Below are positions 1 to 64,000 of a stretch of 64,000 nt of DNA, in pieces. Position numbers and translations under genes: made by a program. Each line of letters opens with the position of its first letter. The first letter of the stretch is position 1. The notes under the pieces were generated by a model. That model saw only the letters and a list, made by a program, of their open reading frames with translations, was not told the DNA's origin and did not search any database. Origin of the DNA: Kineococcus sp. TRM81007 (lineage in GTDB: Bacteria; Actinomycetota; Actinomycetes; Actinomycetales; Kineococcaceae); NCBI RefSeq assembly GCF_022669155.1, contig NZ_JALBVB010000016.1:1-64000 (forward strand). The letters run 5' to 3'.

Positions 1-1179
1 GAAGCCCTTGCCCATCTCGCCGGCGCGGGCGGCCTCGATGGTGGCGTTCAGCGCCAGCAGGTTGGTCTGCTCGGCGATGGAGGTGATGAGCTTGACCACG
101 TCGCCGATCTCGCGGGAGGAGGCGCTCAGGCGCTCCAGGATGGCGGAGGCCTCGCTGGCGTTGGCGACGGCGGCGGAGGCGACCTGGGAGGCCTCGGCGG
201 TGGAGGAGGCGATCTCGCGGATCGCCGCGGACATCTCGTCGCCGGCGGCGGCCACGGTGGAGATGGAGGCGGAGATCTGCTCGGTGGCGGCGGAGACGAC
301 CTGCGACTGCGAGGCGGACTGCACCGCGCCGGAGGAGAGCTGGGTGGCCACCGCGGAGAGCTCCTCGCTGGAGCCGGCCAGGGTGCTCGAGGCGCCGGCG
401 ATGCGGCGCATCGTGGTGGTCAGGGTGTCCATGGTGGTGTCCACGGCGCCGGCCAGCTCGCCGACCTCGTCCTTGGCGGTGTGGTCCACGCGCTGGTCCA
501 GGCGCCCGGCGGCCAGGCCCTGCACCACGTTCAGGGTGCGCGCCAGGGGGCGTGCCACGGAGCGGGAGATGGCCACCGCGATCGCGATCGCCAACGCCAC
601 CGCCGCAGCACCCGCGACCAGGAACAGCGCGACGGCGGCGCGGTAGTCCGCGGCACCCTGCTCAGCGATCTCCTGCGCCCGCTGCGCCTCCGCCTCGGCG
701 ATCGCGTTGCGCACGGAGTCCATCTCCTTGAACAACGGCGCGGTGGTCTCGGTGCGCAGCGCCCTGAAGCCGTCCCTGTCACCGGCCTCGGCGAGGACGA
801 ACAGCGGCTCGCGCAGCTGCCGGTACTCGGCGGTGAGCGCCTCGTACGCCTCCCGGTCGGCGGCGGAGGCGGCCGGCCCGCTGGCCTGGTACGCGGCCCA
901 CTTCTCGTCGAAGACCTCGTCGTGGGTGGCGATCTCGGCCCGGACGGCGGCGATCTGGTCCTGGCCGGTCACCATCACGAGGTTCGCCAGGTCCAGGCGC
1001 AGCTGCATCATCGCGCCGTGGACCTGCTCGATGGTCTTCACGGACGTCAGGCCGTCGTCCGCCATGGTGGCGAGCGTGCGCTGGGAGGAGCCCAGCTTGG
1101 AGATGCCGACGCCGACGATCGCGGCGAGCAGCAGGCAGACGACGCCGAAACCGGCGAACAGCTTGGACGCGACCTTCAT
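1..1179 (-). CDS. Methyl-accepting chemotaxis protein, 3' end beyond window
   Basis: Membrane chemoreceptor that passes ligand or redox signals to CheA/CheW. The frame is open from an ATG at 1179 to base 1 (393 codons), so the end of the signalling domain lies outside the window. Residues 7-27 form a first membrane segment, followed by a helical periplasmic region of about 150 residues (4HB type by appearance). A second membrane segment lies near 178-200, then a HAMP linker (about 200-255, with [11 protein letters not shown]) and the MA coiled coil, including ATEQISAS and [19 protein letters not shown], the conserved hairpin-tip sequence that contacts CheW and CheA. No other chemotaxis gene is in the window. 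The family call is very secure; the ligand cannot be read from the sequence. Confidence 0.95.
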
Positions 1180-1206
1180 GTCGCCGAGTCGAGTGAGCAC
1201 ACCCCT

Positions 1207-1236
1207 CCATCGACGCCGCCCGGGCCCGGCTTGACA
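1207..1236 (-). promoter_or_regulatory. Possible FliA-type motility promoter of the chemoreceptor
   Basis: Read on the minus strand, a TCAA box (1231-1234) is followed after 16 bases by GTCGATGG (1207-1214), about 30 bases before the chemoreceptor start. This resembles the CTCA-N15/16-GCCGATAA pattern of actinobacterial motility sigma factors but matches it imperfectly. Suggestive only. Confidence 0.3.
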
Positions 1237-1292
1237 CCTCGCACGGTGAGCACGCCGGGAAGCCGCCGCCGTCGAGCGACGTTGGGGGGGAC

Positions 1293-1715
1293 GTGCGCGA
1301 CGTCCGGGTGAGCCCAGCGGTGACCGTCCCCGCCGCCGAGCTGACCGAGCGCTTCTCCCGCTCCTCCGGCCCCGGCGGTCAGGGCGTGAACACCACCGAC
1401 TCGCGCGTCGAGCTGTCGTTCGACCTGGCCGGTTCGGCCGCCTTCCCCGACCACCTGCGTGAGCGGGCCCTGCGGCGGCTGGCGTCGCGCCTGAGCGGAG
1501 GGGTGCTGACGGTCGTGGCGAGCGAGCACCGCTCGCAGCGGCGCAACCGCGAGGCCGCCCTGGAGCGGCTGCGCGACCTGCTGGTCGACGCGACCGCCCC
1601 CGGGCCGTCCAAGCGGCGCGCCACCCGGCCCACCCGGGGCTCGCAGCGCCGCCGGCTGGACGGCAAGAAGCGCCGCGGCGAGGTCAAGCGGCTGCGCCGC
1701 AGCACCGACGACTGA
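1293..1715 (+). CDS. arfB: Alternative ribosome-rescue factor ArfB (YaeJ-like peptidyl-tRNA hydrolase)
   Basis: Releases peptides from ribosomes stalled without a stop codon. The GGQ catalytic loop (SGPGGQGVN, residues 26-33) is intact, and the C-terminal tail from about residue 105 is highly basic ([15 protein letters not shown], then [12 protein letters not shown]), the part that enters the empty mRNA channel in ArfB. The length of 140 residues is normal for the family; class I release factors are far longer and have a codon-recognition domain that is absent here. GTG starts at 1293, 1308 and 1320 are possible. A G-run at 1284-1290 lies close before 1293, so a slightly later start cannot be excluded. 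It diverges from the chemoreceptor. Confidence 0.92.
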
Positions 1716-1797
1716 GCTCGCCGACCGGTGACGCGCCCCGCCGGCGGGGCGCCTCGGCGGGTGCGGCCGCCGGGCCGGCGTCTGCTTGGATCGGTGG

Positions 1798-2544
1798 GTG
1801 ACGCTCGCGCAGTTCCTGCTCCTGCTCGCCGCGGGGACGGGAGCGGGCCTGGTGGGTTCCACCGCGGGCCTGGCGTCGCTGGTGTCCTACCCGGCGCTGC
1901 TGCTGACGGGCCTGTCGCCGATCACGGCGAACGTGACGAACACCGTCGCGCTCTTCGGCACCACCGTGGGCGCCACGGTGGGCGCCCGACCGGAGCTGCG
2001 CGGGCAGGGCCGGCGCGCCGCGGGCCTGCTGCCGGTGATGGCGGCCGGCGGCGCCACCGGGTGCCTGCTGCTGCTGGGCCTGCCGGCGGGCTCCTTCGAG
2101 CGGGTCGTGCCGTTCCTCGTGGCGCTCGCGTCCGTCCTGCTGCTGCTGCAGCCGCGCGTGCAGCGGCTGCGGCCCGGGCGTCTCTCGTCGCGCAACCCGC
2201 TGGCGCTGCTGGCGCTGTTCGCGGTCGGCGTCTACGGCGGCTACTTCGGCGCGGCGGCCGGGGTGGTGGTGCTGGCGCTGACGGAAGTCCTGTACGCGCA
2301 GTCCCTGGCGCGCAACAACGCCCTGAAGAACGTGCTCGTGGGCGGGGCGAACGTGGTGGCCGCGGTGGGTTTCGCGCTGTTCGCGGACGTCGCCTGGGGC
2401 GCGGCGCTGGCCCTGGGGATCGGCTGCGTGCTGGGTGGCCGGATCGGCCCGGTGGTCGTCCGCCACCTCGACCCGCGCGTGCTGCGCGTCGCCATCGCCG
2501 TGGCGGGTCTCGCGCTCGCCGTGCGGTTGTGGGCGGGCGCCTGA
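1798..2544 (+). CDS. TSUP (TauE/SafE) family membrane permease
   Basis: Probable transporter of sulfite, sulfonates or other small organic anions across the cytoplasmic membrane. It has about eight hydrophobic segments in two halves, with the family signatures GAGLVGSTAGLASLVSYPAL near the N-terminus and GVYGGYFGAAAGVVVLALT in the second half. GTG 1798 is preferred to an upstream TTG at 1786, because TTGGAT at 1786-1791 could itself be a -10 box six bases before the GTG. The length of 248 residues is typical. Substrate unknown; no sulfur metabolism gene is adjacent. It converges on the flavin reductase gene with a shared hairpin between them. Confidence 0.85.
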   Translation: MTLAQFLLLLAAGTGAGLVGSTAGLASLVSYPALLLTGLSPITANVTNTVALFGTTVGATVGARPELRGQGRRAAGLLPVMAAGGATGCLLLLGLPAGSFERVVPFLVALASVLLLLQPRVQRLRPGRLSSRNPLALLALFAVGVYGGYFGAAAGVVVLALTEVLYAQSLARNNALKNVLVGGANVVAAVGFALFADVAWGAALALGIGCVLGGRIGPVVVRHLDPRVLRVAIAVAGLALAVRLWAGA

Positions 2545-2569
2545 CCCGGCCGGGCGAGCCCCGGCCGGG
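2545..2569. terminator. Bidirectional hairpin between convergent genes
   Basis: Two copies of the self-complementary decamer CCCGGCCGGG (2545-2554 and 2560-2569) flank a five-base loop, giving a 10-bp GC stem directly after the permease stop and just before the stop of the opposing gene. There is no U-tract, as is usual in high-GC actinobacteria. Confidence 0.6.
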
Positions 2570-2578
2570 CCGTGCGCG

Positions 2579-3670
2579 TCAGACGGTGGTGCGCCCGTCG
2601 AGGAACGGGTAGTCGGTGTAACCGGTGGCGCCGGGCGCGTAGAACGTCGCTGGGTTCGGCTCGTTCTCCGGGTGCCCACCGGCCCAGCGCTCCACCAGGT
2701 CCGGGTTCGCGATCAGCATGCGGCCCACCGCGACCGCGTCCGCGACCCCGTCCGCCACCAGGTCCACGGCGTCCTGGCGGGTGGTCACCACGCCGAAACC
2801 GCTGTTCGCCATGAGCGGGCCCTCGAACCGCTTGCGCAGCCCCTGCACGAGGTCGCCGGCGGGCTCGGGGTGCAGCACGCTCAGGTACGCCAGGCCCAGC
2901 GGGCGCAGGCCCTCCACGAGCGCCTGGTAGGTGGCCTCCACGTCGGCCGGGTCCTGCTCCCACGCGTCCTGGATGTTGTGGGCGGGGGAGATGCGCACGC
3001 CCACGCGGCCGGCGCCGACCGCCTCCGCGACCGCGGTGACGGCCTCGATCGTCAGGCGGGCGCGGTTCTCCGGGGAACCGCCGTACTCGTCGTCGCGGTG
3101 GTTCGAGCCCGGCGCGAGGAACTCGTGCAGCAGGTAGCCGTTGGCGCTGTGGACCTCCACGCCGTCCAGCCCCGCCTCCAGCACCGCGCGCTCCGACGCC
3201 GCCACGAGGTCGTCGACGACGCCGCGCACCTCCTCGCGGGTCAGGGCGTGCGGCACCGGGTACGGCGCCTTGGTGCCGTCGGGCAGGTGCGCCTCGCCCT
3301 GGATCGCGATCGCGCTGGGCCCCACGATCCGGTCGGTGCCGGTGATGGCGGTGTGCGAGACGCGCCCGCCGTGCATGACCTGCATGGCGAGGCGACCGCC
3401 CCGGGCGTGCACCGCCTCAGCGACGCGGCGCCACCCCTCGACGTGCGCGGGCGTCACGATGCCGGGCTGGCCGGCGTACGCGCGCGACTCCGGGCTCGGG
3501 TAGGTGCCCTCGGTGACGATGAGGCCGGTGCTCGCTCGCTGCGCGTAGTGCTCGGCGATCAGCTCGTTCGGCGTGCCGTCGGCCTCCGCGCGCATGCGGG
3601 TCAGCGGTGCCATGACGACGCGGTTGGCCAGCTGCAGGTCGCCCAGGGCGACCGGCGAGAACAGGTCCAC
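2579..3670 (-). CDS. Old Yellow Enzyme family NADH:flavin oxidoreductase (NemA-like)
   Basis: FMN-dependent ene-reductase that reduces activated alkenes, N-ethylmaleimide or nitro compounds with NAD(P)H. It is 363 residues long, a full TIM-barrel enzyme. Recognisable motifs are the N-terminal FSPVALGDLQLANRVVMAPL, the substrate-binding pair in VHSANGYLLHEF (His and Asn of the OYE H-x-x-N motif), the diagnostic NHRDDEYGGSPENRARL, and the phosphate-binding region NSGF...AVGRMLIANPDLV. The ATG/GTG at 3670 gives the canonical MDLFSPV start. It stands alone, divergent from the small membrane protein genes to its right. Physiological substrate unknown; the class is certain. Confidence 0.93.
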   Translation of the reverse strand: MDLFSPVALGDLQLANRVVMAPLTRMRAEADGTPNELIAEHYAQRASTGLIVTEGTYPSPESRAYAGQPGIVTPAHVEGWRRVAEAVHARGGRLAMQVMHGGRVSHTAITGTDRIVGPSAIAIQGEAHLPDGTKAPYPVPHALTREEVRGVVDDLVAASERAVLEAGLDGVEVHSANGYLLHEFLAPGSNHRDDEYGGSPENRARLTIEAVTAVAEAVGAGRVGVRISPAHNIQDAWEQDPADVEATYQALVEGLRPLGLAYLSVLHPEPAGDLVQGLRKRFEGPLMANSGFGVVTTRQDAVDLVADGVADAVAVGRMLIANPDLVERWAGGHPENEPNPATFYAPGATGYTDYPFLDGRTTV

Positions 3671-3790
3671 GGGGTCGGTGTCCTTCCGTCGGGGTCCGGC
3701 GGGGGCCCGCCGGTCGTTCCACCGGCTGACAACCCCGTCGCCACGGGCACTCTTCCCGGCCTCACCCGGTCGGCCGCCCGGCCCGGCTCG

Positions 3791-3796
3791 TAGAGT
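3791..3796 (+). promoter_or_regulatory. -10 box of a probable leaderless transcript
   Basis: TAGAGT fits the actinobacterial -10 consensus TANNNT and ends eight bases before the GTG start at 3805, which has no Shine-Dalgarno sequence. Transcription would start at or next to the start codon. Confidence 0.45.
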
Positions 3797-3804
3797 CGGC
3801 GTCC

Positions 3805-4167
3805 GTGTCCGGAACCCTCGTCGCCGTCGTCTGCGGCCTCGCCGCGGTCATGGGCGGCTGGGCGGTCGTCACCGCCGCCCGCGACCGCCGCGTCGGCCGC
3901 GCCCACCTCGCCGGGCTGGCCGTCGTGGAGCTCGCCGTCCTCGCGCTGGTCGTCGGCGGCGTCGCGGCGCTCGTCACCGGCACCCGCCCGGTGGAGCTCG
4001 CCACGTCGATCGCCTACCTCGTCGTGGCGCCCCTCGTGCTGCCGGCGGCGACGCTCTGGACGCTCGCCGACCGCTCCCGCCCCAGCGTCCTCGTGCTGCT
4101 CGTCGCGTGCCTGGCGGTCGTCGTCATCGCCTACCGGGCGCTCCTGCTGTTCCAGGTGACGCGGTGA
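3805..4167 (+). CDS. Small four-helix membrane protein, function unknown
   Basis: A 120-residue protein made almost wholly of four hydrophobic helices (about residues 3-25, 34-56, 66-88 and 94-115) separated by short basic loops such as AARDRRVGRAH. No family motif is recognised. Its stop overlaps the next start (GTGA at 4164-4167), so it is translationally coupled to another small membrane protein and then an MFS permease. This makes a role beside that transporter possible, but this is only context. Confidence 0.75.
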   Translation: MSGTLVAVVCGLAAVMGGWAVVTAARDRRVGRAHLAGLAVVELAVLALVVGGVAALVTGTRPVELATSIAYLVVAPLVLPAATLWTLADRSRPSVLVLLVACLAVVVIAYRALLLFQVTR

Positions 4168-4601
4168 GCGCCACCGCCCCGGGCGCCCCGGGCGCCCCGC
4201 CGCGGGGCACCGCCACCGGCCTCGGCCGCGTGCTCGTGGCCCTGTACGCCGTCTTCGCCGTCGCCGCGGTCTCCCGCGCGAGCGTGCAGATCGCCACCCG
4301 CTTCGCCGAGGCGCCCCTGGCGTACGCGCTGTCGGCGTTCGCCGGCGTCGTGTACGTCGTCGCCACCCTCGGCCTGGCCCGCACCGGCCGGCGCTGGCGG
4401 CGCACCGCGTGGGCCGCCTGCACCGTCGAGCTGCTCGGCGTGCTCGCCGTCGGCACCCTCAGCCTCGCCGACGCCGCCGCGTTCCCCGACGACACCGTCT
4501 GGTCCGCCTACGGGCGCGGCTACCTGTTCATCCCCCTCGTGCTGCCCGTGCTGGGGCTGGTCTACCTGCGCGCGGAGTCCCGGCGCCCGGCCCGTCCGTG
4601 A
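4164..4601 (+). CDS. Small membrane protein, function unknown (second gene of operon)
   Basis: GTG at 4164 overlaps the previous stop by four bases and the gene ends inside the next start, giving 145 residues. A Pro/Ala/Gly-rich N-terminus of about 20 residues is followed by four predicted membrane helices (near 22-44, 52-72, 84-104 and 119-139). The loop SLADAAAFPDDTVWSAYGRGY before the last helix is the most distinctive hydrophilic segment. The layout resembles small integral membrane proteins found widely in actinobacteria, but I do not recognise a characterised homologue. Confidence 0.75.
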   Translation: MSATAPGAPGAPPRGTATGLGRVLVALYAVFAVAAVSRASVQIATRFAEAPLAYALSAFAGVVYVVATLGLARTGRRWRRTAWAACTVELLGVLAVGTLSLADAAAFPDDTVWSAYGRGYLFIPLVLPVLGLVYLRAESRRPARP

Positions 4602-5788
4602 ACGCCCCCTCCCGGCGCGCGAGCGCGGTCCTGCTCGCCGCGGTCCTGCTGACCGCCTGCTCCATGCGTTCCCCGCTGACCGGCGTCGGGTCGGTGCTGC
4701 CGGCCGTGTCGGCCGACACGGCCCTGGGCACGACCGCCGCCGGGTCGCTGACGTCGCTGCCGCTGATCGCGTTCGCCGTCGCCTCGGGCGCCGTGCCGCG
4801 CGCGGCGGGCCGCCTCGGCGTGCAGCCCACCGTCGTCGCGGCCCTCCTGCTCCTCGTCGCCGGTGCGGCGCTGCGCTGGGTGCCCGGTGCGGCGCCGCTG
4901 CTCGCCGGCACCGCCCTGATCGGCGTCGCCATCGCCGTCACCAACGTGCTGCTGCCGGTGGTGGTGCGCACCTGCTTCGGCGCGCACCTCGCCCTGGTCA
5001 CCAGCGGCTACCTCGTGGTGATGCAGCTGGCCGGCGGGGTCGCGTCCGGCACGGTCGTGCCGTTGAGCGGGCAGCTGCCCGGCGGGTGGCGCACCGCCCT
5101 GGCGGTGTGGGCGCTGCCCGCCCTGGCCGCGGCCGCGCTGTGGGTGCCGCTGCTGCGCGCCCGCCCGGTGGGTGCGGCGACCGGGCGCCGGGCGCCGGCG
5201 CCGTGGCGCTCCCCGCTGGCGTGGGCGGTGACGGCCAACATGGGCGCGCAGTCGCTGGTCTTCTTCTGCCTGCTGACGTGGCTGCCGACGCTGCTGCGCG
5301 AGCGCGTCGGGCTCGGCGCGGTGGCCGCGGGCTGGCAGCTGACGCTGCTGCAGGCGGCAGGGGTCACCGCGAGCCTGGTCGTGCCCGTGCTGGCCCGGGG
5401 CCCGCGCGGCACCCGGCGCACGATGGTGGGCGCCGCGGTCGCGGAGCTGAGCGGCGTGGTCCTGCTGCTGACGGCCACCGGCGGGGCCGCGGCCGTCCTG
5501 GCGACGGCGGGCGTCGTCCTGGCCGGGCTGGGCGGGGGAGCGGCGCTGGTGCTGGCGCTGGCGGCCACGGCCTCGCGCGCCGCGGACGCCTCCGGTGCGG
5601 TGGCGCTGTCCGGCATGGCGCAGTCGGTGGGCTACCTGCTGGCGGCGGCCGGACCGGTGCTGGTGGGGGCGCTGCAGGTGGCGACGGGCTCGTGGACGGT
5701 GCCGCTGCTGCTCGTGGCGGCCGCAGCCGCCGGGCAGGCCGTGGTGGCGCGGCGGGCGGGGGCCGACGAGGTGGTCCGCACGGCCTGA
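4598..5788 (+). CDS. MFS permease of the CynX/NimT type
   Basis: Twelve-helix major facilitator of 396 residues. The opening MRSPLTGVGSVLPAVSADT after the first hydrophobic stretch corresponds to the conserved R-x-P-L-T-G-V-G-P motif of the cyanate (CynX) and 2-nitroimidazole (NimT) transporter branch, so export or uptake of a small molecule is likely. GTG 4598 overlaps the preceding stop (GTGA), making this the third gene of a tightly coupled operon. It ends 39 bases before a convergent gene. Substrate unknown. Confidence 0.85.
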   Translation: MNAPSRRASAVLLAAVLLTACSMRSPLTGVGSVLPAVSADTALGTTAAGSLTSLPLIAFAVASGAVPRAAGRLGVQPTVVAALLLLVAGAALRWVPGAAPLLAGTALIGVAIAVTNVLLPVVVRTCFGAHLALVTSGYLVVMQLAGGVASGTVVPLSGQLPGGWRTALAVWALPALAAAALWVPLLRARPVGAATGRRAPAPWRSPLAWAVTANMGAQSLVFFCLLTWLPTLLRERVGLGAVAAGWQLTLLQAAGVTASLVVPVLARGPRGTRRTMVGAAVAELSGVVLLLTATGGAAAVLATAGVVLAGLGGGAALVLALAATASRAADASGAVALSGMAQSVGYLLAAAGPVLVGALQVATGSWTVPLLLVAAAAAGQAVVARRAGADEVVRTA

Positions 5789-5827
5789 GCACCGCGCGCG
5801 GCGGGCGCCGGGGACGCGGCTGCGCGC

Positions 5828-6214
5828 TCACGCTCCGGCGAGCTCGAACCACACCTTCTTGCCCAGCGGGCCCTCGTCCAGCTCGGTGCCCCAGCGGCTG
5901 GACAGCAGTTCCACCATCGCCATGCCGCGCCCGCTCTCGGCGTCGGCGCGCTGCGCGCCGATGAGCGGCATCCCGCCGCCCTCGTCGGAGACCTCCAGGC
6001 GCAGCGACGACCCGGCGCGCGACAGCGCCACCCGCACCATGCCGGAGCCGTGCACCACGGCGTTGGTGACGACCTCGCTGGAGAGCAGCAGCAGCGCGTC
6101 GACGCTGTCCTCGGAGACCTCCGACGCCTTCACCCAGGGCGAGCACCACTCGGTGATGAGCCAGCGGGCCACGCCGACGGAGCGCGGTGACGGGGGGAGG
6201 ACCACGTGGAACAC
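5828..6214 (-). CDS. HATPase_c_2 ATP-binding regulator (RsbW/anti-sigma-like)
   Basis: A 128-residue single-domain GHKL ATPase of the RsbW/SpoIIAB class, which in partner-switching systems binds a sigma factor or phosphorylates an STAS antagonist. The N-box LSSEVVTNAVVHG (about residues 45-57), the G1 box DEGGG and the G2 box GRGMAMV are all present, so it should bind ATP. No STAS antagonist or sigma factor is adjacent; the likely counterparts are SpoIIE-type phosphatases elsewhere in the window. Many actinobacterial members of this type are stand-alone proteins of unknown target. Confidence 0.85.
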   Translation of the reverse strand: MFHVVLPPSPRSVGVARWLITEWCSPWVKASEVSEDSVDALLLLSSEVVTNAVVHGSGMVRVALSRAGSSLRLEVSDEGGGMPLIGAQRADAESGRGMAMVELLSSRWGTELDEGPLGKKVWFELAGA

Positions 6215-6309
6215 CGGTCCCTCGACCTCCCGCTGCGCCTCGGGCGCCGCGGGGGCCCGCGACGCGTCTCGTCAGCGACGTGCCCCGTGTGAGAACAGTC
6301 ATCGCCGCG

Positions 6310-6322
6310 TGACTGACAGTCA
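6310..6322. promoter_or_regulatory. Palindrome TGACTG-A-CAGTCA upstream of the HATPase gene
   Basis: A perfect 6+1+6 inverted repeat about 95 bases before the HATPase start. On the minus strand it overlaps TTGACT, which could be a -35 box with GACTGT about 17 bases downstream. Probable regulator site; the regulator is unknown. Confidence 0.4.
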
Positions 6323-6376
6323 ATCACCCGATCGGCCGGTTGTCCCCGCGCGCGCCGGGCCCGGGACGCGGCGGCG

Positions 6377-6994
6377 TCAGACCGGCAGGTCCACGCCCGC
6401 CACCTCCAGCAGCGTCAGCACCGCCAGGGCGGTGCACACCACGCCCCCCACCCGGCTGACCGTCGCCACGCTCAGCCGGCGCATCAGCGTCGCCCCCGCC
6501 GCCGCGGCCAGCGCGGAGACCACCAGCAGCGCCGCCCACGCCCCCGCGAACACCGAGACCGGGTCCTCGTAGCGGGCGGCCAGGCCCGCGGTGAACAGCT
6601 GCGACAGGTCCCCCCACTCCGCGAGGAACACCACCCCGAAGCACGTCAGCACCGCCCGCAGCCCGTGCGCCCCGCCGCGCACCTTGCGCTCGTACTCGTG
6701 CAGCGCCTCCTCCTCCGCGGCCCGCGCCCTCGCCGCGCCGCGGAACAGCGTCACCGCGCCCACCGCGAACAGCGCCGCCGCCACCGCCGCGACCGGCCGG
6801 TCCGGCAGCTGCGCCAGCAGCCGCCCGGCCACCACCGCGATGGCGGTCTGCACCGCGAACGCCAGCGCCACCCCCAGCCAGGCCGTGAGCGGGCGGAACC
6901 GGGTGGCGAGCACCAGGGTCGCCACGAAGGTCTTGTCGGGCAGCTCCAGCAGCAGCACGGGCAGGAAGCTCGCCAGGACGACGGCGGGGTCCAC
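6377..6994 (-). CDS. TMEM165/GDT1 (UPF0016) family cation exporter, likely Mn2+
   Basis: Six-helix transporter made of two homologous halves, each with the family's acidic signature: ELPDKTF near residue 15 and EWGDLSQ near 125 (consensus E-x-G-D-K/R-T/S). Bacterial members such as MneA export Mn2+. The start is set to GTG 6994, giving 205 residues beginning just before the first helix and preceded by GGAGAGG; longer upstream readings run through the riboswitch and are rejected. The yybP-ykoY element directly upstream independently supports manganese as substrate. The central loop between halves (RGAARARAAEEEALHEYERK) is long and charged, as expected. Confidence 0.93.
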   Translation of the reverse strand: MDPAVVLASFLPVLLLELPDKTFVATLVLATRFRPLTAWLGVALAFAVQTAIAVVAGRLLAQLPDRPVAAVAAALFAVGAVTLFRGAARARAAEEEALHEYERKVRGGAHGLRAVLTCFGVVFLAEWGDLSQLFTAGLAARYEDPVSVFAGAWAALLVVSALAAAAGATLMRRLSVATVSRVGGVVCTALAVLTLLEVAGVDLPV

Positions 6995-7089
6995 GGTGGT
7001 GTCGGTTCCTCTCCGGCGCCGCGCGCCGCGGCGGGAGCCCCGGCACGCACGCGCCACGGGCACCCCGGCGCGCGCCGGCGGTGCGTGGG

Positions 7090-7195
7090 CGTGAACGGTG
7101 CCGAAGGTCTCGCCCACCCGCTTCGCGGGCCCACCGGCCGGGCCCCGCGGGGCCAGCGTGTCGACCGGTGGTGAGCGGGCTACTCCCCCTCGTCG
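7090..7195 (-). promoter_or_regulatory. yybP-ykoY family Mn2+ riboswitch
   Basis: On the minus strand the leader contains GGGGGAGTAGCCCGCTCAC (complement of 7171-7189) and GGCGAGACCTTCGGCACC (complement of about 7097-7114). These are the two conserved elements of this class (GGGGAGUAG and the GCGAGACC internal loop), in the right order and about 75 bases apart, with GC-rich stems between. It lies some 95 bases before a TMEM165/GDT1 exporter, a known target. Boundaries are approximate. The GC-rich stretch 7000-7085 is the probable expression platform. Confidence 0.88.
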
Positions 7196-7458
7196 CCGCC
7201 ATTCCAGCACACCCGGCACGATCACGGGAAATCCCGCAGCCGGCGCGGGGGTCCGCCCGGCAGGAGAGTCGCATGCGTTGCGCCGCAAGCGGTTCCCGGG
7301 AGAAATCGGTCCGGCGCCCTGGCCGGCCGGGGCGTGGGGGGCCGTCTGCGCGGCCGCCGGGGAACCCCGGCCCCGGTTGCGGCGGGGCGAAACCCGCGGC
7401 CCCGTTGGCCCTGCCAGGCTGTCCCGGTGCTCCGACCCGCCGGCCCGCAGGACCGCCC
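7196..7458. other. Divergent intergenic region beyond the riboswitch
   Basis: This stretch separates the riboswitch from the rightward TSUP gene. It must hold the promoter for the riboswitch transcript and one for the TSUP gene, but I find no convincing -35/-10 pair for either. An AGGA ribosome-binding site (7449-7452) precedes the TSUP start. No coding region with plausible codon use was found. Confidence 0.5.
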
Positions 7459-8247
7459 GTGACCGCCGAGACCCTCGCCGCGCTGGGGCCGGCGACCCTG
7501 GCGCTGCTCGTCCTGGCCGCCTTCGGCGCCGGCTGGATCGACGCCGTCGTCGGCGGCGGCGGGCTCGTGCAGCTGCCCGCGCTGCTGCTCGTGCCCGGCA
7601 TGGAGCCGGTGCAGGCCCTGGCCACCAACAAGCTCGCCGGAGCGATGGGCACGGCCACCAGCTCGGCCACCTACTACCGCCGGGTGCACCCCCCGCTGCG
7701 CACGGCCGTCCCCACGGCCGTCGTCGCCGCGCTCGGCGCCGCCGGCGGGGCCCTGTGCGCGGCCGCCGTCCCGGACGGGGTCCTCACCCCCGTGATCCTC
7801 GTCGCCCTCGTCCTCGTGGCGGCGTACACGCTGCTCAAGCCGGACCTGGGCGACGTCACCGCGCTGCGCTTCCACGGTCACCGGCACACCGTCGTCGCCG
7901 CGCTCACCGGAGCCGTCATCGGCTTCTACGACGGCATCGCCGGCCCCGGCACGGGCGCCTTCCTCGTCTTCGCCCTCGTCGGCCTGCTCGGCTACGCGTT
8001 CCTCCAGGCCAGCGCCACCGCGAAGATCGTCAACCTGGCCACGAACGTCGGCGCGCTCGTCGTGTTCGCCGCCCACGGTGCGGTGCTGTGGCGGCTGGGG
8101 CTGCTCATGGGCGCCGCCAACCTCCTCGGCGGCTACCTGGGCGCGCGCACCGCCGTCTCCGCCGGCAGCCGGTTCGTGCGCGGGGTGTTCCTCGTCGTGG
8201 TGGGGGTGCTCGTGGTGCGCCTCGGCTGGCAGGTCCTCGCCGGCTGA
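7459..8247 (+). CDS. TSUP (TauE/SafE) family membrane permease, second copy
   Basis: Eight-helix anion permease of 262 residues. The N-terminal half carries FGAGWIDAVVGGGGLVQLPAL and ATNKLAGAMGTATS, the canonical TSUP signature; the second half repeats it as GFYDGIAGPGTGAFLVFALV. This is closer to the consensus than the TSUP gene at 1.8 kb, so the two are not recent duplicates. GTG 7459 with an AGGA site is chosen over an ATG about 190 bases upstream, since the extra 60 residues are Pro/Gly/Arg-rich and lack coding character. Likely substrates are sulfite, sulfonates or 2-oxo acids; none can be assigned. Confidence 0.88.
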   Translation: MTAETLAALGPATLALLVLAAFGAGWIDAVVGGGGLVQLPALLLVPGMEPVQALATNKLAGAMGTATSSATYYRRVHPPLRTAVPTAVVAALGAAGGALCAAAVPDGVLTPVILVALVLVAAYTLLKPDLGDVTALRFHGHRHTVVAALTGAVIGFYDGIAGPGTGAFLVFALVGLLGYAFLQASATAKIVNLATNVGALVVFAAHGAVLWRLGLLMGAANLLGGYLGARTAVSAGSRFVRGVFLVVVGVLVVRLGWQVLAG

Positions 8248-8341
8248 GCCGGGCAGGTCGCAGCGGGCCGGACGTGCGCCGCGGCTCGCCTACCCTGGAC
8301 GGCGGCCGGGACGACCCCGCCCGACCAGGAGCGGAGGTGGC

Positions 8342-10513
8342 GTGGTGAGCGGTGTGCCGCCGCGGGACGGTGACGCGACGCAGCTCACCGTCGAACAGGA
8401 GGTGGACCGGCTGCGCTGGCAGCTGGCGATCTCCGCCGGCGGCGTCGGGGGCTTCGACTGGGACCTCGTCACCGGTCACCTCGCGTGGGACGACCGCCTG
8501 ATCGAGCTGTTCGGCTACGAGCGCGCCGGCTTCCGCGAGAGCATCGAGGCGTTCAACGACCGGGTGCACCCCGACGACCTGCCCCGCGTCACCCAGGCCC
8601 TGACCGAGTGCGCCGAGACGTGCGGGGAGTTCGAGTCCGAGTACCGCGTCGTGCTGCCCGGCGGCGCCACGCGCTGGGTGCGCGCCCGAGGGCGGGCGCT
8701 GGCCGGCGGGTCCGACGGCCGCGCGGTGCGCATCCTCGGTGCCGCCTACGACACCACCGACACCCGCGACGCCGACGCCCGCACCTCCCGCGTGCTGGAG
8801 ACCATGCCGTCGGCCTTCTTCTCGCTCGACCGGGACTGGCGCTTCACGTACGTCAACGCCGAGGCCGAGCGGCTCCTGGACAGCTCGCGCGCCGAGCTGC
8901 TCGGGGGCGACGTGTGGGAGCTGTTCCCGGCCGCCGTCGGGACCGTGTTCGACACCGAGTACCACCGCGCGGTGGAGACCGGCGAGCCGGTGGCGTTCGA
9001 GGCCTACTACCCGCCGCCGCTGGACCGCTGGTACGAGGTGCGCGCCTGGCCCGTGCCCGACGGTCTGTCGGTGTACTTCCTGGACGTCACCGCCCGCCGG
9101 CGCTCGCAGGCGGAGGCGGAGGTGGCGCACGCGGAGGCCGAGCAGGCCCGCCGGCGCGCCGAGGAGGCCGCCGACCGCCTGCGCCTGCTCGTGCGGGTGG
9201 GTGAGGACCTCTCCGCCACCCTGGACACCGAGGAGGCCGTCGGCCGCCTGGCGCAGCACCTCGTGCCGGCGCTGGCCGATTGGTGCCTGGTCACCCTCGT
9301 GGACGAGCAGGGCGCCCTGCGCGACATCGGCTCCTGGCACGCGCTCGAGGAGCTGCGCCCCGTGGTGGCCGAGTACCGGCGCGCCCGCCTGAGCGCGCTG
9401 GGCGAGCGCGCCCCCCTGCGCCGCGCGCTGCGCACCGGCCGGCCCGTCACCGTCGAGCGGGGCGCCACCGCCGAGCTGCTCGACGTGCTCAGCCCGGGCG
9501 CGGCGCGCGACCTGCTGCGGCAGCTCGGCCCGGAGTCGCTGGTGATGCTGCCGCTGCGGGCGCGCGGCCGCACCGTCGGCCTGGTCAGCCTCTTCCGCGG
9601 CCCGGAGCGCGCCCCGGTGCCGCCGCAGGACCTGCTGACCGCCCTGCAGGTGGCCGACCGGGCCGCCGTGGCGCTGGACAACGCGCGCCTCTACACGCAG
9701 CAGCACCGCATGGCCGAGGGCCTGCAGCGCAGCCTGCTGACCGCCCCCGTGGAGCCCGACCACGTGCAGGTGGCCGTGCGGTACCAGCCCGCCGCGGCCG
9801 CCGCCCAGGTCGGCGGCGACTGGTACGACGCCTTCCTCACCCCCGACGGCTCCACGGTCCTCGTCATCGGCGACGTCATGGGGCACGACGTGGACGCCGC
9901 CGCGGCGATGAGCCAGGTGCGCAGCCTGCTGCGCGGCATCGCGTACTCCAGCGGCACGGGCCCGGCCGCGGTCCTCGCCAGCCTGGACGCCACCATGCAG
10001 GGCCTGGCCGTGGAGACCACCGCCACCGCGCTCGTGGCGCGCCTGGAGCAGGTCGTCGACGAGCGGGCCCGGGACGTGACGCGGCTGCGCTGGTCCAGCG
10101 CCGGGCACCTGCCGCCGCTGCTGCTGGCCCCCGACGGCACGGTCAGCGCCCTGGCCGCCCACCCGCCGCAGCTGCTGCTGGGCGTGGACCCGCTCACCCG
10201 CCGCTCCGACGCGGCGATCACCGTGGACCGCGGCTCGACGCTGCTGCTCTACACGGACGGCCTCGTCGAGCGCCGCGGCAGCTCGCTGGAGAGCGGCACC
10301 ACGCGGCTGCAGGACGTGGTCGCGGAGCTGGCGCACCTGGGTCTGGAGGACCTGTGCGACGAGGTGCTGGCCCGTCTCGTGCCCGCGGACCACGACGACG
10401 ACGTGGCGCTCGTCGCGGTGCGCCTGCACCCGCTGGACCGGCCGCGGCCGGCGGAGGCGGGGCCGAACCGGGTGCCGCCGCACCCGCCCACCCCGGTCAC
10501 GCCCACCACCTGA
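8342..10513 (+). CDS. PAS-PAS-GAF-SpoIIE (PP2C) phosphatase
   Basis: Cytosolic sensor phosphatase of 723 residues. The order is PAS (about 23-140, with HPDDLPRV), a second PAS (150-253, DRDWRFTYVNAEAERLL), a short coiled coil (255-280, AEAEQARRRAEEAADRL), GAF (280-450) and the PP2C domain (473-696). Metal-binding motifs VGGDWYDAF, GDVMGHD, YTDGLVERR and the C-terminal DDDVALVAVRL are intact. Such enzymes dephosphorylate STAS anti-sigma antagonists in partner switching. No membrane segment is seen. GTG 8342 or 8345 follows a GGAGG site. The tail DRPRPAEAGPNRVPPH recurs in the phosphatase at 18.3 kb. Confidence 0.92.
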   Translation: MVSGVPPRDGDATQLTVEQEVDRLRWQLAISAGGVGGFDWDLVTGHLAWDDRLIELFGYERAGFRESIEAFNDRVHPDDLPRVTQALTECAETCGEFESEYRVVLPGGATRWVRARGRALAGGSDGRAVRILGAAYDTTDTRDADARTSRVLETMPSAFFSLDRDWRFTYVNAEAERLLDSSRAELLGGDVWELFPAAVGTVFDTEYHRAVETGEPVAFEAYYPPPLDRWYEVRAWPVPDGLSVYFLDVTARRRSQAEAEVAHAEAEQARRRAEEAADRLRLLVRVGEDLSATLDTEEAVGRLAQHLVPALADWCLVTLVDEQGALRDIGSWHALEELRPVVAEYRRARLSALGERAPLRRALRTGRPVTVERGATAELLDVLSPGAARDLLRQLGPESLVMLPLRARGRTVGLVSLFRGPERAPVPPQDLLTALQVADRAAVALDNARLYTQQHRMAEGLQRSLLTAPVEPDHVQVAVRYQPAAAAAQVGGDWYDAFLTPDGSTVLVIGDVMGHDVDAAAAMSQVRSLLRGIAYSSGTGPAAVLASLDATMQGLAVETTATALVARLEQVVDERARDVTRLRWSSAGHLPPLLLAPDGTVSALAAHPPQLLLGVDPLTRRSDAAITVDRGSTLLLYTDGLVERRGSSLESGTTRLQDVVAELAHLGLEDLCDEVLARLVPADHDDDVALVAVRLHPLDRPRPAEAGPNRVPPHPPTPVTPTT

Positions 10514-10613
10514 ACCGTCGCGCGCGGTGGCGTGATCGTCGCGCCGCGTGGCGAACGGGGGGTTCAGGACGCTCTCGCTGGCAGCCGCGTTGCCGGTCCG
10601 CTAGAACATGGAC

Positions 10614-10641
10614 CTCCCCGGGCCCCGACGGTCCCGGGGGA
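10614..10641 (+). terminator. GC hairpin downstream of the phosphatase gene
   Basis: CCCCGGG (10616-10622) pairs with CCCGGGG (10633-10639) across a ten-base loop, 100 bases after the phosphatase stop. It could be a terminator or a structured leader of the next small gene; it lacks a U-tract. Confidence 0.3.
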
Positions 10642-10706
10642 CGCGACGACGCGGTGCCCGGCTCGAGACGCGGGGGGCGCCGCGGGAGGACCACGGGAGG
10701 CGGGCT

Positions 10707-10901
10707 GTGCCACGACGACCGGAGCCCGCGCCGGAGCCCCCCGGCCGAGCCCTGCGCCGGGCCATCCTGCTCAGCGAGCGCGTCGCCGCGGCGAACCGCC
10801 GCAAGGCCAGGGGCGTGGCGATCCGCCGGCTGCCGCTGGACGGCACCGTGGTCCCCCGCCGGGCGCCGCGCCCGCAGGCCGGAGCGCCCGGAGAGGGCTG
10901 A
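10707..10901 (+). CDS. Small basic protein, 64 residues, unknown
   Basis: GTG 10707 is preceded at a six-base gap by GGGAGG (10695-10700), a good ribosome-binding site, which is the main reason to believe this gene. The product is Arg- and Pro-rich (about a quarter Arg) with a central amphipathic helix around ALRRAILLSERVAAANRRKA and disordered ends. No domain is recognised. A comparably built small basic gene lies at 61143. It ends nine bases before the stop of the convergent YczE-like gene. The composition is also what a chance GC-rich frame would give, so confidence is moderate. Confidence 0.5.
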   Translation: MPRRPEPAPEPPGRALRRAILLSERVAAANRRKARGVAIRRLPLDGTVVPRRAPRPQAGAPGEG

Positions 10902-10910
10902 CCGCCGCGC

Positions 10911-11564
10911 TCAGGTCCCGGCCGCGGGCGACTGGCGCAGCACCCGGAACGCGACCTGCGTGACCGGGCCGAGCGCGAACGCCATCACGACCGTGCCCAC
11001 GCCGACGGGCCCGCCGAGCACCCAGCCCACCGCGACCACCGCCACCTCGATCGCCACGCGGGAGGCGCCGACCGGCCAGCCCCGCAGGTGGCAGGCCACC
11101 ATGAGGCTGTCGCGCGGGCCGCTGCCCAGCCCCGCGCCGATGTAGAGGGCGCCGCCGAAGCCCAGCGACAGCACGGAGGCGGCGAGCACCGCCGCCCGCA
11201 CCGGGACCGGCGCGGTGTGCAGGCCGTCCAGCCACGGCGAGGCCAGCAGGGCGTCCAGCGCCACCGCGATCACCACGACGTTGAACAGGGTGCCCACCCT
11301 CGGCCGCACCCCCAGGAAAAGCGACAGGACGACCACCAGCACGCCGACGCCGGCGACGACGGTGCCGTAGGACAGGCCGGTGCGGTCGGCGACGCCGGCG
11401 TGCAGGACGTCCCAGGACGCGACGCCGAGCTGGACCTGCAGGGAGCCCCACACGCCCGCCGCGCACAGCGACAGACCGGTGAGGAACTGCAGCACCCGCA
11501 GCGGCGGGGGCAGGCGCCGGCGGGGTCCGGGCGGGATGGGGTTCTCGGCGCGGCGGGCGCTCAC
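10911..11564 (-). CDS. YczE/YyaS/YitT-like integral membrane protein
   Basis: A 217-residue protein with five or six membrane helices. It follows the pattern of B. subtilis YczE-type proteins: short basic N-terminus (RRRLPPPLRVLQFLTGLSLCAAGV), the segment QLGVASWDVLHAGVADRTGLSYGTV after helix 1, and GAGLGSGPRDSLMVACHLR before helix 4. GTG 11564 has a GAGGA site ten bases upstream. Some family members are needed for antibiotic or peptide export, but biochemical function is not established. It diverges from gnd with a 220-base gap that I cannot further resolve. Confidence 0.8.
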   Translation of the reverse strand: MSARRAENPIPPGPRRRLPPPLRVLQFLTGLSLCAAGVWGSLQVQLGVASWDVLHAGVADRTGLSYGTVVAGVGVLVVVLSLFLGVRPRVGTLFNVVVIAVALDALLASPWLDGLHTAPVPVRAAVLAASVLSLGFGGALYIGAGLGSGPRDSLMVACHLRGWPVGASRVAIEVAVVAVGWVLGGPVGVGTVVMAFALGPVTQVAFRVLRQSPAAGT

Positions 11565-11784
11565 GGGCTGTTCGTCCTCAGGGGCTGCGGCGGGCGGCGC
11601 CGGTGCTTCAGGGGGTTCGGGGGTGCGGCACCAGCCTCGCAGGTGGGCGGTGCGGCCGCCCGCTCGGGGAGAGCGCGCCCTCACGGCCGCGCCGCCGGGC
11701 GGTGAGGAAGAGTTTTCGCCGCCGTCACGCCACCCGGCGCCGGGGGGTGATGGGGCGGCCCCCGGCCGTGGAAGACTCCCGCGG

Positions 11785-13257
11785 GTGACCGAGACCACGC
11801 AGCAGGCGGCCGAGCAGAAGGCCCAGATCGGTGTGACGGGCCTGGCGACGATGGGGCGCAACCTCGCCCGCAACATCGCCCGGCACGGGTACGTGACCGC
11901 GGTGCACAACCGCACCGACGCCAGGACGAAGGCGCTGGTGGAGGAGTTCGGGCACGAGGGCACCTTCGTGCCCGGGTACTCGGCGCAGGAGTTCGTCGAC
12001 TCCCTGGAGTCCCCCCGCACCGTGATCGTCATGGTGAAGGCCGGCGGCCCCACCGACGCCGTCATCGACGAGCTGGCGCCGCTGCTGAGCGAGGGCGACA
12101 TCATCGTCGACGCCGGCAACGCCCACTTCGCCGACACCCGCCGCCGCGAGGCCGCGCTGCGCGAGAAGGGCATCCACTTCGCCGGCGTGGGCGTCTCCGG
12201 CGGTGAGGAGGGCGCGCTGCTGGGCCCGTCGATCATGCCGGGCGGCTCGGAGCACTCCTACGCCAAGCTCGGCCCGATCCTCGCCGACATCGCCGTCTCC
12301 GTGGACGGCACCCCCTGCTCCACCCACGTCGGCCCCGACGGCGCCGGCCACTTCGTGAAGATGGTCCACAACGGCATCGAGTACGCCGACATGCAGCTCA
12401 TCGCCGAGGCGTACGACCTGCTGCGCCACGGCCTGGGCCGCACCCCCGCCCAGCTCGCCGAGGTGTTCACCTCCTGGAACTCCGGCGACCTGGAGTCCTT
12501 CCTGATCGAGATCACCGCCCAGGTGCTCGCCAAGGACGACCCCACGCAGGACGGCGTCGCGCTGGTCGACGTCATCCTGGACGAGGCCGAGCAGAAGGGC
12601 ACCGGCCGCTGGACGGTGCAGACCGCCCTGGACCTGGGCACCCCCGTCTCCGGCATCGCCGAGGCCGTCTTCGCCCGCGCCCTGTCCGGGCACGCCGAGC
12701 AGCGCGCGGCCGCGCAGGGCGTGCTGCCCGGCCCCGCGGAGCAGGCCCCGTTCGTCGCCGCCGGCGACGCGGACGCGTTCGTCGACGACGTGCGCGCGGC
12801 GCTGTACGCGTCGAAGGTCGTCGCCTACGCCCAGGGCTTCGACATGATCAAGGCGGGCTCCGAGGAGTACGGCTGGGGCATCGACCCGGGCGCGATGGCG
12901 ACGATCTGGCGCGGCGGCTGCATCATCCGCGCGAAGTTCCTCGACCGGATCCGCGAGGCGTACGAGAAGCAGCCGGACCTGCCCTCCCTGCTGCTGGACC
13001 CGTACTTCGCCGAGGCCGTGGCCAACGGCCAGGAGGCGTGGCGCCGCGTCGTGCAGCACTCGGTGGCGCACGGCATCCCCGCGCCCGGGTTCTCCTCGGC
13101 GCTGGCGCACTACGACGGCCTGCGCCGGCCGCGCTCGTCGGCGGCGCTGGTGCAGGGCCTGCGCGACCTGTTCGGCGCGCACACCTACAAGCGCACCGAC
13201 CGCCCCGGCTCCTTCCACGTGGAGTGGGCCGGCGACGGCGCCGAGCACCCCGCCTGA
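11785..13257 (+). CDS. gnd: 6-phosphogluconate dehydrogenase (decarboxylating)
   Basis: Converts 6-phosphogluconate to ribulose 5-phosphate and CO2 with NADP+. It is 490 residues, the long dimeric form. The Rossmann motif GLATMGRNLARNIARHGY lies at about residues 14-31, the GGEEGA loop and IMPGGS are present, and the substrate signature FVKMVHNGIEYADMQLIAEA contains the catalytic Lys and the binding His-Asn. The C-terminal GWGIDPGAMATIWRGGCIIRA and AHTYKRTDRPGSFHVEW match canonical Gnd. GTG 11785 is chosen because upstream sequence lacks coding character; AAGACT just before it may be a -10 box of a leaderless mRNA. It lies 38 bases before zwf, so the two probably form an operon. Confidence 0.97.
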   Translation: MTETTQQAAEQKAQIGVTGLATMGRNLARNIARHGYVTAVHNRTDARTKALVEEFGHEGTFVPGYSAQEFVDSLESPRTVIVMVKAGGPTDAVIDELAPLLSEGDIIVDAGNAHFADTRRREAALREKGIHFAGVGVSGGEEGALLGPSIMPGGSEHSYAKLGPILADIAVSVDGTPCSTHVGPDGAGHFVKMVHNGIEYADMQLIAEAYDLLRHGLGRTPAQLAEVFTSWNSGDLESFLIEITAQVLAKDDPTQDGVALVDVILDEAEQKGTGRWTVQTALDLGTPVSGIAEAVFARALSGHAEQRAAAQGVLPGPAEQAPFVAAGDADAFVDDVRAALYASKVVAYAQGFDMIKAGSEEYGWGIDPGAMATIWRGGCIIRAKFLDRIREAYEKQPDLPSLLLDPYFAEAVANGQEAWRRVVQHSVAHGIPAPGFSSALAHYDGLRRPRSSAALVQGLRDLFGAHTYKRTDRPGSFHVEWAGDGAEHPA

Positions 13258-13295
13258 CCCCCACACCCGCTGAACGCACGGAGGACGAGGACACG

Positions 13296-14720
13296 ATGAG
13301 CGACGCGCCCGGCGAGCAGGCGCCCCCTGCGACGGTGTTCGTCCTGTACGGCGCCACCGGCGACCTGGCCAAGCGCCTGGTCATGCCGGGGTTCGCGGCG
13401 CTGGCGAAGGCCGGCCTGCTGCCGCAGCGGTGGACGCTGGTCGGCAGCGGCCGGCGCCCGGTGAGCGACGAGGACTACCGCCGGCACGTGGTCGAGGGGC
13501 TGCGCGAGTTCGGCAAGGACCTCGACGACGACGTGCTGGACACCGTGGCGGCGGGGTTGCGCTTCGCCGGCGGCGGGTTCAGCGAGTCCGACCCCGGCGA
13601 GCTGCTGGACGTGCTGGAGCAGGTCCGCGGCGAGCTCGGCGAGGACGCGCAGCTGGTGCACTACCTGGCGCTGCCGCCGTCGACGTTCGACGACTACACC
13701 CGCGCGATCGCCGCCCACGGCCTCGCCGAGGGTTCGCGCGTGGTGTACGAGAAGCCGTACGGCACCTCCCCGGAGTCCTTCGAGCAGCTCGACGAGCTGG
13801 TGCAGTCGGTCTTCGAGGAGGAGCAGGTCTTCCGCATCGACCACTTCCTCGGCAAGGAGGCGACCCAGCAGCTGCACGTGCTGCGGTTCGCCAACCGGCT
13901 GTTCGAGCAGGTGTGGAGCGCCGAGCACGTCGCGCAGGTGCAGATCGACGTCCCCGAGACCCTGGGCGTGGACGAGCGGGCGCAGTTCTACGACGCGACC
14001 GGCGCCACCCTGGACATGCTCGTCACCCACCTGCTGCAGGTGGCGGCGGAGGTCGCGGCCGAGCCCCCGGCGGGCCCGGGACCGGACGCGCTGCAGGAGG
14101 CGCGCGAGGCGGTGCTGGCGTGCTTCCGGCCGATCGACCCGGCCGAGGTGGTGCTGGGGCAGTCCAGCGGCTACCGGCACCTGGAGCACGTCGACGACGA
14201 CTCCGGCACCGACACGTTCGTCGCGGCGCGCGCGTGGATCGACAACGACCGCTGGCGCGGGGTGCCGTTCGTGCTGCGCACCGGCAAGAAGCTCGCCGAG
14301 TCCCACCAGCACGTCACCCTCGTGCTGCGGCCGCCGACCGCGCTGCAGCACGGCGCGGGGGAGCGCACGGACGAGCCGGAGACGATCACGTTCACCCTGT
14401 CCGGCAACGGCACGGTGTGGGCGGGCGTCACCGCGCGCCGCCCCGGCGTCTCCGACGACCTGGTGCCGGGCCGGCTGCACCTGGACCTGGCCGAGCTGCC
14501 CGACGCGGAGCCGCTGCCGCCGTACGCGGCGCTGCTGCGCGACGTCCTCATCGGCGACCGCGCGCTGTTCACCACCTCCGCGGGCCTGCGCGACGCGTGG
14601 CGGGTGGTGACGCCGCTGCTGCAGCAGCGCGGGGAGCTGCACCCGTACGAGCCGGGCACCTGGGGCCCGGAGGCCGCCGACGAGCTCGCCGCCCCCTACG
14701 GCTGGCTCACCCAGCACTGA
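13296..14720 (+). CDS. zwf: Glucose-6-phosphate 1-dehydrogenase
   Basis: First enzyme of the oxidative pentose phosphate pathway, making 6-phosphogluconolactone and NADPH. Protein of 474 residues with the nucleotide-binding GATGDLAKRLVMPGF at about 19-33, EKPYGTSPESF, and the active-site RIDHFLGKEATQQL carrying the catalytic His and substrate-binding Lys. The ATG at 13296 follows GGAGG. It is at the short end for the family but has no missing block that I can see. Paired with gnd upstream; no opcA or 6-phosphogluconolactonase gene is in the window. A large hairpin follows. Confidence 0.97.
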   Translation: MSDAPGEQAPPATVFVLYGATGDLAKRLVMPGFAALAKAGLLPQRWTLVGSGRRPVSDEDYRRHVVEGLREFGKDLDDDVLDTVAAGLRFAGGGFSESDPGELLDVLEQVRGELGEDAQLVHYLALPPSTFDDYTRAIAAHGLAEGSRVVYEKPYGTSPESFEQLDELVQSVFEEEQVFRIDHFLGKEATQQLHVLRFANRLFEQVWSAEHVAQVQIDVPETLGVDERAQFYDATGATLDMLVTHLLQVAAEVAAEPPAGPGPDALQEAREAVLACFRPIDPAEVVLGQSSGYRHLEHVDDDSGTDTFVAARAWIDNDRWRGVPFVLRTGKKLAESHQHVTLVLRPPTALQHGAGERTDEPETITFTLSGNGTVWAGVTARRPGVSDDLVPGRLHLDLAELPDAEPLPPYAALLRDVLIGDRALFTTSAGLRDAWRVVTPLLQQRGELHPYEPGTWGPEAADELAAPYGWLTQH

Positions 14721-14725
14721 CGGCG

Positions 14726-14785
14726 CCGCCCCCTCCCCGTGACGAGGAAGCGGCGACCTCCTCGTCACGGGAGGGGGAGGGGCGG
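14726..14785 (+). terminator. Long hairpin terminator after gnd-zwf
   Basis: The arm 14726-14748 is almost fully complementary to 14759-14785 (for example CCCGTGACGAGGA against TCCTCGTCACGGG), with a ten-base loop and small bulges, starting five bases after the zwf stop. A stem of over 20 bp at this place is a strong terminator candidate. Confidence 0.7.
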
Positions 14786-14927
14786 CTGCACCGGGTGGGG
14801 GACGTGGTCCACCCGGGGGATGACGGGGGACTTCACACCCCGGACCGATCCGCCGCACACCCTTCCCGGCGCACCCTGGAGGTACCGGGTCGGGCGGTCC
14901 GCCCCGGGGAGCCGAGGAGGGGTCGCC

Positions 14928-15185
14928 GTGGACGTGCTGACGGGGGTGCTGGTCGTCGTGGGGGCGCTGGTGGGGATCGGCGTCCTGGTGGCCGCCGCGC
15001 TGGCCGGCCGCGCCGCCGAGGAGGGCCGCCGGGACGGGCGGCTGCTCGTCGCACCCCGCGGCGCCGCCTTCGGCGAGGCGAGCCGCCTCGCCGTCGAGGC
15101 CGACCGTGCCGAGCGCGCCTCGCGCGCGCCGGTCGTGCACCTGGACGAGCACCGCGCCCGCCGCGCAGGCACCCGCGCCGCCTGA
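14928..15185 (+). CDS. Small single-helix membrane protein, unknown
   Basis: GTG 14928 follows GAGGAGG (14914-14920) at a suitable distance. The 85-residue product has one N-terminal membrane helix (VDVLTGVLVVVGALVGIGVL, residues 1-27) and then a charged cytoplasmic part rich in Ala, Arg and Glu, including EASRLAVEADRAERASRA, which may form a helix. No family is recognised. It stands between the zwf terminator and the Gfo/Idh/MocA gene. Confidence 0.65.
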   Translation: MDVLTGVLVVVGALVGIGVLVAAALAGRAAEEGRRDGRLLVAPRGAAFGEASRLAVEADRAERASRAPVVHLDEHRARRAGTRAA

Positions 15186-15240
15186 CGCGCCCGCGGCCCG
15201 CCCGGTCGTTCAGCAGCGGCGCCGGAGGACCCGCCTCGTG

Positions 15241-15246
15241 TAGCGT
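15241..15246 (+). promoter_or_regulatory. -10 box of a probable leaderless transcript
   Basis: TAGCGT (TANNNT) ends seven bases before GTG 15254, where no Shine-Dalgarno sequence is present. Confidence 0.5.
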
Positions 15247-15253
15247 CGAGCGC

Positions 15254-16321
15254 GTGGTCGACGGCGACAGCGCGAACACCCAGCGCACCAGGCTCATCCA
15301 CGTCGGTCTCGGGGGGTGGGGCGGCGACTGGGAGCGCAACGCGATCCCCCCGGTCCCGGAGGTCGAGCGCGTCGCGGTCGTCGACGCCCACGAACCCACG
15401 CTGCGCCGGGCGCAGGAGGCGCTGGACCTGCCGGACGCGGCGTGCTTCACCTCCCTGCGCGCGGCCGTGGACGCCGTCCGGGCGGACGGCGTGCTGGTGA
15501 CCGCGCCCGTGCAGTTCCACGTGCCCGTCGCGTTGGAGGCGCTGGACGCGGGCCTGCACGTGCTCGTCGAGAAACCCTTCGCGCCGAGCGTCGCGGAGGC
15601 CCGCACGGCGGTCGCGCGCGCCGAGGAGCGGGGCCTCGTGCTCCAGGTCAGCCAGAACTACCGCGCCTACCCCGCGCCCCGGGCGGTTCGGGAACTCGTC
15701 GCCGGCGGGGCGATCGGCGACCTCTCCGTCGTCCACGTCGACTTCCGCCGCTGGGCCAACGACGCGCCGGTGGAGACGAACCGGCACTACGCGTTCCCGC
15801 ACCCCCTGCTCCACGACATGGCCATCCACCACTTCGACCTGCTGCGGATGGTCACCGGCCGCGAGGCAGTGCGCGTCTACGCGAAGGTGACCGACCCGCC
15901 GTGGAGCCGGTTCGAGCAGGAGGCGTCGGCGGTGCTGACCATCGAGATGGCCGGTGGGCTGGTCGCCAGCTACCGCGGCAGCTGGGTCAGCCGCGGGCCG
16001 CAGACCGCCTGGGACGGCGAGTGGGCGCTGGAGGGCGAGCGCGGGCGCATCACCTTCACCGGGCGTGGGGGCGAGGGCCCCGGCGACGACGCCGTCACCC
16101 TCAGCCGGGGCGGTGGCGAACCCGAGGAGGTCGAGCTGCCGGCGCTGGAGCTGTGGGGGCGCTCGGCGGGGCTGCGGCAGTTCCACCGGGCCGTGCAGGG
16201 CGGTCCCGCCCCGGAGGTGACCGGCCGCTCGAACCTCGGCAGCCTCGCCATCGCGGAGGCGGCGGCGCGCTCGGTGGAGTCGGGCCGGGTCGAGGACGTC
16301 GAGCAGGTGGGGGAGCTGTGA
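15254..16321 (+). CDS. Gfo/Idh/MocA family NAD(P)-dependent oxidoreductase
   Basis: Sugar or cyclitol dehydrogenase-type protein of 355 residues. An N-terminal Rossmann fold begins [19 protein letters not shown] (residues 13-31) and carries the hallmark EKP motif in [11 protein letters not shown], whose Lys is catalytic in the family. The C-terminal alpha/beta domain includes [22 protein letters not shown] (conserved D-x-x-x-H-x-x-D pattern) and [10 protein letters not shown]. Its stop overlaps the start of a ThuA-domain gene, and these two families are repeatedly found together in carbohydrate catabolism. The substrate cannot be told. Confidence 0.9.
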
Positions 16322-17073
16322 GCGGTGCGGAGCGGTCGTTGCGCGTGCTCGTGTGGAACGAGGGCGTCCACGAGGCGAACCGGAACCCGCCGGACATCGG
16401 CGAGTACTACCCCGACGGGATCCACGGCGCCATCGCCGCCGGGTTGCGGCGGCTGCTGCCGGACGCCGAGGTCACCACCGCGACGCTCGCCGACCCCGAG
16501 CACGGCCTGACGGAGCAGGTGCTCGAACGCACCGACGTGGTGCTGTGGTGGGGGCACGCCGCCCACGAGCAGGTGGACGACGCCGTCGTCGACCGGGTGC
16601 GCCGCCACGTCCTCGGCGGGATGGGCCTGCTGGTGCTGCACTCCGGGCACTACTCGAAGATCTTCACGCGCCTGATGGGGACGACGTGCTCGCTGGCGTG
16701 GCGCAACGAGGGCGAGCGGGAACTCGTGTGGAACGTGAAACCCTCGCACCCGATCGCCCGCGGGATCCCCAGCCCGATCGTCATCGAGCGGCAGGAGATG
16801 TACGGGGAGCTGTTCGACATCCCCGACCCCGACGACCTGCTGTTCATCAGCTCCTTCGCCGGGGGTGAGGTGTTCCGCTCGGGCGTGACGTTCACGCGCG
16901 GCCGCGGCCGGATCTTCTACTTCAGCCCCGGCGACCAGGAGTACCCCGTCTACCACCACCCGCAGGTCCAGCAGGTCCTCGCCAACGGGGTCCGCTGGGC
17001 GGCGCCCGACGAACCGGTCCGGGACGTGCCGGACGTCGGCAACCCGTCCCGGGAGTGGTTCGCCGCGGGGTGA
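16318..17073 (+). CDS. ThuA domain protein (trehalose-utilisation-like)
   Basis: A 251-residue class I glutamine-amidotransferase-like protein. [20 protein letters not shown] at the N-terminus, [14 protein letters not shown], and [12 protein letters not shown] follow the ThuA pattern, with no nucleophilic Cys, as normal for this family. The C-terminal [23 protein letters not shown] is a further family signature. Rhizobial ThuA acts with ThuB in converting trehalose to its 3-keto form. GTG 16318 overlaps the previous stop (GTGA), so it is translationally coupled to the Gfo/Idh/MocA gene. A joint keto-sugar pathway is inferred. Confidence 0.9.
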
Positions 17074-17092
17074 CGGCCCGGCGGCGGGGTCC

Positions 17093-18070
17093 TCAGCCCC
17101 GGCGGCGCGTTCCCCGCGCCCGCCGGGCCAGGTCCACCGCCGCCGCGTCCCACGAAGGGTGCTCGAACCTGAAACCCGCCTCCAGCAGGCGGCCGGGCAC
17201 GACCCGCCGGCTCTTCAGCAGCAGTTCGGTGTCGGTGCGCAGGGCGAGCGCGCCGGCCTCGGCCATCAGGCGGGTCGCGGGCAGGCCGAGGCGGCGGCCC
17301 CACGCACCGCGCAGCGAGCGCATCAGGTCCCGCTGCGGGACGGGCCCCGGGGCGGCGACGATGAACGGCCCGTCGAGGTCCTCGCGCTCCAGGAGGAGCA
17401 GCACGGCGCGCACGAAGTCCTCGCCGTGGATCCACGACACGAACTGCCCGCCGCCCGCGACGGGACCGCCGAGCCCCAGCCGGGCCATCCACGACAGGTG
17501 GTCGAAGATCCCACCGCGGTCCGGTGTCATGACCATCGCGGTGCGCAGCGCGACGCGTCGCGTCGAGGGCACGTCGGCGTCCGCCTGCGCCTGCTCCCAC
17601 CGCCGGGCGATGCGGACGCTGTACTCCCAGTACAGGGGGACGTCGGGCTCCTCCCCGCCGAGGACACCGCTCGCCTCGTCGTGGGGCAGGCCGTCGGTGC
17701 GGCTGCGGGCGTCGGCGTAGATCGTGGCGGTGCTCATCTGCACCCACACCGCGGGCGGCCGCGCGGCGCGCGCGATCGCCTCCCCGACGACGCGCGTGGA
17801 CTCGACGCGCGAGTCCATCATCTGGCGCAGGTTCGCGTCGGTGTAGCGGCAGCTGACCGTCCGGCCGGCGAGGTTCACGACCGCGTCGGCGCCGTCGAGC
17901 TCCGCCGCCCACGCGCCGAGGGTGCGACCGTCCCACACGACGTGGCGGACGCCGTCCTCCAGGCGCTCCGGCCGGCGGCTCAGCACCGTCACCTCGTCGC
18001 CGCGTCCCACCAGCGCCCGCCGCAGCACGCCGCCGACCTGGCCCGTCCCGCCCGGGATCACGATCCGCAC
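17093..18070 (-). CDS. SDR39U1/YfcH-like epimerase family protein (TIGR01777)
   Basis: Atypical short-chain dehydrogenase of 325 residues. The NADP-binding loop GGTGQVGGVLRRAL follows the first strand, then VVNLAGR and TDANLRQMMDSRVESTRVV, the sequence block diagnostic of the YfcH/SDR39U1 group. YWEYSVRIARRWE supplies the region where the catalytic Tyr would lie, though the classical YxxxK is not clear. The C-terminal domain (GRRLGLPATRLMAEAGALAL...LLLKSRRVVPGRLLEAGF) corresponds to DUF1731. Biochemical function of this group is unknown. GTG 18070 is probably leaderless. Confidence 0.88.
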   Translation of the reverse strand: MRIVIPGGTGQVGGVLRRALVGRGDEVTVLSRRPERLEDGVRHVVWDGRTLGAWAAELDGADAVVNLAGRTVSCRYTDANLRQMMDSRVESTRVVGEAIARAARPPAVWVQMSTATIYADARSRTDGLPHDEASGVLGGEEPDVPLYWEYSVRIARRWEQAQADADVPSTRRVALRTAMVMTPDRGGIFDHLSWMARLGLGGPVAGGGQFVSWIHGEDFVRAVLLLLEREDLDGPFIVAAPGPVPQRDLMRSLRGAWGRRLGLPATRLMAEAGALALRTDTELLLKSRRVVPGRLLEAGFRFEHPSWDAAAVDLARRARGTRRRG

Positions 18071-18076
18071 GCGCCG

Positions 18077-18082
18077 AGCGTA
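18077..18082 (-). promoter_or_regulatory. -10 box of a probable leaderless transcript
   Basis: Read on the minus strand, TACGCT (TANNNT) ends six bases before GTG 18070; there is no ribosome-binding site. Confidence 0.45.
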
Positions 18083-18236
18083 GGGCGCGCCGTGGCCCGC
18101 CGGGCCCGTTCCCGCGCCCGTCCACCCCTCCACCGCGGCCCCGCGCGCTCGAGCGCCCACCCGGTCGAGATCACGGCGGGGGTGGGGGGAGGCCCACGCC
18201 GCCGCGGGGATCGGTGATGATGGGGTCCGACCGGTA

Positions 18237-18270
18237 CACCTGGCGTGACGCCAGAACGACCACCTGGCGT
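18237..18270 (+). promoter_or_regulatory. Inverted and direct repeat site before the second phosphatase gene
   Basis: CACCTGGCGT occurs at 18237-18246 and again at 18261-18270, 24 bases apart. The first copy also forms a perfect inverted repeat CTGGCG-TGA-CGCCAG (18240-18254). The array sits 15-48 bases before the start codon, a usual position for a regulator site. The regulator is unknown. Confidence 0.5.
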
Positions 18271-18284
18271 CGGGAGGCTGGAGC

Positions 18285-21104
18285 GTGCCCCAGGACTCGT
18301 CCCGCAGGGACCAGCCCGCCGACCGGCCCGCGGTGGCGGCGGAGGGCTCCGTGGAGGCCGCGGCGCGGGCGCTGACGGCGGACGGGGCCCGGGTGGCCGC
18401 GGCGCGCAGGCTGCGGCCGGGGGTGGGAACGCTCGCGGGGCTGGACCGGCTGGCGGAGCTGGCCGCGCGGCTGCTGGGTGTCGGCTCCGGGCGCATCTCC
18501 CTGCTGACCGACGTGCAGCAGGTGGCGGGGGCCGCCGGGCCCCAGCCGGCCGGCGGTGAGCGGGGCGAGGAGCCGCTGGCGCAGCGGCTGTGCACCCGCA
18601 CCGCCGCCTCCGGCGCGCCGCTGGCGATCGCCGACACCACCGCCGACGAGCGGGTGGCGGGCCCGCACGCCGTGACCCCGGGGGTGGTCGGCTCCTACCT
18701 GGGGGTTCCGCTGACCGTGGACGGCGGCCACGTGGTGGGCGTGGTGTGCGTCTTCGAGCCCGCACCCCGGTCGTGGAGCGAGCGGGACGCGGCGCTGCTG
18801 CAGCAGGTGGCCGCCGCCGCGGTGGCCGAGCTGGAGCTGACCGCCCTCAGCGGCGAGTACGCCTCCAGCCGGGCGCTGCTGGAGCTGACGATCGGCGCCG
18901 CCGAGCTCGGCACGTTCGACCTGGACCTCGCCACCGGGGTCCTGACGGTGAACGACCGGATGCTGGAGCTGGTGGAGCTGACCGCGGAGACGTTCAGCGG
19001 CGCCCCGGAGGACGTCTACGCCCGCCTGCACCCCGCCGACCGCGAGAGCACGATCGCGGCGGTGCAGGAGGCCGTCGGCAGCGGTGGCGAGTACCGCGTC
19101 GAGCACCGCGTCGTCCTGCCCGGCGGCGGGTACCGCTGGGTCGCGGCGCGCGGAGCCACGCAGCCCGGACCCGACGGCGCCCCGGCGCGGCTGCTGGGCG
19201 TGGCCTTCGACGTGACGAGCGCGCGGGAGGCCGGCGCCCGCGTCGAGCACGTCCTCGACTCCATGGCCGTGGCCTACCTGGCCGTGGACACCGACTGGCG
19301 CGTCACCTACCTCAACGCCGAGGCGGCGCGCATCACGGGCACCTCCCGCGAGCGGCTGGTCGGGCGCGACGTCTGGGAGGCCTTCCCCGCCGCCGCCGGC
19401 ACCGTCTTCGAGGAGCACTACCGCCGCGCCGCGGCCACGGGGGAGACGGTCGTCTTCGACGCCTTCTACCCGGCTCCGCTCCAGGTGTGGGTGGAGGTGC
19501 GCGTCGTGCCCGAGGGCGGCAGGCCGAACCGGGGGCTGGCCCTGTACTTCCTGGACGTCACCGCCCGCAAGCACGCCCAGCACGCCGCCGAGGCGGCCCG
19601 GCGGTCGGCCGAGGCCGCCGCGGCCCGCCAGGAGCTGCTGGCGGCGATCTCCCGGGAGCTGTCCGGGGCGCTGGAGGCGGAGCGGGCCGTGACCAGCCTC
19701 GCCCAGCTGGTCGTGCCCGCGCTGGGCGACTGGTGCGTGGTCAGCCTGGTCGACGACGACGCCCCGGCCAGCACCCCGGCCGGGGTGCTGGCCAGCACCG
19801 CCGCCGGGCGCCCCCACCAGCTGCGCCGGGGTCTGCGCGACGTGGGCTGCTGGCACCGCGACGAGGCCCTGCTGCCGCTGGTGGAGGAGTACGCCGAGCA
19901 CCGCCTCGGCGAGCTGACGGACACGGCCTTCCTGTGGCGGGCGCTGCGCCACGCCCGGCCGGTGCCGATCCCGGACGCCACCCGCGCCGTCACCGCGGTG
20001 CTCGAGCCCGGCGGGCGGGTGCGGGAGGCGCTGGCGCGGCTGGCGCCGAGCTGGGCGGCGATCTTCCCGCTGCGCGGGCGCGGGCGGACCGTGGGCCTGC
20101 TGACCCTGTTCACCGGTCCCGACCGCGCGCCGCTGAGCCCGCAGGAGATGTCCACGGCCGCCGAGGTCGCCGACCGCGCTGGCCTGGCCCTGGACTCCGC
20201 CCGGCTGTACCGCCAGCAGCGCGAGCTGGCCGAGGGCCTGCAGCGGTCCCTGCTGTCCGAGCCGCCCGAACCCGACCACGGCCAGATCGTGGTGCGCTAC
20301 CTGCCCGCCGCGGAGGCCGCGCAGGTCGGCGGCGACTGGTACGACGCGTTCCTGCAGCCGAGCGGTGCCACGGTGCTCGTCATCGGAGACGTCGTCGGCC
20401 ACGACACGCAGGCGGCCGCGGCGATGAGCCAGGTGCGCACCGTCGTGCGGACCCTGGGGGCCCTCGCCGACGACTCCCCGGCGCAGGTCCTGGCGGGGAC
20501 GGACCGGGTGATGGCCAACCTGGAGATCACCACCACCGCCACCGCGGTCGTCGCCCGCCTGGAGCAGAGCGTCGACGAGCGGCGGCGCGGGGTGACCCGG
20601 TTGCGCTGGTCCAGCGCCGGGCACCCGCCGGCGATGGTCGTCCACCCCGACGGCTCGGTGCTGCCGCTGGCGGGCGTGCACGCCGACCTGCTGCTGGGCG
20701 TGCTGCCCGACGCGGAGCGCCGCGACAGCGAGGTCCTGCTGGACCGCGGTTCCACCGTGGTGCTCTACACCGACGGGCTCGTCGAGCGCCGCGACCAGCC
20801 CCTGCACGAGGGGCTGGAGAAGCTGCACCGGGTCCTCGAGGAGCTCGCCGCCGACGACCTGGACCTGGACTCCCTGGTGGACCGGATGCTGCGGCGGATG
20901 CTGCCGCCCGCCGCCGAGGACGACGTGGCCGTGGTCGCCGTCCGCCTGCACCCGCAGGACCGGCCGCGCCCGGCCGAGGCCGGCCCGAACCGGGTGCCGC
21001 CGCACGTGCCCGACGAGCCGGACGTGCCGCCGCTCCGGCCCGCCGCGGACGAGCTCAGCCCTTCGGCAGCTCCCGCAGCCACCGCTCCGCCTCGGCGAGC
21101 GTGA
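18285..21104 (+). CDS. GAF-PAS-PAS-GAF-SpoIIE (PP2C) phosphatase
   Basis: Large cytosolic sensor phosphatase of 939 residues. Domains: GAF (about 48-182), PAS (198-312, HPADRESTI), PAS (318-425, DTDWRVTYLNAEAARITG), coiled linker, GAF (448-638), PP2C (662-888). The catalytic motifs VGGDWYDAF, GDVVGHD, YTDGLVERR and EDDVAVVAVRL are intact. From the second PAS on it is a close paralogue of the 8.3-kb protein, with an added N-terminal GAF and the shared tail DRPRPAEAGPNRVPPH. GTG 18285 follows GGAGG by several bases. Its last 50 bases overlap the convergent small gene. Confidence 0.92.
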   Translation: MPQDSSRRDQPADRPAVAAEGSVEAAARALTADGARVAAARRLRPGVGTLAGLDRLAELAARLLGVGSGRISLLTDVQQVAGAAGPQPAGGERGEEPLAQRLCTRTAASGAPLAIADTTADERVAGPHAVTPGVVGSYLGVPLTVDGGHVVGVVCVFEPAPRSWSERDAALLQQVAAAAVAELELTALSGEYASSRALLELTIGAAELGTFDLDLATGVLTVNDRMLELVELTAETFSGAPEDVYARLHPADRESTIAAVQEAVGSGGEYRVEHRVVLPGGGYRWVAARGATQPGPDGAPARLLGVAFDVTSAREAGARVEHVLDSMAVAYLAVDTDWRVTYLNAEAARITGTSRERLVGRDVWEAFPAAAGTVFEEHYRRAAATGETVVFDAFYPAPLQVWVEVRVVPEGGRPNRGLALYFLDVTARKHAQHAAEAARRSAEAAAARQELLAAISRELSGALEAERAVTSLAQLVVPALGDWCVVSLVDDDAPASTPAGVLASTAAGRPHQLRRGLRDVGCWHRDEALLPLVEEYAEHRLGELTDTAFLWRALRHARPVPIPDATRAVTAVLEPGGRVREALARLAPSWAAIFPLRGRGRTVGLLTLFTGPDRAPLSPQEMSTAAEVADRAGLALDSARLYRQQRELAEGLQRSLLSEPPEPDHGQIVVRYLPAAEAAQVGGDWYDAFLQPSGATVLVIGDVVGHDTQAAAAMSQVRTVVRTLGALADDSPAQVLAGTDRVMANLEITTTATAVVARLEQSVDERRRGVTRLRWSSAGHPPAMVVHPDGSVLPLAGVHADLLLGVLPDAERRDSEVLLDRGSTVVLYTDGLVERRDQPLHEGLEKLHRVLEELAADDLDLDSLVDRMLRRMLPPAAEDDVAVVAVRLHPQDRPRPAEAGPNRVPPHVPDEPDVPPLRPAADELSPSAAPAATAPPRRA

Positions 21105-21270
21105 GGACGGGGCCGTTCTCGCCGAAGGCGATGCGCGCGTCCGCCGCCCCGGGGCGGCCGCTGGTCAGCAGGTAGCCGGGGTGCCGGGCCGTCGGCGCCT
21201 CCAGCGTCCAGCCCTTCGCCTTCGCGGTGCGGCGCAGCGCCTCGAAGCGCGTCTGCTCGTCAGCCGGCAC
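21055..21270 (-). CDS. Small conserved-looking protein, 71 residues, unknown
   Basis: GTG 21270 follows GGAGGAGG by six bases, a very good ribosome-binding site. The product is soluble and mixed in composition (RFEALRRTAKAKGWTLEAPT, then GRPGAADARIAFGENGPVLTLAEAERWL), unlike chance GC-rich frames, and looks like a small alpha/beta fold. The start lies inside the end of the thioredoxin-like gene (11-base overlap), so it is translationally coupled. Its 3' end overlaps the convergent phosphatase gene by 50 bases. No family recognised. Confidence 0.75.
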   Translation of the reverse strand: MPADEQTRFEALRRTAKAKGWTLEAPTARHPGYLLTSGRPGAADARIAFGENGPVLTLAEAERWLRELPKG

Positions 21271-21550
21271 GGGTGCCCTCCTCCGGGTGGTCGGCGGCGC
21301 GGGCCAGTGCCGCCAGCGCCTGCGCGAGCGTGGGCGAGCCCGCCGAGCGGAACACCTCCGACCCGTCGTCGGCGTGCACCAGGACCGTCGGGGTGCTCGC
21401 GACACCGGCGGCCAGGGCGCGCTCCGGGGCCGCTGCGACGTCGACCTCGGTGAGCCGGGCCCGCGGCACCAGCCGCACGGCCTCGGTCAGCACGGTCCGT
21501 GCGCTGCGGCAGGGACCGCAGAACGCCGAGCTGAACAGTTCCACGACCAC
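21260..21550 (-). CDS. Thioredoxin-family protein with CGPC active site
   Basis: A 96-residue thioredoxin fold. FSSAFCGPCRSARTVL carries the redox-active CGPC at residues 11-14; STPTVLVHADDG supplies the cis-proline (TP) and central strands. It is short and begins straight at the strand before the active site, so it lacks the usual first strand and helix. No signal peptide, so cytoplasmic. GTG 21550 has no clear ribosome-binding site; GTG 21544 is an alternative. Translationally coupled to a 71-residue gene. Confidence 0.85.
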   Translation of the reverse strand: MVVELFSSAFCGPCRSARTVLTEAVRLVPRARLTEVDVAAAPERALAAGVASTPTVLVHADDGSEVFRSAGSPTLAQALAALARAADHPEEGTRAG

Positions 21551-21593
21551 GCCGGGTGCAACGCCACCACGACCGCGGCGCTTCCGCGGCGGG

Positions 21594-22115
21594 TCAGGAC
21601 GGTGCGCCGAGGGGTTCCGGGCCGGCCGTGCCGGCGCCGGGGCTCAGCAGCGCGGCGAGCGCGTTCCAGCGCGCGATCTGGCAGCCGTCGGTTCGGCTGA
21701 ACTCCGCGTCCACGTCCTGCCCCGCCCACGTGCCCGTGACGGTGGCGCGCTGCGGGCCGCCGTACACCTCCGTGCACGCCGTGTCCGGCGGCACCGGGGC
21801 GAACGGTTCCGACGCCGCCGCGAGCGCCGCGCACGCGGCCGCCGGGTCCGGGTGGTTCCCGCTCGCGGTGCCGTCCGCCGCGCAGGTCAGGGTCCAGGTG
21901 CTCGTGCTCCCCGCGCCGTCGTCGACCGTCACCGTCAGGGACGTCGGCTCTGCCGGGGCGGGTGCCGTCGCCCCACCGGACGTGCTGGACGTGCTGGGCG
22001 TGCTGCTCACCGTGGGTCCTCCCGCCTGCTGCTCACCGCACGCGGCGCCGCCCGCGAGCAGCAGGGCCGCCAGGGCCACCGCGCCCGGCGCGCGTCGTCG
22101 CACCGTGCCGACCAT
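21594..22115 (-). CDS. Lipoprotein with subtilisin-inhibitor-like (SSI) domain
   Basis: A 173-residue secreted lipoprotein. The N-terminus has basic residues, a hydrophobic stretch (VALAALLLAGGAAC) and Cys26 as the probable lipidation site, then a Ser/Thr/Pro-rich spacer. The domain shows the SSI pattern of four cysteines: TLTC, then AACAAL, then DTACTEVYGGP, then RTDGCQIARW. By alignment with SSI, the reactive-site P1 position after the third Cys would be Glu, an inference. It may inhibit extracellular serine proteases at the cell surface. ATG 22115 follows GGGAGG. Confidence 0.85.
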   Translation of the reverse strand: MVGTVRRRAPGAVALAALLLAGGAACGEQQAGGPTVSSTPSTSSTSGGATAPAPAEPTSLTVTVDDGAGSTSTWTLTCAADGTASGNHPDPAAACAALAAASEPFAPVPPDTACTEVYGGPQRATVTGTWAGQDVDAEFSRTDGCQIARWNALAALLSPGAGTAGPEPLGAPS

Positions 22116-22371
22116 CGTCGCCTCCCGCTCCGCCGACCGCCCCTCGGCCGCCGCCCGTGGTGGGACGCGGGAGCACCCGCCGCGGTTCCCGCCGGGGGTG
22201 CCCCGCGGCCCGGTCCCCGGGCGTCCCCGCGGGTTCCGCGGAGCGCCACCCGACCGCCACCGGAACCGCGGCCCGCGTTCACCCGCCGTGGGCACCCGGT
22301 GGGTGCAACACGTCCGGAAAGCCCCGAGGTGCGTGTGCGCGCGCCGAGAGCCCGACGGTGGTGGTTCGCCC

Positions 22372-24780
22372 GTGGACGAGAGCGACTCGGCGAGGACGAC
22401 GATCGTGGCGGTCCTGTGCGCCACGATCTTCTTCCTGGCCCTGACGATCCTCGAAGCCGTGCCGGAGATCCCGGTCGACATCGACGCCAAGCCCTTCTTC
22501 ATCCCCGTGGCCCTCGCGGTGCTCGTGCCGCGCGGCAAGCCCGTGTTCGCGGTGGCGGTCGGCGCCATGGGCGGGGAGTTCATGCGCGACATGCTCGAGG
22601 GGTACGAGATCGACGACGCCCTCGGCGCCGTCGGCTACCTCGCGGCGTTCACCCTCGCCGGGTACGTCGCCGGCGACCGGCCCCTCAGCAGGGTCCGGCT
22701 GGTCGTGGCGACGCTGCTGGCGGCCGTCGTGCACGCCGTCGTGGAGGCGTCCTCGCTGCTGCTGTTCGACTCCGAGCTGGTGAGCATCGCCGTGTGGTCC
22801 GCGGTGGGGAACACGATCGGCGACGGCGTCCTGCTGGGGGTGCTGCCCGTGCTCGGCCTGGTGCCGGTGCTGTACGGGCGCATCGAGCGGTACCTGGGTT
22901 TCGAGCCCCGCGGCACCGACCGCTACGGCGACCGCGTCGCACCGGTGCCGCGCGCTCACCCCGCCGCCGAACGGGTCACCGCCGTGCGCGCGGCGGGCGG
23001 GCCGGCCGCCGACGGCCCGTGGGCGGTCACCGCCACCGGGCTGACCTTCCACTACCCGACCAGCGACGTGCCCGCCCTCGACGCGGTGGACCTGCGCCTC
23101 GCCGAGGGGGAGGTCGTCGGCCTGGCGGGCCCGCCGGGAGCCGGCAAGACGACCCTGGCGATGGCGCTGGCGGGCCTGCTGCCGGACGTGACCGGTGGGC
23201 GCGTCAGCGGTGAGGTGCGCGCCGAGGGGGGCGTGGGCATCGTCTTCGACGACCCCGGCGGGCAGCTGACGCAGCTGCGGGCGATCTCGGAGGTCGCCGA
23301 GCCGCTGCGCACCCGCGGCGCCCGCCCGCAGGAGGCCGAGCGCGAGGCGCGCCGGCTGCTCGAGGCCGTCGGCCTGGGGGGTGAGGACCTGACGCGCCGG
23401 TGGGTGTGGGAGCTGGCCGAGGGGCAGCAGGTCCTGCTGGCCCTCGCCGCGACCCTCGCGACCCGTCCGCGGATCCTCGTCCTGGACGCGGTGGTGGGGC
23501 ACCTCGACGGCGAGCACCGCGAGCGCCTGATGCGGGTGCTGCGCGAGGAGGCCGCCGGTGCCACCGTCGTCCTCGTCGAGCAGGACGTCGCGCTGCTGGC
23601 GGAGGCCACGCGACGGCTGGTCGTGCTCTCGGCCGGCCGGGTCGTCGCCGACGGCACGCTCAGCGACCCCCTGGTCGACGACCGGGTGCGCGAGCTGGCG
23701 GACCTGGCCGCCCCCGTGGAGCTGACGGCCGCGCGCGAGCTGGGCCTGGCGGGTTCCCCGCTGACGTCGCAGGACTTCGCCGACCTGGTCCGCGGCCACC
23801 GGCCGGCGCGCGACGGCGACGGCAGTGGCAGCGGCGACGGGAACGGGAACGGGAACGGGCGCCGCGGTGCGGACGGCAGCGGCCGCGGCGAGCCGCCGTG
23901 GGCCCACGACGCGCCCCGGGTGCGGGTGCGCGGCCTGGACTTCTCCTACCCCGACCGCTCCCCGGCCCTGCGCGGCGTCGACCTGGAGGTGCGCCCGGGG
24001 GAGGTGCACGCCGTGGTCGGCCGCACGGGCGCGGGCAAGAGCACCCTCGTGCGGGTCCTGGGCGGCCTGCTGGAACCCGTCGCCGGGTCGGTGGCCGTCG
24101 ACGACCAGGACGTCACCTCCGTGCACCCGGCGGACCTGGCCCTGCGGGTGGCCACCGTGCCGCAGGGCGCCGACCAGGCCCTGTCGCGGCGGCGCGTGCG
24201 CGACGAGATCGCGTTCTCCCTGCGCGAGCGCGGGCGCACCGAGGCCGTCGCCGAACGGGTCGAGGCCGCCCGCCGGCTGGTGGGTCTGCCCGAGGACGTC
24301 CTCGACGCCGACCCCGTCCTGCTGCCGCGGGCCCACCGGCGGCTGGTCGCGCTGGCCGCCGCGCTCGTGGTCGAGCCGTCCGTCGTGGTGCTGGACGCCC
24401 CCTTCACCGGGCTCGGTCCGGGGACCGCGGCACGGGTGCGCGCGGCGGTCGCCGAGCTGCGCGCGCGCGGCGCGGCCGTCCTGATCACCGAGCACGACGT
24501 GGAGGCGCTCGCCGAGGTCGTGGACACGGTGACGCTGCTGCACCACGGCGCCGTCGTCGTGCAGGGCCCGCTGCGCGAGGTGCTGCGCAGCGACCGCCGC
24601 GAGCTGCTGACCTCGCGGCGGCTGGACCTGCCGCGCGCCGGGGTGCTCGGCGAGGCCGTCGGGGTGCGGGCCTGCACCGTGGCCGACCTCGTCGACGCCC
24701 TGTCCGCCCCCTCCACCTCCTCGACCGTCCCGGCCGCCACCGCCGTGCCGGCCTCGACCGCACCCTCCCGGGAGGCCTGA
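22372..24780 (+). CDS. ECF-type transporter: membrane domain fused to two ATP-binding domains
   Basis: An 802-residue fusion. Residues 1-190 are a five- or six-helix membrane domain like an ECF S component. NBD1 (about 222-430) has Walker A GPPGAGKTT near 253; NBD2 (about 520-740) has GRTGAGKST near 550. A Gly/Asn/Asp/Ser-rich linker joins them. The catalytic Glu after Walker B is Ala in both (ILVLDAVVG, Ala373; VVVLDAPFTG, Ala676). The signature LSGGQ is LAEGQ in NBD1 and unrecognisable (LPRAHRR) in NBD2. NBD1 also has VFDDP for VFQNP at the Q-loop and VEQD for the switch His. The stop overlaps the ecfT start. GTG 22333 is an alternative start. Substrate unknown. Confidence 0.88.
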   Translation: MDESDSARTTIVAVLCATIFFLALTILEAVPEIPVDIDAKPFFIPVALAVLVPRGKPVFAVAVGAMGGEFMRDMLEGYEIDDALGAVGYLAAFTLAGYVAGDRPLSRVRLVVATLLAAVVHAVVEASSLLLFDSELVSIAVWSAVGNTIGDGVLLGVLPVLGLVPVLYGRIERYLGFEPRGTDRYGDRVAPVPRAHPAAERVTAVRAAGGPAADGPWAVTATGLTFHYPTSDVPALDAVDLRLAEGEVVGLAGPPGAGKTTLAMALAGLLPDVTGGRVSGEVRAEGGVGIVFDDPGGQLTQLRAISEVAEPLRTRGARPQEAEREARRLLEAVGLGGEDLTRRWVWELAEGQQVLLALAATLATRPRILVLDAVVGHLDGEHRERLMRVLREEAAGATVVLVEQDVALLAEATRRLVVLSAGRVVADGTLSDPLVDDRVRELADLAAPVELTAARELGLAGSPLTSQDFADLVRGHRPARDGDGSGSGDGNGNGNGRRGADGSGRGEPPWAHDAPRVRVRGLDFSYPDRSPALRGVDLEVRPGEVHAVVGRTGAGKSTLVRVLGGLLEPVAGSVAVDDQDVTSVHPADLALRVATVPQGADQALSRRRVRDEIAFSLRERGRTEAVAERVEAARRLVGLPEDVLDADPVLLPRAHRRLVALAAALVVEPSVVVLDAPFTGLGPGTAARVRAAVAELRARGAAVLITEHDVEALAEVVDTVTLLHHGAVVVQGPLREVLRSDRRELLTSRRLDLPRAGVLGEAVGVRACTVADLVDALSAPSTSSTVPAATAVPASTAPSREA

Positions 24781-25553
24781 TGTCCGCTCGCGTCCCCGTC
24801 CTCTACACCGGCCGCGACACCGTCGTGAACCGCCGCGACCCGCGCGTGAAGCTGCTGGTGCTGGCGCTGCTGTTCGTCTTCGTCTTCGTGGCCCCCAGCA
24901 CGCAGTGGATGCTGGTGCCCGTCGTCGCCGGGCTGGTGACCGCGCTGCTGGCGCGCACCCCCTGGCGCTGGCTGCTGGTGCTGTGGGGCATCCACGTGCC
25001 CACGTTCACCGCACTGATCGTCATCGGCGGCTGGGACTCCCTGACCGCCGGCGACCTCGGCGGCCTGGTGACCGCGGCCGGTGCGGAGGCGCGGCTGGTG
25101 CTGGCGTGGACGGGCACGATCCTCCTCAGCGTCAGCGTGTTCTCCGCGCTCGACCCCGACGACACCGCCCGGGGCCTGCGCGGTCTCGGCCTGCCGGCGG
25201 TCGTCTCGTTCGCGGTGGGCCTGTGCTACCGGCTGCTGTACACGACGCTGACCGAGGCGGTGCAGCTCACGGAGCACATGCGCCTGCGCGGGGTCCGGCT
25301 CCAGGCGCGCCGGCCGTTGCGGTTCGTGCGCGACGCGCTGCAGGTGTCCCTGCCGCTGCTGTTCGGCGTGGTGCGGCGCGGGCCGCTGCTGATGGCGACG
25401 ATGCGGCTGCGGGGTTTCGCCGGCGACCCGCAGCTGGGGCGGCCGGGCGTCGCGGACGTCGCCGTGGTGGTGGTGGCGCTGGCCCTGGTGACCGGGGCGG
25501 CGCTCGCCCGCTGGGGTCCGCTGCCGGCCACCCCGATCGCGCTGGGGGGCTGA
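24780..25553 (+). CDS. ecfT: ECF transporter transmembrane (T) component
   Basis: A 257-residue EcfT protein that couples the ATPases to the substrate-binding S component. The ATG at 24780 shares its A with the previous stop codon. The N-terminus (RRDPRVKLLVLALLFVFVF) is the family opening, with several membrane helices following. The long cytoplasmic coupling helices carry EHMRLRGVRLQARRPLRFVRD and LLMATMRLRGF, the two X-R-G coupling motifs that dock into the NBDs. The motifs are well preserved even though the partner NBDs look degenerate. Confidence 0.92.
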   Translation: MSARVPVLYTGRDTVVNRRDPRVKLLVLALLFVFVFVAPSTQWMLVPVVAGLVTALLARTPWRWLLVLWGIHVPTFTALIVIGGWDSLTAGDLGGLVTAAGAEARLVLAWTGTILLSVSVFSALDPDDTARGLRGLGLPAVVSFAVGLCYRLLYTTLTEAVQLTEHMRLRGVRLQARRPLRFVRDALQVSLPLLFGVVRRGPLLMATMRLRGFAGDPQLGRPGVADVAVVVVALALVTGAALARWGPLPATPIALGG

Positions 25554-25713
25554 CGCGAGCACCCCCGCGCGGGTACCGTGAGGAGTTTCGCCGGTCCGGG
25601 CTCCTCGGCTCGTCCCCTGAGAATCCTCCCGCGAACGGCTCCGTGATCGCAACGTTGTTGCCGTGCAACGGTTCTGGCAGGATCTCCGGGCTCCCCGGAA
25701 CCCTGGAGGAACC

Positions 25714-27810
25714 GTGCCCGCCCCCGCCCGGGAAACCCCCGGAACCCCCGACGTGCTCGCCGCCGAGCAGCGCCACCTCGACCGCGCCCGCGCCGAGCTG
25801 ACCCGCATGCGCGAGCACGCCCTGTCCCTCACCGCCGACGGCGGCGACCCGCTCGCCGACGCCGCCCTCGCGCTCGCCCTGCACCGGCGCGCCGCGAGCC
25901 TCGTGGACGACCCGTCCACCGCCCTGTTCTTCGGCCGCACCGACCACGACTCCGGCGAGGTGCTGCACATCGGCCGCCGCCACGTCACCGACACCGCCGG
26001 CGACCCCGTCGTCGTGGACTGGCGCGCCGACGTCTCCCGCGGGTTCTACCGGGCCAGCCGCGCCGAGCGCGGCGACGTCCGGTTGCGCCGCCGCTTCGGC
26101 GTCGAGCACGGCCGCCTCACCGCCCACGAGGACGAGCACCTCACCGACCCGGTGCCCGGCGAGGACGAGCGCGCCTCCGCGATCCTCGCCCGCGAGATCG
26201 AGCGCCCCCGCTCAGGCCCCATGCGCGACATCGTCGCCACCATCCAGCCCGAGCAGGACGCCCTCGTGCGCGCCGACGCGTCCACCACCGTGTGCGTGCA
26301 GGGCGCCCCCGGCACCGGCAAGACCGCCGTCGGCCTGCACCGCGCGGCGTGGCTGCTGTACGCGCACCGCGAGCGCCTCACCCGCCAGGGCGTCCTCGTC
26401 GTCGGCCCCAACGCCGCGTTCCTGCAGCACATCGGCGCGGTCCTGCCCGCCCTGGGGGAGGTGCGGGTCGAGCAGCGCACCGTCGCCGGCCTCGTCACCG
26501 CCCCCGGCGGCGGCCGGAAGGACGTGGCCGTGCGCGCCGCCGAACCCGCCGCGGTGGCCGCCCTCAAGGGCGACGCCCGCATGGCCGAGGTCGTCCGCCG
26601 CGCCGTCTGGTCCGCCGTGGGCGACCCGACGCAGGTCCTCGACGGCGGCGCGTTCGTCCTGCCGCGCGGCTCGCGCCGCTGGCGGGTCCCCGGGTACCGG
26701 GTGCGCGAGCTGCTCGACGACCTCGCCGGCCGCGGCATCCGCTACGAGGCCGCCCGCGCCCTGCTGCCGCAGCGCCTCGCCCACGCCGTCCTGCAGCTCT
26801 TCGAGGCCGCCGGCGACTCCCCCGACGACGCCGTGCAGGACGCCGTGGCCCGCAGCACCGACGTCAAGCGCGCCGTGAACCGGCTGCTGCCCGCGCAGGA
26901 CGCGACGAAGGTCCTGCACCGGCTGCTGTCCGACGCGGAGTTCCTCACCGCCTGCTCCGGCGGCGTCCTCGACGGCACCGAACGGGCCCTGCTGCTGTGG
27001 GCGAAGCCCCCGCGCAGCGCCGGCACCGCCAGGTGGACCGACGCCGACGCCGTCCTGGTCGACGAGATCGCCGACCAGCTCACCCGCACCCCCTCGCGCG
27101 CCCACGTCGTCCTCGACGAGGCGCAGGACCTCTCACCCATGCAGCTGCGCGCCGTCGGGCGGCGCTGCTCCACCGGCGCCGCCACCGTCCTCGGCGACAT
27201 CGCCCAGGGCACCACCCCCTGGTCGGCGCGCTCGTGGCCCGAGGTGCTCGAGCACCTGGGCAAGCCCGGCGGCCACGTCGAGGTCCTCGACCGCGGGTTC
27301 CGCGTCCCCTCCGCCGTCATCGACTACGCCGCCCGGCTGCTGCCGGCCATCGCCCCCGAGCTGACCGTGCCGCGCTCGGTGCGCCCCGACCCCGGCCGCC
27401 TCGACGTCCTCGCCGTCGACGGCGACGCGCTCGCCGCGGCCGTCGCCGTCGTCGCGGACCTGCTGCGCGAGGAGGGCTCGATCGGCCTCGTCGTCGCCGA
27501 CGCCACCACCGGCGCCGCGGCGGCCGCCCTCGCCGCCGCCGGCGTGCCCGCCACCCGCCTCGACGAGGCCGCCACCGGCGACGAGCTGCCCGAGCGGGTC
27601 TCCCTCGTGCCCGCCACCCTCGTCAAGGGCCTCGAGTTCGACCGGGTCGTCGTGCTCGAACCCGCCGACGTCGTCGCCGGCGAACCCGACGAGCGCACCG
27701 GCCTGCGCCGGCTGTACGTGGCGCTCACCCGCGCCGTCTCCGCGCTCGCCGTCGTGCACGCCCTGCCCCTGCCCGCGCAGCTGCGCCGCGCCGTAGGCTC
27801 GCCGGCATGA
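25714..27810 (+). CDS. helD: HelD-type RNA polymerase-associated helicase-like ATPase
   Basis: SF1 (UvrD/Rep-like) protein of 698 residues. An N-terminal coiled coil (AAEQRHLDRARAELTRMREHA) is followed by the HelD-specific domain with FFGRTD and VVDWRADVSRGFYRA. Then come Walker A QGAPGTGKT (about residue 196), Walker B VVLDEAQDLSPMQ, and C-terminal LVKGLEFDRVVVLEP and LYVALTRAV. HelD proteins recycle RNA polymerase from nucleic acids, and some confer rifampicin tolerance. GTG 25714 sits four bases after GGAGG and is preferred to GTG 25663. The stop overlaps the rhodanese start (ATGA). Confidence 0.92.
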   Translation: MPAPARETPGTPDVLAAEQRHLDRARAELTRMREHALSLTADGGDPLADAALALALHRRAASLVDDPSTALFFGRTDHDSGEVLHIGRRHVTDTAGDPVVVDWRADVSRGFYRASRAERGDVRLRRRFGVEHGRLTAHEDEHLTDPVPGEDERASAILAREIERPRSGPMRDIVATIQPEQDALVRADASTTVCVQGAPGTGKTAVGLHRAAWLLYAHRERLTRQGVLVVGPNAAFLQHIGAVLPALGEVRVEQRTVAGLVTAPGGGRKDVAVRAAEPAAVAALKGDARMAEVVRRAVWSAVGDPTQVLDGGAFVLPRGSRRWRVPGYRVRELLDDLAGRGIRYEAARALLPQRLAHAVLQLFEAAGDSPDDAVQDAVARSTDVKRAVNRLLPAQDATKVLHRLLSDAEFLTACSGGVLDGTERALLLWAKPPRSAGTARWTDADAVLVDEIADQLTRTPSRAHVVLDEAQDLSPMQLRAVGRRCSTGAATVLGDIAQGTTPWSARSWPEVLEHLGKPGGHVEVLDRGFRVPSAVIDYAARLLPAIAPELTVPRSVRPDPGRLDVLAVDGDALAAAVAVVADLLREEGSIGLVVADATTGAAAAALAAAGVPATRLDEAATGDELPERVSLVPATLVKGLEFDRVVVLEPADVVAGEPDERTGLRRLYVALTRAVSALAVVHALPLPAQLRRAVGSPA
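27794..27799 (+). promoter_or_regulatory. -10 box inside helD for the rhodanese gene
   Basis: TAGGCT (TANNNT) ends seven bases before ATG 27807 and lies in the last codons of helD, offering an internal leaderless promoter besides readthrough. Confidence 0.45.
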
Positions 27811-28130
27811 GCGAGGTCCCCTCCGTCACCGCCGCCGACGTCCCCGCCGACGCCACGATCCTCGACGTCCGCGAGGACGACGAGTGGGTCGCCGGGCACG
27901 CCGACGGCGCCCTGCACATCCCCATGGGCGAGGTGCCGCAGCGCCTCGGCGAGCTGCCCGAGGGCGAGCTGCACGTCGTGTGCCGCGCCGGCGGCCGCTC
28001 CCTCCGGGTGGCGCAGTGGCTCTCCCAGAACGGCTACGAGGTGGTCAACGTCGACGGCGGCATGGGCGCGTGGGCGGACGCCGGCCGCCCCATGGTCTCC
28101 GAGTCGGGGGGCGAGCCCTTCGTGCGCTGA
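27807..28130 (+). CDS. Single-domain rhodanese
   Basis: A 107-residue sulfurtransferase domain. DVREDDEWVAGHADGALHIP and the active-site loop CRAGGRS (Cys59 to Ser65) are complete, and NVDGGMGAWADAG closes the fold. It accepts sulfane sulfur on Cys59; acceptor unknown. The ATG overlaps the helD stop by four bases. No other sulfur gene is adjacent. Confidence 0.93.
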   Translation: MSEVPSVTAADVPADATILDVREDDEWVAGHADGALHIPMGEVPQRLGELPEGELHVVCRAGGRSLRVAQWLSQNGYEVVNVDGGMGAWADAGRPMVSESGGEPFVR

Positions 28131-28334
28131 TCCTCGCGGGGGCGGGGTTCTCCCGGTCGGGTTCTCGGCCGGGTGGCGGGGTGCCCCGACGTCCGGAGCT
28201 CGCGCCCACGTCGTGACGTGACGCGCGCTGGGACGGCGGCGCGAGCGGAGAGCCGGCCGCAGCACCACCGACGGCCCACCAGGGCGACCACCGCGCAGTC
28301 GACCGGACCACCGGGGCGCACGGCCGGGAGACGC

Positions 28335-29282
28335 TCAGGACACCTTCGCCGCGCGACCGGCGTACCCCTCCACGGTGAGCATCGGGGGCCGTTCGCTGAC
28401 GTCCAGCACGTGCGTGACGGGGGCGTAGTGCCCGTACCCGTCCCGGGCGAACTGGGTGATCGCCGGGCGGTCGCCGGTGGCGCCCAGGGCGCGCTCGTGC
28501 ACGACGTGGGAGATCTGCGCGGCCATCCGCCCCAGCGCGGCGGTGTCCTGGTGGCTGTGCCTGCGGCGGCCCAGGTCGACCTGGGCGATGGCCCCGAGGC
28601 CGCGCAGGCGCAGCGCGTCGATGAGCATCGCGATCTCCACGCCGTACCCGCCGCCGAACGGCACCGCCTCCAGCAGCCGGCGCCGGCCCGCGTACTCCCC
28701 GGCCAGCGGCTGCACCACCCCGGTCAGCTCGGGGAAGTACCGGGCCAGCAGCGGGCGGGCGACCAGCTCGGTGACGCGGCCGCCGGAGGAGTCGCCGGAC
28801 CCCTGCAGGGGCCGGTCGTAGCAGCCCTTGACGAGCTCGACGGACGGGTCGGCCAGCAGCGGCCCCAGCAGGCCGGTGACGAGCTGCGGCTGCGGGTCCA
28901 CCAGGTCGGCGTCGACGAACACGACGACGTCGCCGGAGGTCACGGCGAGCGACTTCCACAGCACCTCGCCCTTGCCGGGGCGCGAGCCGACCTCCGGCAG
29001 CACGTCGTCGCGGTGGTGCACGACGGCGCCGGCAGCTTCGGCGGCCTCGGCGGTGCCGTCGGTGGAGCCGGAGTCCATGACGACGACCTCGTCGACCAGG
29101 CCGGTCTCCTCCGCCAGGCGGCGCACCATGCGCACGACCCCGCCCACGGTGGGCTCCTCGTCCAGCGCCGGCAGCACCACGCTGACGCGGGTGCGGCCCT
29201 TGTCGGCGCGCAGCCGGGACACGGGCCAGTCCCGCGCCCGGGACGTCGACCGGTCGAACCACGCCTGCACGGGCAGCTTCAC
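28335..29282 (-). CDS. gpgS: Glucosyl-3-phosphoglycerate synthase
   Basis: GT-A glycosyltransferase of 315 residues (GT81) that transfers glucose from an NDP donor to 3-phosphoglycerate, the first step to glucosylglycerate and to mycobacterial methylglucose lipopolysaccharide. Features: RVSVVLPALDEEPTVGGVV, VMDSGSTDGT, GKGEVLWKSL, the metal-binding VDADLVDP, PLAGEYAGRR and GGYGVEIAMLID, and a C-terminal HxH (RRRHSHQD). GTG 29282 follows AGGAGGTGA. The phosphatase GpgP is not adjacent. In free-living actinobacteria the product may serve as a compatible solute. Confidence 0.93.
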   Translation of the reverse strand: MKLPVQAWFDRSTSRARDWPVSRLRADKGRTRVSVVLPALDEEPTVGGVVRMVRRLAEETGLVDEVVVMDSGSTDGTAEAAEAAGAVVHHRDDVLPEVGSRPGKGEVLWKSLAVTSGDVVVFVDADLVDPQPQLVTGLLGPLLADPSVELVKGCYDRPLQGSGDSSGGRVTELVARPLLARYFPELTGVVQPLAGEYAGRRRLLEAVPFGGGYGVEIAMLIDALRLRGLGAIAQVDLGRRRHSHQDTAALGRMAAQISHVVHERALGATGDRPAITQFARDGYGHYAPVTHVLDVSERPPMLTVEGYAGRAAKVS

Positions 29283-29519
29283 GCGTCACCTCCTGGTCGG
29301 GGCGTGCTCGATCACCGTCGCACGCCGCGGGGCGGCCGTGACAGGTGCGCGGGCCGGAGTTCACACGCGCGCAACACGGCACGGTCCCGGCGGGTCGCTG
29401 CTGGGCCGGGAGGGTGATCGGGAGCACCCTGGAGGGGGAACCGCGGCGGCGCAGGTTTGGTCGCCGGGCGGCTCGGGTACCTACGGTGCCGTCAGGTGGC
29501 GGCTGGGTCAGGAGGACGG

Positions 29520-29969
29520 ATGCCGACGGGTGTTGGCCCGGTGCCGGCGACGCACTGGTCGTCGTTCGAGCACGACGCGGCGTCTGTCCCCAGGGCCAGG
29601 CGCGCCGTCCGCTGCGTGCTGGACGGGGCGGGTCTCGACGCGGAGGCCACGGCGGAGATCGAGATCGTCGTCTCGGAGATCGTGGGCAACTCGGTGCGCC
29701 ACGCGCGCCCGCTGGGCGACGGCGGCATCCACGTGCGGTGCCTGATCACGTGCGACGACGGTGCGCACGTGGAGATCGCCGTGACCGACGGCGGCGCACC
29801 CGGGCGGGTGGTGAGCGCCCGCTCGGTGGACGACGGGTCGACCTCCGGGCGGGGCCTGCGCATCGTGGAGGGCCTGGCCGACGAGTGGGGGGTCGTGGAG
29901 AACCTCGACGACTTCAGCCGCACGGTGTGGGCGTCGTTCGGCGGGCCCACCCGTCTGCACCCGCACTGA
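29520..29969 (+). CDS. HATPase_c_2 ATP-binding regulator (RsbW/anti-sigma-like), second
   Basis: A 149-residue single-domain GHKL ATPase. The N-box VSEIVGNSVRHA, G1 DGGAPG and G2 GRGLRIVEGL identify an RsbW/SpoIIAB-like kinase or anti-sigma factor. Residues 1-20 precede the fold (SSFEHDAASVPRARRAVRC being the usual first helix). ATG 29520 has a strong AGGAGG site. It is followed 105 bases on by a SpoIIE-type phosphatase gene in the same direction, a classic kinase/phosphatase pairing in partner switching, although no STAS antagonist gene lies between. Confidence 0.87.
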   Translation: MPTGVGPVPATHWSSFEHDAASVPRARRAVRCVLDGAGLDAEATAEIEIVVSEIVGNSVRHARPLGDGGIHVRCLITCDDGAHVEIAVTDGGAPGRVVSARSVDDGSTSGRGLRIVEGLADEWGVVENLDDFSRTVWASFGGPTRLHPH

Positions 29970-30074
29970 GCACCCCACCCGGCCGGTCACGGAACGGCAG
30001 ACGCTGATCGCTCAGCGCGATAAACTGGGCGGCGGAGCTGGAGACGACCGGCGCTGCTGACCGGGGGAGGGCGA

Positions 30075-32321
30075 GTGGACCGCTCTCCGGTCACCGCTGT
30101 CGACGCCCCCCCGCACCGCCCCCACCTCGACGTCGCGGACCTGCGGCTGCTGGAGCGCACGACCACCCGCCTCGCCGCCGCGCTCACCGTGCGCGACGCG
30201 GTCGACGCCGTCCTGGCCACCGTGCGGGAGGCGCTGGACGCCTCCACCTGCGGCGTCTTCCTCCTCGACGACGACGGCACCGCCCTCGTGCCCGCCGGTG
30301 GCGACCTCGCCGGCCCCCGCCCGGCGGGGCGAGCCCCCCACCTGCCGCTGACCGCCTCCGCCCCCAGCGCGCAGGCCGCCCGCACCCGCGCCCCGGTGCT
30401 GCTGCGCTCACCCGGCGAGCTCGCCGCCCGCTTCGACGACCCCCTCAACGAGCGCCTCGTCGCCGCCGGGGAACGGTCCTGGGCGGTGCTGCCGATGCTC
30501 ACCGAGGCGGGGCTGATCGGCGTCCTGCGGGTGGGCCTGCCCCGGGAGGGCTCCCTGGACGAGGTGCAGCAGCTGCTGGCCGCCACCCTCGCCGGGCAGT
30601 GCGCCTGCGCCGTGGAGCGGGCGCGCCTGTTCGACGCCGCCCGCGACGCCGCCCGCGACGCCCGGCGCGCCGAGCAGCGCTACCGCACCCTCGCCGAGGC
30701 CGGGCGCCTCGACGTGTTCACCGCCGCCCCCGGGCGCGGCCTCACCAGCGACCTGCCCGGCTGGCGGGCCCTCACCGGCCGCGACGGCGACCTCCTCGGC
30801 GGCGGCTGGACCGCGGACGTGCACCCGGCGGACCTGCCGGGCCTGCTCACCGAGGCCGCCACCGCCGTGCGCGCGGGCCGCGCCGCCACCGCCCGCCTGC
30901 GCGTGCGCACCCCCGCCGGCTGGCGCTGGCTGGCCGTCACCGCGCAGCCGGTGCCCGTGGACCCGGACGACCCGACCGGCCCCGTCCTGGAGTGGGTCGG
31001 CGCCGTCGAGGACGTCGACGAACGGGTCCGCGCCCGCCGGCGCACCCGCGCCCTGCAGGGCCTGACCGCGGCCCTGTCCACGGCCACCACCCGCGCCGGC
31101 GTCGTCGACGCCGCCCTGCGCGCCTGCCTGCAGCTGCCCGGCACCACCCGCGCCAGCCTGACGCTGCTCGAGGAGGAGCGCGGCCCGCGCGGCGCCGTGG
31201 CCGTGCACCGCCTGCGGCGCGACGGCCGGCGCGAGCACCTGGTGCGCGGCGACCGCACCGCCGCCGAGCTGCTGCGCGACGTCGAGGCGTGCGCCGCCGC
31301 CGGCGGCTGGTACGTCGCCGGCACCGCCGGCGCCGCGGCCCTGCCCGCCTGGACGCGCCCGGTCTACCTGGAGGCGCTCGCCGAAGGGGACGCGGCCTGG
31401 GCCGTGCTGCCCCTGGTCACCCCGCGCCGCCACCTCGGCGGCCTCGTCATCGGGTCCAGCGAGGACTGCGGCACCTGTGCCGCCTGCGCCGGCGGCGCCG
31501 CTGTCCTCGACGACGAGGAGCGCTGCTTCCTGCTGGCCCTGGCCGGGCAGGTCGCCGGCGCCCTGGACCGGGTGGAGCTGCTGGAGCGCGAGCGCGGCAC
31601 CGCCCGCGTGCTGCAGGAGGCCCTCAAGCCCGGCCCCCTGGTGCGCGTGCCGTGGCTGCTCGCCCACCGGTCCACCTCGACCAGCGCCGGCGTGGACGTC
31701 GGCGGGGACTGGGCCGAGCTCGTCGCCGTCGGGGGCGACCGCGTCGCCGTGGTCCTCGGCGACGTCATGGGCAGGGGGGCGCGGGCCGCGACCGTCATGG
31801 GTGAGGTGCGCGCGCAGGTGCGGGCCCTGGCCCTCGTGGACCCGCACCCGGCCGCCGTGCTGCGCGGGCTGGACGCGTGCGCGGCCGCCACCGGTGCGGA
31901 CGACCTCGTGACCCTGGCCTACGTGCTGCTCTCGCGCGACGGCACCGCGCTCGCCGCCTCCGCCGGGCACCCCCCGCCGCTGCTGCTCGCCGGCGGCACC
32001 GCCCGCTACCTGGACGTGCCGGCCGGGCCACCCGTGGGGGCGTTGCTGGACGGCGCCGGGGCGCGGGCCCGCGACGGCGTGCTGGAGCTGCGGCTGGGAC
32101 CGGGGGAGGAGCTGGTGCTGTTCTCCGACGGCCTGGTGGAGACGCGCGACCGCCCCCTGGACGAGGGGATGGCCGCGGCCCGGCAGCAGGTCGCCGGCTG
32201 CGGCGGCGCGCCCCTCGCCGAGCTCGTCGACGACCTGGTGCGCGCCCTGACGAGCGGAGAGCCCGGCGACGACGACCTGACCGTCCTCGCGGTGCGCCGC
32301 ACCGGCGCCGGCGTGCTCTAG
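30075..32321 (+). CDS. GAF-PAS-GAF-SpoIIE (PP2C) phosphatase with a CxxCxxC cluster
   Basis: Sensor phosphatase of 748 residues: GAF (about 22-185), PAS (202-315, HPADLPGLL), GAF (328-505) and PP2C (525-745). The metal ligands in VGGDWAELV, GDVMGRG, FSDGLVETR and DDDLTVLAVRR are kept, though WAE replaces the usual WYD. The second GAF contains SSEDCGTCAACAGG, a CxxCxxC cluster that could bind metal or sense redox. It lacks the C-terminal tail shared by the other two phosphatases. GTG 30075 follows GGGGGAGGG. It is probably linked to the HATPase gene upstream. Confidence 0.92.
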   Translation: MDRSPVTAVDAPPHRPHLDVADLRLLERTTTRLAAALTVRDAVDAVLATVREALDASTCGVFLLDDDGTALVPAGGDLAGPRPAGRAPHLPLTASAPSAQAARTRAPVLLRSPGELAARFDDPLNERLVAAGERSWAVLPMLTEAGLIGVLRVGLPREGSLDEVQQLLAATLAGQCACAVERARLFDAARDAARDARRAEQRYRTLAEAGRLDVFTAAPGRGLTSDLPGWRALTGRDGDLLGGGWTADVHPADLPGLLTEAATAVRAGRAATARLRVRTPAGWRWLAVTAQPVPVDPDDPTGPVLEWVGAVEDVDERVRARRRTRALQGLTAALSTATTRAGVVDAALRACLQLPGTTRASLTLLEEERGPRGAVAVHRLRRDGRREHLVRGDRTAAELLRDVEACAAAGGWYVAGTAGAAALPAWTRPVYLEALAEGDAAWAVLPLVTPRRHLGGLVIGSSEDCGTCAACAGGAAVLDDEERCFLLALAGQVAGALDRVELLERERGTARVLQEALKPGPLVRVPWLLAHRSTSTSAGVDVGGDWAELVAVGGDRVAVVLGDVMGRGARAATVMGEVRAQVRALALVDPHPAAVLRGLDACAAATGADDLVTLAYVLLSRDGTALAASAGHPPPLLLAGGTARYLDVPAGPPVGALLDGAGARARDGVLELRLGPGEELVLFSDGLVETRDRPLDEGMAAARQQVAGCGGAPLAELVDDLVRALTSGEPGDDDLTVLAVRRTGAGVL

Positions 32322-32324
32322 CCT
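32319..32324 (+). promoter_or_regulatory. -10 box overlapping the phosphatase stop codon
   Basis: TAGCCT includes the TAG stop of the phosphatase gene and ends seven bases before GTG 32332, which lacks a ribosome-binding site. Probable leaderless promoter. Confidence 0.45.
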
Positions 32325-32331
32325 CGCCAGC

Positions 32332-33126
32332 GTGCCGCCGTCGCAGCCGTCCCCGACGCCGCCCGCGCAGCCGGGCCCCGCGCCGTCGCCCACCGTGGCC
32401 GTCGTGGTCCCCGCCAAGGACGAGGCCGAGCGGATCGCCGCCACCGTGACCGCGCTGCGCGCGCTGCCCGTGACCGACCTCGTCGTCGTCGTCGACGACG
32501 GCTCCTCCGACGGCACCGCCCGGCTGGCGCGCGAGGCCGGGGCCGTCGTCGTCGCCCACGAGCGCAACCGCGGCAAGGCCGCGGCGATGACCACCGGTGC
32601 CCGTGCCGTCGCCGCCCACGAGGCCGCGAACCCGCGGCCCGGCACCGGCCCGCGGCCGCTGCTGTTCGTCGACGCGGACCTGGCGGAGACCGCGGCGGCC
32701 ACCGCGCCGCTGACGGTGCCGGTCCTGGCCGGTGAGGCGGACATGACGATCGCGGTCCTGCCGCAGCAGGCCACCGCCGGCGGCGGGCGCGGCCTCGTCG
32801 TGGGGCTGGCGCGCCGCGGCACGCTGGCGGCCGCCGGCTGGTCGCCGCAGCAGCCGCTGTCGGGGATGCGCTGCCTGACCCGTGCGGCGTTCGAGGCGGC
32901 CCAGCCGCTGGCGCGCGGGTGGGGCGTGGAGACGGCCCTGACGATCGACCTGCTGCGCGCGGGCCTGCGGGTGGTGGAGGTGCCGTGCGAGCTGCACCAC
33001 CGGGTCACCGGCACCGACCTGCGCGCGCAGCTGCACCGCGCGGCGCAGTACCGGGACGTGGCGCGGGCCCTGCTGCGCCGGGGCGCGGCCGGTGCGCTGC
33101 TGCCCGCCCGCCGCTCCGGTGCCTGA
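32332..33126 (+). CDS. Glycosyltransferase family 2 protein
   Basis: A 264-residue GT-A transferase. After a Pro-rich leader comes VAVVVPAKDEAERIAATV, then VVVDDGSSDGTARLAREAGA, NRGKAAAMTTGA and the metal-binding FVDADLAET. The segment SGMRCLTRAAFEAAQPLARGWGVETALTIDLLRAG resembles dolichyl- or polyprenyl-phosphate sugar synthases and GpgS-like enzymes. There is no C-terminal membrane region. Its end overlaps by eight bases the gene for an MptB-like polyprenol-phosphate-dependent transferase, so it may make that enzyme's lipid-linked donor, which is inference. Confidence 0.88.
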   Translation: MPPSQPSPTPPAQPGPAPSPTVAVVVPAKDEAERIAATVTALRALPVTDLVVVVDDGSSDGTARLAREAGAVVVAHERNRGKAAAMTTGARAVAAHEAANPRPGTGPRPLLFVDADLAETAAATAPLTVPVLAGEADMTIAVLPQQATAGGGRGLVVGLARRGTLAAAGWSPQQPLSGMRCLTRAAFEAAQPLARGWGVETALTIDLLRAGLRVVEVPCELHHRVTGTDLRAQLHRAAQYRDVARALLRRGAAGALLPARRSGA

Positions 33127-34633
33127 GGCGCCCCGGCGCCCGTCCGCCGCCGCGGTGGCCGGGGTGTCGTGCCTGCCCGCCGCGGCGGGCGGTGCCACGG
33201 CGCTCGCCCTGCTGTGCTGGCTGGCCGTGGCCGTGGCCGGGCCCTCGGCGGCGGTGCCCGGGCTGGGGCCCGGCGTGCTGCCGGTGGACCTGGGGCTGCG
33301 GCCGTCGTCCGCGCTGGTCAGCGCCCTGCTGGCGGTCTCGGTGCTCGCCGGTGGCGTCGCGGTGCTCACAGGCCTGACCGCCGTGGCGCGGGGGTGGCGG
33401 CCGCGGCGCCTGCTGCTGCTGGCGGCCACCGGCGCCGTCGCGACGGCCCTGGTGCCGCCGGTGGGTTCGGCCGACCACCTCAGCTACGCCGCGTACGGGC
33501 GCATCGCGGCGCTGGGCGCCGACCCGTACGCCGAGCCGCCGGACGCCTTCGCGGGCGGCGCGGACCCGGTCGCCTCGGCGGTGCGCGACCCGTGGCGCTC
33601 CACGACGTCGGTGTACGGGCCGGTGGGCACGGCCGTGCACGCCCTGACGTCCCTGGTGGGCGGGGAGTCGGTGCGCGCCACCGTGTGGTGCTGGCAGCTG
33701 GTGCTGCTGGTGGCGTGGGCGGCGGTGGCCGCCGGCCTGCACGTCGCGCTGCGCGGGCAGCCGGCGCTGCGGGCGCGCGCGCACGTGCTGTGGACGGCGA
33801 ACCCGCTGCTGCTGACCGTCGGCCTGGGCGGTGCGCACGCGGACGTGCTGGCGGGTGCGGGGGCGGTGGGCGTGCTGCTGCTGGCGCCGCGGTACCCGTT
33901 CGCGGCGGGCGCGGCGCTGGCCGTGGCGGTCGGCACGAAGCTGCCGTACGGGGCGGTGGGCGCCGGGGTGCTGGTGGCGTGGTGGGCCGCGCGCCGCACC
34001 GGCGGCCCGGGCACGGGCTGGCTGCTGCGGGGGCTGACCGGTGCGCTGGTGCTGCTGGTGCCCGCCCACCTGTGGGCGGGCGCGCACGCCTACGACCAGG
34101 CCCGCACCGCCAGCCGGTACGTGTCGCTGGCGACCGTGTGGCGGCCGCTGGTGGACGCCGGCGTGCCGCGCTCGGTGCTGCTGCCGGGCACGCTGGCGCT
34201 CATGGCGGTGGTGGCGGTGCTGTGGTGGCCGCTGCTGGTGGGGCGGGCCCGGTCGCTGCCGTTCAGCCCCGGTCGCTGGCGCCGGTGCGCGGCGGGCGTG
34301 ACCGCCGTGCTGGCGCTGGGCTACCTGCTGGCCGCGCCGTACGAGCTGCCCTGGTACGACCTGCTGCTGTGGGGGCCGCTGGCGCTGGCGGCCGCCGCGC
34401 CCGCCGGGGTGGCCGGCGGGTGGCTGGAGCGCGTGGTGGCGGTGCGGCTGACGCTGCTGGCGCTGGCGTACGTGCCGGGGCTGGTGGACGGCATGTCCCC
34501 GGCCGTGGAGGCGGTGACGCTGGGGTACCGGCGCGAGGTGGGCCCGTGGGTGGCGTGGTCGGCGCTGCTGACGGCGCTGGCGCTGGGAGTGGCGCTGCGG
34601 CGGTGGGCCGCGGCCGGTGCGCGCGCGGCGTGA
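33119..34633 (+). CDS. MptB-like polyprenol-phosphate-mannose-dependent alpha-mannosyltransferase
   Basis: Polytopic GT-C-type transferase of 504 residues, about twelve membrane helices. The first loop has the family hallmark SADHLSYAAYGRIAALGADPYAEPP, followed by DPWRSTTSVYGPVGTAVH. VLWTANPLLLTVGLGGAHADVL and GTKLPYGAVGAG match further conserved blocks. MptA/MptB elongate the alpha-1,6-mannan core of lipomannan with polyprenyl-phospho-mannose. GTG 33119 overlaps the previous gene by eight bases and is preferred to an upstream start inside that gene. Confidence 0.82.
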   Translation: MPEAPRRPSAAAVAGVSCLPAAAGGATALALLCWLAVAVAGPSAAVPGLGPGVLPVDLGLRPSSALVSALLAVSVLAGGVAVLTGLTAVARGWRPRRLLLLAATGAVATALVPPVGSADHLSYAAYGRIAALGADPYAEPPDAFAGGADPVASAVRDPWRSTTSVYGPVGTAVHALTSLVGGESVRATVWCWQLVLLVAWAAVAAGLHVALRGQPALRARAHVLWTANPLLLTVGLGGAHADVLAGAGAVGVLLLAPRYPFAAGAALAVAVGTKLPYGAVGAGVLVAWWAARRTGGPGTGWLLRGLTGALVLLVPAHLWAGAHAYDQARTASRYVSLATVWRPLVDAGVPRSVLLPGTLALMAVVAVLWWPLLVGRARSLPFSPGRWRRCAAGVTAVLALGYLLAAPYELPWYDLLLWGPLALAAAAPAGVAGGWLERVVAVRLTLLALAYVPGLVDGMSPAVEAVTLGYRREVGPWVAWSALLTALALGVALRRWAAAGARAA

Positions 34634-34652
34634 GCCGGCCCCGGGTGCGACG

Positions 34653-37280
34653 ATGGGCCACGCCATGGCCACCACCCCCGCCCCGTCCCCGCTCGCCGGC
34701 GAGTCCGAGGAGCTGCTGGAGACCTCCGCGCGCTCCCGCCTGACCGACCGGCTGCCCGCCCCCGGCAGCGCCGCCGCCGACGACCCCGACGCCGTGTTCG
34801 AGGCGTTCGCCGGGTGGGTGTCCGACGGCGGCATCGAGCTGTACCCGGCGCAGCAGGAGGCCCTCATCGAGGTGGTCTCCGGCTCCAACGTCGTCCTGGC
34901 CACCCCCACCGGCTCCGGCAAGTCGCTGGTGGCCGCGGGCGCGCACGCCGCCGCCCTGACCGCCGGGATCCGCTCCTTCTACACGGCGCCGCTGAAGGCG
35001 CTGGTGAGCGAGAAGTTCTTCGCGCTGGTGGAGACGTTCGGCGCGGAGAACGTCGGGATGATGACCGGCGACGCCTCCGTCAACGCGGGCGCGCCGATCG
35101 TGTGCTGCACCGCGGAGGTGCTGGCGAACGTGGCGCTGCGCTCGGGCGCGTTCGCCGACATCGGCCAGGTCGTCATGGACGAGTTCCACTTCTACGCCGA
35201 CCCGGACCGCGGCTGGGCGTGGCAGGTGCCGCTGATCGAGCTGCCGCAGGCGCAGTTCCTGCTGATGTCCGCCACCCTCGGCGACGTCGGCTGGCTGCGC
35301 GAGGACCTCACCCGCCGCACCGGCCGGGCCACCGCCGTCGTCACGTCCGTGGAGCGGCCCGTGCCGCTGCACTACTCGTGGGCGACGACGCCGCTGCAGG
35401 AGACGGTGGAGGAGCTGCTGGCCACCGACCGCGCACCGGTGTACGTGGTGCACGCCACCCAGGCCGCCGCGGTGGAGCAGGCGCAGGCCCTCACCAGCGC
35501 GAAGGTCGCCACCCGCGAGCAGCGCGACGCGATCGCCGAGGCGATCGGCGGCTTCCGCTTCGCCTCCGGCTTCGGCAAGGTCCTCTCCCGCCTGCTGCGC
35601 ATGGGCGTGGGCGTGCACCACGCCGGCATGCTGCCGAAGTACCGCCGCCTGGTGGAGACGCTCGCCCAGGCGGGGCTGCTGAAGGTCATCTGCGGCACCG
35701 ACACCCTCGGCGTCGGCATCAACGTGCCCATCCGCACGGTGCTGTTCGCGGGGCTGACGAAGTTCGACGGCCGCCGCACCCGCCACCACCGGGCGCGCGA
35801 GTTCCACCAGATCGCCGGCCGGGCCGGGCGCGCCGGGTTCGACACCGCCGGCACCGTCGTGGTGCAGGCGCCGGAGCACGAGGTGGAGAACGCCCGCCGC
35901 GTCGCGAAGGCCGGCGACGACCCGAAGAAGCTGAAGAAGGTGCAGCGGGTCAAGGCGCCCGAGGGTTTCGTGTCCTGGTCGCAGGCGACGATGGACAAGC
36001 TGGTCGCGGCCGAGCCGGAGCAGCTCACCTCCCACTTCAAGGTCACCACCTCCATGCTGCTGAACGTCCTGCAGCGCCCCGGGAACCCGGTGGAGGCGAT
36101 GCGCCACCTGCTGCTGGACAACCACGAGCCGCGCAAGCGGCAGCTGCAGCACGTGCGCCGCGCGGTGGAGCTGTTCCGCGCGCTGCTGGACGCCGGCGTC
36201 GTGGAGAAGCTGCCCGAGCCGCTGGCCGACGGCCGGCAGGTGCGCCTGGTCGGTGACCTGCAGCTGGACTTCGCGCTGAACCAGCCGCTGTCGCCGTTCG
36301 CGCTCGCCGTGGTCGACGACCTGCTGGAGAAGGACTCGCCCACCTACGCCCTCGACGTGGTCACCGCCATCGAGTCCACCCTGGACGACCCGATGAAGGT
36401 GCTGCTGGCGCAGCAGTCCAAGGCCAAGGGCGAGGCCGTGGCCCGCATGAAGGCCGACGGGCTGGAGTACGAGGAGCGGATGGCGCAGCTGGAGGACGTC
36501 ACCTGGCCGAAGCCGCTGGAGGAGACGCTGCGCGCGGCGTACGAGACGTACCGGGCCGGCAACCCGTGGGTGGCCGACCACGAGCTGCGCCCGAAGTCGG
36601 TGGTGCGCGACATGTTCGAGCGGGCCATGACGTTCGGGGACTTCGTCGCGTTCTACCAGCTGGCCCGCTCCGAGGGCCTGGTGCTGCGCTACCTCAGCGA
36701 CGCCTACAAGGCGCTGCGGCAGACGGTGCCGGAGGACGCCCGCACCGAGGAGGTCACCGACGTCGTCGAGTGGCTCGGCGAGGTGGTGCGCCAGACCGAC
36801 TCCAGCCTGCTGGCGGAGTGGGAGAAGCTGCGCGCCGGCGACGACGTGGACGTCGCGGCCGCCACGGCGCCCACCGAGGACGAGGCGCCACCGGTCACCG
36901 CGAACGCGCGCGCGTTCCGGGTGCTGGTGCGCAACGCCGTGTTCCGGTTCGTGGAGCTGGCGGCGCTGGACCGCCCCGAGGCGCTGGCGCGGCTCGACGG
37001 TTCCCCCGACGAGGACACCTGGGCCGACCAGCTCGACGCCTACTACGCCGAGCACGACTCCATCGGCGCCGGCCCGGACGCGCGCGGACCGCACCTGCTG
37101 CAGGTCGACGACGGTTCCGGCCCGCACGCGAAGGGCTCCCCGCGCCGCTGGTACGTGCGCCAGGTGCTGGACGACCCCGCCGGGGACCGCGACTGGGCGG
37201 TCGTGGCGGAGGTGGACCTGGACGCCTCCGACGAGGCGGGCGCGGCGGTGCTGCAGGTGGCGGGGCTGCTGCGGATGTGA
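34653..37280 (+). CDS. SKI2-like DEAD/DEAH-box helicase with C-terminal DUF3516 region
   Basis: An 875-residue helicase. Motif I is ATPTGSGKS (about 83-91), motif Ia APLKALVSEK, motif II is DEFH (near 175), motif III SATLGD, and motif VI QIAGRAGRAGFD. The C-terminal half (from about 420) is long, acidic and helical, and ends with a domain like DUF3516. Actinobacteria carry such helicases beside HelY; an RNA-processing role is likely but unproven. ATG 34653 or ATG 34665 could be the start; neither has a clear ribosome-binding site. Confidence 0.9.
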   Translation: MGHAMATTPAPSPLAGESEELLETSARSRLTDRLPAPGSAAADDPDAVFEAFAGWVSDGGIELYPAQQEALIEVVSGSNVVLATPTGSGKSLVAAGAHAAALTAGIRSFYTAPLKALVSEKFFALVETFGAENVGMMTGDASVNAGAPIVCCTAEVLANVALRSGAFADIGQVVMDEFHFYADPDRGWAWQVPLIELPQAQFLLMSATLGDVGWLREDLTRRTGRATAVVTSVERPVPLHYSWATTPLQETVEELLATDRAPVYVVHATQAAAVEQAQALTSAKVATREQRDAIAEAIGGFRFASGFGKVLSRLLRMGVGVHHAGMLPKYRRLVETLAQAGLLKVICGTDTLGVGINVPIRTVLFAGLTKFDGRRTRHHRAREFHQIAGRAGRAGFDTAGTVVVQAPEHEVENARRVAKAGDDPKKLKKVQRVKAPEGFVSWSQATMDKLVAAEPEQLTSHFKVTTSMLLNVLQRPGNPVEAMRHLLLDNHEPRKRQLQHVRRAVELFRALLDAGVVEKLPEPLADGRQVRLVGDLQLDFALNQPLSPFALAVVDDLLEKDSPTYALDVVTAIESTLDDPMKVLLAQQSKAKGEAVARMKADGLEYEERMAQLEDVTWPKPLEETLRAAYETYRAGNPWVADHELRPKSVVRDMFERAMTFGDFVAFYQLARSEGLVLRYLSDAYKALRQTVPEDARTEEVTDVVEWLGEVVRQTDSSLLAEWEKLRAGDDVDVAAATAPTEDEAPPVTANARAFRVLVRNAVFRFVELAALDRPEALARLDGSPDEDTWADQLDAYYAEHDSIGAGPDARGPHLLQVDDGSGPHAKGSPRRWYVRQVLDDPAGDRDWAVVAEVDLDASDEAGAAVLQVAGLLRM

Positions 37281-37335
37281 ACCGCCGGTCCCGGGCGTGC
37301 CGGGTCGTCCCCGTCGCACGGCGAGCGGTCTGCGC

Positions 37336-38727
37336 TCACCCGGCGCTCTCGCGGCCGCGTCCGGTACCGGGCCCGCTGTCGCCCCCGTCCGCCGGGACGA
37401 CACGGGAGGACGTGCGCCCCCGGCGCGCCACCTGCCGCGGCACCGTCCCCGTCGGCACCGTCCCCGTCGGCACCGTCCCCGTCGGCACCGTCCCCGTCGG
37501 GACCGTCGCGCCCGGGCCCGCACGGCGCGCGGTGGTCCCGGGTCGCGCGGCCGCACGCGCTGCCAGCACGCCGCCCAGCAGGACGACGGCGATCGAGCCC
37601 ACCGCCCACCGCAGCCCGACCACGCCGGCGGCCGCGCCGATGAGGGGGGGCCCGACCACGTTGGCCAGCGACGACAGCGACGTCACCGCGGCGATGCGCT
37701 GCGGTGCGTCGGGGGAGCCCGCGACGAGCGAGATCGCCACGGGCACCGACAGGGCCGCTCCCAGGCCCCAGGCCGCTGCACCGACCCAGCACACCCACAG
37801 GGCGGGGGCCGTGCCGAACGCGGCCACCCCCGCGGCCGAGACCAGGCCCGAGCCGACCAGCGCGGCCCGCGGGCCGACGCGGTCGACCACCCGGCCACCG
37901 GCCAGGCGGCCCAGCGTCTGCGCGCACAGGAAGAGGGAGACGGCCGTGGCCGCCGTGCCCTCGGTCACGGGGAAGGAGCCGACCAGGGTGGGGGTGACCC
38001 AGTTGTTGGCAGCGCCCTCGGACAGCGCGGTGGCGAAGACGACGACCCCGAGCAGCAGGACCTGCGGCTCGAGCCACACCCCGGTGCGCGGCGCCGCCCT
38101 CCCGGTGCCCCGGGCGGGTGGCGGCCCCGCGTCGGGGTCGCGGCGCAGCAGCACGGACACCGCACCCCGCACGAGGACCGCCAGGACCGCGAGGGCGGCG
38201 AACTGGGCGCCGGGCTGGACCCCGGCACCGGCGGCCGCGCCGCCGGCGGCCGCGCCCACCGCCGCGGACAGGGAGTAGACCGCGTGGAACTGCGGCAGGA
38301 CGGTGCGCCCGACCCGCCGTTCGGCCCGGGCGCCCAGCAGGCTCTGCGGCACGTTCGTCGCGGCGAACGCGGCGCCGTGGACCACGTTGGCCGCCACCAG
38401 GGCGGTGCCGCTGCCGACGTGCACGGACACGGCGAGCGCCGTGTAGGCGACGGCGAAACCCGCCGTCGCGAGGAGGTAGACCCTGCCCGGGCCCGTGCGG
38501 GCCACCCAGCGACCGACCAGGGGGACGGTCGCCACCGTCCCCACGGCACCGGCCGTGAGGAACACCCCCAGGCCGTCCGCGCCCAGGCCGGTGGCGTCGC
38601 CGACGGCCGGCAGCCGGACGCTCCACGCCGACAGGCAGAAGCCGTTCACGGCGTAGGCGACCAGCACCAGGCCGCGCAGGAACCAGGGTGAGCGGGCGGG
38701 CACGCTCACACCCGCACGTCGGTCCAC
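37336..38727 (-). CDS. MFS permease with a repeat-encoded C-terminal tail
   Basis: A 463-residue transporter with twelve helices, like the YbjJ/YfkF branch: GFCLSAWSVRLPAVGDATGL in helix 1, LPQFHAVYSLSAAVGAAAGG, and SEGAANNWVTPTLVGSF in helix 7. The last 60 residues are cytoplasmic and include four copies of PTGTV, encoded by a 15-base tandem repeat. It is the third gene of a leftward operon after a ROK regulator and a BadF-type kinase (17-base gap), so sugar transport is plausible. GTG 38709 is another possible start. Confidence 0.85.
   Translation of the reverse strand: MDRRAGVSVPARSPWFLRGLVLVAYAVNGFCLSAWSVRLPAVGDATGLGADGLGVFLTAGAVGTVATVPLVGRWVARTGPGRVYLLATAGFAVAYTALAVSVHVGSGTALVAANVVHGAAFAATNVPQSLLGARAERRVGRTVLPQFHAVYSLSAAVGAAAGGAAAGAGVQPGAQFAALAVLAVLVRGAVSVLLRRDPDAGPPPARGTGRAAPRTGVWLEPQVLLLGVVVFATALSEGAANNWVTPTLVGSFPVTEGTAATAVSLFLCAQTLGRLAGGRVVDRVGPRAALVGSGLVSAAGVAAFGTAPALWVCWVGAAAWGLGAALSVPVAISLVAGSPDAPQRIAAVTSLSSLANVVGPPLIGAAAGVVGLRWAVGSIAVVLLGGVLAARAAARPGTTARRAGPGATVPTGTVPTGTVPTGTVPTGTVPRQVARRGRTSSRVVPADGGDSGPGTGRGRESAG
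37441..37500. repeat. Four perfect 15-base tandem repeats in the MFS gene
   Basis: The unit CACCGTCCCCGTCGG occurs four times without a mismatch, followed by a degenerate fifth. As 15 is a multiple of three, copy changes keep the frame and alter only the number of PTGTV pentapeptides in the transporter tail. Confidence 0.95.
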
Positions 38728-38744
38728 GTCGTGCGCGAGCCGGG

Positions 38745-39731
38745 TCAGGAGACCGGGGCGCCGGCCAGGGCCAGGGCGCCCTCGACCGGTGCGGTGGTCA
38801 GCACGCGCAGGGACAGTTCCGGGCAGCGCGCGCGCAGCTCCTCACGGACCTGCTGCTGCAGCACGGGCTGGGCGGTGAGGACGCCGCCCGCACCGACGAC
38901 GACGGAACCCGTGGCGCCCCGGTGCCGCAGCGCGGCCACGTTGCCGGCGAGCACCTGCGCCGCGCGCTCGACGACGGCGCGGGCCACGGTGGATCCCGCG
39001 TCCAGCGCCTCGAACACCAGCGGGGCGTGCCGCCCCCAGGCGTAGGCGGCTTCGGCGGACACCGACAGCGCCAGGGTCGGCAGGTCGGGGGCGCCGTAGG
39101 CGGCGGTGAGCAGGGCGACAGCGGGGTCGGTGGCGGCCGCGTCCGGTCCCCGCGTGTCGGCGAGCCTGAGGGCGGCCCGCACCGTCTCGCGCACCAGCGC
39201 GGGCGCGCTGCCGTCGTCGGCGAGGACGGCGCCGTACCCGTCGGCCGTCACGACCGTCCCGGTGGAGTCGCGACCCCGGACGACCGCGCCCGTCCCGACG
39301 ATGAGCTGCAGGCACGGCCGCACACCGGCGGCCGGGCCGAGGAGCTCGGCGTCGTTGACGACGTCGACGGTGCCGGGCAGCAGCCGGGAGAGCCCGGCGG
39401 TGGCCGCGCGGCGCTGCTCCTCGGTGTCCACCCCGTGCACGCCGAGGACGACGTGCGTGCCGCCGGCCGGGGGCGCCGCGGGGCTCGCGTGCGCACCGGC
39501 GACCGCGAGGACCGTCGAGGCCAGGCGGGCGAGGTTGTCCGGGTCGGAGAAGAGGGAGCCGCGGCGCCAGTCGGCGGAGGGGGCCACGACGTCGCGCCGC
39601 GCGGTGCCCGGGGCGAGGACGGCGACGTGGGTCTTCGTGCCGCCCACGTCGACGCCGATCAGGGTCCGGCCGCCCGGTGAACCCCGGCGGGGGCTCGGCG
39701 GGGCCGCGGTCAGGGTGCGGTCGTCAAGCAA
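38745..39731 (-). CDS. BadF/BadG-type ATPase, N-acetylglucosamine kinase-like
   Basis: ASKHA-fold sugar kinase of about 328 residues. The phosphate-1 loop LIGVDVGGTKTHVAVL, the phosphate-2 region LIVGTGAVVRGRD (GTG), TADGYGAVLADDGSA and SVVVGAGGVL (adenosine motif) are all present. Homologues phosphorylate N-acetylglucosamine or glucosamine, fitting the divergent operon with NagB and a SIS-domain protein. The start is taken as TTG 39731, which overlaps the end of the ROK gene and follows AAAGG; an upstream GTG is possible. Confidence 0.85.
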   Translation of the reverse strand: MLDDRTLTAAPPSPRRGSPGGRTLIGVDVGGTKTHVAVLAPGTARRDVVAPSADWRRGSLFSDPDNLARLASTVLAVAGAHASPAAPPAGGTHVVLGVHGVDTEEQRRAATAGLSRLLPGTVDVVNDAELLGPAAGVRPCLQLIVGTGAVVRGRDSTGTVVTADGYGAVLADDGSAPALVRETVRAALRLADTRGPDAAATDPAVALLTAAYGAPDLPTLALSVSAEAAYAWGRHAPLVFEALDAGSTVARAVVERAAQVLAGNVAALRHRGATGSVVVGAGGVLTAQPVLQQQVREELRARCPELSLRVLTTAPVEGALALAGAPVS

Positions 39732-40887
39732 GGTAGACGGAGCCTTTCGTGCGACGGGCCAGCAGTCCCCCCACGCCCAGCAGCGGCGCGTCGTCACCGA
39801 GGTGACCGGCGGCGATGCGCGGCGGGAAGGGGATGCGGCCGGTGAGACGACGGTCGATGGCGCGAGCCACGTCCTCGATGTGCTCGGGGGCGAGCCCCGA
39901 CAGGACGACCACCTCGGGGTCGAAGACGGTGGCCAGGGCCGAGACCGACAGGGCCAGGTAGTCCAGGAGCTCCTCGGCCAGCTCCCCGGCGTGCGTGTCG
40001 CCGCCGGCGACCGCGTCGAGGAGCCCGGCGGCGCCGGCGGCGCGCCGGTCCCCCCGGTGCCGGGCCGCGGCGTCGCCGATGCGCGACTCGAGGTCGCCCT
40101 GCTGGGCGAAGACGCGCCCGAAGGCGTCGCGGCCGGTGAGCAGGTACCCGATCTCGCCGGCGCCCGCCCGGGCGCCGCGCACCAGCTGCCCCCCGCACAC
40201 CAGCCCGGCGCCGACGCCGACGCCGAGCACCACGGCGACCAGGCTGTCCGTGCCGGCCCCCGCGCCCTGCGACCACTCGCCCAGCGCGATGGCGTTCGCG
40301 TTGTTCTCCACCAGGGCCGGCAGCCCGAAGCGGTGCTCGAGGAGGGGGCCCACCGCGAGGCGCTGCCAGCCCAGCTCGTCCGACTGCAGCACCCGCCCCT
40401 CCCCGTCCACGATGCCGGGGACGGAGAGGGCCGTGCCGAGGACGACGAGCTGCTGGGTCGCCGCGTGCTCGACCAGGTCGCCCACGAGCTGCAGGACCGC
40501 CTCGAGGCCCGCGTCGGCGCCGGCGTGCCGCGGCCCCGCCCGGCGGGCGACGACCGAGCCGTCCACGCTGACGAGCAGGCCGCGGGTGCCCGTGCTCGTC
40601 ACCTCGGCCGCCACCACCACGCGCCGGTCGTCGGCGGAGCGGAACAGCGTCGACGGACGCCCGCCGCGGGACTTCTCGACGCCGGCCCGCTCGATGAGGC
40701 CCTCGGCGAGCAGGGCGCTGCACAGGCGGTCGACCGTCGCCGGGCTGAGGCCCGTGCGCACGCGCAGGCCGCTGCGGGAGAGGGGGCCGTGCTGTCGGAG
40801 CGTGTCCACGACGGCCGTGCGGTTGATGTCGGTGACGACGCGGGTCGTCGCGGTCCGGGTCGCCGACCTGCTCGCCACGCCATTCAC
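39724..40887 (-). CDS. ROK-family transcriptional regulator lacking the zinc motif
   Basis: A 387-residue repressor (NagC/XylR type). The N-terminal winged helix-turn-helix is NRTAVVDTLRQHGPLSRSGLRVRTGLSPATVDRL, followed by KSRGGRPSTLFR. The ROK sugar-binding domain includes ENNANAIALGEW and VVLGVGVGAGLVCGGQLVRG. The usual zinc-binding CxCGxxGCxE is absent: the matching region GEIGYLLTGRDAFGRVFAQQGDLESRI has no Cys. It probably controls both the divergent ABC operon and its own operon in response to an amino sugar or its phosphate. GTG 40887 is chosen; GTG 40932 and 40878 also fit. Confidence 0.88.
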   Translation of the reverse strand: MNGVASRSATRTATTRVVTDINRTAVVDTLRQHGPLSRSGLRVRTGLSPATVDRLCSALLAEGLIERAGVEKSRGGRPSTLFRSADDRRVVVAAEVTSTGTRGLLVSVDGSVVARRAGPRHAGADAGLEAVLQLVGDLVEHAATQQLVVLGTALSVPGIVDGEGRVLQSDELGWQRLAVGPLLEHRFGLPALVENNANAIALGEWSQGAGAGTDSLVAVVLGVGVGAGLVCGGQLVRGARAGAGEIGYLLTGRDAFGRVFAQQGDLESRIGDAAARHRGDRRAAGAAGLLDAVAGGDTHAGELAEELLDYLALSVSALATVFDPEVVVLSGLAPEHIEDVARAIDRRLTGRIPFPPRIAAGHLGDDAPLLGVGGLLARRTKGSVYLA

Positions 40888-41182
40888 CGCCTCGTCGGCC
40901 CGGACTTCTCCATCAGTGCGAGATGGAACCACGGATCAATCCCGCTTTCAAGGGCGGTGATCTCGAGGCTGGATCACGCTGCCCCTCGTTAAATCCTTGT
41001 GACGTAAGTCGATCCGCCCGGCCGGGCTCTTGACCGCTTTTCGATCGCACTGATAGCAAAGCTCTCGCAAGAGTCCGCAAAGACGCGACCGATGTCGGCC
41101 CTCGAACGGCTGCTCCCCTCGGCCGGCGTCCCCACAACCAGTCAGCCCGGTGCACGCCGGGCCACCGAGAGGTCAGGCCACC
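40888..41182. other. Divergent control region of the amino-sugar/arabinoside locus
   Basis: This 295-base gap is visibly less GC-rich than its surroundings and lies between the ROK regulator and the ABC operon. Besides a possible rightward promoter (41030-41058), it holds a short inverted repeat CTCT-CGCA-AGAG (41062-41073) downstream of that promoter and a weak half-match to the Crp/GlxR site (TGTGA at 40998-41002). The ROK operator should be here, but no long palindrome stands out. Confidence 0.5.
41030..41058 (+). promoter_or_regulatory. Possible promoter of the ABC transporter operon
   Basis: TTGACC (41030-41035) is followed after 17 bases by ATAGCA (41053-41058), a fair -35 and a weak -10. 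It lies about 125 bases before the first gene, leaving a leader that includes a short inverted repeat. Confidence 0.4.
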
Positions 41183-42454
41183 GTGAACCTTCGCCGCAGC
41201 CCCCGCCGTCGCGACGTCCTCGCCGCCGGCGCTGCCACCCTCGCCCTGCCCACCGCCCTGAGCGCCTGCGGTGGCGGGAGCGCCAGCGGGTCCGGCGGTG
41301 AGATCCAGTTCCTGCTGTCCGGTGACGCCAACCAGGGCGGCGGGTACCAGGCCATGGCCGACCGCTACGCGGAGGAGACGGGTGTCAGCGTGCGCATCGT
41401 CGACGTCCCCTACGAGGACCTCGTCACCCGGCTGCGCAGCGCCGCCCAGGCCGACGACCTGCCGGCCCTCGCGCGCGCCAGCGCCGTCGACCCGCTCTGG
41501 AAGGACGCGCTGCTCGACCTCAGCGACATCGCGACCTCCTACGACGTGCTGCCGTCGCTGGTGGTGCGCAACGAGGACGACGAGGTGCGGGCCCTGCCCA
41601 GCGACCTCACGGCCGTCGGGTTGTTCCTCAACGAGTCGCTGTTCGACCAGGCCGGCGTCACCTACCCGGGCGCCGGCGACCAGCCCTGGACCTGGGACGA
41701 GTTCGTCGCGGCCCTGCGCCAGGTCAAGGCGGCGACGGGCGCCCGCTACGGCATGGTCATGGACGCCTCCTCGCACCGGCTGCGGTCGTTCCTCTACCAG
41801 TTCGGCTCCCAGGGCGTGCAGCAGCAGCCGGACGGGTCCTGGGCCCTGGACGAGGCCGGTGCGGACGCGCTGGAGTACTTCAAGAGCCTCAACGACGACG
41901 ACGTGATGCCGAAGTCGGTGTGGGTCTCCGGCGACGACCCGTCCGCGCTGTTCAAGAGCGGGCAGGTCGCCGCCTACTACTCCGGGGTCTGGCAGGTCAC
42001 CGACTTCGCCGCCAACATCACCGACTTCGAGTGGACGACGGCGCTGATGCCGGCGCAGCCCACCCGGGCGACCAACATCGGCACCAACTGGATCGTCGCC
42101 TTCGACGGCTCCGGTGTCGAGCAGGAGGCCCTGGACTTCCTGGACTGGCTGTACACGCCGGAGAACTACGCCGAGCTGTCGAGGATCTCGGGCTTCCTGC
42201 CCGCGGAGGAGGGCGTGGACGTCGAGTACACCTCCAACGAGGAGGCGTTCGCGATGTTCAACGCCGAGATCGCGGCCTCCGACCCGATCGCCGGGGACCA
42301 GGCCACGAGCGCGCTCGAGATGAGCTACCGGGACATCATCATCGACTCCGACCCGCTCAAGGAGGAGACGCTGAAGTACGTGGCCGGTGAGCAGGACCTG
42401 CAGACGACGGTCACGAACATCGGGGAGCTGACGACCGCGGGTTACGGCGCATGA
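41183..42454 (+). CDS. Sugar ABC transporter substrate-binding lipoprotein
   Basis: Extracellular binding protein of 423 residues (SBP_bac_1, cluster B). The N-terminus has twin arginines (LRRSPRRRDVLAAG) and a lipobox ending LSAC with Cys29, suggesting Tat export and lipidation. DKAHR-like features of family 1 are seen in YRQM-type segments: SGDANQGGGYQAMADRYAEE, PWTWDEFVAALRQVK and GTNWIVAFDGSG. First gene of an ABC operon with two permeases and no ATPase gene; the ATPase (MsiK-like) must be encoded elsewhere, as is usual in actinobacteria. Confidence 0.93.
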   Translation: MNLRRSPRRRDVLAAGAATLALPTALSACGGGSASGSGGEIQFLLSGDANQGGGYQAMADRYAEETGVSVRIVDVPYEDLVTRLRSAAQADDLPALARASAVDPLWKDALLDLSDIATSYDVLPSLVVRNEDDEVRALPSDLTAVGLFLNESLFDQAGVTYPGAGDQPWTWDEFVAALRQVKAATGARYGMVMDASSHRLRSFLYQFGSQGVQQQPDGSWALDEAGADALEYFKSLNDDDVMPKSVWVSGDDPSALFKSGQVAAYYSGVWQVTDFAANITDFEWTTALMPAQPTRATNIGTNWIVAFDGSGVEQEALDFLDWLYTPENYAELSRISGFLPAEEGVDVEYTSNEEAFAMFNAEIAASDPIAGDQATSALEMSYRDIIIDSDPLKEETLKYVAGEQDLQTTVTNIGELTTAGYGA

Positions 42455-43398
42455 CCGCGGTGACCGACCGGGGCGCCGGGTCGCAGTCGGCCAGGCGTCG
42501 CCGAGGGTCCCCGCGGCGTCCCCGGACGTCGGGGCGCTACACCCTGCCCGCCCTGGTGCTCACGGTGACCGCGGCCGTCCTGTTCCTGCTGTTCTTCGTG
42601 TGGCCCGGCGCGCTGGGGCTGATCTACTCGTTCACCGACTACCGGGGCATCGGCAGCCTCCGCTTCGCCGGGCTGGAGAACTACTCGCAACTGCTGGGCG
42701 ACGACGAGTTCTGGGGTGCGCTCCTGCGCACGGTGACCTACGTCGTCATCTCCGTCCCGGTCGTCTACGTGGTCTCCCTGGGCATCGCGGCGCTCCTCAC
42801 CAGCCCGGGTGCGAAGGGGAAGACGGCGGCCAAGCTCGTCTTCTTCCTGCCGTGGCTCATCTCGCCGATCGTCGCCGGCGTCACCTGGCGCTGGCTGTTC
42901 GGGGAGAACTTCGGCTTCGTCAACTACGCGCTGGGCCTGGTGGGCATCGGAGAGGTGCCCTGGACCTCCAACGCCGACCTGTCGCTGGCCGTGGTCGTCA
43001 TCGCGTCCGCCTGGGGCGGTACGGCCTTCAACATGCTGCTCTTCATCGCGGCCATCCGGAACGTTCCGGTCTCCTACCACGAGGCCGCGGCGCTCGACGG
43101 GGCGAACGCCTGGCAGCGATTCCGCCACATCACCCTGCCGGGGATCGCCCCGACGTCCTTCATGGTCGTGCTGCTGAGCACGATCTCCATGATGAAGGAG
43201 TTCGCGATGGTCCAGGCCCTCAACGGCGGCGGGCCGGGCACGTCCAACCGGTTCATCGTCCAGTACATCTACGAGACCGGCTTCAACCGTGCCCAGGTCG
43301 GGTACGCCAGCGCCGTCTCCATCGTGCTGATGATCATCTTGCTGGTCATCGCCTTCGTGCAGACCCGTGTGGAACGGAAGGCCAACAGTGACTTCTGA
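42451..43398 (+). CDS. Sugar ABC transporter permease (MalF/UgpA type)
   Basis: A 315-residue permease with six membrane helices after a basic N-terminal tail of about 30 residues. The EAA loop YHEAAALDGANAWQRFRHITLPGI (near residues 205-230), which docks on the ATPase, is complete. The ATG overlaps the stop of the binding-protein gene (ATGA). Confidence 0.94.
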   Translation: MTAVTDRGAGSQSARRRRGSPRRPRTSGRYTLPALVLTVTAAVLFLLFFVWPGALGLIYSFTDYRGIGSLRFAGLENYSQLLGDDEFWGALLRTVTYVVISVPVVYVVSLGIAALLTSPGAKGKTAAKLVFFLPWLISPIVAGVTWRWLFGENFGFVNYALGLVGIGEVPWTSNADLSLAVVVIASAWGGTAFNMLLFIAAIRNVPVSYHEAAALDGANAWQRFRHITLPGIAPTSFMVVLLSTISMMKEFAMVQALNGGGPGTSNRFIVQYIYETGFNRAQVGYASAVSIVLMIILLVIAFVQTRVERKANSDF

Positions 43399-44332
43399 CA
43401 CGAGCGCCCCGACCGGGTCCGCCGCGGCAGCGGCGGGCGCCGCCGCCCCGGGGCCGACCGTGCCGCCGCCCGCCGTCCCGGCCCCCCCGCGTCCCAGGTA
43501 CGGGCGCAGGGCGCTCCGGGTGGCTCAGTCCCTGTCCAGCACGGTCGTGCTGTGGGTGCTGGCCGCGTTGTTCATCTTCCCCGTCCTGTGGCTCGTCCTG
43601 AGCTCCCTCAAGCCCGGTGGGGAGCTGTTCCGCTACCCCCTGACGATCCTCCCGGACACCTGGACCTTCGACGGGTACGCCCGCGCCTGGGAGCGCGTCG
43701 ACTTCGCCCTGTACTTCCGCAACACCGCGGTCGTCGCGACCGTGACGACCGTCCTGACGGTCCTGGTCAGCGCCGCCACCGGGTACGCGCTGGCCAAGTA
43801 CAGGGCGAGGTGGCTGAGCGTGCTGTTCATGTGCATCCTCGCCACGACGATGCTGCCGACCGAGGTCATCCTCAGCCCGACCTTCGTCGTGATCCGCGAC
43901 CTCGGCCTCTACGACCAGCTGGCGGGCATCATCATCCCGTCGATCCTCACCGCCACCGGTGTCTTCATGTTCCGCCAGTTCTTCCGCACGGTGCCCGACG
44001 AGCTCATCGAGGCGGCCCGGATCGACGGGGCGCGGGAACTGTCCATCTTCTTCCGCATCATGCTGCCGCTGGCCAAGCCCATCGCCATCACCCTGGCGAT
44101 CTTCAGCTTCCAGTGGCGCTGGAACGACTACATCTGGCCGCTGCTGGTGCTCGGCGACCCGGACAAGTTCACGCTGCAGGTGGCGCTGCGCTCGCTCATC
44201 GGCGCGGAGAACATCGACTGGACGGTCCTGCTGCCGGCGTCGGTCATCTCCATCCTGCCGCTCCTCGCGCTGTTCCTGGTGACCCAGCGCTACATCCTCA
44301 GCTCCGACCTGAACTCCGGCCTCAAGGACTGA
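43388..44332 (+). CDS. Sugar ABC transporter permease (MalG/UgpE type)
   Basis: A 314-residue permease of the MalG class with six helices after an Ala/Pro-rich N-terminal extension of about 45 residues. The EAA loop is DELIEAARIDGARELSIFFRIMLPL. GTG 43388 overlaps the previous gene by eleven bases and has a GGAAGG site, so it is preferred to GTG 43367. It ends one base before the start of the next gene. Confidence 0.94.
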   Translation: MTSDTSAPTGSAAAAAGAAAPGPTVPPPAVPAPPRPRYGRRALRVAQSLSSTVVLWVLAALFIFPVLWLVLSSLKPGGELFRYPLTILPDTWTFDGYARAWERVDFALYFRNTAVVATVTTVLTVLVSAATGYALAKYRARWLSVLFMCILATTMLPTEVILSPTFVVIRDLGLYDQLAGIIIPSILTATGVFMFRQFFRTVPDELIEAARIDGARELSIFFRIMLPLAKPIAITLAIFSFQWRWNDYIWPLLVLGDPDKFTLQVALRSLIGAENIDWTVLLPASVISILPLLALFLVTQRYILSSDLNSGLKD

Positions 44333-44333
44333 C

Positions 44334-46073
44334 GTGGACCTCGCCCTGCCCGCCGACCCCGCCCGGCACGTCGACCGCCCCCGGCCGGTCGACGGCGTCG
44401 ACCACGAGCACCTCGCCCGCCTGGTGCGCGGGAGCCGTGCCCAGGCGGACGCGCTGCTGGCCGCGCCGGCGGCGACCGTCCCCGCGGCCCTGCCGCACCG
44501 GGAGACGATGCGGCGGGTCAGGACCCTGGTCCTGGCCGACGCCACCTCGGGCGAGGGGGGACCCGCCGCCTCGGCGGCGCAGGCCCTCGCCGGCGCCCTG
44601 CTGGACCACCTGGACGCCCTGCAGGGGCCGACGGGGCTGTTCGACGGGACGAACCTGGTGTCCCCGCCGGACAGCGCCTTCACGCTCAACGACGTCTGCC
44701 TGGTGCTGGAGGTCGTCGACCGCACCGGCACCGGTGACCGGTGGGGCTGGGCGCGCCAGCGGCTCCTCACGATCGCCGAGCGCGCCGCCGACGGGCTGCG
44801 CACCGGGGGCGTCCACACCCCGAACCACCGGTGGGAGCTCGCCAGCGCCCTGGCCGGGCTCCACCACGTCCTGGGGGACGAGCGCCTCGCGGCGCGCGTG
44901 GACGAGTGGCTCGCCGAGGGCGTGGACGTCGACGCCGACGGGTTCTACTCCGAACGCAGCGCGATCTACGCCTCGGTCGTCACGAACCCCTCCCTGCTCA
45001 CGATCGCGCGCCTGCTGGACCGGCCGCACCTCCTCGAACCGGTCCGCGCCCACCTGCGCACCCTGCCCGCCCTCGTCGACGACGACGGCGAGGTCGTCAC
45101 CGTCCACTCCCGGCGGCAGGACCAGCGGGAGGTGTTCCACGTCGAGTCGTACCTCAGCCAGCTGCGCCGCTTCGCCGTGACGGACGGCGACGGGCGGCTG
45201 GCGCGCCTGGCCCTGCTCGCCGCGGCGGGCGAGCTGCCCGACCCGGCGCGCCACCTCGCCGAGGCGGTCGTGGACCCCGTGGTCGCCCAGCGGCTGCCGC
45301 CGGCGGTGGACGCCCCCGACGGCACCACCGCGTGGCCGACGGTCGGGCTGGTGCGGCACCGCGCCGGTGCCGTCGTCAGCACCGTCTTCGCCGGCGCGGA
45401 CACCCGCGACGTCGGCAGGGTCGCCTCCGGCCTGTCGAACTCCGCGACCGTGCTGCAGGTCCGCGCCGGTGGGGCGCGGTTGCGCGCCCTGCGGATCTCG
45501 CCCTCGTTCTTCGACACCGGCGCGCTGCGCCCCCGCGTCGAGCGCACCGGCCCCGGCCACCTCGTGCTGCGCGAGGACCGCGCCAGCGGCTACTACCAGC
45601 CGCTGCCCGCCGAGCACCGCCGCCCCGGCGGCGACTACCCCTTGACCGACGAGGGGCGCTTCTTCGCCCGGATGGGCTTCGGCGCACGGCCCTTCGACCC
45701 CGTCGAGCTGAGCGTGCGGCTGGACGTGGACCTGGACGACGACGGTGCCCGGGTCCAGCTGGTGGCGGACGGGCCGCGCACCCGGGTGGCGGTGGAACTG
45801 GTGCTGGGCGACGGGCAGCTCACCGGCACCGAGGCGCACCCCGACGAGCCCGGCACCCGCTGGCTGCGCGGGTCCACGGCGACGCTGCACCACGGCGACG
45901 AGGCGCTGGAGCTGCACGTGGAGGGGCACGACGACCACGTGCCCCCGCGCTTCGAGGACGGCGAGTTCTTCACCTACGTCCACGGCGAGGACCGGGTGCC
46001 GGGGCAGCGCGTCCTGCTGTCCGCCTGGAGCGACAGCGTGGTGCGGATCCGCGTGCGGGCCCTGGCGCCGTGA
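44334..46073 (+). CDS. Unassigned protein with helical-barrel and beta-rich halves, possible glycan-active enzyme
   Basis: A 579-residue cytoplasmic protein (no signal peptide) embedded in a sugar operon. Residues 1-330 are helical with a repeated pattern (NDVCLVLEVVDRTG, TPNHRWELASALAGLHHVLGD, FYSERSAIYASVVTNPSLL), like an (alpha/alpha) toroid. Residues 340-579 are beta-rich (VGLVRHRAGAVVSTVFAG, GHLVLREDRASGYYQPLP, FFTYVHGEDRVPG). This two-part plan is typical of glycoside hydrolases and polysaccharide lyases with a toroid and beta-sandwich. The conserved-looking NHRWE, SRRQDQRE and YSER segments are candidate active-site parts. I cannot assign a family. Confidence 0.85.
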   Translation: MDLALPADPARHVDRPRPVDGVDHEHLARLVRGSRAQADALLAAPAATVPAALPHRETMRRVRTLVLADATSGEGGPAASAAQALAGALLDHLDALQGPTGLFDGTNLVSPPDSAFTLNDVCLVLEVVDRTGTGDRWGWARQRLLTIAERAADGLRTGGVHTPNHRWELASALAGLHHVLGDERLAARVDEWLAEGVDVDADGFYSERSAIYASVVTNPSLLTIARLLDRPHLLEPVRAHLRTLPALVDDDGEVVTVHSRRQDQREVFHVESYLSQLRRFAVTDGDGRLARLALLAAAGELPDPARHLAEAVVDPVVAQRLPPAVDAPDGTTAWPTVGLVRHRAGAVVSTVFAGADTRDVGRVASGLSNSATVLQVRAGGARLRALRISPSFFDTGALRPRVERTGPGHLVLREDRASGYYQPLPAEHRRPGGDYPLTDEGRFFARMGFGARPFDPVELSVRLDVDLDDDGARVQLVADGPRTRVAVELVLGDGQLTGTEAHPDEPGTRWLRGSTATLHHGDEALELHVEGHDDHVPPRFEDGEFFTYVHGEDRVPGQRVLLSAWSDSVVRIRVRALAP

Positions 46074-47209
46074 CCGCGACGGTGGCGCGGTTCGTCCACG
46101 ACCAGCCCGCGGTCGCGCGGGACGTGCTGGCCCGGGTGGCACCGGCCGCCGCGGCGGCCCTGAGCGGTGCCACCCCCGTGGACCGGGTGCTGCTCGTCGG
46201 CTCCGGCACCTCCCACCACGCCTCCCGCGTCGCGCTCGCCGACTTCGCGGCCGGGCGGTGCGCGCACGCTCTCGTCCCTTCCGACGCCGCGACCGAGCTG
46301 GAGCGGTGGGTCCTCGACGGTGCCCGGCCCGGCCTGCTCGTCGTCGGCGTCTCGCAGTCCGGCCGCAGCACGGCCACGCTCGACGTCCTGCGGCGGGCAC
46401 GGGCCGCGGGAGCGCGCACGCTCCTCGTCACGGGTGGGCCCGCCGAGCGGGACGAGGCCGCCGACGCCGTGCTGGACGTGGGCTGCGGACCCGAACCCGT
46501 GGGCGCGAAGACGAAGGGGTTCACCGCCACCGTGCTCGCGCTCGTCGTGCTCGGGCGGCTCCTCGCGCGCACCGGCACCGGCCGCGGGGGCACCGTGCCC
46601 CTCCCCGGCACCCGCGCGTTCGACGACCTGGACCGCGTGCCCGGCGCCGTCGAGGACGTGCTGCGCCGCTCCGGCCCCCTGGAGGGCCTGCTCGCCGGAT
46701 CCGCGCCCACGGCGGTGCACGTCGTCAGCTGGGGCCCGTGGCGCGCCGTGGCCGACGAGGGGGCGCTGAAGCTGCTCGAGACGTCGCTGCTGCCCGTCGA
46801 GTCGTGGGACGTCGAGGAGTTCCTGCACGGACCCCACCGCCGGCTCGGCCCGGGCAGCCTGCTGGTGGTCGTCGGCGACCGGACCCGCTGGGGCACCCGC
46901 GCCGACGCGCTCGCCGGGTTCGTGCGGTCGCTGGGCGGGAAGGTGCTCGACGTCCGCAGCGGCGGCCAGGACCGCGCCGGGCCCGGTCACGTCACCCTCG
47001 CGCTGCCGGCGGCGCCCACCCCCGCCGTCGCCGACGTCCTGCCCGCGGTCGTCCCCCTGCAGCTGCTCGCCCTGGCGCTGACGGCCGCGTGCGGGCGCAG
47101 CGCCGAGGACGACCCCTTCCCCGACTTCCACCGCCTGCTCGGCAGCAAGACCCCGAGCACCGCCACCGGTCCCGGTGGCGCGCCCCACCGCCCAGGAGGA
47201 GCACCGTGA
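46070..47209 (+). CDS. Double-SIS-domain sugar isomerase/deaminase (GlmS isomerase-like)
   Basis: A 379-residue protein with two SIS folds. The first has VGSGTSHHASRVALADF and GVSQSGRSTATLDVLRRA (phosphosugar-binding Ser-rich loop), then VGAKTKGFTATVLAL. The second has DEGALKLLETS and SWDVEEFLHGPHRRL, matching the catalytic Glu and His-loop region of the GlmS isomerase domain. No glutaminase domain is present, so it is more like AgaS, FrlB or NagB-II type enzymes that deaminate or isomerise amino-sugar phosphates. GTG 46070 overlaps the previous stop (GTGA), and its own stop overlaps nagB. Confidence 0.9.
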   Translation: MTATVARFVHDQPAVARDVLARVAPAAAAALSGATPVDRVLLVGSGTSHHASRVALADFAAGRCAHALVPSDAATELERWVLDGARPGLLVVGVSQSGRSTATLDVLRRARAAGARTLLVTGGPAERDEAADAVLDVGCGPEPVGAKTKGFTATVLALVVLGRLLARTGTGRGGTVPLPGTRAFDDLDRVPGAVEDVLRRSGPLEGLLAGSAPTAVHVVSWGPWRAVADEGALKLLETSLLPVESWDVEEFLHGPHRRLGPGSLLVVVGDRTRWGTRADALAGFVRSLGGKVLDVRSGGQDRAGPGHVTLALPAAPTPAVADVLPAVVPLQLLALALTAACGRSAEDDPFPDFHRLLGSKTPSTATGPGGAPHRPGGAP

Positions 47210-47979
47210 GGATCCGCGTCCTGCAGACCACCGCGCAGATCGGTGAGGCCGCCGCCGACCTCGTCGTCGAGGCGCTGCGCTCGCGGCGCGACCCCCTGCT
47301 CGGTGTCGCCACCGGCTCGTCCCCCGAACCGGTCTACGCCGCGCTCGCCGCTCGCGCCGCCGCGGGGCTCGACCTCGGCGACGTCGACGTCGTCGCCCTG
47401 GACGAGTACGTCGGCCTGCCGCCGGGGCACCCGGAGAGCTACCGCGCCGTGGTGCGGCGCAGCGTCGTCGAGCCGCTGGGCATCGACCCGTCGCGGGTGC
47501 GGGTGCCGCACGTGGACGCGTCCGGTTCGGGGGCCGGTTTCGAGGCCTCCCTCGCCGAGCGCGGCGGTGCGGACGTCCAGCTGCTCGGCATCGGGCACAA
47601 CGGCCACCTCGCCTTCAACGAACCGGGCTCCCCCCTCGACTCGCGCACCCGCGAGGTCACCCTGACGGGACGCACGCGGCACGCCAACGCCCGGTTCTTC
47701 GGCGGGGACCCCGCCGCCGTGCCGGCGCGCGCGGTCACGCAGGGCCTGGCCACCGTCCTCTCCGCGCACCGGCTGGTGCTCGTCGCCACCGGTGCCGCCA
47801 AGGCGGCCGCCGTGGCCGCGGCGCTGCAGGGCCCGGTGAGCACCGCCTGCCCCGCGTCGGTGCTGCAGTCGCACCAGGACGTCACCGTGCTGCTCGACCC
47901 GGCGGCGGCCGCTGACCTGGAGCACGTCGGCGACTCCCCGAGGGAGCCGGGCGACCTGCTGACCGCCGGGACCGGCTGA
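47206..47979 (+). CDS. nagB: Glucosamine-6-phosphate deaminase
   Basis: Converts glucosamine 6-phosphate to fructose 6-phosphate and ammonia. The 257-residue protein has GVATGSSPEPVYAAL, LDEYVGLP near residue 65 (catalytic Asp), GIGHNGHLAFNEPGS near 129 (catalytic His) and the typical C-terminal SVLQSHQDVTVLLDPAAA. The length is normal for the short bacterial form. GTG 47206 follows AGGAGGA and overlaps the SIS gene stop. No nagA deacetylase gene is in the locus. Confidence 0.94.
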   Translation: MRIRVLQTTAQIGEAAADLVVEALRSRRDPLLGVATGSSPEPVYAALAARAAAGLDLGDVDVVALDEYVGLPPGHPESYRAVVRRSVVEPLGIDPSRVRVPHVDASGSGAGFEASLAERGGADVQLLGIGHNGHLAFNEPGSPLDSRTREVTLTGRTRHANARFFGGDPAAVPARAVTQGLATVLSAHRLVLVATGAAKAAAVAAALQGPVSTACPASVLQSHQDVTVLLDPAAAADLEHVGDSPREPGDLLTAGTG

Positions 47980-48030
47980 GCCCCCTCCCACCTCGCCCCC
48001 GGCACGGACGACACGCACTGGAGACCGCAC

Positions 48031-49536
48031 GTGGCAAGCGCGCACCTCACCCTCGACCCGGCGTTCACGATCGGCACCGTGCGGCGGCGGCTGTTCGGCG
48101 GCTTCGTCGAGCACCTCGGACGCCACGTCTACGACGGCATCCACGAGCCGACCCACCCGACGGCCGGTCCCGACGGGTTCCGGCGGGACGTCGTCGACCT
48201 GGTCCGGGAACTGGGGGTGAGCGCGATCCGCTACCCCGGCGGCAACTTCGTCTCCGGCTACGTCTGGGAGGACGGCGTCGGCCCCGTGGACGAACGCCCC
48301 CGCCGGCTCGACCTGGCCTGGCACTCGACGGAGACCAACCGGGTCGGGCTGCACGAGTTCCAGCAGTGGCTGGACCACGTCGGCAGCGAGCTCGTGCTCG
48401 CCGTGAACCTCGGCACCCGTGGGCCGAAGGAGGCGCTCGAGCTCCTCGAGTACGCCAACGTCCCCGCCGGCACCACCCGCGCGCAGCAGCGTGCGCAGAA
48501 CGGCCGGCAGGAACCGTTCGGGGTCCGCATGTGGTGCCTGGGCAACGAGATGGACGGGCCCTGGCAGCTCGGCCACCGCGACGCCGAGGACTACGGGAAG
48601 CTCGCCTCGATGACGGCCAAGGCGATGCGCCAGCTCGACCCGGACCTCGAACTCGTCGCCTGCGGCTCCTCCGGCCGGTACATGCCGACCTTCGGCGAGT
48701 GGGAACGCACCGTCCTGCACCACACCTACGACGACGTGGACTACATCTCCTGCCACGCCTACTACGAGGAGCTCGACGGCGACCTGGCGAGCTTCCTCGC
48801 CTCCGGCGTGCACATGGACGGGTTCATCGAGTCCGTCGTCGCAGCCGCCGACCACGTGCGCTCCGTCAAGCGGTCCGACAAGCGCATCGACATCTCCTTC
48901 GACGAGTGGAACGTCTGGTACTCCAGCCGGTGGCAGGAGAAGTCCCGCACCTTCACCGTCGACGACTGGCCCGTCGCACCCCGCTTGCTGGAGGACGCGT
49001 ACTCCGTCGCGGACGCCGTCACCGTCGGCGGGCTGCTCGTGTCGCTGCTCAACCACGCCGACCGGGTGACCTCCGCGAGCCTCGCCCAGCTGGTCAACGT
49101 CATCGCCCCGATCATGACCGAACCCGGTGGGCCGGCCTGGCGGCAGACCACGTTCTTCCCGTTCTCGCTCACCTCGCGGCTGGCGCGCGGAAGCGCCCTG
49201 CGGGTCGTGCTGGACGCCGACACGACGAGCACCGCCGTCCACGGCGACGTCCCCGTGGTCGCTGCGGCCGCGACGACGGACGGCTCCTCGACCGCGGTCT
49301 TCCTGCAGAACCGGCACACGACGGAGCCCACGACGGTGACCGTGGACCTGAGCCGCTTCCCCGCCACCGGGGACGTGGTGGCGCAGGGCCTCTGGGACGA
49401 GGACGTGCGCGCCGTGAACGACCTCGCGAACCCCGAGCGGGTGCGCCTGCGCAGCAACGACACGGTCGAGGTGGCCGACGGGGTGCTGACGATCGAGCTG
49501 CCGCCGGTGTCGTGGACGGCCGTCACCCTGGGCTGA
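48031..49536 (+). CDS. GH51 alpha-L-arabinofuranosidase, intracellular
   Basis: Retaining exo-enzyme of 501 residues, a TIM barrel followed by a beta-sandwich. RLFGGFVEHLGRHVYDGIHEP opens the fold; RYPGGNFVSGYVWEDGVGP, WCLGNEMDGPWQ (acid/base Glu, about residue 173) and FDEWNVWY (nucleophile Glu, about 292) are canonical. No signal peptide, so it acts on imported oligosaccharides. GTG 48031 is preceded by GGAG; the 51-base gap from nagB suggests the same operon. GH51 enzymes release terminal L-arabinofuranose; some also act on xylosidic bonds. Confidence 0.94.
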   Translation: MASAHLTLDPAFTIGTVRRRLFGGFVEHLGRHVYDGIHEPTHPTAGPDGFRRDVVDLVRELGVSAIRYPGGNFVSGYVWEDGVGPVDERPRRLDLAWHSTETNRVGLHEFQQWLDHVGSELVLAVNLGTRGPKEALELLEYANVPAGTTRAQQRAQNGRQEPFGVRMWCLGNEMDGPWQLGHRDAEDYGKLASMTAKAMRQLDPDLELVACGSSGRYMPTFGEWERTVLHHTYDDVDYISCHAYYEELDGDLASFLASGVHMDGFIESVVAAADHVRSVKRSDKRIDISFDEWNVWYSSRWQEKSRTFTVDDWPVAPRLLEDAYSVADAVTVGGLLVSLLNHADRVTSASLAQLVNVIAPIMTEPGGPAWRQTTFFPFSLTSRLARGSALRVVLDADTTSTAVHGDVPVVAAAATTDGSSTAVFLQNRHTTEPTTVTVDLSRFPATGDVVAQGLWDEDVRAVNDLANPERVRLRSNDTVEVADGVLTIELPPVSWTAVTLG

Positions 49537-49544
49537 GGGCCGAA

Positions 49545-49559
49545 CGGCGCCGAGCGCCG
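49545..49559. terminator. Short GC hairpin between convergent genes
   Basis: CGGCGC-CGA-GCGCCG forms a six-base-pair stem in the 36-base gap between the arabinofuranosidase gene and trmB. Possible shared terminator. Confidence 0.35.
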
Positions 49560-49572
49560 CGCCCGGTGCGGC

Positions 49573-50298
49573 TCAGCGCGCCGGCGGGCCGGGGCGGCGG
49601 GCGAGCAGGTCCGTCACCGCGTGGCCGCGTTCCAGGCCGCGCGCCTCGAACGGGGTGATCGGGCGCCAGGGCGGCCGTTCGCCCAGGTACCCCTCCAGCA
49701 CCAGCCCGGGTTCGGCGTCCAGCACGGCGCGCATCCGCTGCGCGTACGGCTCCCAGTCCGTCGCGCAGTGCAGCAGCCCGCCGGGGGCGAGCCGGTCGGC
49801 CACCAGCGCCGCGAAACCGGCGTCGACCAGGCGGCGCTTGTGGTGGCGCGGCTTGGGCCACGGGTCGGGGAAGTACACCCGCACGCCGGCCAGGCTGCCG
49901 GGGGGGACCCGCTCCTGCAGCAGCAGGTGACCGTCGCCCTCCAGCACCCGGACGTTGCCCAGCCCGCGCTCGTGCAGACCCAGCAGCAGCGCGGCGACCC
50001 CGGGGGTGTGGACGTCGGCGGCCAGCACGCCGGTGCCGGGGTCGGCCGCGGCCATCGCCAGGGTGGTGCGCCCCATGCCGAACCCGATCTCCAGGACGAC
50101 CGGGGTGCCGTGCCCGAACAGCGCCGGCAGGTCCAGCGGGCCGTCGCCGCCGGGCACGGCGTACCGGTCCCGGTGGGCCTGGAGGGCCTGCTGCCGGGTG
50201 GCGCCCATCCGGCCGCGCCGCAGCTTGTACGAGCGCAGCGTCTCGTCCACCGCACCGGCGGAGCTGGGTCGTGGGGTCACCGCGCCATCATCCGTCAC
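49573..50298 (-). CDS. trmB: tRNA (guanine-N7-)-methyltransferase
   Basis: Makes m7G46 in the tRNA variable loop with S-adenosylmethionine. The 241-residue protein has the N-terminal SYKLRRGRMG, SAM-binding VLEIGFGMGRTTLAMAA, and the diagnostic RVYFPDPWPKPRHHKRRL, plus the C-terminal TPFEARGLERGH. GTG 50298 starts the protein. It is unrelated to the two sugar operons between which it lies and is transcribed towards the arabinofuranosidase gene. Confidence 0.95.
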   Translation of the reverse strand: MTDDGAVTPRPSSAGAVDETLRSYKLRRGRMGATRQQALQAHRDRYAVPGGDGPLDLPALFGHGTPVVLEIGFGMGRTTLAMAAADPGTGVLAADVHTPGVAALLLGLHERGLGNVRVLEGDGHLLLQERVPPGSLAGVRVYFPDPWPKPRHHKRRLVDAGFAALVADRLAPGGLLHCATDWEPYAQRMRAVLDAEPGLVLEGYLGERPPWRPITPFEARGLERGHAVTDLLARRPGPPAR

Positions 50299-50354
50299 GG
50301 GCCGGCCCGGCCGGCACCCGCATCACGATGCCGTCACGTGCTCCAGCGCGCTCT

Positions 50355-50368
50355 TGACTGCGCTGTCA
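50355..50368. promoter_or_regulatory. LacI-family operator, upstream copy
   Basis: TGACTGCGCTGTCA is a near-perfect 14-base palindrome (TGAC-N-GCGC-N-GTCA) with a central GC step typical of LacI-family sites. Its reverse complement recurs at 50397. It overlaps TTGACT, a possible -35 box of the regulator operon. Confidence 0.75.
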
Positions 50369-50396
50369 CCGGGGTCGAGGCTCTGGGCCCACGGGA

Positions 50397-50410
50397 TGAC
50401 AGCGCAGTCA
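50397..50410. promoter_or_regulatory. LacI-family operator, downstream copy
   Basis: TGACAGCGCAGTCA is the exact reverse complement of the 50355 site, 42 bases away centre to centre (four helical turns), and lies just before the GGAGG of the lacI-type gene. Both sites on one DNA face fit cooperative autorepression. Confidence 0.75.
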
Positions 50411-50426
50411 CCGGAGGTTCGCGGGC

Positions 50427-51491
50427 ATGGTTCGGCAGGGCGTCGCAGCACCACCGCGGCAGGTCCCCCGCGCCGTCGTGATGGCGGACGTGGCGAGGGC
50501 CGCGGGGGTGAGCCCCAAGACGGTCTCGCGCGTCCTGAACGGCTCGTCGCAGGTGCGGCCCGAGGTGCGCGAGCGGGTCCACGCCGCCGTCGCGCGGCTG
50601 GGGTACCGCCGCAACGGCGCCGCCCGCGCCCTGGCCGCCGGCCGCACCGACGTCATCGGCATCGTGGCTCCGGAGACGGACCTGCACGGCGTCGCCCAGC
50701 ACGTCCTGGATGTGGAGCGGGCCGCCCGCGAGCGCGGGCTGGGCACGGTCGTCGTCACGACCGGCGACGGCGAGGGCGACGACGCCGTGCGCCGCGCCGT
50801 CGACCGGGCCGTGTCCCTGGGGGCGGAGGGCGTCGTGGTCGCCGAGCCGCTCCTGCGCGACCCCGCGGTCCTCGACGCCTTCGCCGACGTCCCCCTCGTG
50901 GTGCCGGGGGAGCTCGCCTCGCCCCACCCGCTGCACCGCTCGGTCGCCGCCGCCGAGGAGGAGGGCGCCCGGCTGGCGACCGAGCACCTCCTCGGCCTCG
51001 GGCACGGGACCGTCGACCACGTCGCGGGCCCCGCGTCCTGGCGGCCGGCGGTGCTGCGCGAGCGGGGCTGGCGCGCCGCGCTGCGCGCCGCGGGCGCTCT
51101 CGCACCGGAGCCGGTCCGCGGCGACTGGTCGGCGCGCTCGGGGTACGACGCCACCCGGGAGCTGCTGGTGCGCGGGCCGTTCACCGCCCTGTTCGCCGCC
51201 AACGACTCCATGGCCATCGGCGCGGGCCGCGCCCTGCAGGAAGCGGGGCTGCGGGTGCCGGGGGACGTCTCGGTCGTCGGTTTCGACGACCTGCCGGAGG
51301 CGGGGTTCCTCTGGGCACCGCTGTCGAGCGTCCGCCAGGACATCGCCGGTGTCGCGCGACGCGCCGTGGAGCTCCTCGCCGGCGCGATGGCGGGGGAGCC
51401 CGCACCGGTCGGTGCCCCGCCGGTCCGCGCCGAGCTGGTGGTGCGGGCGAGCTCCGGCCCCCCGCCGCGAGGGGGTGGTGCCGGGCGCTGA
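50427..51491 (+). CDS. LacI-family transcriptional regulator of the galactoside operon
   Basis: A 354-residue repressor. After a short leader, VVMADVARAAGVSPKTVSRVLNGSSQVRPEVRERV is the HTH and hinge region, with GYRRNGAARALAAGRTDVIGIVAP next. The effector domain has ATEHLLGLGH, LFAANDSMAIGAGRALQEAG and VVGFDDLPEAGFLWAPLSSVRQD. ATG 50427 has GGAGG nine bases before it. Two matched operators upstream suggest autoregulation. It reads into the ABC/GH42 genes 60 bases downstream, so it likely controls uptake of a beta-galactoside. Confidence 0.94.
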   Translation: MVRQGVAAPPRQVPRAVVMADVARAAGVSPKTVSRVLNGSSQVRPEVRERVHAAVARLGYRRNGAARALAAGRTDVIGIVAPETDLHGVAQHVLDVERAARERGLGTVVVTTGDGEGDDAVRRAVDRAVSLGAEGVVVAEPLLRDPAVLDAFADVPLVVPGELASPHPLHRSVAAAEEEGARLATEHLLGLGHGTVDHVAGPASWRPAVLRERGWRAALRAAGALAPEPVRGDWSARSGYDATRELLVRGPFTALFAANDSMAIGAGRALQEAGLRVPGDVSVVGFDDLPEAGFLWAPLSSVRQDIAGVARRAVELLAGAMAGEPAPVGAPPVRAELVVRASSGPPPRGGGAGR

Positions 51492-51551
51492 CCGCGCCCC
51501 CACCCCCACCGGCTCGAGCGCCCACCGAACACCACGGACGAAGGAGTACCT

Positions 51552-52913
51552 GTGTTCCGCACGCGACGCACCACCACCTCCCTGGCTGCGGCCCTCGCCT
51601 CGGCCCTCCTCCTCGCCGGCTGCAGCGGCGGGGACGACGGCTCCGGCGACGGTGGCGGCTCCACCGAGCCGGTCACCCCGGAGCAGTTCGAGGAGGCGAT
51701 GAGCACCCCCACGGAGCTCACCTTCTGGACCTGGGTGCCCGACATCCAGAACCAGGTGGACCTGTTCGAGCAGGAGTACCCCGAGATCGACGTCGAGGTC
51801 GTCAACGCCGGTCAGGGCCTGGACCAGTACACGGCGCTGCGCACGGCCCTGCGCGCGGGTGAGGGCGCCCCCGACGTCGTGCAGATCGAGTACCAGTACA
51901 TCCCGTCGTTCCTGCTGGACGACAACCTGCTGGACCTCTCGCCCCACCAGGGCGTCGCCGACCTCCAGGACCAGTACCCCGAGTGGGTGTGGGAGCAGGT
52001 CAGCCGCGGCGACGCCGTGTACGGCATCCCGCAGGACACCGGCCCCATGGGCATGCTCTACCGCGACGACCTGTTCGCCCAGGCCGGCATCGCGCCGCCG
52101 GCGACGTGGGACGAGTTCGCCCAGGCGGCGCGCACCTACCGCGAGGTGAACCCCGACCGGTACATCACCGACTTCCCGCCCAACCAGGCGGGGCAGATGA
52201 TCGGGTTCATGTGGGCCAACGGTGCGGTGCCGTTCCGGTACGACGGCGAGGAGACCGTGACCATCGACCTCGGCACCGAGGAGGTCACCGAGGTCGTCCG
52301 GTACTGGCAGGACCTGGTCCAGCAGGACCTCGTCGGGGTCGACCCCGACTTCACCGACCAGTGGTACCAGGCGCTGTCCAACGGCACCTACGCCAGCTGG
52401 CTCACCGCGGCCTGGGGGCCGGTGTTCCTGCAGGGCACGGCCGAGAACACCTCCGGGCTGTGGCGCGCGGCCCAGCTGCCGCAGTGGCAGGCCGGCGGGC
52501 AGTCGACCGGCAACTGGGGCGGCTCGACCGACGCGGTGATCGCCGGGACCGACAACCCGATCGCGGCGGCGGAGCTCGCGCGCTGGATCAACGTGGAGCC
52601 GGAGCCGGCGATGAGGCTCGCCACCGAGCAGTTCCTCTTCCCGCCGTCCCAGGAGATCCTCGAGGACCCCGCCTTCCTGGACGCCGCGCCGGAGTTCTAC
52701 GGCGGCCAGCAGGTCAACCGCGTGTTCGCCGAGGCGTCCGAGCAGGTGAACACCGACTTCGGCTGGTTGCCCTTCATGGACTACGTGTACTCCACCTACG
52801 AGGACACCATGGGCCCGGCGATCGCGGAGCGCGGCGACATGCTGGCCGCGCTCGCGCAGTGGGAGTCGCAGCTCGAGTCCTACGCCGAGGAGCAGGGCTT
52901 CACCGTCGAGTGA
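51552..52913 (+). CDS. Sugar ABC transporter substrate-binding lipoprotein
   Basis: A 453-residue SBP_bac_1 protein. The Sec-type signal ends in LLLAGC (Cys24), with a Gly/Asp/Ser-rich spacer before the fold. ELTFWTWVPDIQNQVDLFEQEYPEIDV, GLDQYTALRTALRAGEGAPDVVQIEYQ and ATWDEFAQAARTYREV are family blocks. Aromatic-rich stretches (WTWV, YQYI, NWGG) would line the sugar site. GTG 51552 follows AAGGAG. Unlike the other binding protein it has no twin-arginine signal. Confidence 0.94.
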   Translation: MFRTRRTTTSLAAALASALLLAGCSGGDDGSGDGGGSTEPVTPEQFEEAMSTPTELTFWTWVPDIQNQVDLFEQEYPEIDVEVVNAGQGLDQYTALRTALRAGEGAPDVVQIEYQYIPSFLLDDNLLDLSPHQGVADLQDQYPEWVWEQVSRGDAVYGIPQDTGPMGMLYRDDLFAQAGIAPPATWDEFAQAARTYREVNPDRYITDFPPNQAGQMIGFMWANGAVPFRYDGEETVTIDLGTEEVTEVVRYWQDLVQQDLVGVDPDFTDQWYQALSNGTYASWLTAAWGPVFLQGTAENTSGLWRAAQLPQWQAGGQSTGNWGGSTDAVIAGTDNPIAAAELARWINVEPEPAMRLATEQFLFPPSQEILEDPAFLDAAPEFYGGQQVNRVFAEASEQVNTDFGWLPFMDYVYSTYEDTMGPAIAERGDMLAALAQWESQLESYAEEQGFTVE

Positions 52914-52927
52914 GGACCGGAGGAACC

Positions 52928-53878
52928 ATGAGGACCCAGAGACGGACCCCTGTCCCCGCCGGCGCGGCCGCCGGAGCGCCGCGCCGGCGGGGGACCTCCC
53001 CCGCCCGGCGGCGCCAGCACCGCGCCGCCTACCTGCTCGTGGCGCCCTTCATGCTCGTCTTCGCGGCCATGCTCGTGGTGCCCCTGGGGTACGCCGCCTA
53101 CCTGTCGCTGTTCCGGGAGCAGCTCATCGGCGGCACGAGCTTCGTCGGCCTGGACAACTACGTGCGTGCCCTGACCGACTCCGCGTTCCTCGAGGGCGTC
53201 GGGCGGGTGGCGCTGTTCCTCGTCGTCCAGGTGCCGATCATGCTGGGTGCCGCGCTGCTGTTCGCGCTGCTCCTGGACTCCGGGCTGCTGTACCTGGAGC
53301 GCTTCGTGCGGTTGGCGATCTTCCTGCCGTACGCCGTGCCGAGCGTCGTGGCGACCCTCATGTGGGGGTACCTGTACGGCCCGGACTTCGGTCCCTTCGC
53401 GCAGATCGCCGAGGCGCTCTCGCTGCCCACCCCGAGGTTCCTGTCGTCCGACTGGATGCTCGGCTCGATCATGAACGTGCTGACGTGGGAGTTCGTCGGC
53501 TACAACATGATCATCATGTTCGCGGCGCTGCGCGCGGTGCCGGCGGACCTGTACGAGGCGGCGCGCGTCGACGGCGCGGGAGAGGCCCGCATCGCGTGGT
53601 CGGTGAAGATCCCGGCGATCCGCGGTGCGCTGCTGCTGACGGCGATCTTCTCCGTCATCGGCAGCTTCCAGCTGTTCAACGAGCCGCAGCTGCTGAGCAT
53701 CCTCGCGCCCAGCGTCATCGACTCCGCGTACACGCCCAACCTGTACGCCTACAACCTGGCGTTCACGAACCAGAACATCAACTACTCGGCGGCCGTCGCC
53801 TTCCTGCTCGCCCTGGTGATCGCCGTCGTCTCCTACGTCGTCCAGCTGTCGTCCCAGCGCCGGGAGCGGAACTCATGA
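52928..53878 (+). CDS. Sugar ABC transporter permease (MalF/UgpA type)
   Basis: A 316-residue permease with six helices and a basic N-terminal tail of 35 residues. The EAA loop reads LYEAARVDGAGEARIAWSVKIPAI (about residues 208-231). ATG 52928 follows GGAGGA. It is 14 bases after the binding-protein gene and overlaps the next permease. Confidence 0.94.
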   Translation: MRTQRRTPVPAGAAAGAPRRRGTSPARRRQHRAAYLLVAPFMLVFAAMLVVPLGYAAYLSLFREQLIGGTSFVGLDNYVRALTDSAFLEGVGRVALFLVVQVPIMLGAALLFALLLDSGLLYLERFVRLAIFLPYAVPSVVATLMWGYLYGPDFGPFAQIAEALSLPTPRFLSSDWMLGSIMNVLTWEFVGYNMIIMFAALRAVPADLYEAARVDGAGEARIAWSVKIPAIRGALLLTAIFSVIGSFQLFNEPQLLSILAPSVIDSAYTPNLYAYNLAFTNQNINYSAAVAFLLALVIAVVSYVVQLSSQRRERNS

Positions 53879-54783
53879 CCACCACCACGCCCACGGCCGC
53901 CGAGCGCCGGCCGCTGGAGCCGAAGGGGCGCCGCAGCCTGACCCGGCGCAAGAGCCCGCTCCTGACGATCCTGGCGATCCTCACGCTGCCGTACTTCCTC
54001 CTCCCGCTGTACTGGCTCGTCGTCGCCTCCACCAAGACGAACAGGCAACTGTTCTCCACGTTCGGGTTGTGGTTCGACGACATCAACCTGTGGTCCAACC
54101 TGACGGCCGTGTTCAGCGCCCAGGGCGGCATCTTCTGGACCTGGATCGGCAACACCGTCCTGTACGCCGGCGTCAGCGCCGTCGGGGCCGCGTTCCTGGC
54201 GACCGCGGCCGGGTACGCGTTCGCGAAGTACGACTTCCCCGGCGGGACCCTGATGTTCTCGATCGTGCTCGGCGCCATCATGGTGCCGACCACGGCGCTG
54301 GCGATCCCGACGTACCTGCTGTTCGCCGGGGTGGACCTCACCGACACCCGGTGGGCGGTGGTCCTGCCGAGCCTCGTCAGCCCGTTCGGGGTCTACCTGA
54401 TGCGCGTCTACGCCGCCGACGCCGTGCCCACGGAGCTCATCGAGGCCGCCCGCGTGGACGGCGCCGGTGAGCTGAGGATCTTCTTCACCGTGGCGCTGCG
54501 GCTGGTCGCGCCCGGCTTCGTCACGGTCCTGCTGTTCGCGCTCGTGGCGACGTGGAACAACTACTTCCTGCCCCTGATCATGCTCAGTTCCCCGGACCTC
54601 TACCCGCTGACCGTCGGCCTGGCGCAGTGGCAGTCCGCGGCGGCGGCGGGGTCGGGCGGGCAGGTGCTGTTCTCCAGCGTGATCACCGGCTCCCTCGTCT
54701 CGATCGTGCCCCTGATCGTCGCGTTCCTCTACCTGCAGAAGTACTGGCAGTCCGGGCTGGCCACGGGAGGCGTCAAGGGATGA
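53875..54783 (+). CDS. Sugar ABC transporter permease (MalG/UgpE type)
   Basis: A 302-residue permease with six helices. The EAA loop is TELIEAARVDGAGELRIFFTVALRL. The ATG overlaps the preceding stop (ATGA) and its own stop overlaps the GH42 start (ATGA), so the module is translationally coupled. As in the first locus no ATPase gene is present, consistent with a shared MsiK-type ATPase. Confidence 0.94.
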   Translation: MTTTTPTAAERRPLEPKGRRSLTRRKSPLLTILAILTLPYFLLPLYWLVVASTKTNRQLFSTFGLWFDDINLWSNLTAVFSAQGGIFWTWIGNTVLYAGVSAVGAAFLATAAGYAFAKYDFPGGTLMFSIVLGAIMVPTTALAIPTYLLFAGVDLTDTRWAVVLPSLVSPFGVYLMRVYAADAVPTELIEAARVDGAGELRIFFTVALRLVAPGFVTVLLFALVATWNNYFLPLIMLSSPDLYPLTVGLAQWQSAAAAGSGGQVLFSSVITGSLVSIVPLIVAFLYLQKYWQSGLATGGVKG

Positions 54784-56984
54784 GCGGTCAGGATCAGCTC
54801 CCGCGGAAGGTCCTGTTCGGGGCCGCCTGGTACCCGGAGTACACCCCCGAGCCGCGGGTGGAGGAGGACCTCGACCTCATGGCCGCGGCGTCGGTGAGCG
54901 TGGTGCGCGTGGGGGAGTCGGTGTGGTCCACGTGGGAACCGGAGGACGGCCGCTTCGACCTCGACTGGCTCGCCCCCGCCCTCGACGGGGCGCACGAGCG
55001 CGGGATCTCCGTCGTCCTGGGCACCCCCACCTACGCGGTCCCCATGTGGCTGGCGCGCAAGCACCCGGAGATCGCCGCCGAGGCGCCCGACGGTCACCGG
55101 CTGCGCTGGGGCAGCCGGCAGGAGGTGGACTTCACGCACCCGGCGTTCCGCTTCCACGCCGAGCGGGTGGTCCGCGCCGTCGTGGGCCGCTACGCCACCC
55201 ACCCCGCCGTCATCGGCTACCAGGTCGACAACGAGCCCGGCCTGCACCTGCTGCACAACCGGGCCGTCGTCGAGGCGTTCGTCGACGACCTGCGCCGCAC
55301 GCACGGCGACGTGGCGACGCTCAACGAGGTGTGGGGGCTCACCTACTGGTCGCACCGGCTGTCCCGCTGGGCGGACCTGTGGTCCCCGCACGGCAACGCC
55401 CAGCCCCAGTACGACCAGGCGTGGCGCGCCTTCCAGTGCCGGCTGACGACGGAGTTCATCGCCTGGCAGGCCGGTCTCGTGCGGGAGGTCACCGCGGCCG
55501 CGGGCCGCGGCGACCGGTTCGTGACGACGTGCGTGTCGTACTCGCGGGCCGCCGTGGACGAGTGGGACGTCGACCGCGCGCTCGACGTCGCCGCCGGCAA
55601 CCCCTACTACGCGGTGCAGGACGGGCTCGCGCTGCCCGCCGCGGACCCCGCACCGGCGCAGGGCTGGACGACCACCGGCACCTGGGCGCTGATCCACTCC
55701 GCCGACCGGATGCACGCCTCCAAGCAGGCGCCGTTCCTCGTCACCGAGACCAACGCCGGGCCGATCGGCGGGTCGTCGGCGAACTTCCCCGCCTGGGACG
55801 GCCAGTGGCGGCAGGCGGCGTGGGCGCTGGTCGCGCGCGGCGCCCGGATGGTCGAGTACTGGCACTGGCACACCCTGCACGCCGGGACCGAGACGTACTG
55901 GGGCGGCGTCCTGCCGCACGACCAGCGGCCCGGCCGGGTCCACGAGCAGGTCTCGCAGCTGGGCGCCGAGTTCGCGCGGGCCGGTGCGACGGTCGCCGGC
56001 CTGCACCCGGACGCGCACGTGGGCCTGCTGTACTCCGTGCCCTCGAAGTGGGGGCTCGCCTTCCAGCCGCCGTCGGTGCCGGGCAGCTCCTCGCCGTTCG
56101 CCCGCGACGAGGGCGCCTACGACCGCCTCGTGGGGGTGTGGGCGCGGGGGGCCTTCGACGCCGCGCTCAGCACCCGCGTGCTGCACGACCGGCAGGTGCT
56201 GCCACCGGCCGGGGTGGAGGGGGTGGCGCTGGACCCCGCCGAGGTCCCCGTGCTGCTCGTGCCCGCCCTGTACGCCGCCGGCGACGCGCTGCTGGACCGG
56301 CTGGTGGCCTACGCCGACGCGGGGGGCCACCTCGTCCTCGGCGTCCGCACCGGGTACGCCGACGAGCTGGTCCGCGCCCGCCGGGAGGTCAAGCCCGGCC
56401 GGCTCGCCGAGGCCGCCGGCGCCTCGTACCAGGAGTTCTCCAACCTGGCCGGGCCGCTGCCCCTGCGGCCCACCGGCGGGGCGGGGGAGGGCGCCGGCCC
56501 GCCCCCGTCCGTGCCCCCGCTGGTGCTGCCGCCGACGGCGACGGCGACGACGTGGGTGGACTGCCTGCGCCTGGAGGGTGCGACCGCGCTCGCCGGGTAC
56601 GACCACCCCCACTTCGGGCGGTTCCCGGCGGTCACGACCGCCGCCCGCGGCCGCGGGCGCGTCACCGTCGTGGGGACGGTCCCGGACGCGGCGACGAGCG
56701 CGGCGATCGTCGACTGGGCGCTGGCCGCGGCCCCCGCGAGGAGCGGGAGCACCGGCCGCTCCACCGCGGCGGAGCGCCGCTGGGGCGGCCCGGAGACGGT
56801 GCGCGTCAGCTCCGCCACGGCCCCGGACGGCACCCGGGTGCACGTCGTGCACAACTGGTCCTGGGAACCGTGCGACGTGGTCGTGCCGACGGCGGTGCGC
56901 GACCTGCTCGGGCCGGAGCGCTCCGGGGCCGGGGAGGCGCTGCGGCTGGGGGCGTGGGACGTGCGGGTGCTGGCCGAGGGGTGA
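54780..56984 (+). CDS. GH42 beta-galactosidase
   Basis: Intracellular retaining beta-galactosidase of 734 residues. KVLFGAAWYPEYTPE opens the TIM barrel (to about residue 390); QVDNEPGLHLLHN holds the acid/base Glu (about 152) and LVTETNAGPIGGSSANF the nucleophile (about 323). EYWHWHTLHAGTETYWGGVLPHD is a strong GH42 signature. A trimerisation domain follows (about 395-610) and a small beta domain ends the protein. No signal peptide, so it hydrolyses oligosaccharides brought in by the coupled ABC importer. A strong terminator follows. Confidence 0.95.
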   Translation: MSGQDQLPRKVLFGAAWYPEYTPEPRVEEDLDLMAAASVSVVRVGESVWSTWEPEDGRFDLDWLAPALDGAHERGISVVLGTPTYAVPMWLARKHPEIAAEAPDGHRLRWGSRQEVDFTHPAFRFHAERVVRAVVGRYATHPAVIGYQVDNEPGLHLLHNRAVVEAFVDDLRRTHGDVATLNEVWGLTYWSHRLSRWADLWSPHGNAQPQYDQAWRAFQCRLTTEFIAWQAGLVREVTAAAGRGDRFVTTCVSYSRAAVDEWDVDRALDVAAGNPYYAVQDGLALPAADPAPAQGWTTTGTWALIHSADRMHASKQAPFLVTETNAGPIGGSSANFPAWDGQWRQAAWALVARGARMVEYWHWHTLHAGTETYWGGVLPHDQRPGRVHEQVSQLGAEFARAGATVAGLHPDAHVGLLYSVPSKWGLAFQPPSVPGSSSPFARDEGAYDRLVGVWARGAFDAALSTRVLHDRQVLPPAGVEGVALDPAEVPVLLVPALYAAGDALLDRLVAYADAGGHLVLGVRTGYADELVRARREVKPGRLAEAAGASYQEFSNLAGPLPLRPTGGAGEGAGPPPSVPPLVLPPTATATTWVDCLRLEGATALAGYDHPHFGRFPAVTTAARGRGRVTVVGTVPDAATSAAIVDWALAAAPARSGSTGRSTAAERRWGGPETVRVSSATAPDGTRVHVVHNWSWEPCDVVVPTAVRDLLGPERSGAGEALRLGAWDVRVLAEG

Positions 56985-56989
56985 GGGCC

Positions 56990-57023
56990 GACGCCCCGGG
57001 GCCGGGTGCTGCCCCGGGGCGTC
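56990..57023. terminator. Perfect 13-bp bidirectional terminator hairpin
   Basis: GACGCCCCGGGGC (56990-57002) and GCCCCGGGGCGTC (57011-57023) pair without mismatch around an eight-base loop. The hairpin begins six bases after the GH42 stop, and its right arm reaches into the stop codon of the convergent acyltransferase gene, so it can serve both. Confidence 0.8.
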
Positions 57024-58245
57024 AGCCGGCGGCGCGCTGCGCGGCCGCGGCGTCGGCCACGGCGGGGGTGGTCACGTCGACGACGGCGGGGCGGCGGCGG
57101 AAGCCCGCCAGCCAGTCGCGCGGCAGGCTCCAGCAGGTCTCCTCGAAGGCCGCCGCGAGGGGGCGTTCGACGAAGCGGTGGACCAGGCGCGCGGCGAGCA
57201 CGCACAGCGCCAGGGCCACCAGCACGACCGCCACCCGCGCCGAGGTCCCCGACGGCAGCGGCAACCGGGAGGCGACGACGGCGAGCGCCCCGATGAGGGG
57301 GACGTGCACCAGGTAGAGCGAGTACGAGGGCGTCGCCACCGCCGTGAGGGCGGGCGGGGTGCGCCAGCGCGTGCGCTGCTCCAGGGCGACCGTGCCGTAC
57401 AGCAGCAGGCACACGCCCGTGGTGACGCCGAGCAGGCGGAACTCGCTGCTGGTGGTGCCGGGGACGTGCAGCAGCCGCAGGGTCAGCAGCGCGGCGAGGA
57501 GCAGCGCCCCGGCGGCCAGGGCGGCAGCGCCGGCGCGGCGACGGCCGGCCACGAGGACCTGGGCGACGGCGGCGCCCATGACGAACTCCAGGTTCAGCGG
57601 GTTGCCCAGGAACTGCAGGACGGGCCCGCCGGTGCCCTCGGGGAGGAGGAGACCGACGACGTACAGGGTGGCGGTGAAGGCGGACCAGGCACCGAGCACC
57701 GCCCACAGGCCGCGGCTGCTGCGGGTCAGCAGCCCCAGGCAGAACACCCCGTAGAACACGACGATGTGGGTGAGGGTCCAGCCCACGAGCAGCAGCGGCA
57801 GGACGTCCTGGGGCAGCAGCAGGTAGGAGGCGAGCACGTCCGGGGCGTGCTCCTGGCTGCCGTTGACGGCGCCGGGTAGGACGAGGGTGATCGCGAGGAC
57901 GCCGGTGGTCGCCAGCCAGTACAGCGGGAGGACCTTGACCAGCCGCCGCCACAGGGTGCGGCGCACGGGGCTGCGACCCAGGCGGGGCCCGGCGGCGGTG
58001 AGGAGCATGAAGAACCCGCTGAGGGTGAAGAAGACGTCGACGCCGATGCCGGTGACGAGGGTGCGGACCTCGTCGAGGGCGCGGGGCCCGTCGGGGAAGA
58101 CCTTGCCCTCGAAGCCCGTGGGGCCGGTCAGGTGGGCGAGCACGACGAGGAGCGCGCCGACGGCCCGCAGGGCGTGCACGGAGTGGGTGGACAGCCGCGG
58201 CGGCTCGGCGGGGGCGGGCGGGTTCGCGGGCGCGGAGGTGGACAT
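57022..58245 (-). CDS. Acyltransferase 3 (OafA/YrhL-like) membrane protein
   Basis: A 407-residue integral membrane acyltransferase with about ten helices. HSVHALRAVGALLVVLAHLTG holds the conserved Arg and the catalytic-type His in the first helix; GVDVFFTLSGFFM is the second family motif. A charged C-terminal tail of about 50 residues includes HRFVERPLAAAFEE. Such proteins O-acylate surface polysaccharides, glycolipids or antibiotics. ATG 58245 has GGGAGAGG upstream. No glycan gene cluster is adjacent. Confidence 0.88.
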   Translation of the reverse strand: MSTSAPANPPAPAEPPRLSTHSVHALRAVGALLVVLAHLTGPTGFEGKVFPDGPRALDEVRTLVTGIGVDVFFTLSGFFMLLTAAGPRLGRSPVRRTLWRRLVKVLPLYWLATTGVLAITLVLPGAVNGSQEHAPDVLASYLLLPQDVLPLLLVGWTLTHIVVFYGVFCLGLLTRSSRGLWAVLGAWSAFTATLYVVGLLLPEGTGGPVLQFLGNPLNLEFVMGAAVAQVLVAGRRRAGAAALAAGALLLAALLTLRLLHVPGTTSSEFRLLGVTTGVCLLLYGTVALEQRTRWRTPPALTAVATPSYSLYLVHVPLIGALAVVASRLPLPSGTSARVAVVLVALALCVLAARLVHRFVERPLAAAFEETCWSLPRDWLAGFRRRPAVVDVTTPAVADAAAAQRAAG

Positions 58246-58389
58246 GCCTCTCCCGGTGGTCGGTGGGGTGAGCGGCCCGGTCGCTCGTCCGGGAGCGGGT
58301 CCTCGGCTCACGCGCCGTCACCCAAGCACACGTGGCGCCCCTCGTTCAGCCTCATCGGCGGACCGGGAGCAAGCCCTGTACTCATCGTT

Positions 58390-60426
58390 GTGGCACAGCT
58401 ACTCCACGTCGATGAAGGGGGGCTCAAGGGAGAAGCCTCCCCTGCCGATGCGTTTCGGGTGGAACCGGACGGCGAGCTGGCCCGGCTCGTCGCGCTGCGG
58501 GAGCACCTCCCCGCCGACGGGCACGGCGGAGACCCCGCGGACCTCGCGGACCTCGACGCCGTCGTGCGCCTCGCCACCGCCCTCACCGGGACGTCCGGCG
58601 CCGCCGTCAACCTGATCGACGCCGATCGGCAGCGTCAGCTGAGCGCCGCCGGCACGCCCCGCCGCGACATCGCCCGGGAGGACTCGATGTGCGCGGTCGC
58701 CTTCCGCTCCGGCGAGGTCGTGCACCTCCCCGACGCCCGCCTGCACCCGGCGTACCGGGACAAGCCCCACGTCGACGGTCGCATCGGGCGGGTGCGCCTG
58801 TACGCGTCCGCGCCGCTCCTCACCGCCGACGGGCACGCCCTCGGCACCCTGTGCGTGTTCGACCCCGCCGCCCGCGCCCTCGACGACGCGCAGCTGCAGC
58901 ACCTGCGCGACCTCGCCGCCGTCGTCGTCTCGCTGCTGGCCCGCCGCCGCGAGGCCCGGCGCAACGCGCAGCTGGCCGCCGAGGCGCAGGAGCAGCGCGA
59001 CCTCGCCGAGCTGCTGATGGCGCAGTCCGCGCACCGCGAGGAGCTCACCCAGGCCGTCCTCGCCAGCGCCGACGTCGGCATCGTCGTCGCCGGGCCCGAC
59101 GGCCGCCTCCTGATGTTCAACGACACCGCCCGCGCCCTGCTGGGCCGGGAGGCCGACGGCGACCTCGACCTCGCCGGGCACGCCGACGCGTACGGCCTGC
59201 ACGCCGCCGACGGCAGCGGCCCCCTGGCGCCGGAGGACCTGCCGCTGCGGCGGGCGCTGCGCGACGGCGCCGTGCGCGACGCGCGGATCCGCATCGTCGT
59301 GCCCGGCCGCGAGCCCGTCACCGCGGTCTGCTCCGGGCGCACCGTGCGCGGCGACGACGGCACCCTGCTCGGGGCCGTGGTCGCCCTGCACGACGTCACC
59401 GCCGCGGAGGCGCGCGAGAGCGCGCTGCGCACCGCCCACGCCGAGCTGGCCACCGCCCACCGCGCGCTCGCCGAGCACGCGGGACAGGTGCAGGCCCTGG
59501 CCCGGGCGTCCGCGGCCGTCGCCACCGCCAACGACCCCGGCGCGGTGATCTGCGAGGCGGTGCGCGAGCTGGCGGGCGCCGACGCCGCCTACCTGGCCCA
59601 GCCCGGCGCCGACGGCGTCCTCGCCCTCACCGCCTCCTGCGGCCTGGACGGGGTGGAGCTGCGGCTCGACCCGCGCCGCGACACCAGCCTCGTGCTGGAC
59701 GCCTACCTGGGGCGCGAGCAGCTCTTCGTGCCGGACGTGCCCGCGCACCCGCGCGCCAGCCGTGTCGTCGTCGAGGCGTTCGGGACCGCGTCGGCCGTGT
59801 GGCAGCCGGTGCTGCGGCGCGGCTGCGAACCCGTCGGCGTCCTCGCCGTCATCTGGCGCCACCGGGTGGACGAGCTCGCCCCGGGCGTGCGGGAGGCGCT
59901 GGCGACCCTGGCGGGCGAGGCCGCCCACGCGGTCGAGCGCGCCGACCTGCTGGCGCGCCTGGAACGCGCCGCGGAGCGCGACCCGCTCACCGGCCTGGCG
60001 AACCGCCGCCGCTGGGACGAGGTCGCCGCCGTCGAGGTGGCGCGCGCCACCCGCACCGGCGAGCCGCTGACGTTCGCGCTGCTCGACCTGGACCGCTTCA
60101 AGGCCTACAACGACAGCCGCGGCCACCTCGCCGGCGACGAGCTGCTGCGCGGTTTCGCGGCGGCCGCCGCCGGCCAGCTGCGGGAGGTGGACACGCTGGC
60201 GCGCTGGGGCGGGGAGGAGTTCGTGCTCGCCCTGCCCGGCTGCGACGCCACCGACGCGGTGCTCGTCGCCGACCGGGTGCGCGCGGCCGTCCCGCACGGC
60301 CAGACCTGCACGGTGGGGCTGGCGCAGTGGGAGCCGGGCCAGTCGCCGGCGGAGGTGCTGGCCGTGGCCGACGCCGCCCTGTACCGCGGCAAGCTCGCCG
60401 GGCGCGACGCCACCGTCGCCGCCTGA
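58390..60426 (+). CDS. GAF-PAS-GAF-GGDEF diguanylate cyclase
   Basis: Cytosolic c-di-GMP synthase of about 678 residues. GAF1 (about 57-187) includes AREDSMCAVAFRSGEVVHLPDAR; the PAS domain (213-340) includes DVGIVVAGPDGRLLMFNDTAR; GAF2 (367-520) follows a coiled coil. The GGDEF domain (525-677) has DPLTGLANRRRWDE, DLDRFKAYNDSRGH and RWGGEEF, an active signature, with the inhibitory-site RxxD (REVD) correctly placed before it. There is no EAL domain. The start is uncertain: GTG 58390 and GTG 58459 both lack a ribosome-binding site. Confidence 0.9.
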   Translation: MAQLLHVDEGGLKGEASPADAFRVEPDGELARLVALREHLPADGHGGDPADLADLDAVVRLATALTGTSGAAVNLIDADRQRQLSAAGTPRRDIAREDSMCAVAFRSGEVVHLPDARLHPAYRDKPHVDGRIGRVRLYASAPLLTADGHALGTLCVFDPAARALDDAQLQHLRDLAAVVVSLLARRREARRNAQLAAEAQEQRDLAELLMAQSAHREELTQAVLASADVGIVVAGPDGRLLMFNDTARALLGREADGDLDLAGHADAYGLHAADGSGPLAPEDLPLRRALRDGAVRDARIRIVVPGREPVTAVCSGRTVRGDDGTLLGAVVALHDVTAAEARESALRTAHAELATAHRALAEHAGQVQALARASAAVATANDPGAVICEAVRELAGADAAYLAQPGADGVLALTASCGLDGVELRLDPRRDTSLVLDAYLGREQLFVPDVPAHPRASRVVVEAFGTASAVWQPVLRRGCEPVGVLAVIWRHRVDELAPGVREALATLAGEAAHAVERADLLARLERAAERDPLTGLANRRRWDEVAAVEVARATRTGEPLTFALLDLDRFKAYNDSRGHLAGDELLRGFAAAAAGQLREVDTLARWGGEEFVLALPGCDATDAVLVADRVRAAVPHGQTCTVGLAQWEPGQSPAEVLAVADAALYRGKLAGRDATVAA

Positions 60427-60453
60427 CGTCCCGGTCCTCCGGGCCCCGTGCGG

Positions 60454-60972
60454 TCAGCCGCCGCGGCCGGTGCGCTCGAGCGAGACGTCCAGGGTGCGGG
60501 CGCCGGGCCCGTCGGCTCCGAGGCGGTCGCCCGGGTTGATCAGGGAGCAGCGCCCCAGGGACAGGCACCCGCACCCGATGCAGCCGTCCAGGTCGTCGCG
60601 CAGGCGCTGCAGCTGCTCGATGCGCTCGTCCAGCTCGGCGCGCCAGTCCGCGGACAACCGCCGCCAGTCCGCGGCGGTGGCGGTGCGCTCGTCGGGCAGC
60701 CGCCGCAGGGCGTGCGCGACGGTGGCCAGCGGGATGCCGAGGCGTACCGCGATGCGCACGACGGCCACCCGGCGCAGCACGCCGCGCGGGTAGCGGCGCT
60801 GGTTCCGGTCGTCGCGACGGCTGGAGATCAGCCCCTTGCGCTCGTAGAAGTGCAGCGCGGAGACGGCGACGCCGCTGCGCGCGGCGACCTCCCCGACGCT
60901 CAGCAGCTCCTCGGCCCGGCGCCGGGACCCGCGCGGCGGGTTCCCGGGTGCTCCCGGCGACGAGTTCCCCAT
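60454..60972 (-). CDS. soxR: Redox-sensing MerR-family regulator SoxR
   Basis: A 172-residue [2Fe-2S] activator that responds to redox-cycling compounds. The MerR helix-turn-helix [27 protein letters not shown] begins near residue 23, a dimerisation helix follows, and the cluster ligands are Cys131, 134, 136 and 142 in [12 protein letters not shown]. The extra 20 N-terminal residues are Pro/Gly-rich. ATG 60972 has a G-rich site. Its divergent partner operon of a small gene and aldo/keto reductases is the probable target, through the SoxR box at 61040. Confidence 0.95.
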
Positions 60973-61035
60973 CCCCGTACCCCCTGCTCCCCGCCCCGGC
61001 CGCGCGGGCCGCCGGCGGGCGTGCGCGCCGGCGGC

Positions 61036-61066
61036 TTGACCTCAACCTCGGTTGAGGCGCGAGCGT
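61036..61066 (+). promoter_or_regulatory. SoxR box in a promoter with a long spacer
   Basis: CCTCAACCTCGGTTGAGG (61040-61057) is an 18-base dyad with arms CCTCAAC and GTTGAGG, matching the SoxR consensus CCTCAAG-N4-CTTGAGG closely. It lies between TTGACC (61036-61041) and GAGCGT (61061-61066) with a 19-base spacer, the over-long spacing that MerR-family activators correct. The promoter reads rightward to the gene at 61143. Confidence 0.82.
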
Positions 61067-61142
61067 AGCCCACCGCGACCGGCCCCCGGTCGTCCGGACC
61101 CCGGTCACCGCACCCCGGTCACCGCACCCCTGGAGGAACCAC

Positions 61143-61385
61143 GTGCCGCACGTCGAGGAGTACCTGGTGCAGTTGCGCCTGGCCGAGAGGCGGGCGGAGG
61201 CGGCCCGCGTCCGCGAGGTCCGCCTGCTGCGCGCGCAGCGCCTGGCGCCGCGCGCCGCCCCCCGCGCGCAGGGACGGGCGGTGCAGCCCGGCGCCACCCC
61301 CCTCGCGCTCCTCCGGGCGGTGCTGCGGCCGCGTCGTGACGCCCCGGCGCGCTCCCGCCCTGCGGCGGCGCAGCCGCGTCCCTAG
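61143..61385 (+). CDS. Small basic protein under the SoxR box, unknown
   Basis: GTG 61143 has GGAGGAACCAC directly before it, an excellent ribosome-binding site, and follows the SoxR-type promoter by about 70 bases. The product has 80 residues, begins with an amphipathic helix (HVEEYLVQLRLAERRAEAARVREVRLLRAQRL) and ends in an Arg/Pro/Ala-rich tail. No domain is recognised. Ten bases separate it from the first aldo/keto reductase gene, so both are likely co-transcribed. Confidence 0.65.
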   Translation: MPHVEEYLVQLRLAERRAEAARVREVRLLRAQRLAPRAAPRAQGRAVQPGATPLALLRAVLRPRRDAPARSRPAAAQPRP

Positions 61386-61388
61386 GCT
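61383..61388 (+). promoter_or_regulatory. -10 box overlapping the stop of the small gene
   Basis: TAGGCT includes the TAG stop of the 80-residue gene and ends seven bases before ATG 61396, which has no ribosome-binding site; a leaderless secondary promoter is possible. Confidence 0.45.
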
Positions 61389-61395
61389 GACCGGC

Positions 61396-62244
61396 ATGGC
61401 ACCCAGCGTTCCCCAGCTCACCCTCAACAACGGCGTGACCGTCCCGCAGCTCGGCTTCGGCGTCTGGCAGGTCGGCGACGACGAGGTCGTCCCCGCCGTC
61501 GAGACCGCCCTGGAGGCGGGGTACCGCCACGTCGACACCGCCGCGATCTACGGCAACGAGGCGGGCGTGGGCCGCGCGCTGGCGAACTCCGGGATCGCCC
61601 GCGACGAGCTGTTCGTCACCACCAAGCTGTGGAACGCCGAGCAGGGCTACGACTCCACGCTGCGCGCCTTCGACGCCAGCCTGGAGCGGCTCGGCCTGGA
61701 CGCGGTCGACCTGTACCTCATCCACTGGCCGGTGCCGGCGGCCGACGCCTACGTCGACACCTGGAAGGCGTTCGAGAAGATCTACGCCGACGGCCGCGCC
61801 CGCGCCGTCGGGGTCTCGAACTTCGAGCCGCACCACCTGGAACGGCTGCTGGGGGAGACGAACGTCGTCCCGGCCGTGAACCAGGTCGAGCTGCACCCGT
61901 TCCTCCAGCAGGCCGAACTGCGCGCCGCCGACGAGCGGCACCAGATCGTCACCGAGGCCTACAGCCCCCTGTCCTCGGGCAAGGGCGTCATCGACGACCC
62001 GGCCATCACCGCGCTGGCGCAGGCGCACGGCAAGACCCCCGCCCAGGTGGTGCTGCGCTGGCACGTGCAGCTGGGCAACCTGGTGATCCCCAAGTCGGTG
62101 ACGCCGCAGCGCATCCGCGAGAACATCGACGTCTTCGACTTCGAGCTCTCCGACGCCGACATGGCGCAGATCACCGGCCTGGACCGCGCCGACGGCCGCG
62201 TCGGTTCGCACCCGGACCAGATGAACGTGGGCGCCCCCGCCTGA
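61396..62244 (+). CDS. Aldo/keto reductase, first of two tandem copies
   Basis: NADPH-dependent carbonyl reductase of 282 residues (AKR5-like). LGFGVWQVGDDE, GYRHVDTAAIYGNEAGVGRAL with the catalytic Asp and Tyr, TTKLWN (catalytic Lys) and YLIHWP (catalytic His) make the tetrad complete. VGVSNFEPHHLERLL and the cofactor-binding IPKSVTPQRIRENIDVFDFEL are canonical; these enzymes often resemble 2,5-diketo-D-gluconate reductases. A role in detoxifying reactive carbonyls under SoxR control is inferred. Confidence 0.94.
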   Translation: MAPSVPQLTLNNGVTVPQLGFGVWQVGDDEVVPAVETALEAGYRHVDTAAIYGNEAGVGRALANSGIARDELFVTTKLWNAEQGYDSTLRAFDASLERLGLDAVDLYLIHWPVPAADAYVDTWKAFEKIYADGRARAVGVSNFEPHHLERLLGETNVVPAVNQVELHPFLQQAELRAADERHQIVTEAYSPLSSGKGVIDDPAITALAQAHGKTPAQVVLRWHVQLGNLVIPKSVTPQRIRENIDVFDFELSDADMAQITGLDRADGRVGSHPDQMNVGAPA

Positions 62245-62264
62245 CCGACCGCAGGACCGCCCGT

Positions 62265-62324
<60 letters not shown>

Positions 62325-62347
62325 GCCCGGACGATCGAGGAGACGAC

Positions 62348-63172
62348 GTGCCCGCAGTCCCGAACCTGACCCTGCACGACGGGGTGGAGATCCCCCAGCT
62401 CGGTCTGGGGGTGTGGCAGGTCCCGCAGGAGCAGACCGCCGAGGTGGTCCTCAACGCCCTCGGTGCCGGCTACCGGCACGTCGACACCGCCGCCGGGTAC
62501 GGCAACGAGGCCGGCGTCGGCGACGCGCTGCGCGTCACCGACGTGCCCCGCGAGGAGGTGTTCATCACCACCAAGCTCCCCAACGAGCGGCACGGCCGCG
62601 ACGCCACGCTGCGCACCTTCGACGAGAGCATGGCCAAGCTCCAGCTGGAGCACCTGGACCTGTACCTCATCCACTGGCCCACCCAGCGCGACGACTACGT
62701 CGAGACGTGGAAGGCGTTCGAGGAGCTGCACCGCGACGGGCGCATCCGCACCATCGGCGTCTCCAACTTCCAGAAGACCCACCTGCGCAAGCTGATGGAC
62801 GAGACCGACATCGTCCCCACCGTCAACCAGGTGGAGCTGCACCCCTACCTCGTGCAGGAGGACCTGCGCGCCTTCCACGCCGAGCACGGCATCGCCACCG
62901 AGGCGTGGAGCCCCCTGGCCCGCGGCGGGGAACTGCTCTCCGACCCCGTCGTCACCCGCATCGCCGCCGAGACCGGCCGCGAACCCGCCCAGGTCGTCAT
63001 CCGCTGGCACCTGCAGCTCGGCAACGTCGTCATCCCCAAGTCGGTGACCCCGTCGCGCATCGAGAGCAACATCGACGTGTTCGGGTTCACCCTCACCGAC
63101 GAGCAGGTCGCGGCCCTGAGCGCCCTGAACCGCGACCAGCGCACCGGCCCCGACCCCGACACCTTCGGCTGA
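62348..63172 (+). CDS. Aldo/keto reductase, second tandem copy
   Basis: A 274-residue paralogue of the preceding gene. The tetrad is intact: GYRHVDTAAGYGNEAGVGDAL (Asp, Tyr), TTKLPN (Lys) and YLIHWP (His). IPKSVTPSRIESNIDVFGFTL binds NADPH. GTG 62348 follows GAGGAG. The start lies only 24 bases after the homopolymer tract, so its expression may depend on that structure. The stop is two bases before the start of the GAF protein gene. Confidence 0.94.
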   Translation: MPAVPNLTLHDGVEIPQLGLGVWQVPQEQTAEVVLNALGAGYRHVDTAAGYGNEAGVGDALRVTDVPREEVFITTKLPNERHGRDATLRTFDESMAKLQLEHLDLYLIHWPTQRDDYVETWKAFEELHRDGRIRTIGVSNFQKTHLRKLMDETDIVPTVNQVELHPYLVQEDLRAFHAEHGIATEAWSPLARGGELLSDPVVTRIAAETGREPAQVVIRWHLQLGNVVIPKSVTPSRIESNIDVFGFTLTDEQVAALSALNRDQRTGPDPDTFG

Positions 63173-63173
63173 C

Positions 63174-64000
63174 GTGCCCCGGCACGGGCTGGCCGCCGCC
63201 ACCCTGCTGCCCTCGCGCCCCGACCCGGACCTGGACCGGTTCGCCCGGCTGGCGACCGTCGCCCTGCGCGCACCCGTGGGCCTGGTGTCCATGGTCAGCG
63301 CCGAGGAGCAGGTGTTCCCCGGGGCCGTCGGCCTGCCCGAACCGTGGCAGAGCCGGCGCGCCACGCCGCTGACGCACTCGCTGTGCCGGCACGTGGTGAC
63401 CTCCGGGGGCACCTTCACCGTCGCCGACGCCCGCCAGGACCCGCTGACCGCGGACTCCCTGGCCATCCCCGACCTGGGCGTGGTCGCCTACGCCGGGGCG
63501 CCCGTGCGCCTGGCCGACCCCTCCTCCGGGGAACCGGCCGGCGCGCACCACCCCGTCGTCGGCGTGCTGTGCGCCATCGACGACCAGCCGCGCAGCTGGA
63601 CGCCCGAGCAGGTCGCCGTCCTGGAGGACCTGGCCGCGGCCTGCTCGGCGGAGCTGAGCCTGCGGGTGGTGCAGGAGCGCCAGCGGCTGCTGCTGGCGCT
63701 CGCCGAGACCCTCGTGGGCGCCCGCTCGGTGCCCGAGGTGGACGCCGCCGTCACCGCCGTGACCCGCGCCCAGCTCGGCGGGGCGCGCTCGGTGCTGCTG
63801 CTGCGCACCGGCCCCGACCGGGCGCTGCACCCCCGGCCGGCGGCGGACGGGGACCCACCGGGCTGGCCCGTGACCCGCCTCGACGGGGACTCGCCCGTCG
63901 CGGCCGCCGCCCGCGCGCGCCGCCCCCTGCTGTTCGCCGACCGCGCCCAGCTGGACGCCGCCTTCCCGCCACCCGCCGCGCGCGAGGCGCCCGCACGCTC
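63174..64000 (+). CDS. GAF-domain sensor protein, 3' end beyond window
   Basis: The frame is open from GTG 63174 to the window edge (275 codons). The first GAF domain (about residues 18-165) has LDRFARLATVALRAPVGLVSMV, THSLCRHVVTSGGTFTVADARQDPL and VVGVLCAIDDQPRSWTPEQV. A second GAF appears to begin near 175 (LLLALAETLVGARSVPEVDAAV). In this genome such N-termini lead to SpoIIE, GGDEF or histidine kinase domains; the effector lies outside the window. The GTG is one base after the reductase stop, so the two may be coupled. Confidence 0.85.
   Translation, partial: MPRHGLAAATLLPSRPDPDLDRFARLATVALRAPVGLVSMVSAEEQVFPGAVGLPEPWQSRRATPLTHSLCRHVVTSGGTFTVADARQDPLTADSLAIPDLGVVAYAGAPVRLADPSSGEPAGAHHPVVGVLCAIDDQPRSWTPEQVAVLEDLAAACSAELSLRVVQERQRLLLALAETLVGARSVPEVDAAVTAVTRAQLGGARSVLLLRTGPDRALHPRPAADGDPPGWPVTRLDGDSPVAAAARARRPLLFADRAQLDAAFPPPAAREAPAR

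Follow-up and report, generated by a model that had tools for sequence, protein, structure and literature searches.

A two-gene operon in the window, the 64,000-nucleotide stretch of Kineococcus sp. TRM81007 DNA analysed here, appears to encode a membrane importer of the vitamin type, a lineage-specific member of a rare S/AA/T subfamily of ECF transporters whose ATPase would be asymmetric by ancestry. In this member the catalytic Glu, a feature of active ECF machinery, is present in neither NBD. The most likely reading, to which a probability of roughly one half is given, is a hydrolysis-deficient ECF motor on which constraint has relaxed, joined to an S domain that is still maintained. The claim made is one of descent from and resemblance to ECF transporters, not of a working transporter.

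The fusion gene (22372-24780, plus strand, GTG start) encodes an S domain and two NBDs in a single chain of 802 residues. Its stop overlaps the start of the EcfT gene (24780-25553, plus strand; 257 residues, CbiQ family, Pfam PF02361, E 2e-19) in TGATG. Both open reading frames bear out the first-pass annotation, which had described one 802-residue chain joining a membrane domain and two NBDs, with EcfT coupled to it. The S domain (22372..22911, residues 1-180) was delimited by an AlphaFold2 model and its structural match, and the other parts by sequence or sequence motifs, all on the plus strand: the linker fusing S to NBD1 (22912..23022; codon GC 0.90/0.74/0.92), NBD1 (23023..23718), a linker between the NBDs (23719..23916), which contains a Gly/Asn-rich stretch and in part of which the predicted model has a pLDDT below 50, and NBD2 (23917..24660). 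The window holds no Rfam matches.

The AlphaFold2 model of residues 1-180 has a mean pLDDT of 93.7 and a pTM of 0.89, and its best structural match is 4hzu chain S (Z 17.4, rmsd 2.4 over 156 residues), followed by others that include ThiT 3rlb (Z 16.7) and RibU. By this model the domain has the six-helix fold of an ECF S component. It had been proposed earlier that structure prediction of the N-terminal domain could suggest the S-component class; the fold was obtained, while Pfam and NCBIfam gave no usable class. The domain is ~47% identical to a separate S gene of Rubrobacter. The top NCBIfam matches of the NBD pair are ECF ATPases, with scores under the curated cut-offs. In structure comparison the NBD2 part resembles CbiO/EcfA (Z 28-33), and the AA part is similar both to EcfA/CbiO structures and to double-NBD chains.

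Both Walker A motifs, read directly on the plus strand, are as intact as had been reported, GPPGAGKTT in NBD1 (23128-23154) and GRTGAGKST in NBD2 (24019-24045). The other motif observations of the first-pass annotation were also confirmed. The Walker B catalytic Glu is replaced by Ala in both NBDs, with codon GCG at 23488-23490 and codon GCC at 24397-24399; the signatures are degraded, reading LAEGQ in NBD1 (23413-23427) and LPRAH in NBD2 (24322-24336), all likewise on the plus strand; and NBD1 has Asp in place of the Q-loop Gln and Gln in place of the switch His. NBD2 has kept its Q-loop Gln, switch His and Walker B Asp, and its D-loop Asp has become Gly (GLGP). The A-loops are kept. Asp-Glu is found in both NBDs of 12 of 12 sister-group operons aligned, of three haloarchaeal operons and of a host ECF module on C28, and judged by sequence comparison with these operons the double loss of Glu exceeds chance. 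Besides the one in the window, the host has two EcfT loci, at ~64900-67300 on C28 and ~39300-40600 on C33, and their ECF-type ATPases keep the Walker B Glu. Sequencing or assembly error was considered and ruled out: many further motif and family-invariant positions differ, and the codon structure of the operon is intact, with a third-position GC of 0.96-0.99.

The closest relatives are S/AA/T operons on a plasmid of Rubrobacter radiotolerans (also in genome G799) and in haloarchaea, the latter on three plasmids (Halorussus, Haladaptatus) and in one genome. They came from a plasmid search and a phylum-wide genome search, the sampled genomes being a fraction of those existing. In the AA tree, in which the window AA row was flagged for composition, the window protein and five subfamily members lie on one side of a branch with support of 100/100. 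Every relative found (L121-L124, L128, L149) encodes S and AA by separate genes, and the two are fused in the window only. No relatives closer than ~47% (S) or ~40% (AA) were found in these searches. Among 39 Rubrobacteria genomes scanned there were only one full member and, at the end of a contig, a fragment of 29 residues; 383 genomes drawn from the phylum in a second sampling gave no further members, and viral contigs scanned with the S and AA alignments gave no relatives. When genome contigs were scanned with the full protein, nothing nearer than distant ABC proteins came up, and the exact peptide patterns of that scan would miss orthologues of 50-70% identity. More distant S/AA/T operons occur in other families of the Actinomycetales, with S ~30-40% identical and both NBDs canonical. 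Separate sources for S and for AA-T were ruled out, as the AA and T trees place both in the family of S.

In NBD1 of the five subfamily relatives the catalytic Glu is replaced by Ser or Thr, the Q-loop Gln by Glu and the switch His by Asn or Thr; their NBD2 signature reads LPRG, LPQG or MPGG. Their NBD2 retains Asp-Glu, the Q-loop Gln and the switch His, the catalytic Glu of NBD2 being present in all relatives found, and their NBD1 signature is LSGGQ (LSGGE in one). In such a pair ATP site 1 consists of the NBD1 Walker A facing the NBD2 signature, and site 2 of the NBD2 Walker A facing the NBD1 signature. As read from these motifs, the subfamily has a site 1 that was degenerate from its ancestor on and a canonical site 2, which is the layout of asymmetric ABC exporters; searches limited to open-licence papers found no report of an asymmetric one-site ECF system. 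With the window protein included, the replacements in NBD1 of the subfamily are Ala, Ser or Thr at the catalytic Glu, Asp or Glu at the Q-loop Gln, and Gln, Asn or Thr at the switch His. These losses are kept across bacteria and archaea and are therefore ancient and presumably selected.

The window protein has the traits of its subfamily: its NBD1 lacks the Glu, Q-loop Gln and switch His, and its NBD2 signature is degraded. The one canonical site of the subfamily, made up of the NBD2 Glu and the NBD1 LSGGQ/E, is absent from it, with Ala and LAEGQ in these places. The NBD2 Glu-to-Ala change, the NBD2 D-loop change and the NBD1 LAEGQ set the window protein apart from all the relatives found. The suggestion that conservation of the Ala sites across genera would mark them as selected thus has a divided answer: loss of the NBD1 Glu is common to bacteria and archaea, while loss of the NBD2 Glu is seen in this species only.

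The three parts of the operon have changed at unequal rates. Branch lengths for the window and for Rubrobacter are 0.59 and 0.71 in S, 2.68 and 0.42 in AA, and 1.78 and 0.37 in T, and the long window branches may reflect, besides relaxed constraint, an older divergence or a letter composition that inflates lengths. Changes unique to the window and to Rubrobacter number 15:11 in S, 38:4 in NBD1, 29:8 in NBD2 and 47:2 in T. By these comparisons of sequence S evolves at a normal rate, and AA and T ~5-6 times faster than in Rubrobacter; relaxation and adaptive change are indistinguishable in such rate data. The earlier description of a well-kept EcfT with its coupling motifs holds for the motifs, since both Arg-Gly motifs are kept. 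It is wrong for the protein as a whole, which has accelerated like AA and has changed at 47 of the 89 residues that are invariant in Rubrobacter and four haloarchaeal EcfTs.

The genes on either side of the operon, a lipoprotein gene and a HelD-like gene, are neighbours in 9 of 10 family flanks fetched, so the operon is an insert; in the nearest congener ~100 bp lie in its place between the ends of the two flank matches. The inserted segment, at the site where the flanking genes adjoin in congeners, is ~3.4 kb (22199..25598). In 11 other genomes of the family Kineococcaceae the S domain has no match at E 0.001 or better. The codon-position GC of the operon matches that of the host and neighbouring genes, and either its source was therefore also rich in GC or its composition has since been ameliorated. 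The divergent lipoprotein gene (21594-22115, minus strand), which adjoins the HelD-like gene in congeners, looks by eye like a subtilisin inhibitor.

A clean insert that is absent from the 11 other family genomes might also be a mobile ECF operon that brought no benefit and is now decaying, its motor drifting to a pseudogene and its S domain not yet broken. This account, which we regard as rather unlikely, is favoured by the acceleration of AA and T and by the disappearance of catalytic and family-invariant residues. The long open frame had been taken as an argument against a pseudogene, an argument that did not survive: at 77% GC the opposite strand of the same interval has an open stretch of 878 codons, so that frame length has little weight against decay. 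More telling against it are two genes that run through 3.2 kb with no frameshift or stop, the preserved TGATG coupling, a codon-position GC like that of neighbouring genes, the retention of Walker A, A-loops and coupling motifs, and the normal rate of S even though it is part of the same chain.

For the preferred reading, a hydrolysis-deficient motor under relaxed constraint, the following course is proposed. Before the lineages of Rubrobacter and the haloarchaea parted, site 1 would have lost its signature along with the catalytic Glu, Q-loop Gln and switch His, leaving a canonical site 2. In the window lineage S would have been fused to AA, and as AA and T came under weaker constraint the remaining site 2 would have lost both its Glu and a good signature. 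The resulting motor is predicted to hold ATP at its Walker A motifs with poor or no hydrolysis, and the S domain would work mainly without an ATP-driven cycle, as a ligand-binding protein or a slowly equilibrating carrier. In ECF modules of L. delbrueckii, replacing either catalytic Glu by Gln abolished both ATPase activity and the transport of folate, and in the double-mutant structure both sites are occupied by ATP (PMC10368641). The window protein should, by this analogy, bind ATP with little or no hydrolysis, and its motifs indicate that the complex probably binds ATP without normal hydrolysis. Walker B Ala variants of other ABC proteins can retain residual activity (ABCB1; review PMC7756269). 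The S domain is tethered, and according to a structural study of S-fold receptors, which suggests that toppling is restricted by soluble domains at the C terminus (PMC11109136), its toppling would be limited.

A still-active ATP importer, in which other residues position the attacking water or slow hydrolysis at site 2 suffices for a rare micronutrient, is very unlikely. NBD2 speaks for it in having an intact Walker A, Walker B Asp, Q-loop Gln and switch His, for with these in place site 2 lacks the Glu and has a weakened partner signature; the relatives, by their motifs, must run on site 2 alone. That partner signature (LAEGQ) and the D-loop Asp have changed as well, however, and in the ECF module studied either single Glu-to-Gln replacement was enough to abolish ATPase activity and transport (PMC10368641).

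The S proteins of this family also occur outside ECF modules, since 6 of 6 solitary haloarchaeal S relatives (L150-L155) adjoin a gene for a membrane histidine kinase, and neither AA nor EcfT was found within the 16 kb fetched; the one kinase scanned has a HisKA_4TM region and HATPase_c. This arrangement favours a sensor, transceptor-like, in which S binds a ligand, the non-hydrolysing NBDs report the ATP or ligand state to EcfT or a partner, and loss of hydrolysis was selected. S-component folds do serve as the membrane domain of sensor kinases (PMC11109136), and in Pfam the S domain of the window weakly matches 7TM-7TMR_HD, at an E of 0.005 that falls short of the cut-off. We nevertheless consider a sensor quite improbable, as the window operon has no fused or adjacent signalling gene, and the faster change across the whole of AA and T resembles relaxation more than the refinement of a new function. 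Nor do we know of any sensory role for EcfT. It is unlikely, too, that the operon represents a natural ECF system of asymmetric-subfamily descent, with both sites non-hydrolysing and S tethered, that was selected as an ATP- and ligand-gated sensor or carrier.

Other neighbours of the haloarchaeal S-AA-T clusters deserve mention. A PhoU-domain gene lies within ~8 kb of 4 of 4 such clusters (L121, L122, L124, L149), with pst genes as well at one, and a link to phosphate is possible for these clusters; the annotation of the stretch surrounding the Rubrobacter cluster has no phoU. Three haloarchaeal plasmid clusters have a gene for a membrane protein of 148-149 residues after EcfT (L121 11106-11552, L122 11223-11669, L124 11134-11580), without a Pfam match in the one scanned, and a weak relative of it lies on the other strand at L149 (9550-10119).

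In the ECF system studied in vitro both catalytic Glu residues were needed for hydrolysis and transport (PMC10368641). That a subfamily spanning two domains of life has inherited one degenerate site suggests that a single engine can suffice, and it allows the order of the two ATP events to be tested. A possible sequel is seen in the window protein, where the second site is lost and the substrate-binding domain kept; the case is relevant to whether an S component can function when no ATP is hydrolysed.

With ECF transporters of the dedicated group I type the window operon has in common the S fold, EcfA-like NBDs, a CbiQ-family EcfT and the order S-AA-T; it differs in the fusion of S to both A domains and in the absence of both catalytic Glu residues. 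Like asymmetric ABC proteins of the TM287/288, TAP, CFTR and MRP1 type, the subfamily relatives have one degenerate and one canonical composite site, and the degenerate site lacks Glu, Gln, His and signature in the same layout. In contrast to these exporters and channels, the subfamily is an ECF-type importer module, and the window protein has, by its motifs, lost the second site also. The 2EQ mutant ECF module of L. delbrueckii (PDB 8bms, PMC10368641) resembles it in having both Walker B Glu residues replaced and Walker A kept, but the replacement there is an engineered Gln, whereas the window protein has natural Ala, degraded signatures and a fused S. Finally, in 5TMR sensor kinases (PMC11109136) as in the window protein an S fold is tethered by its C terminus to cytosolic domains; in the window protein these cytosolic domains are a pair of ABC ATPases, and the operon has an EcfT gene and no kinase.
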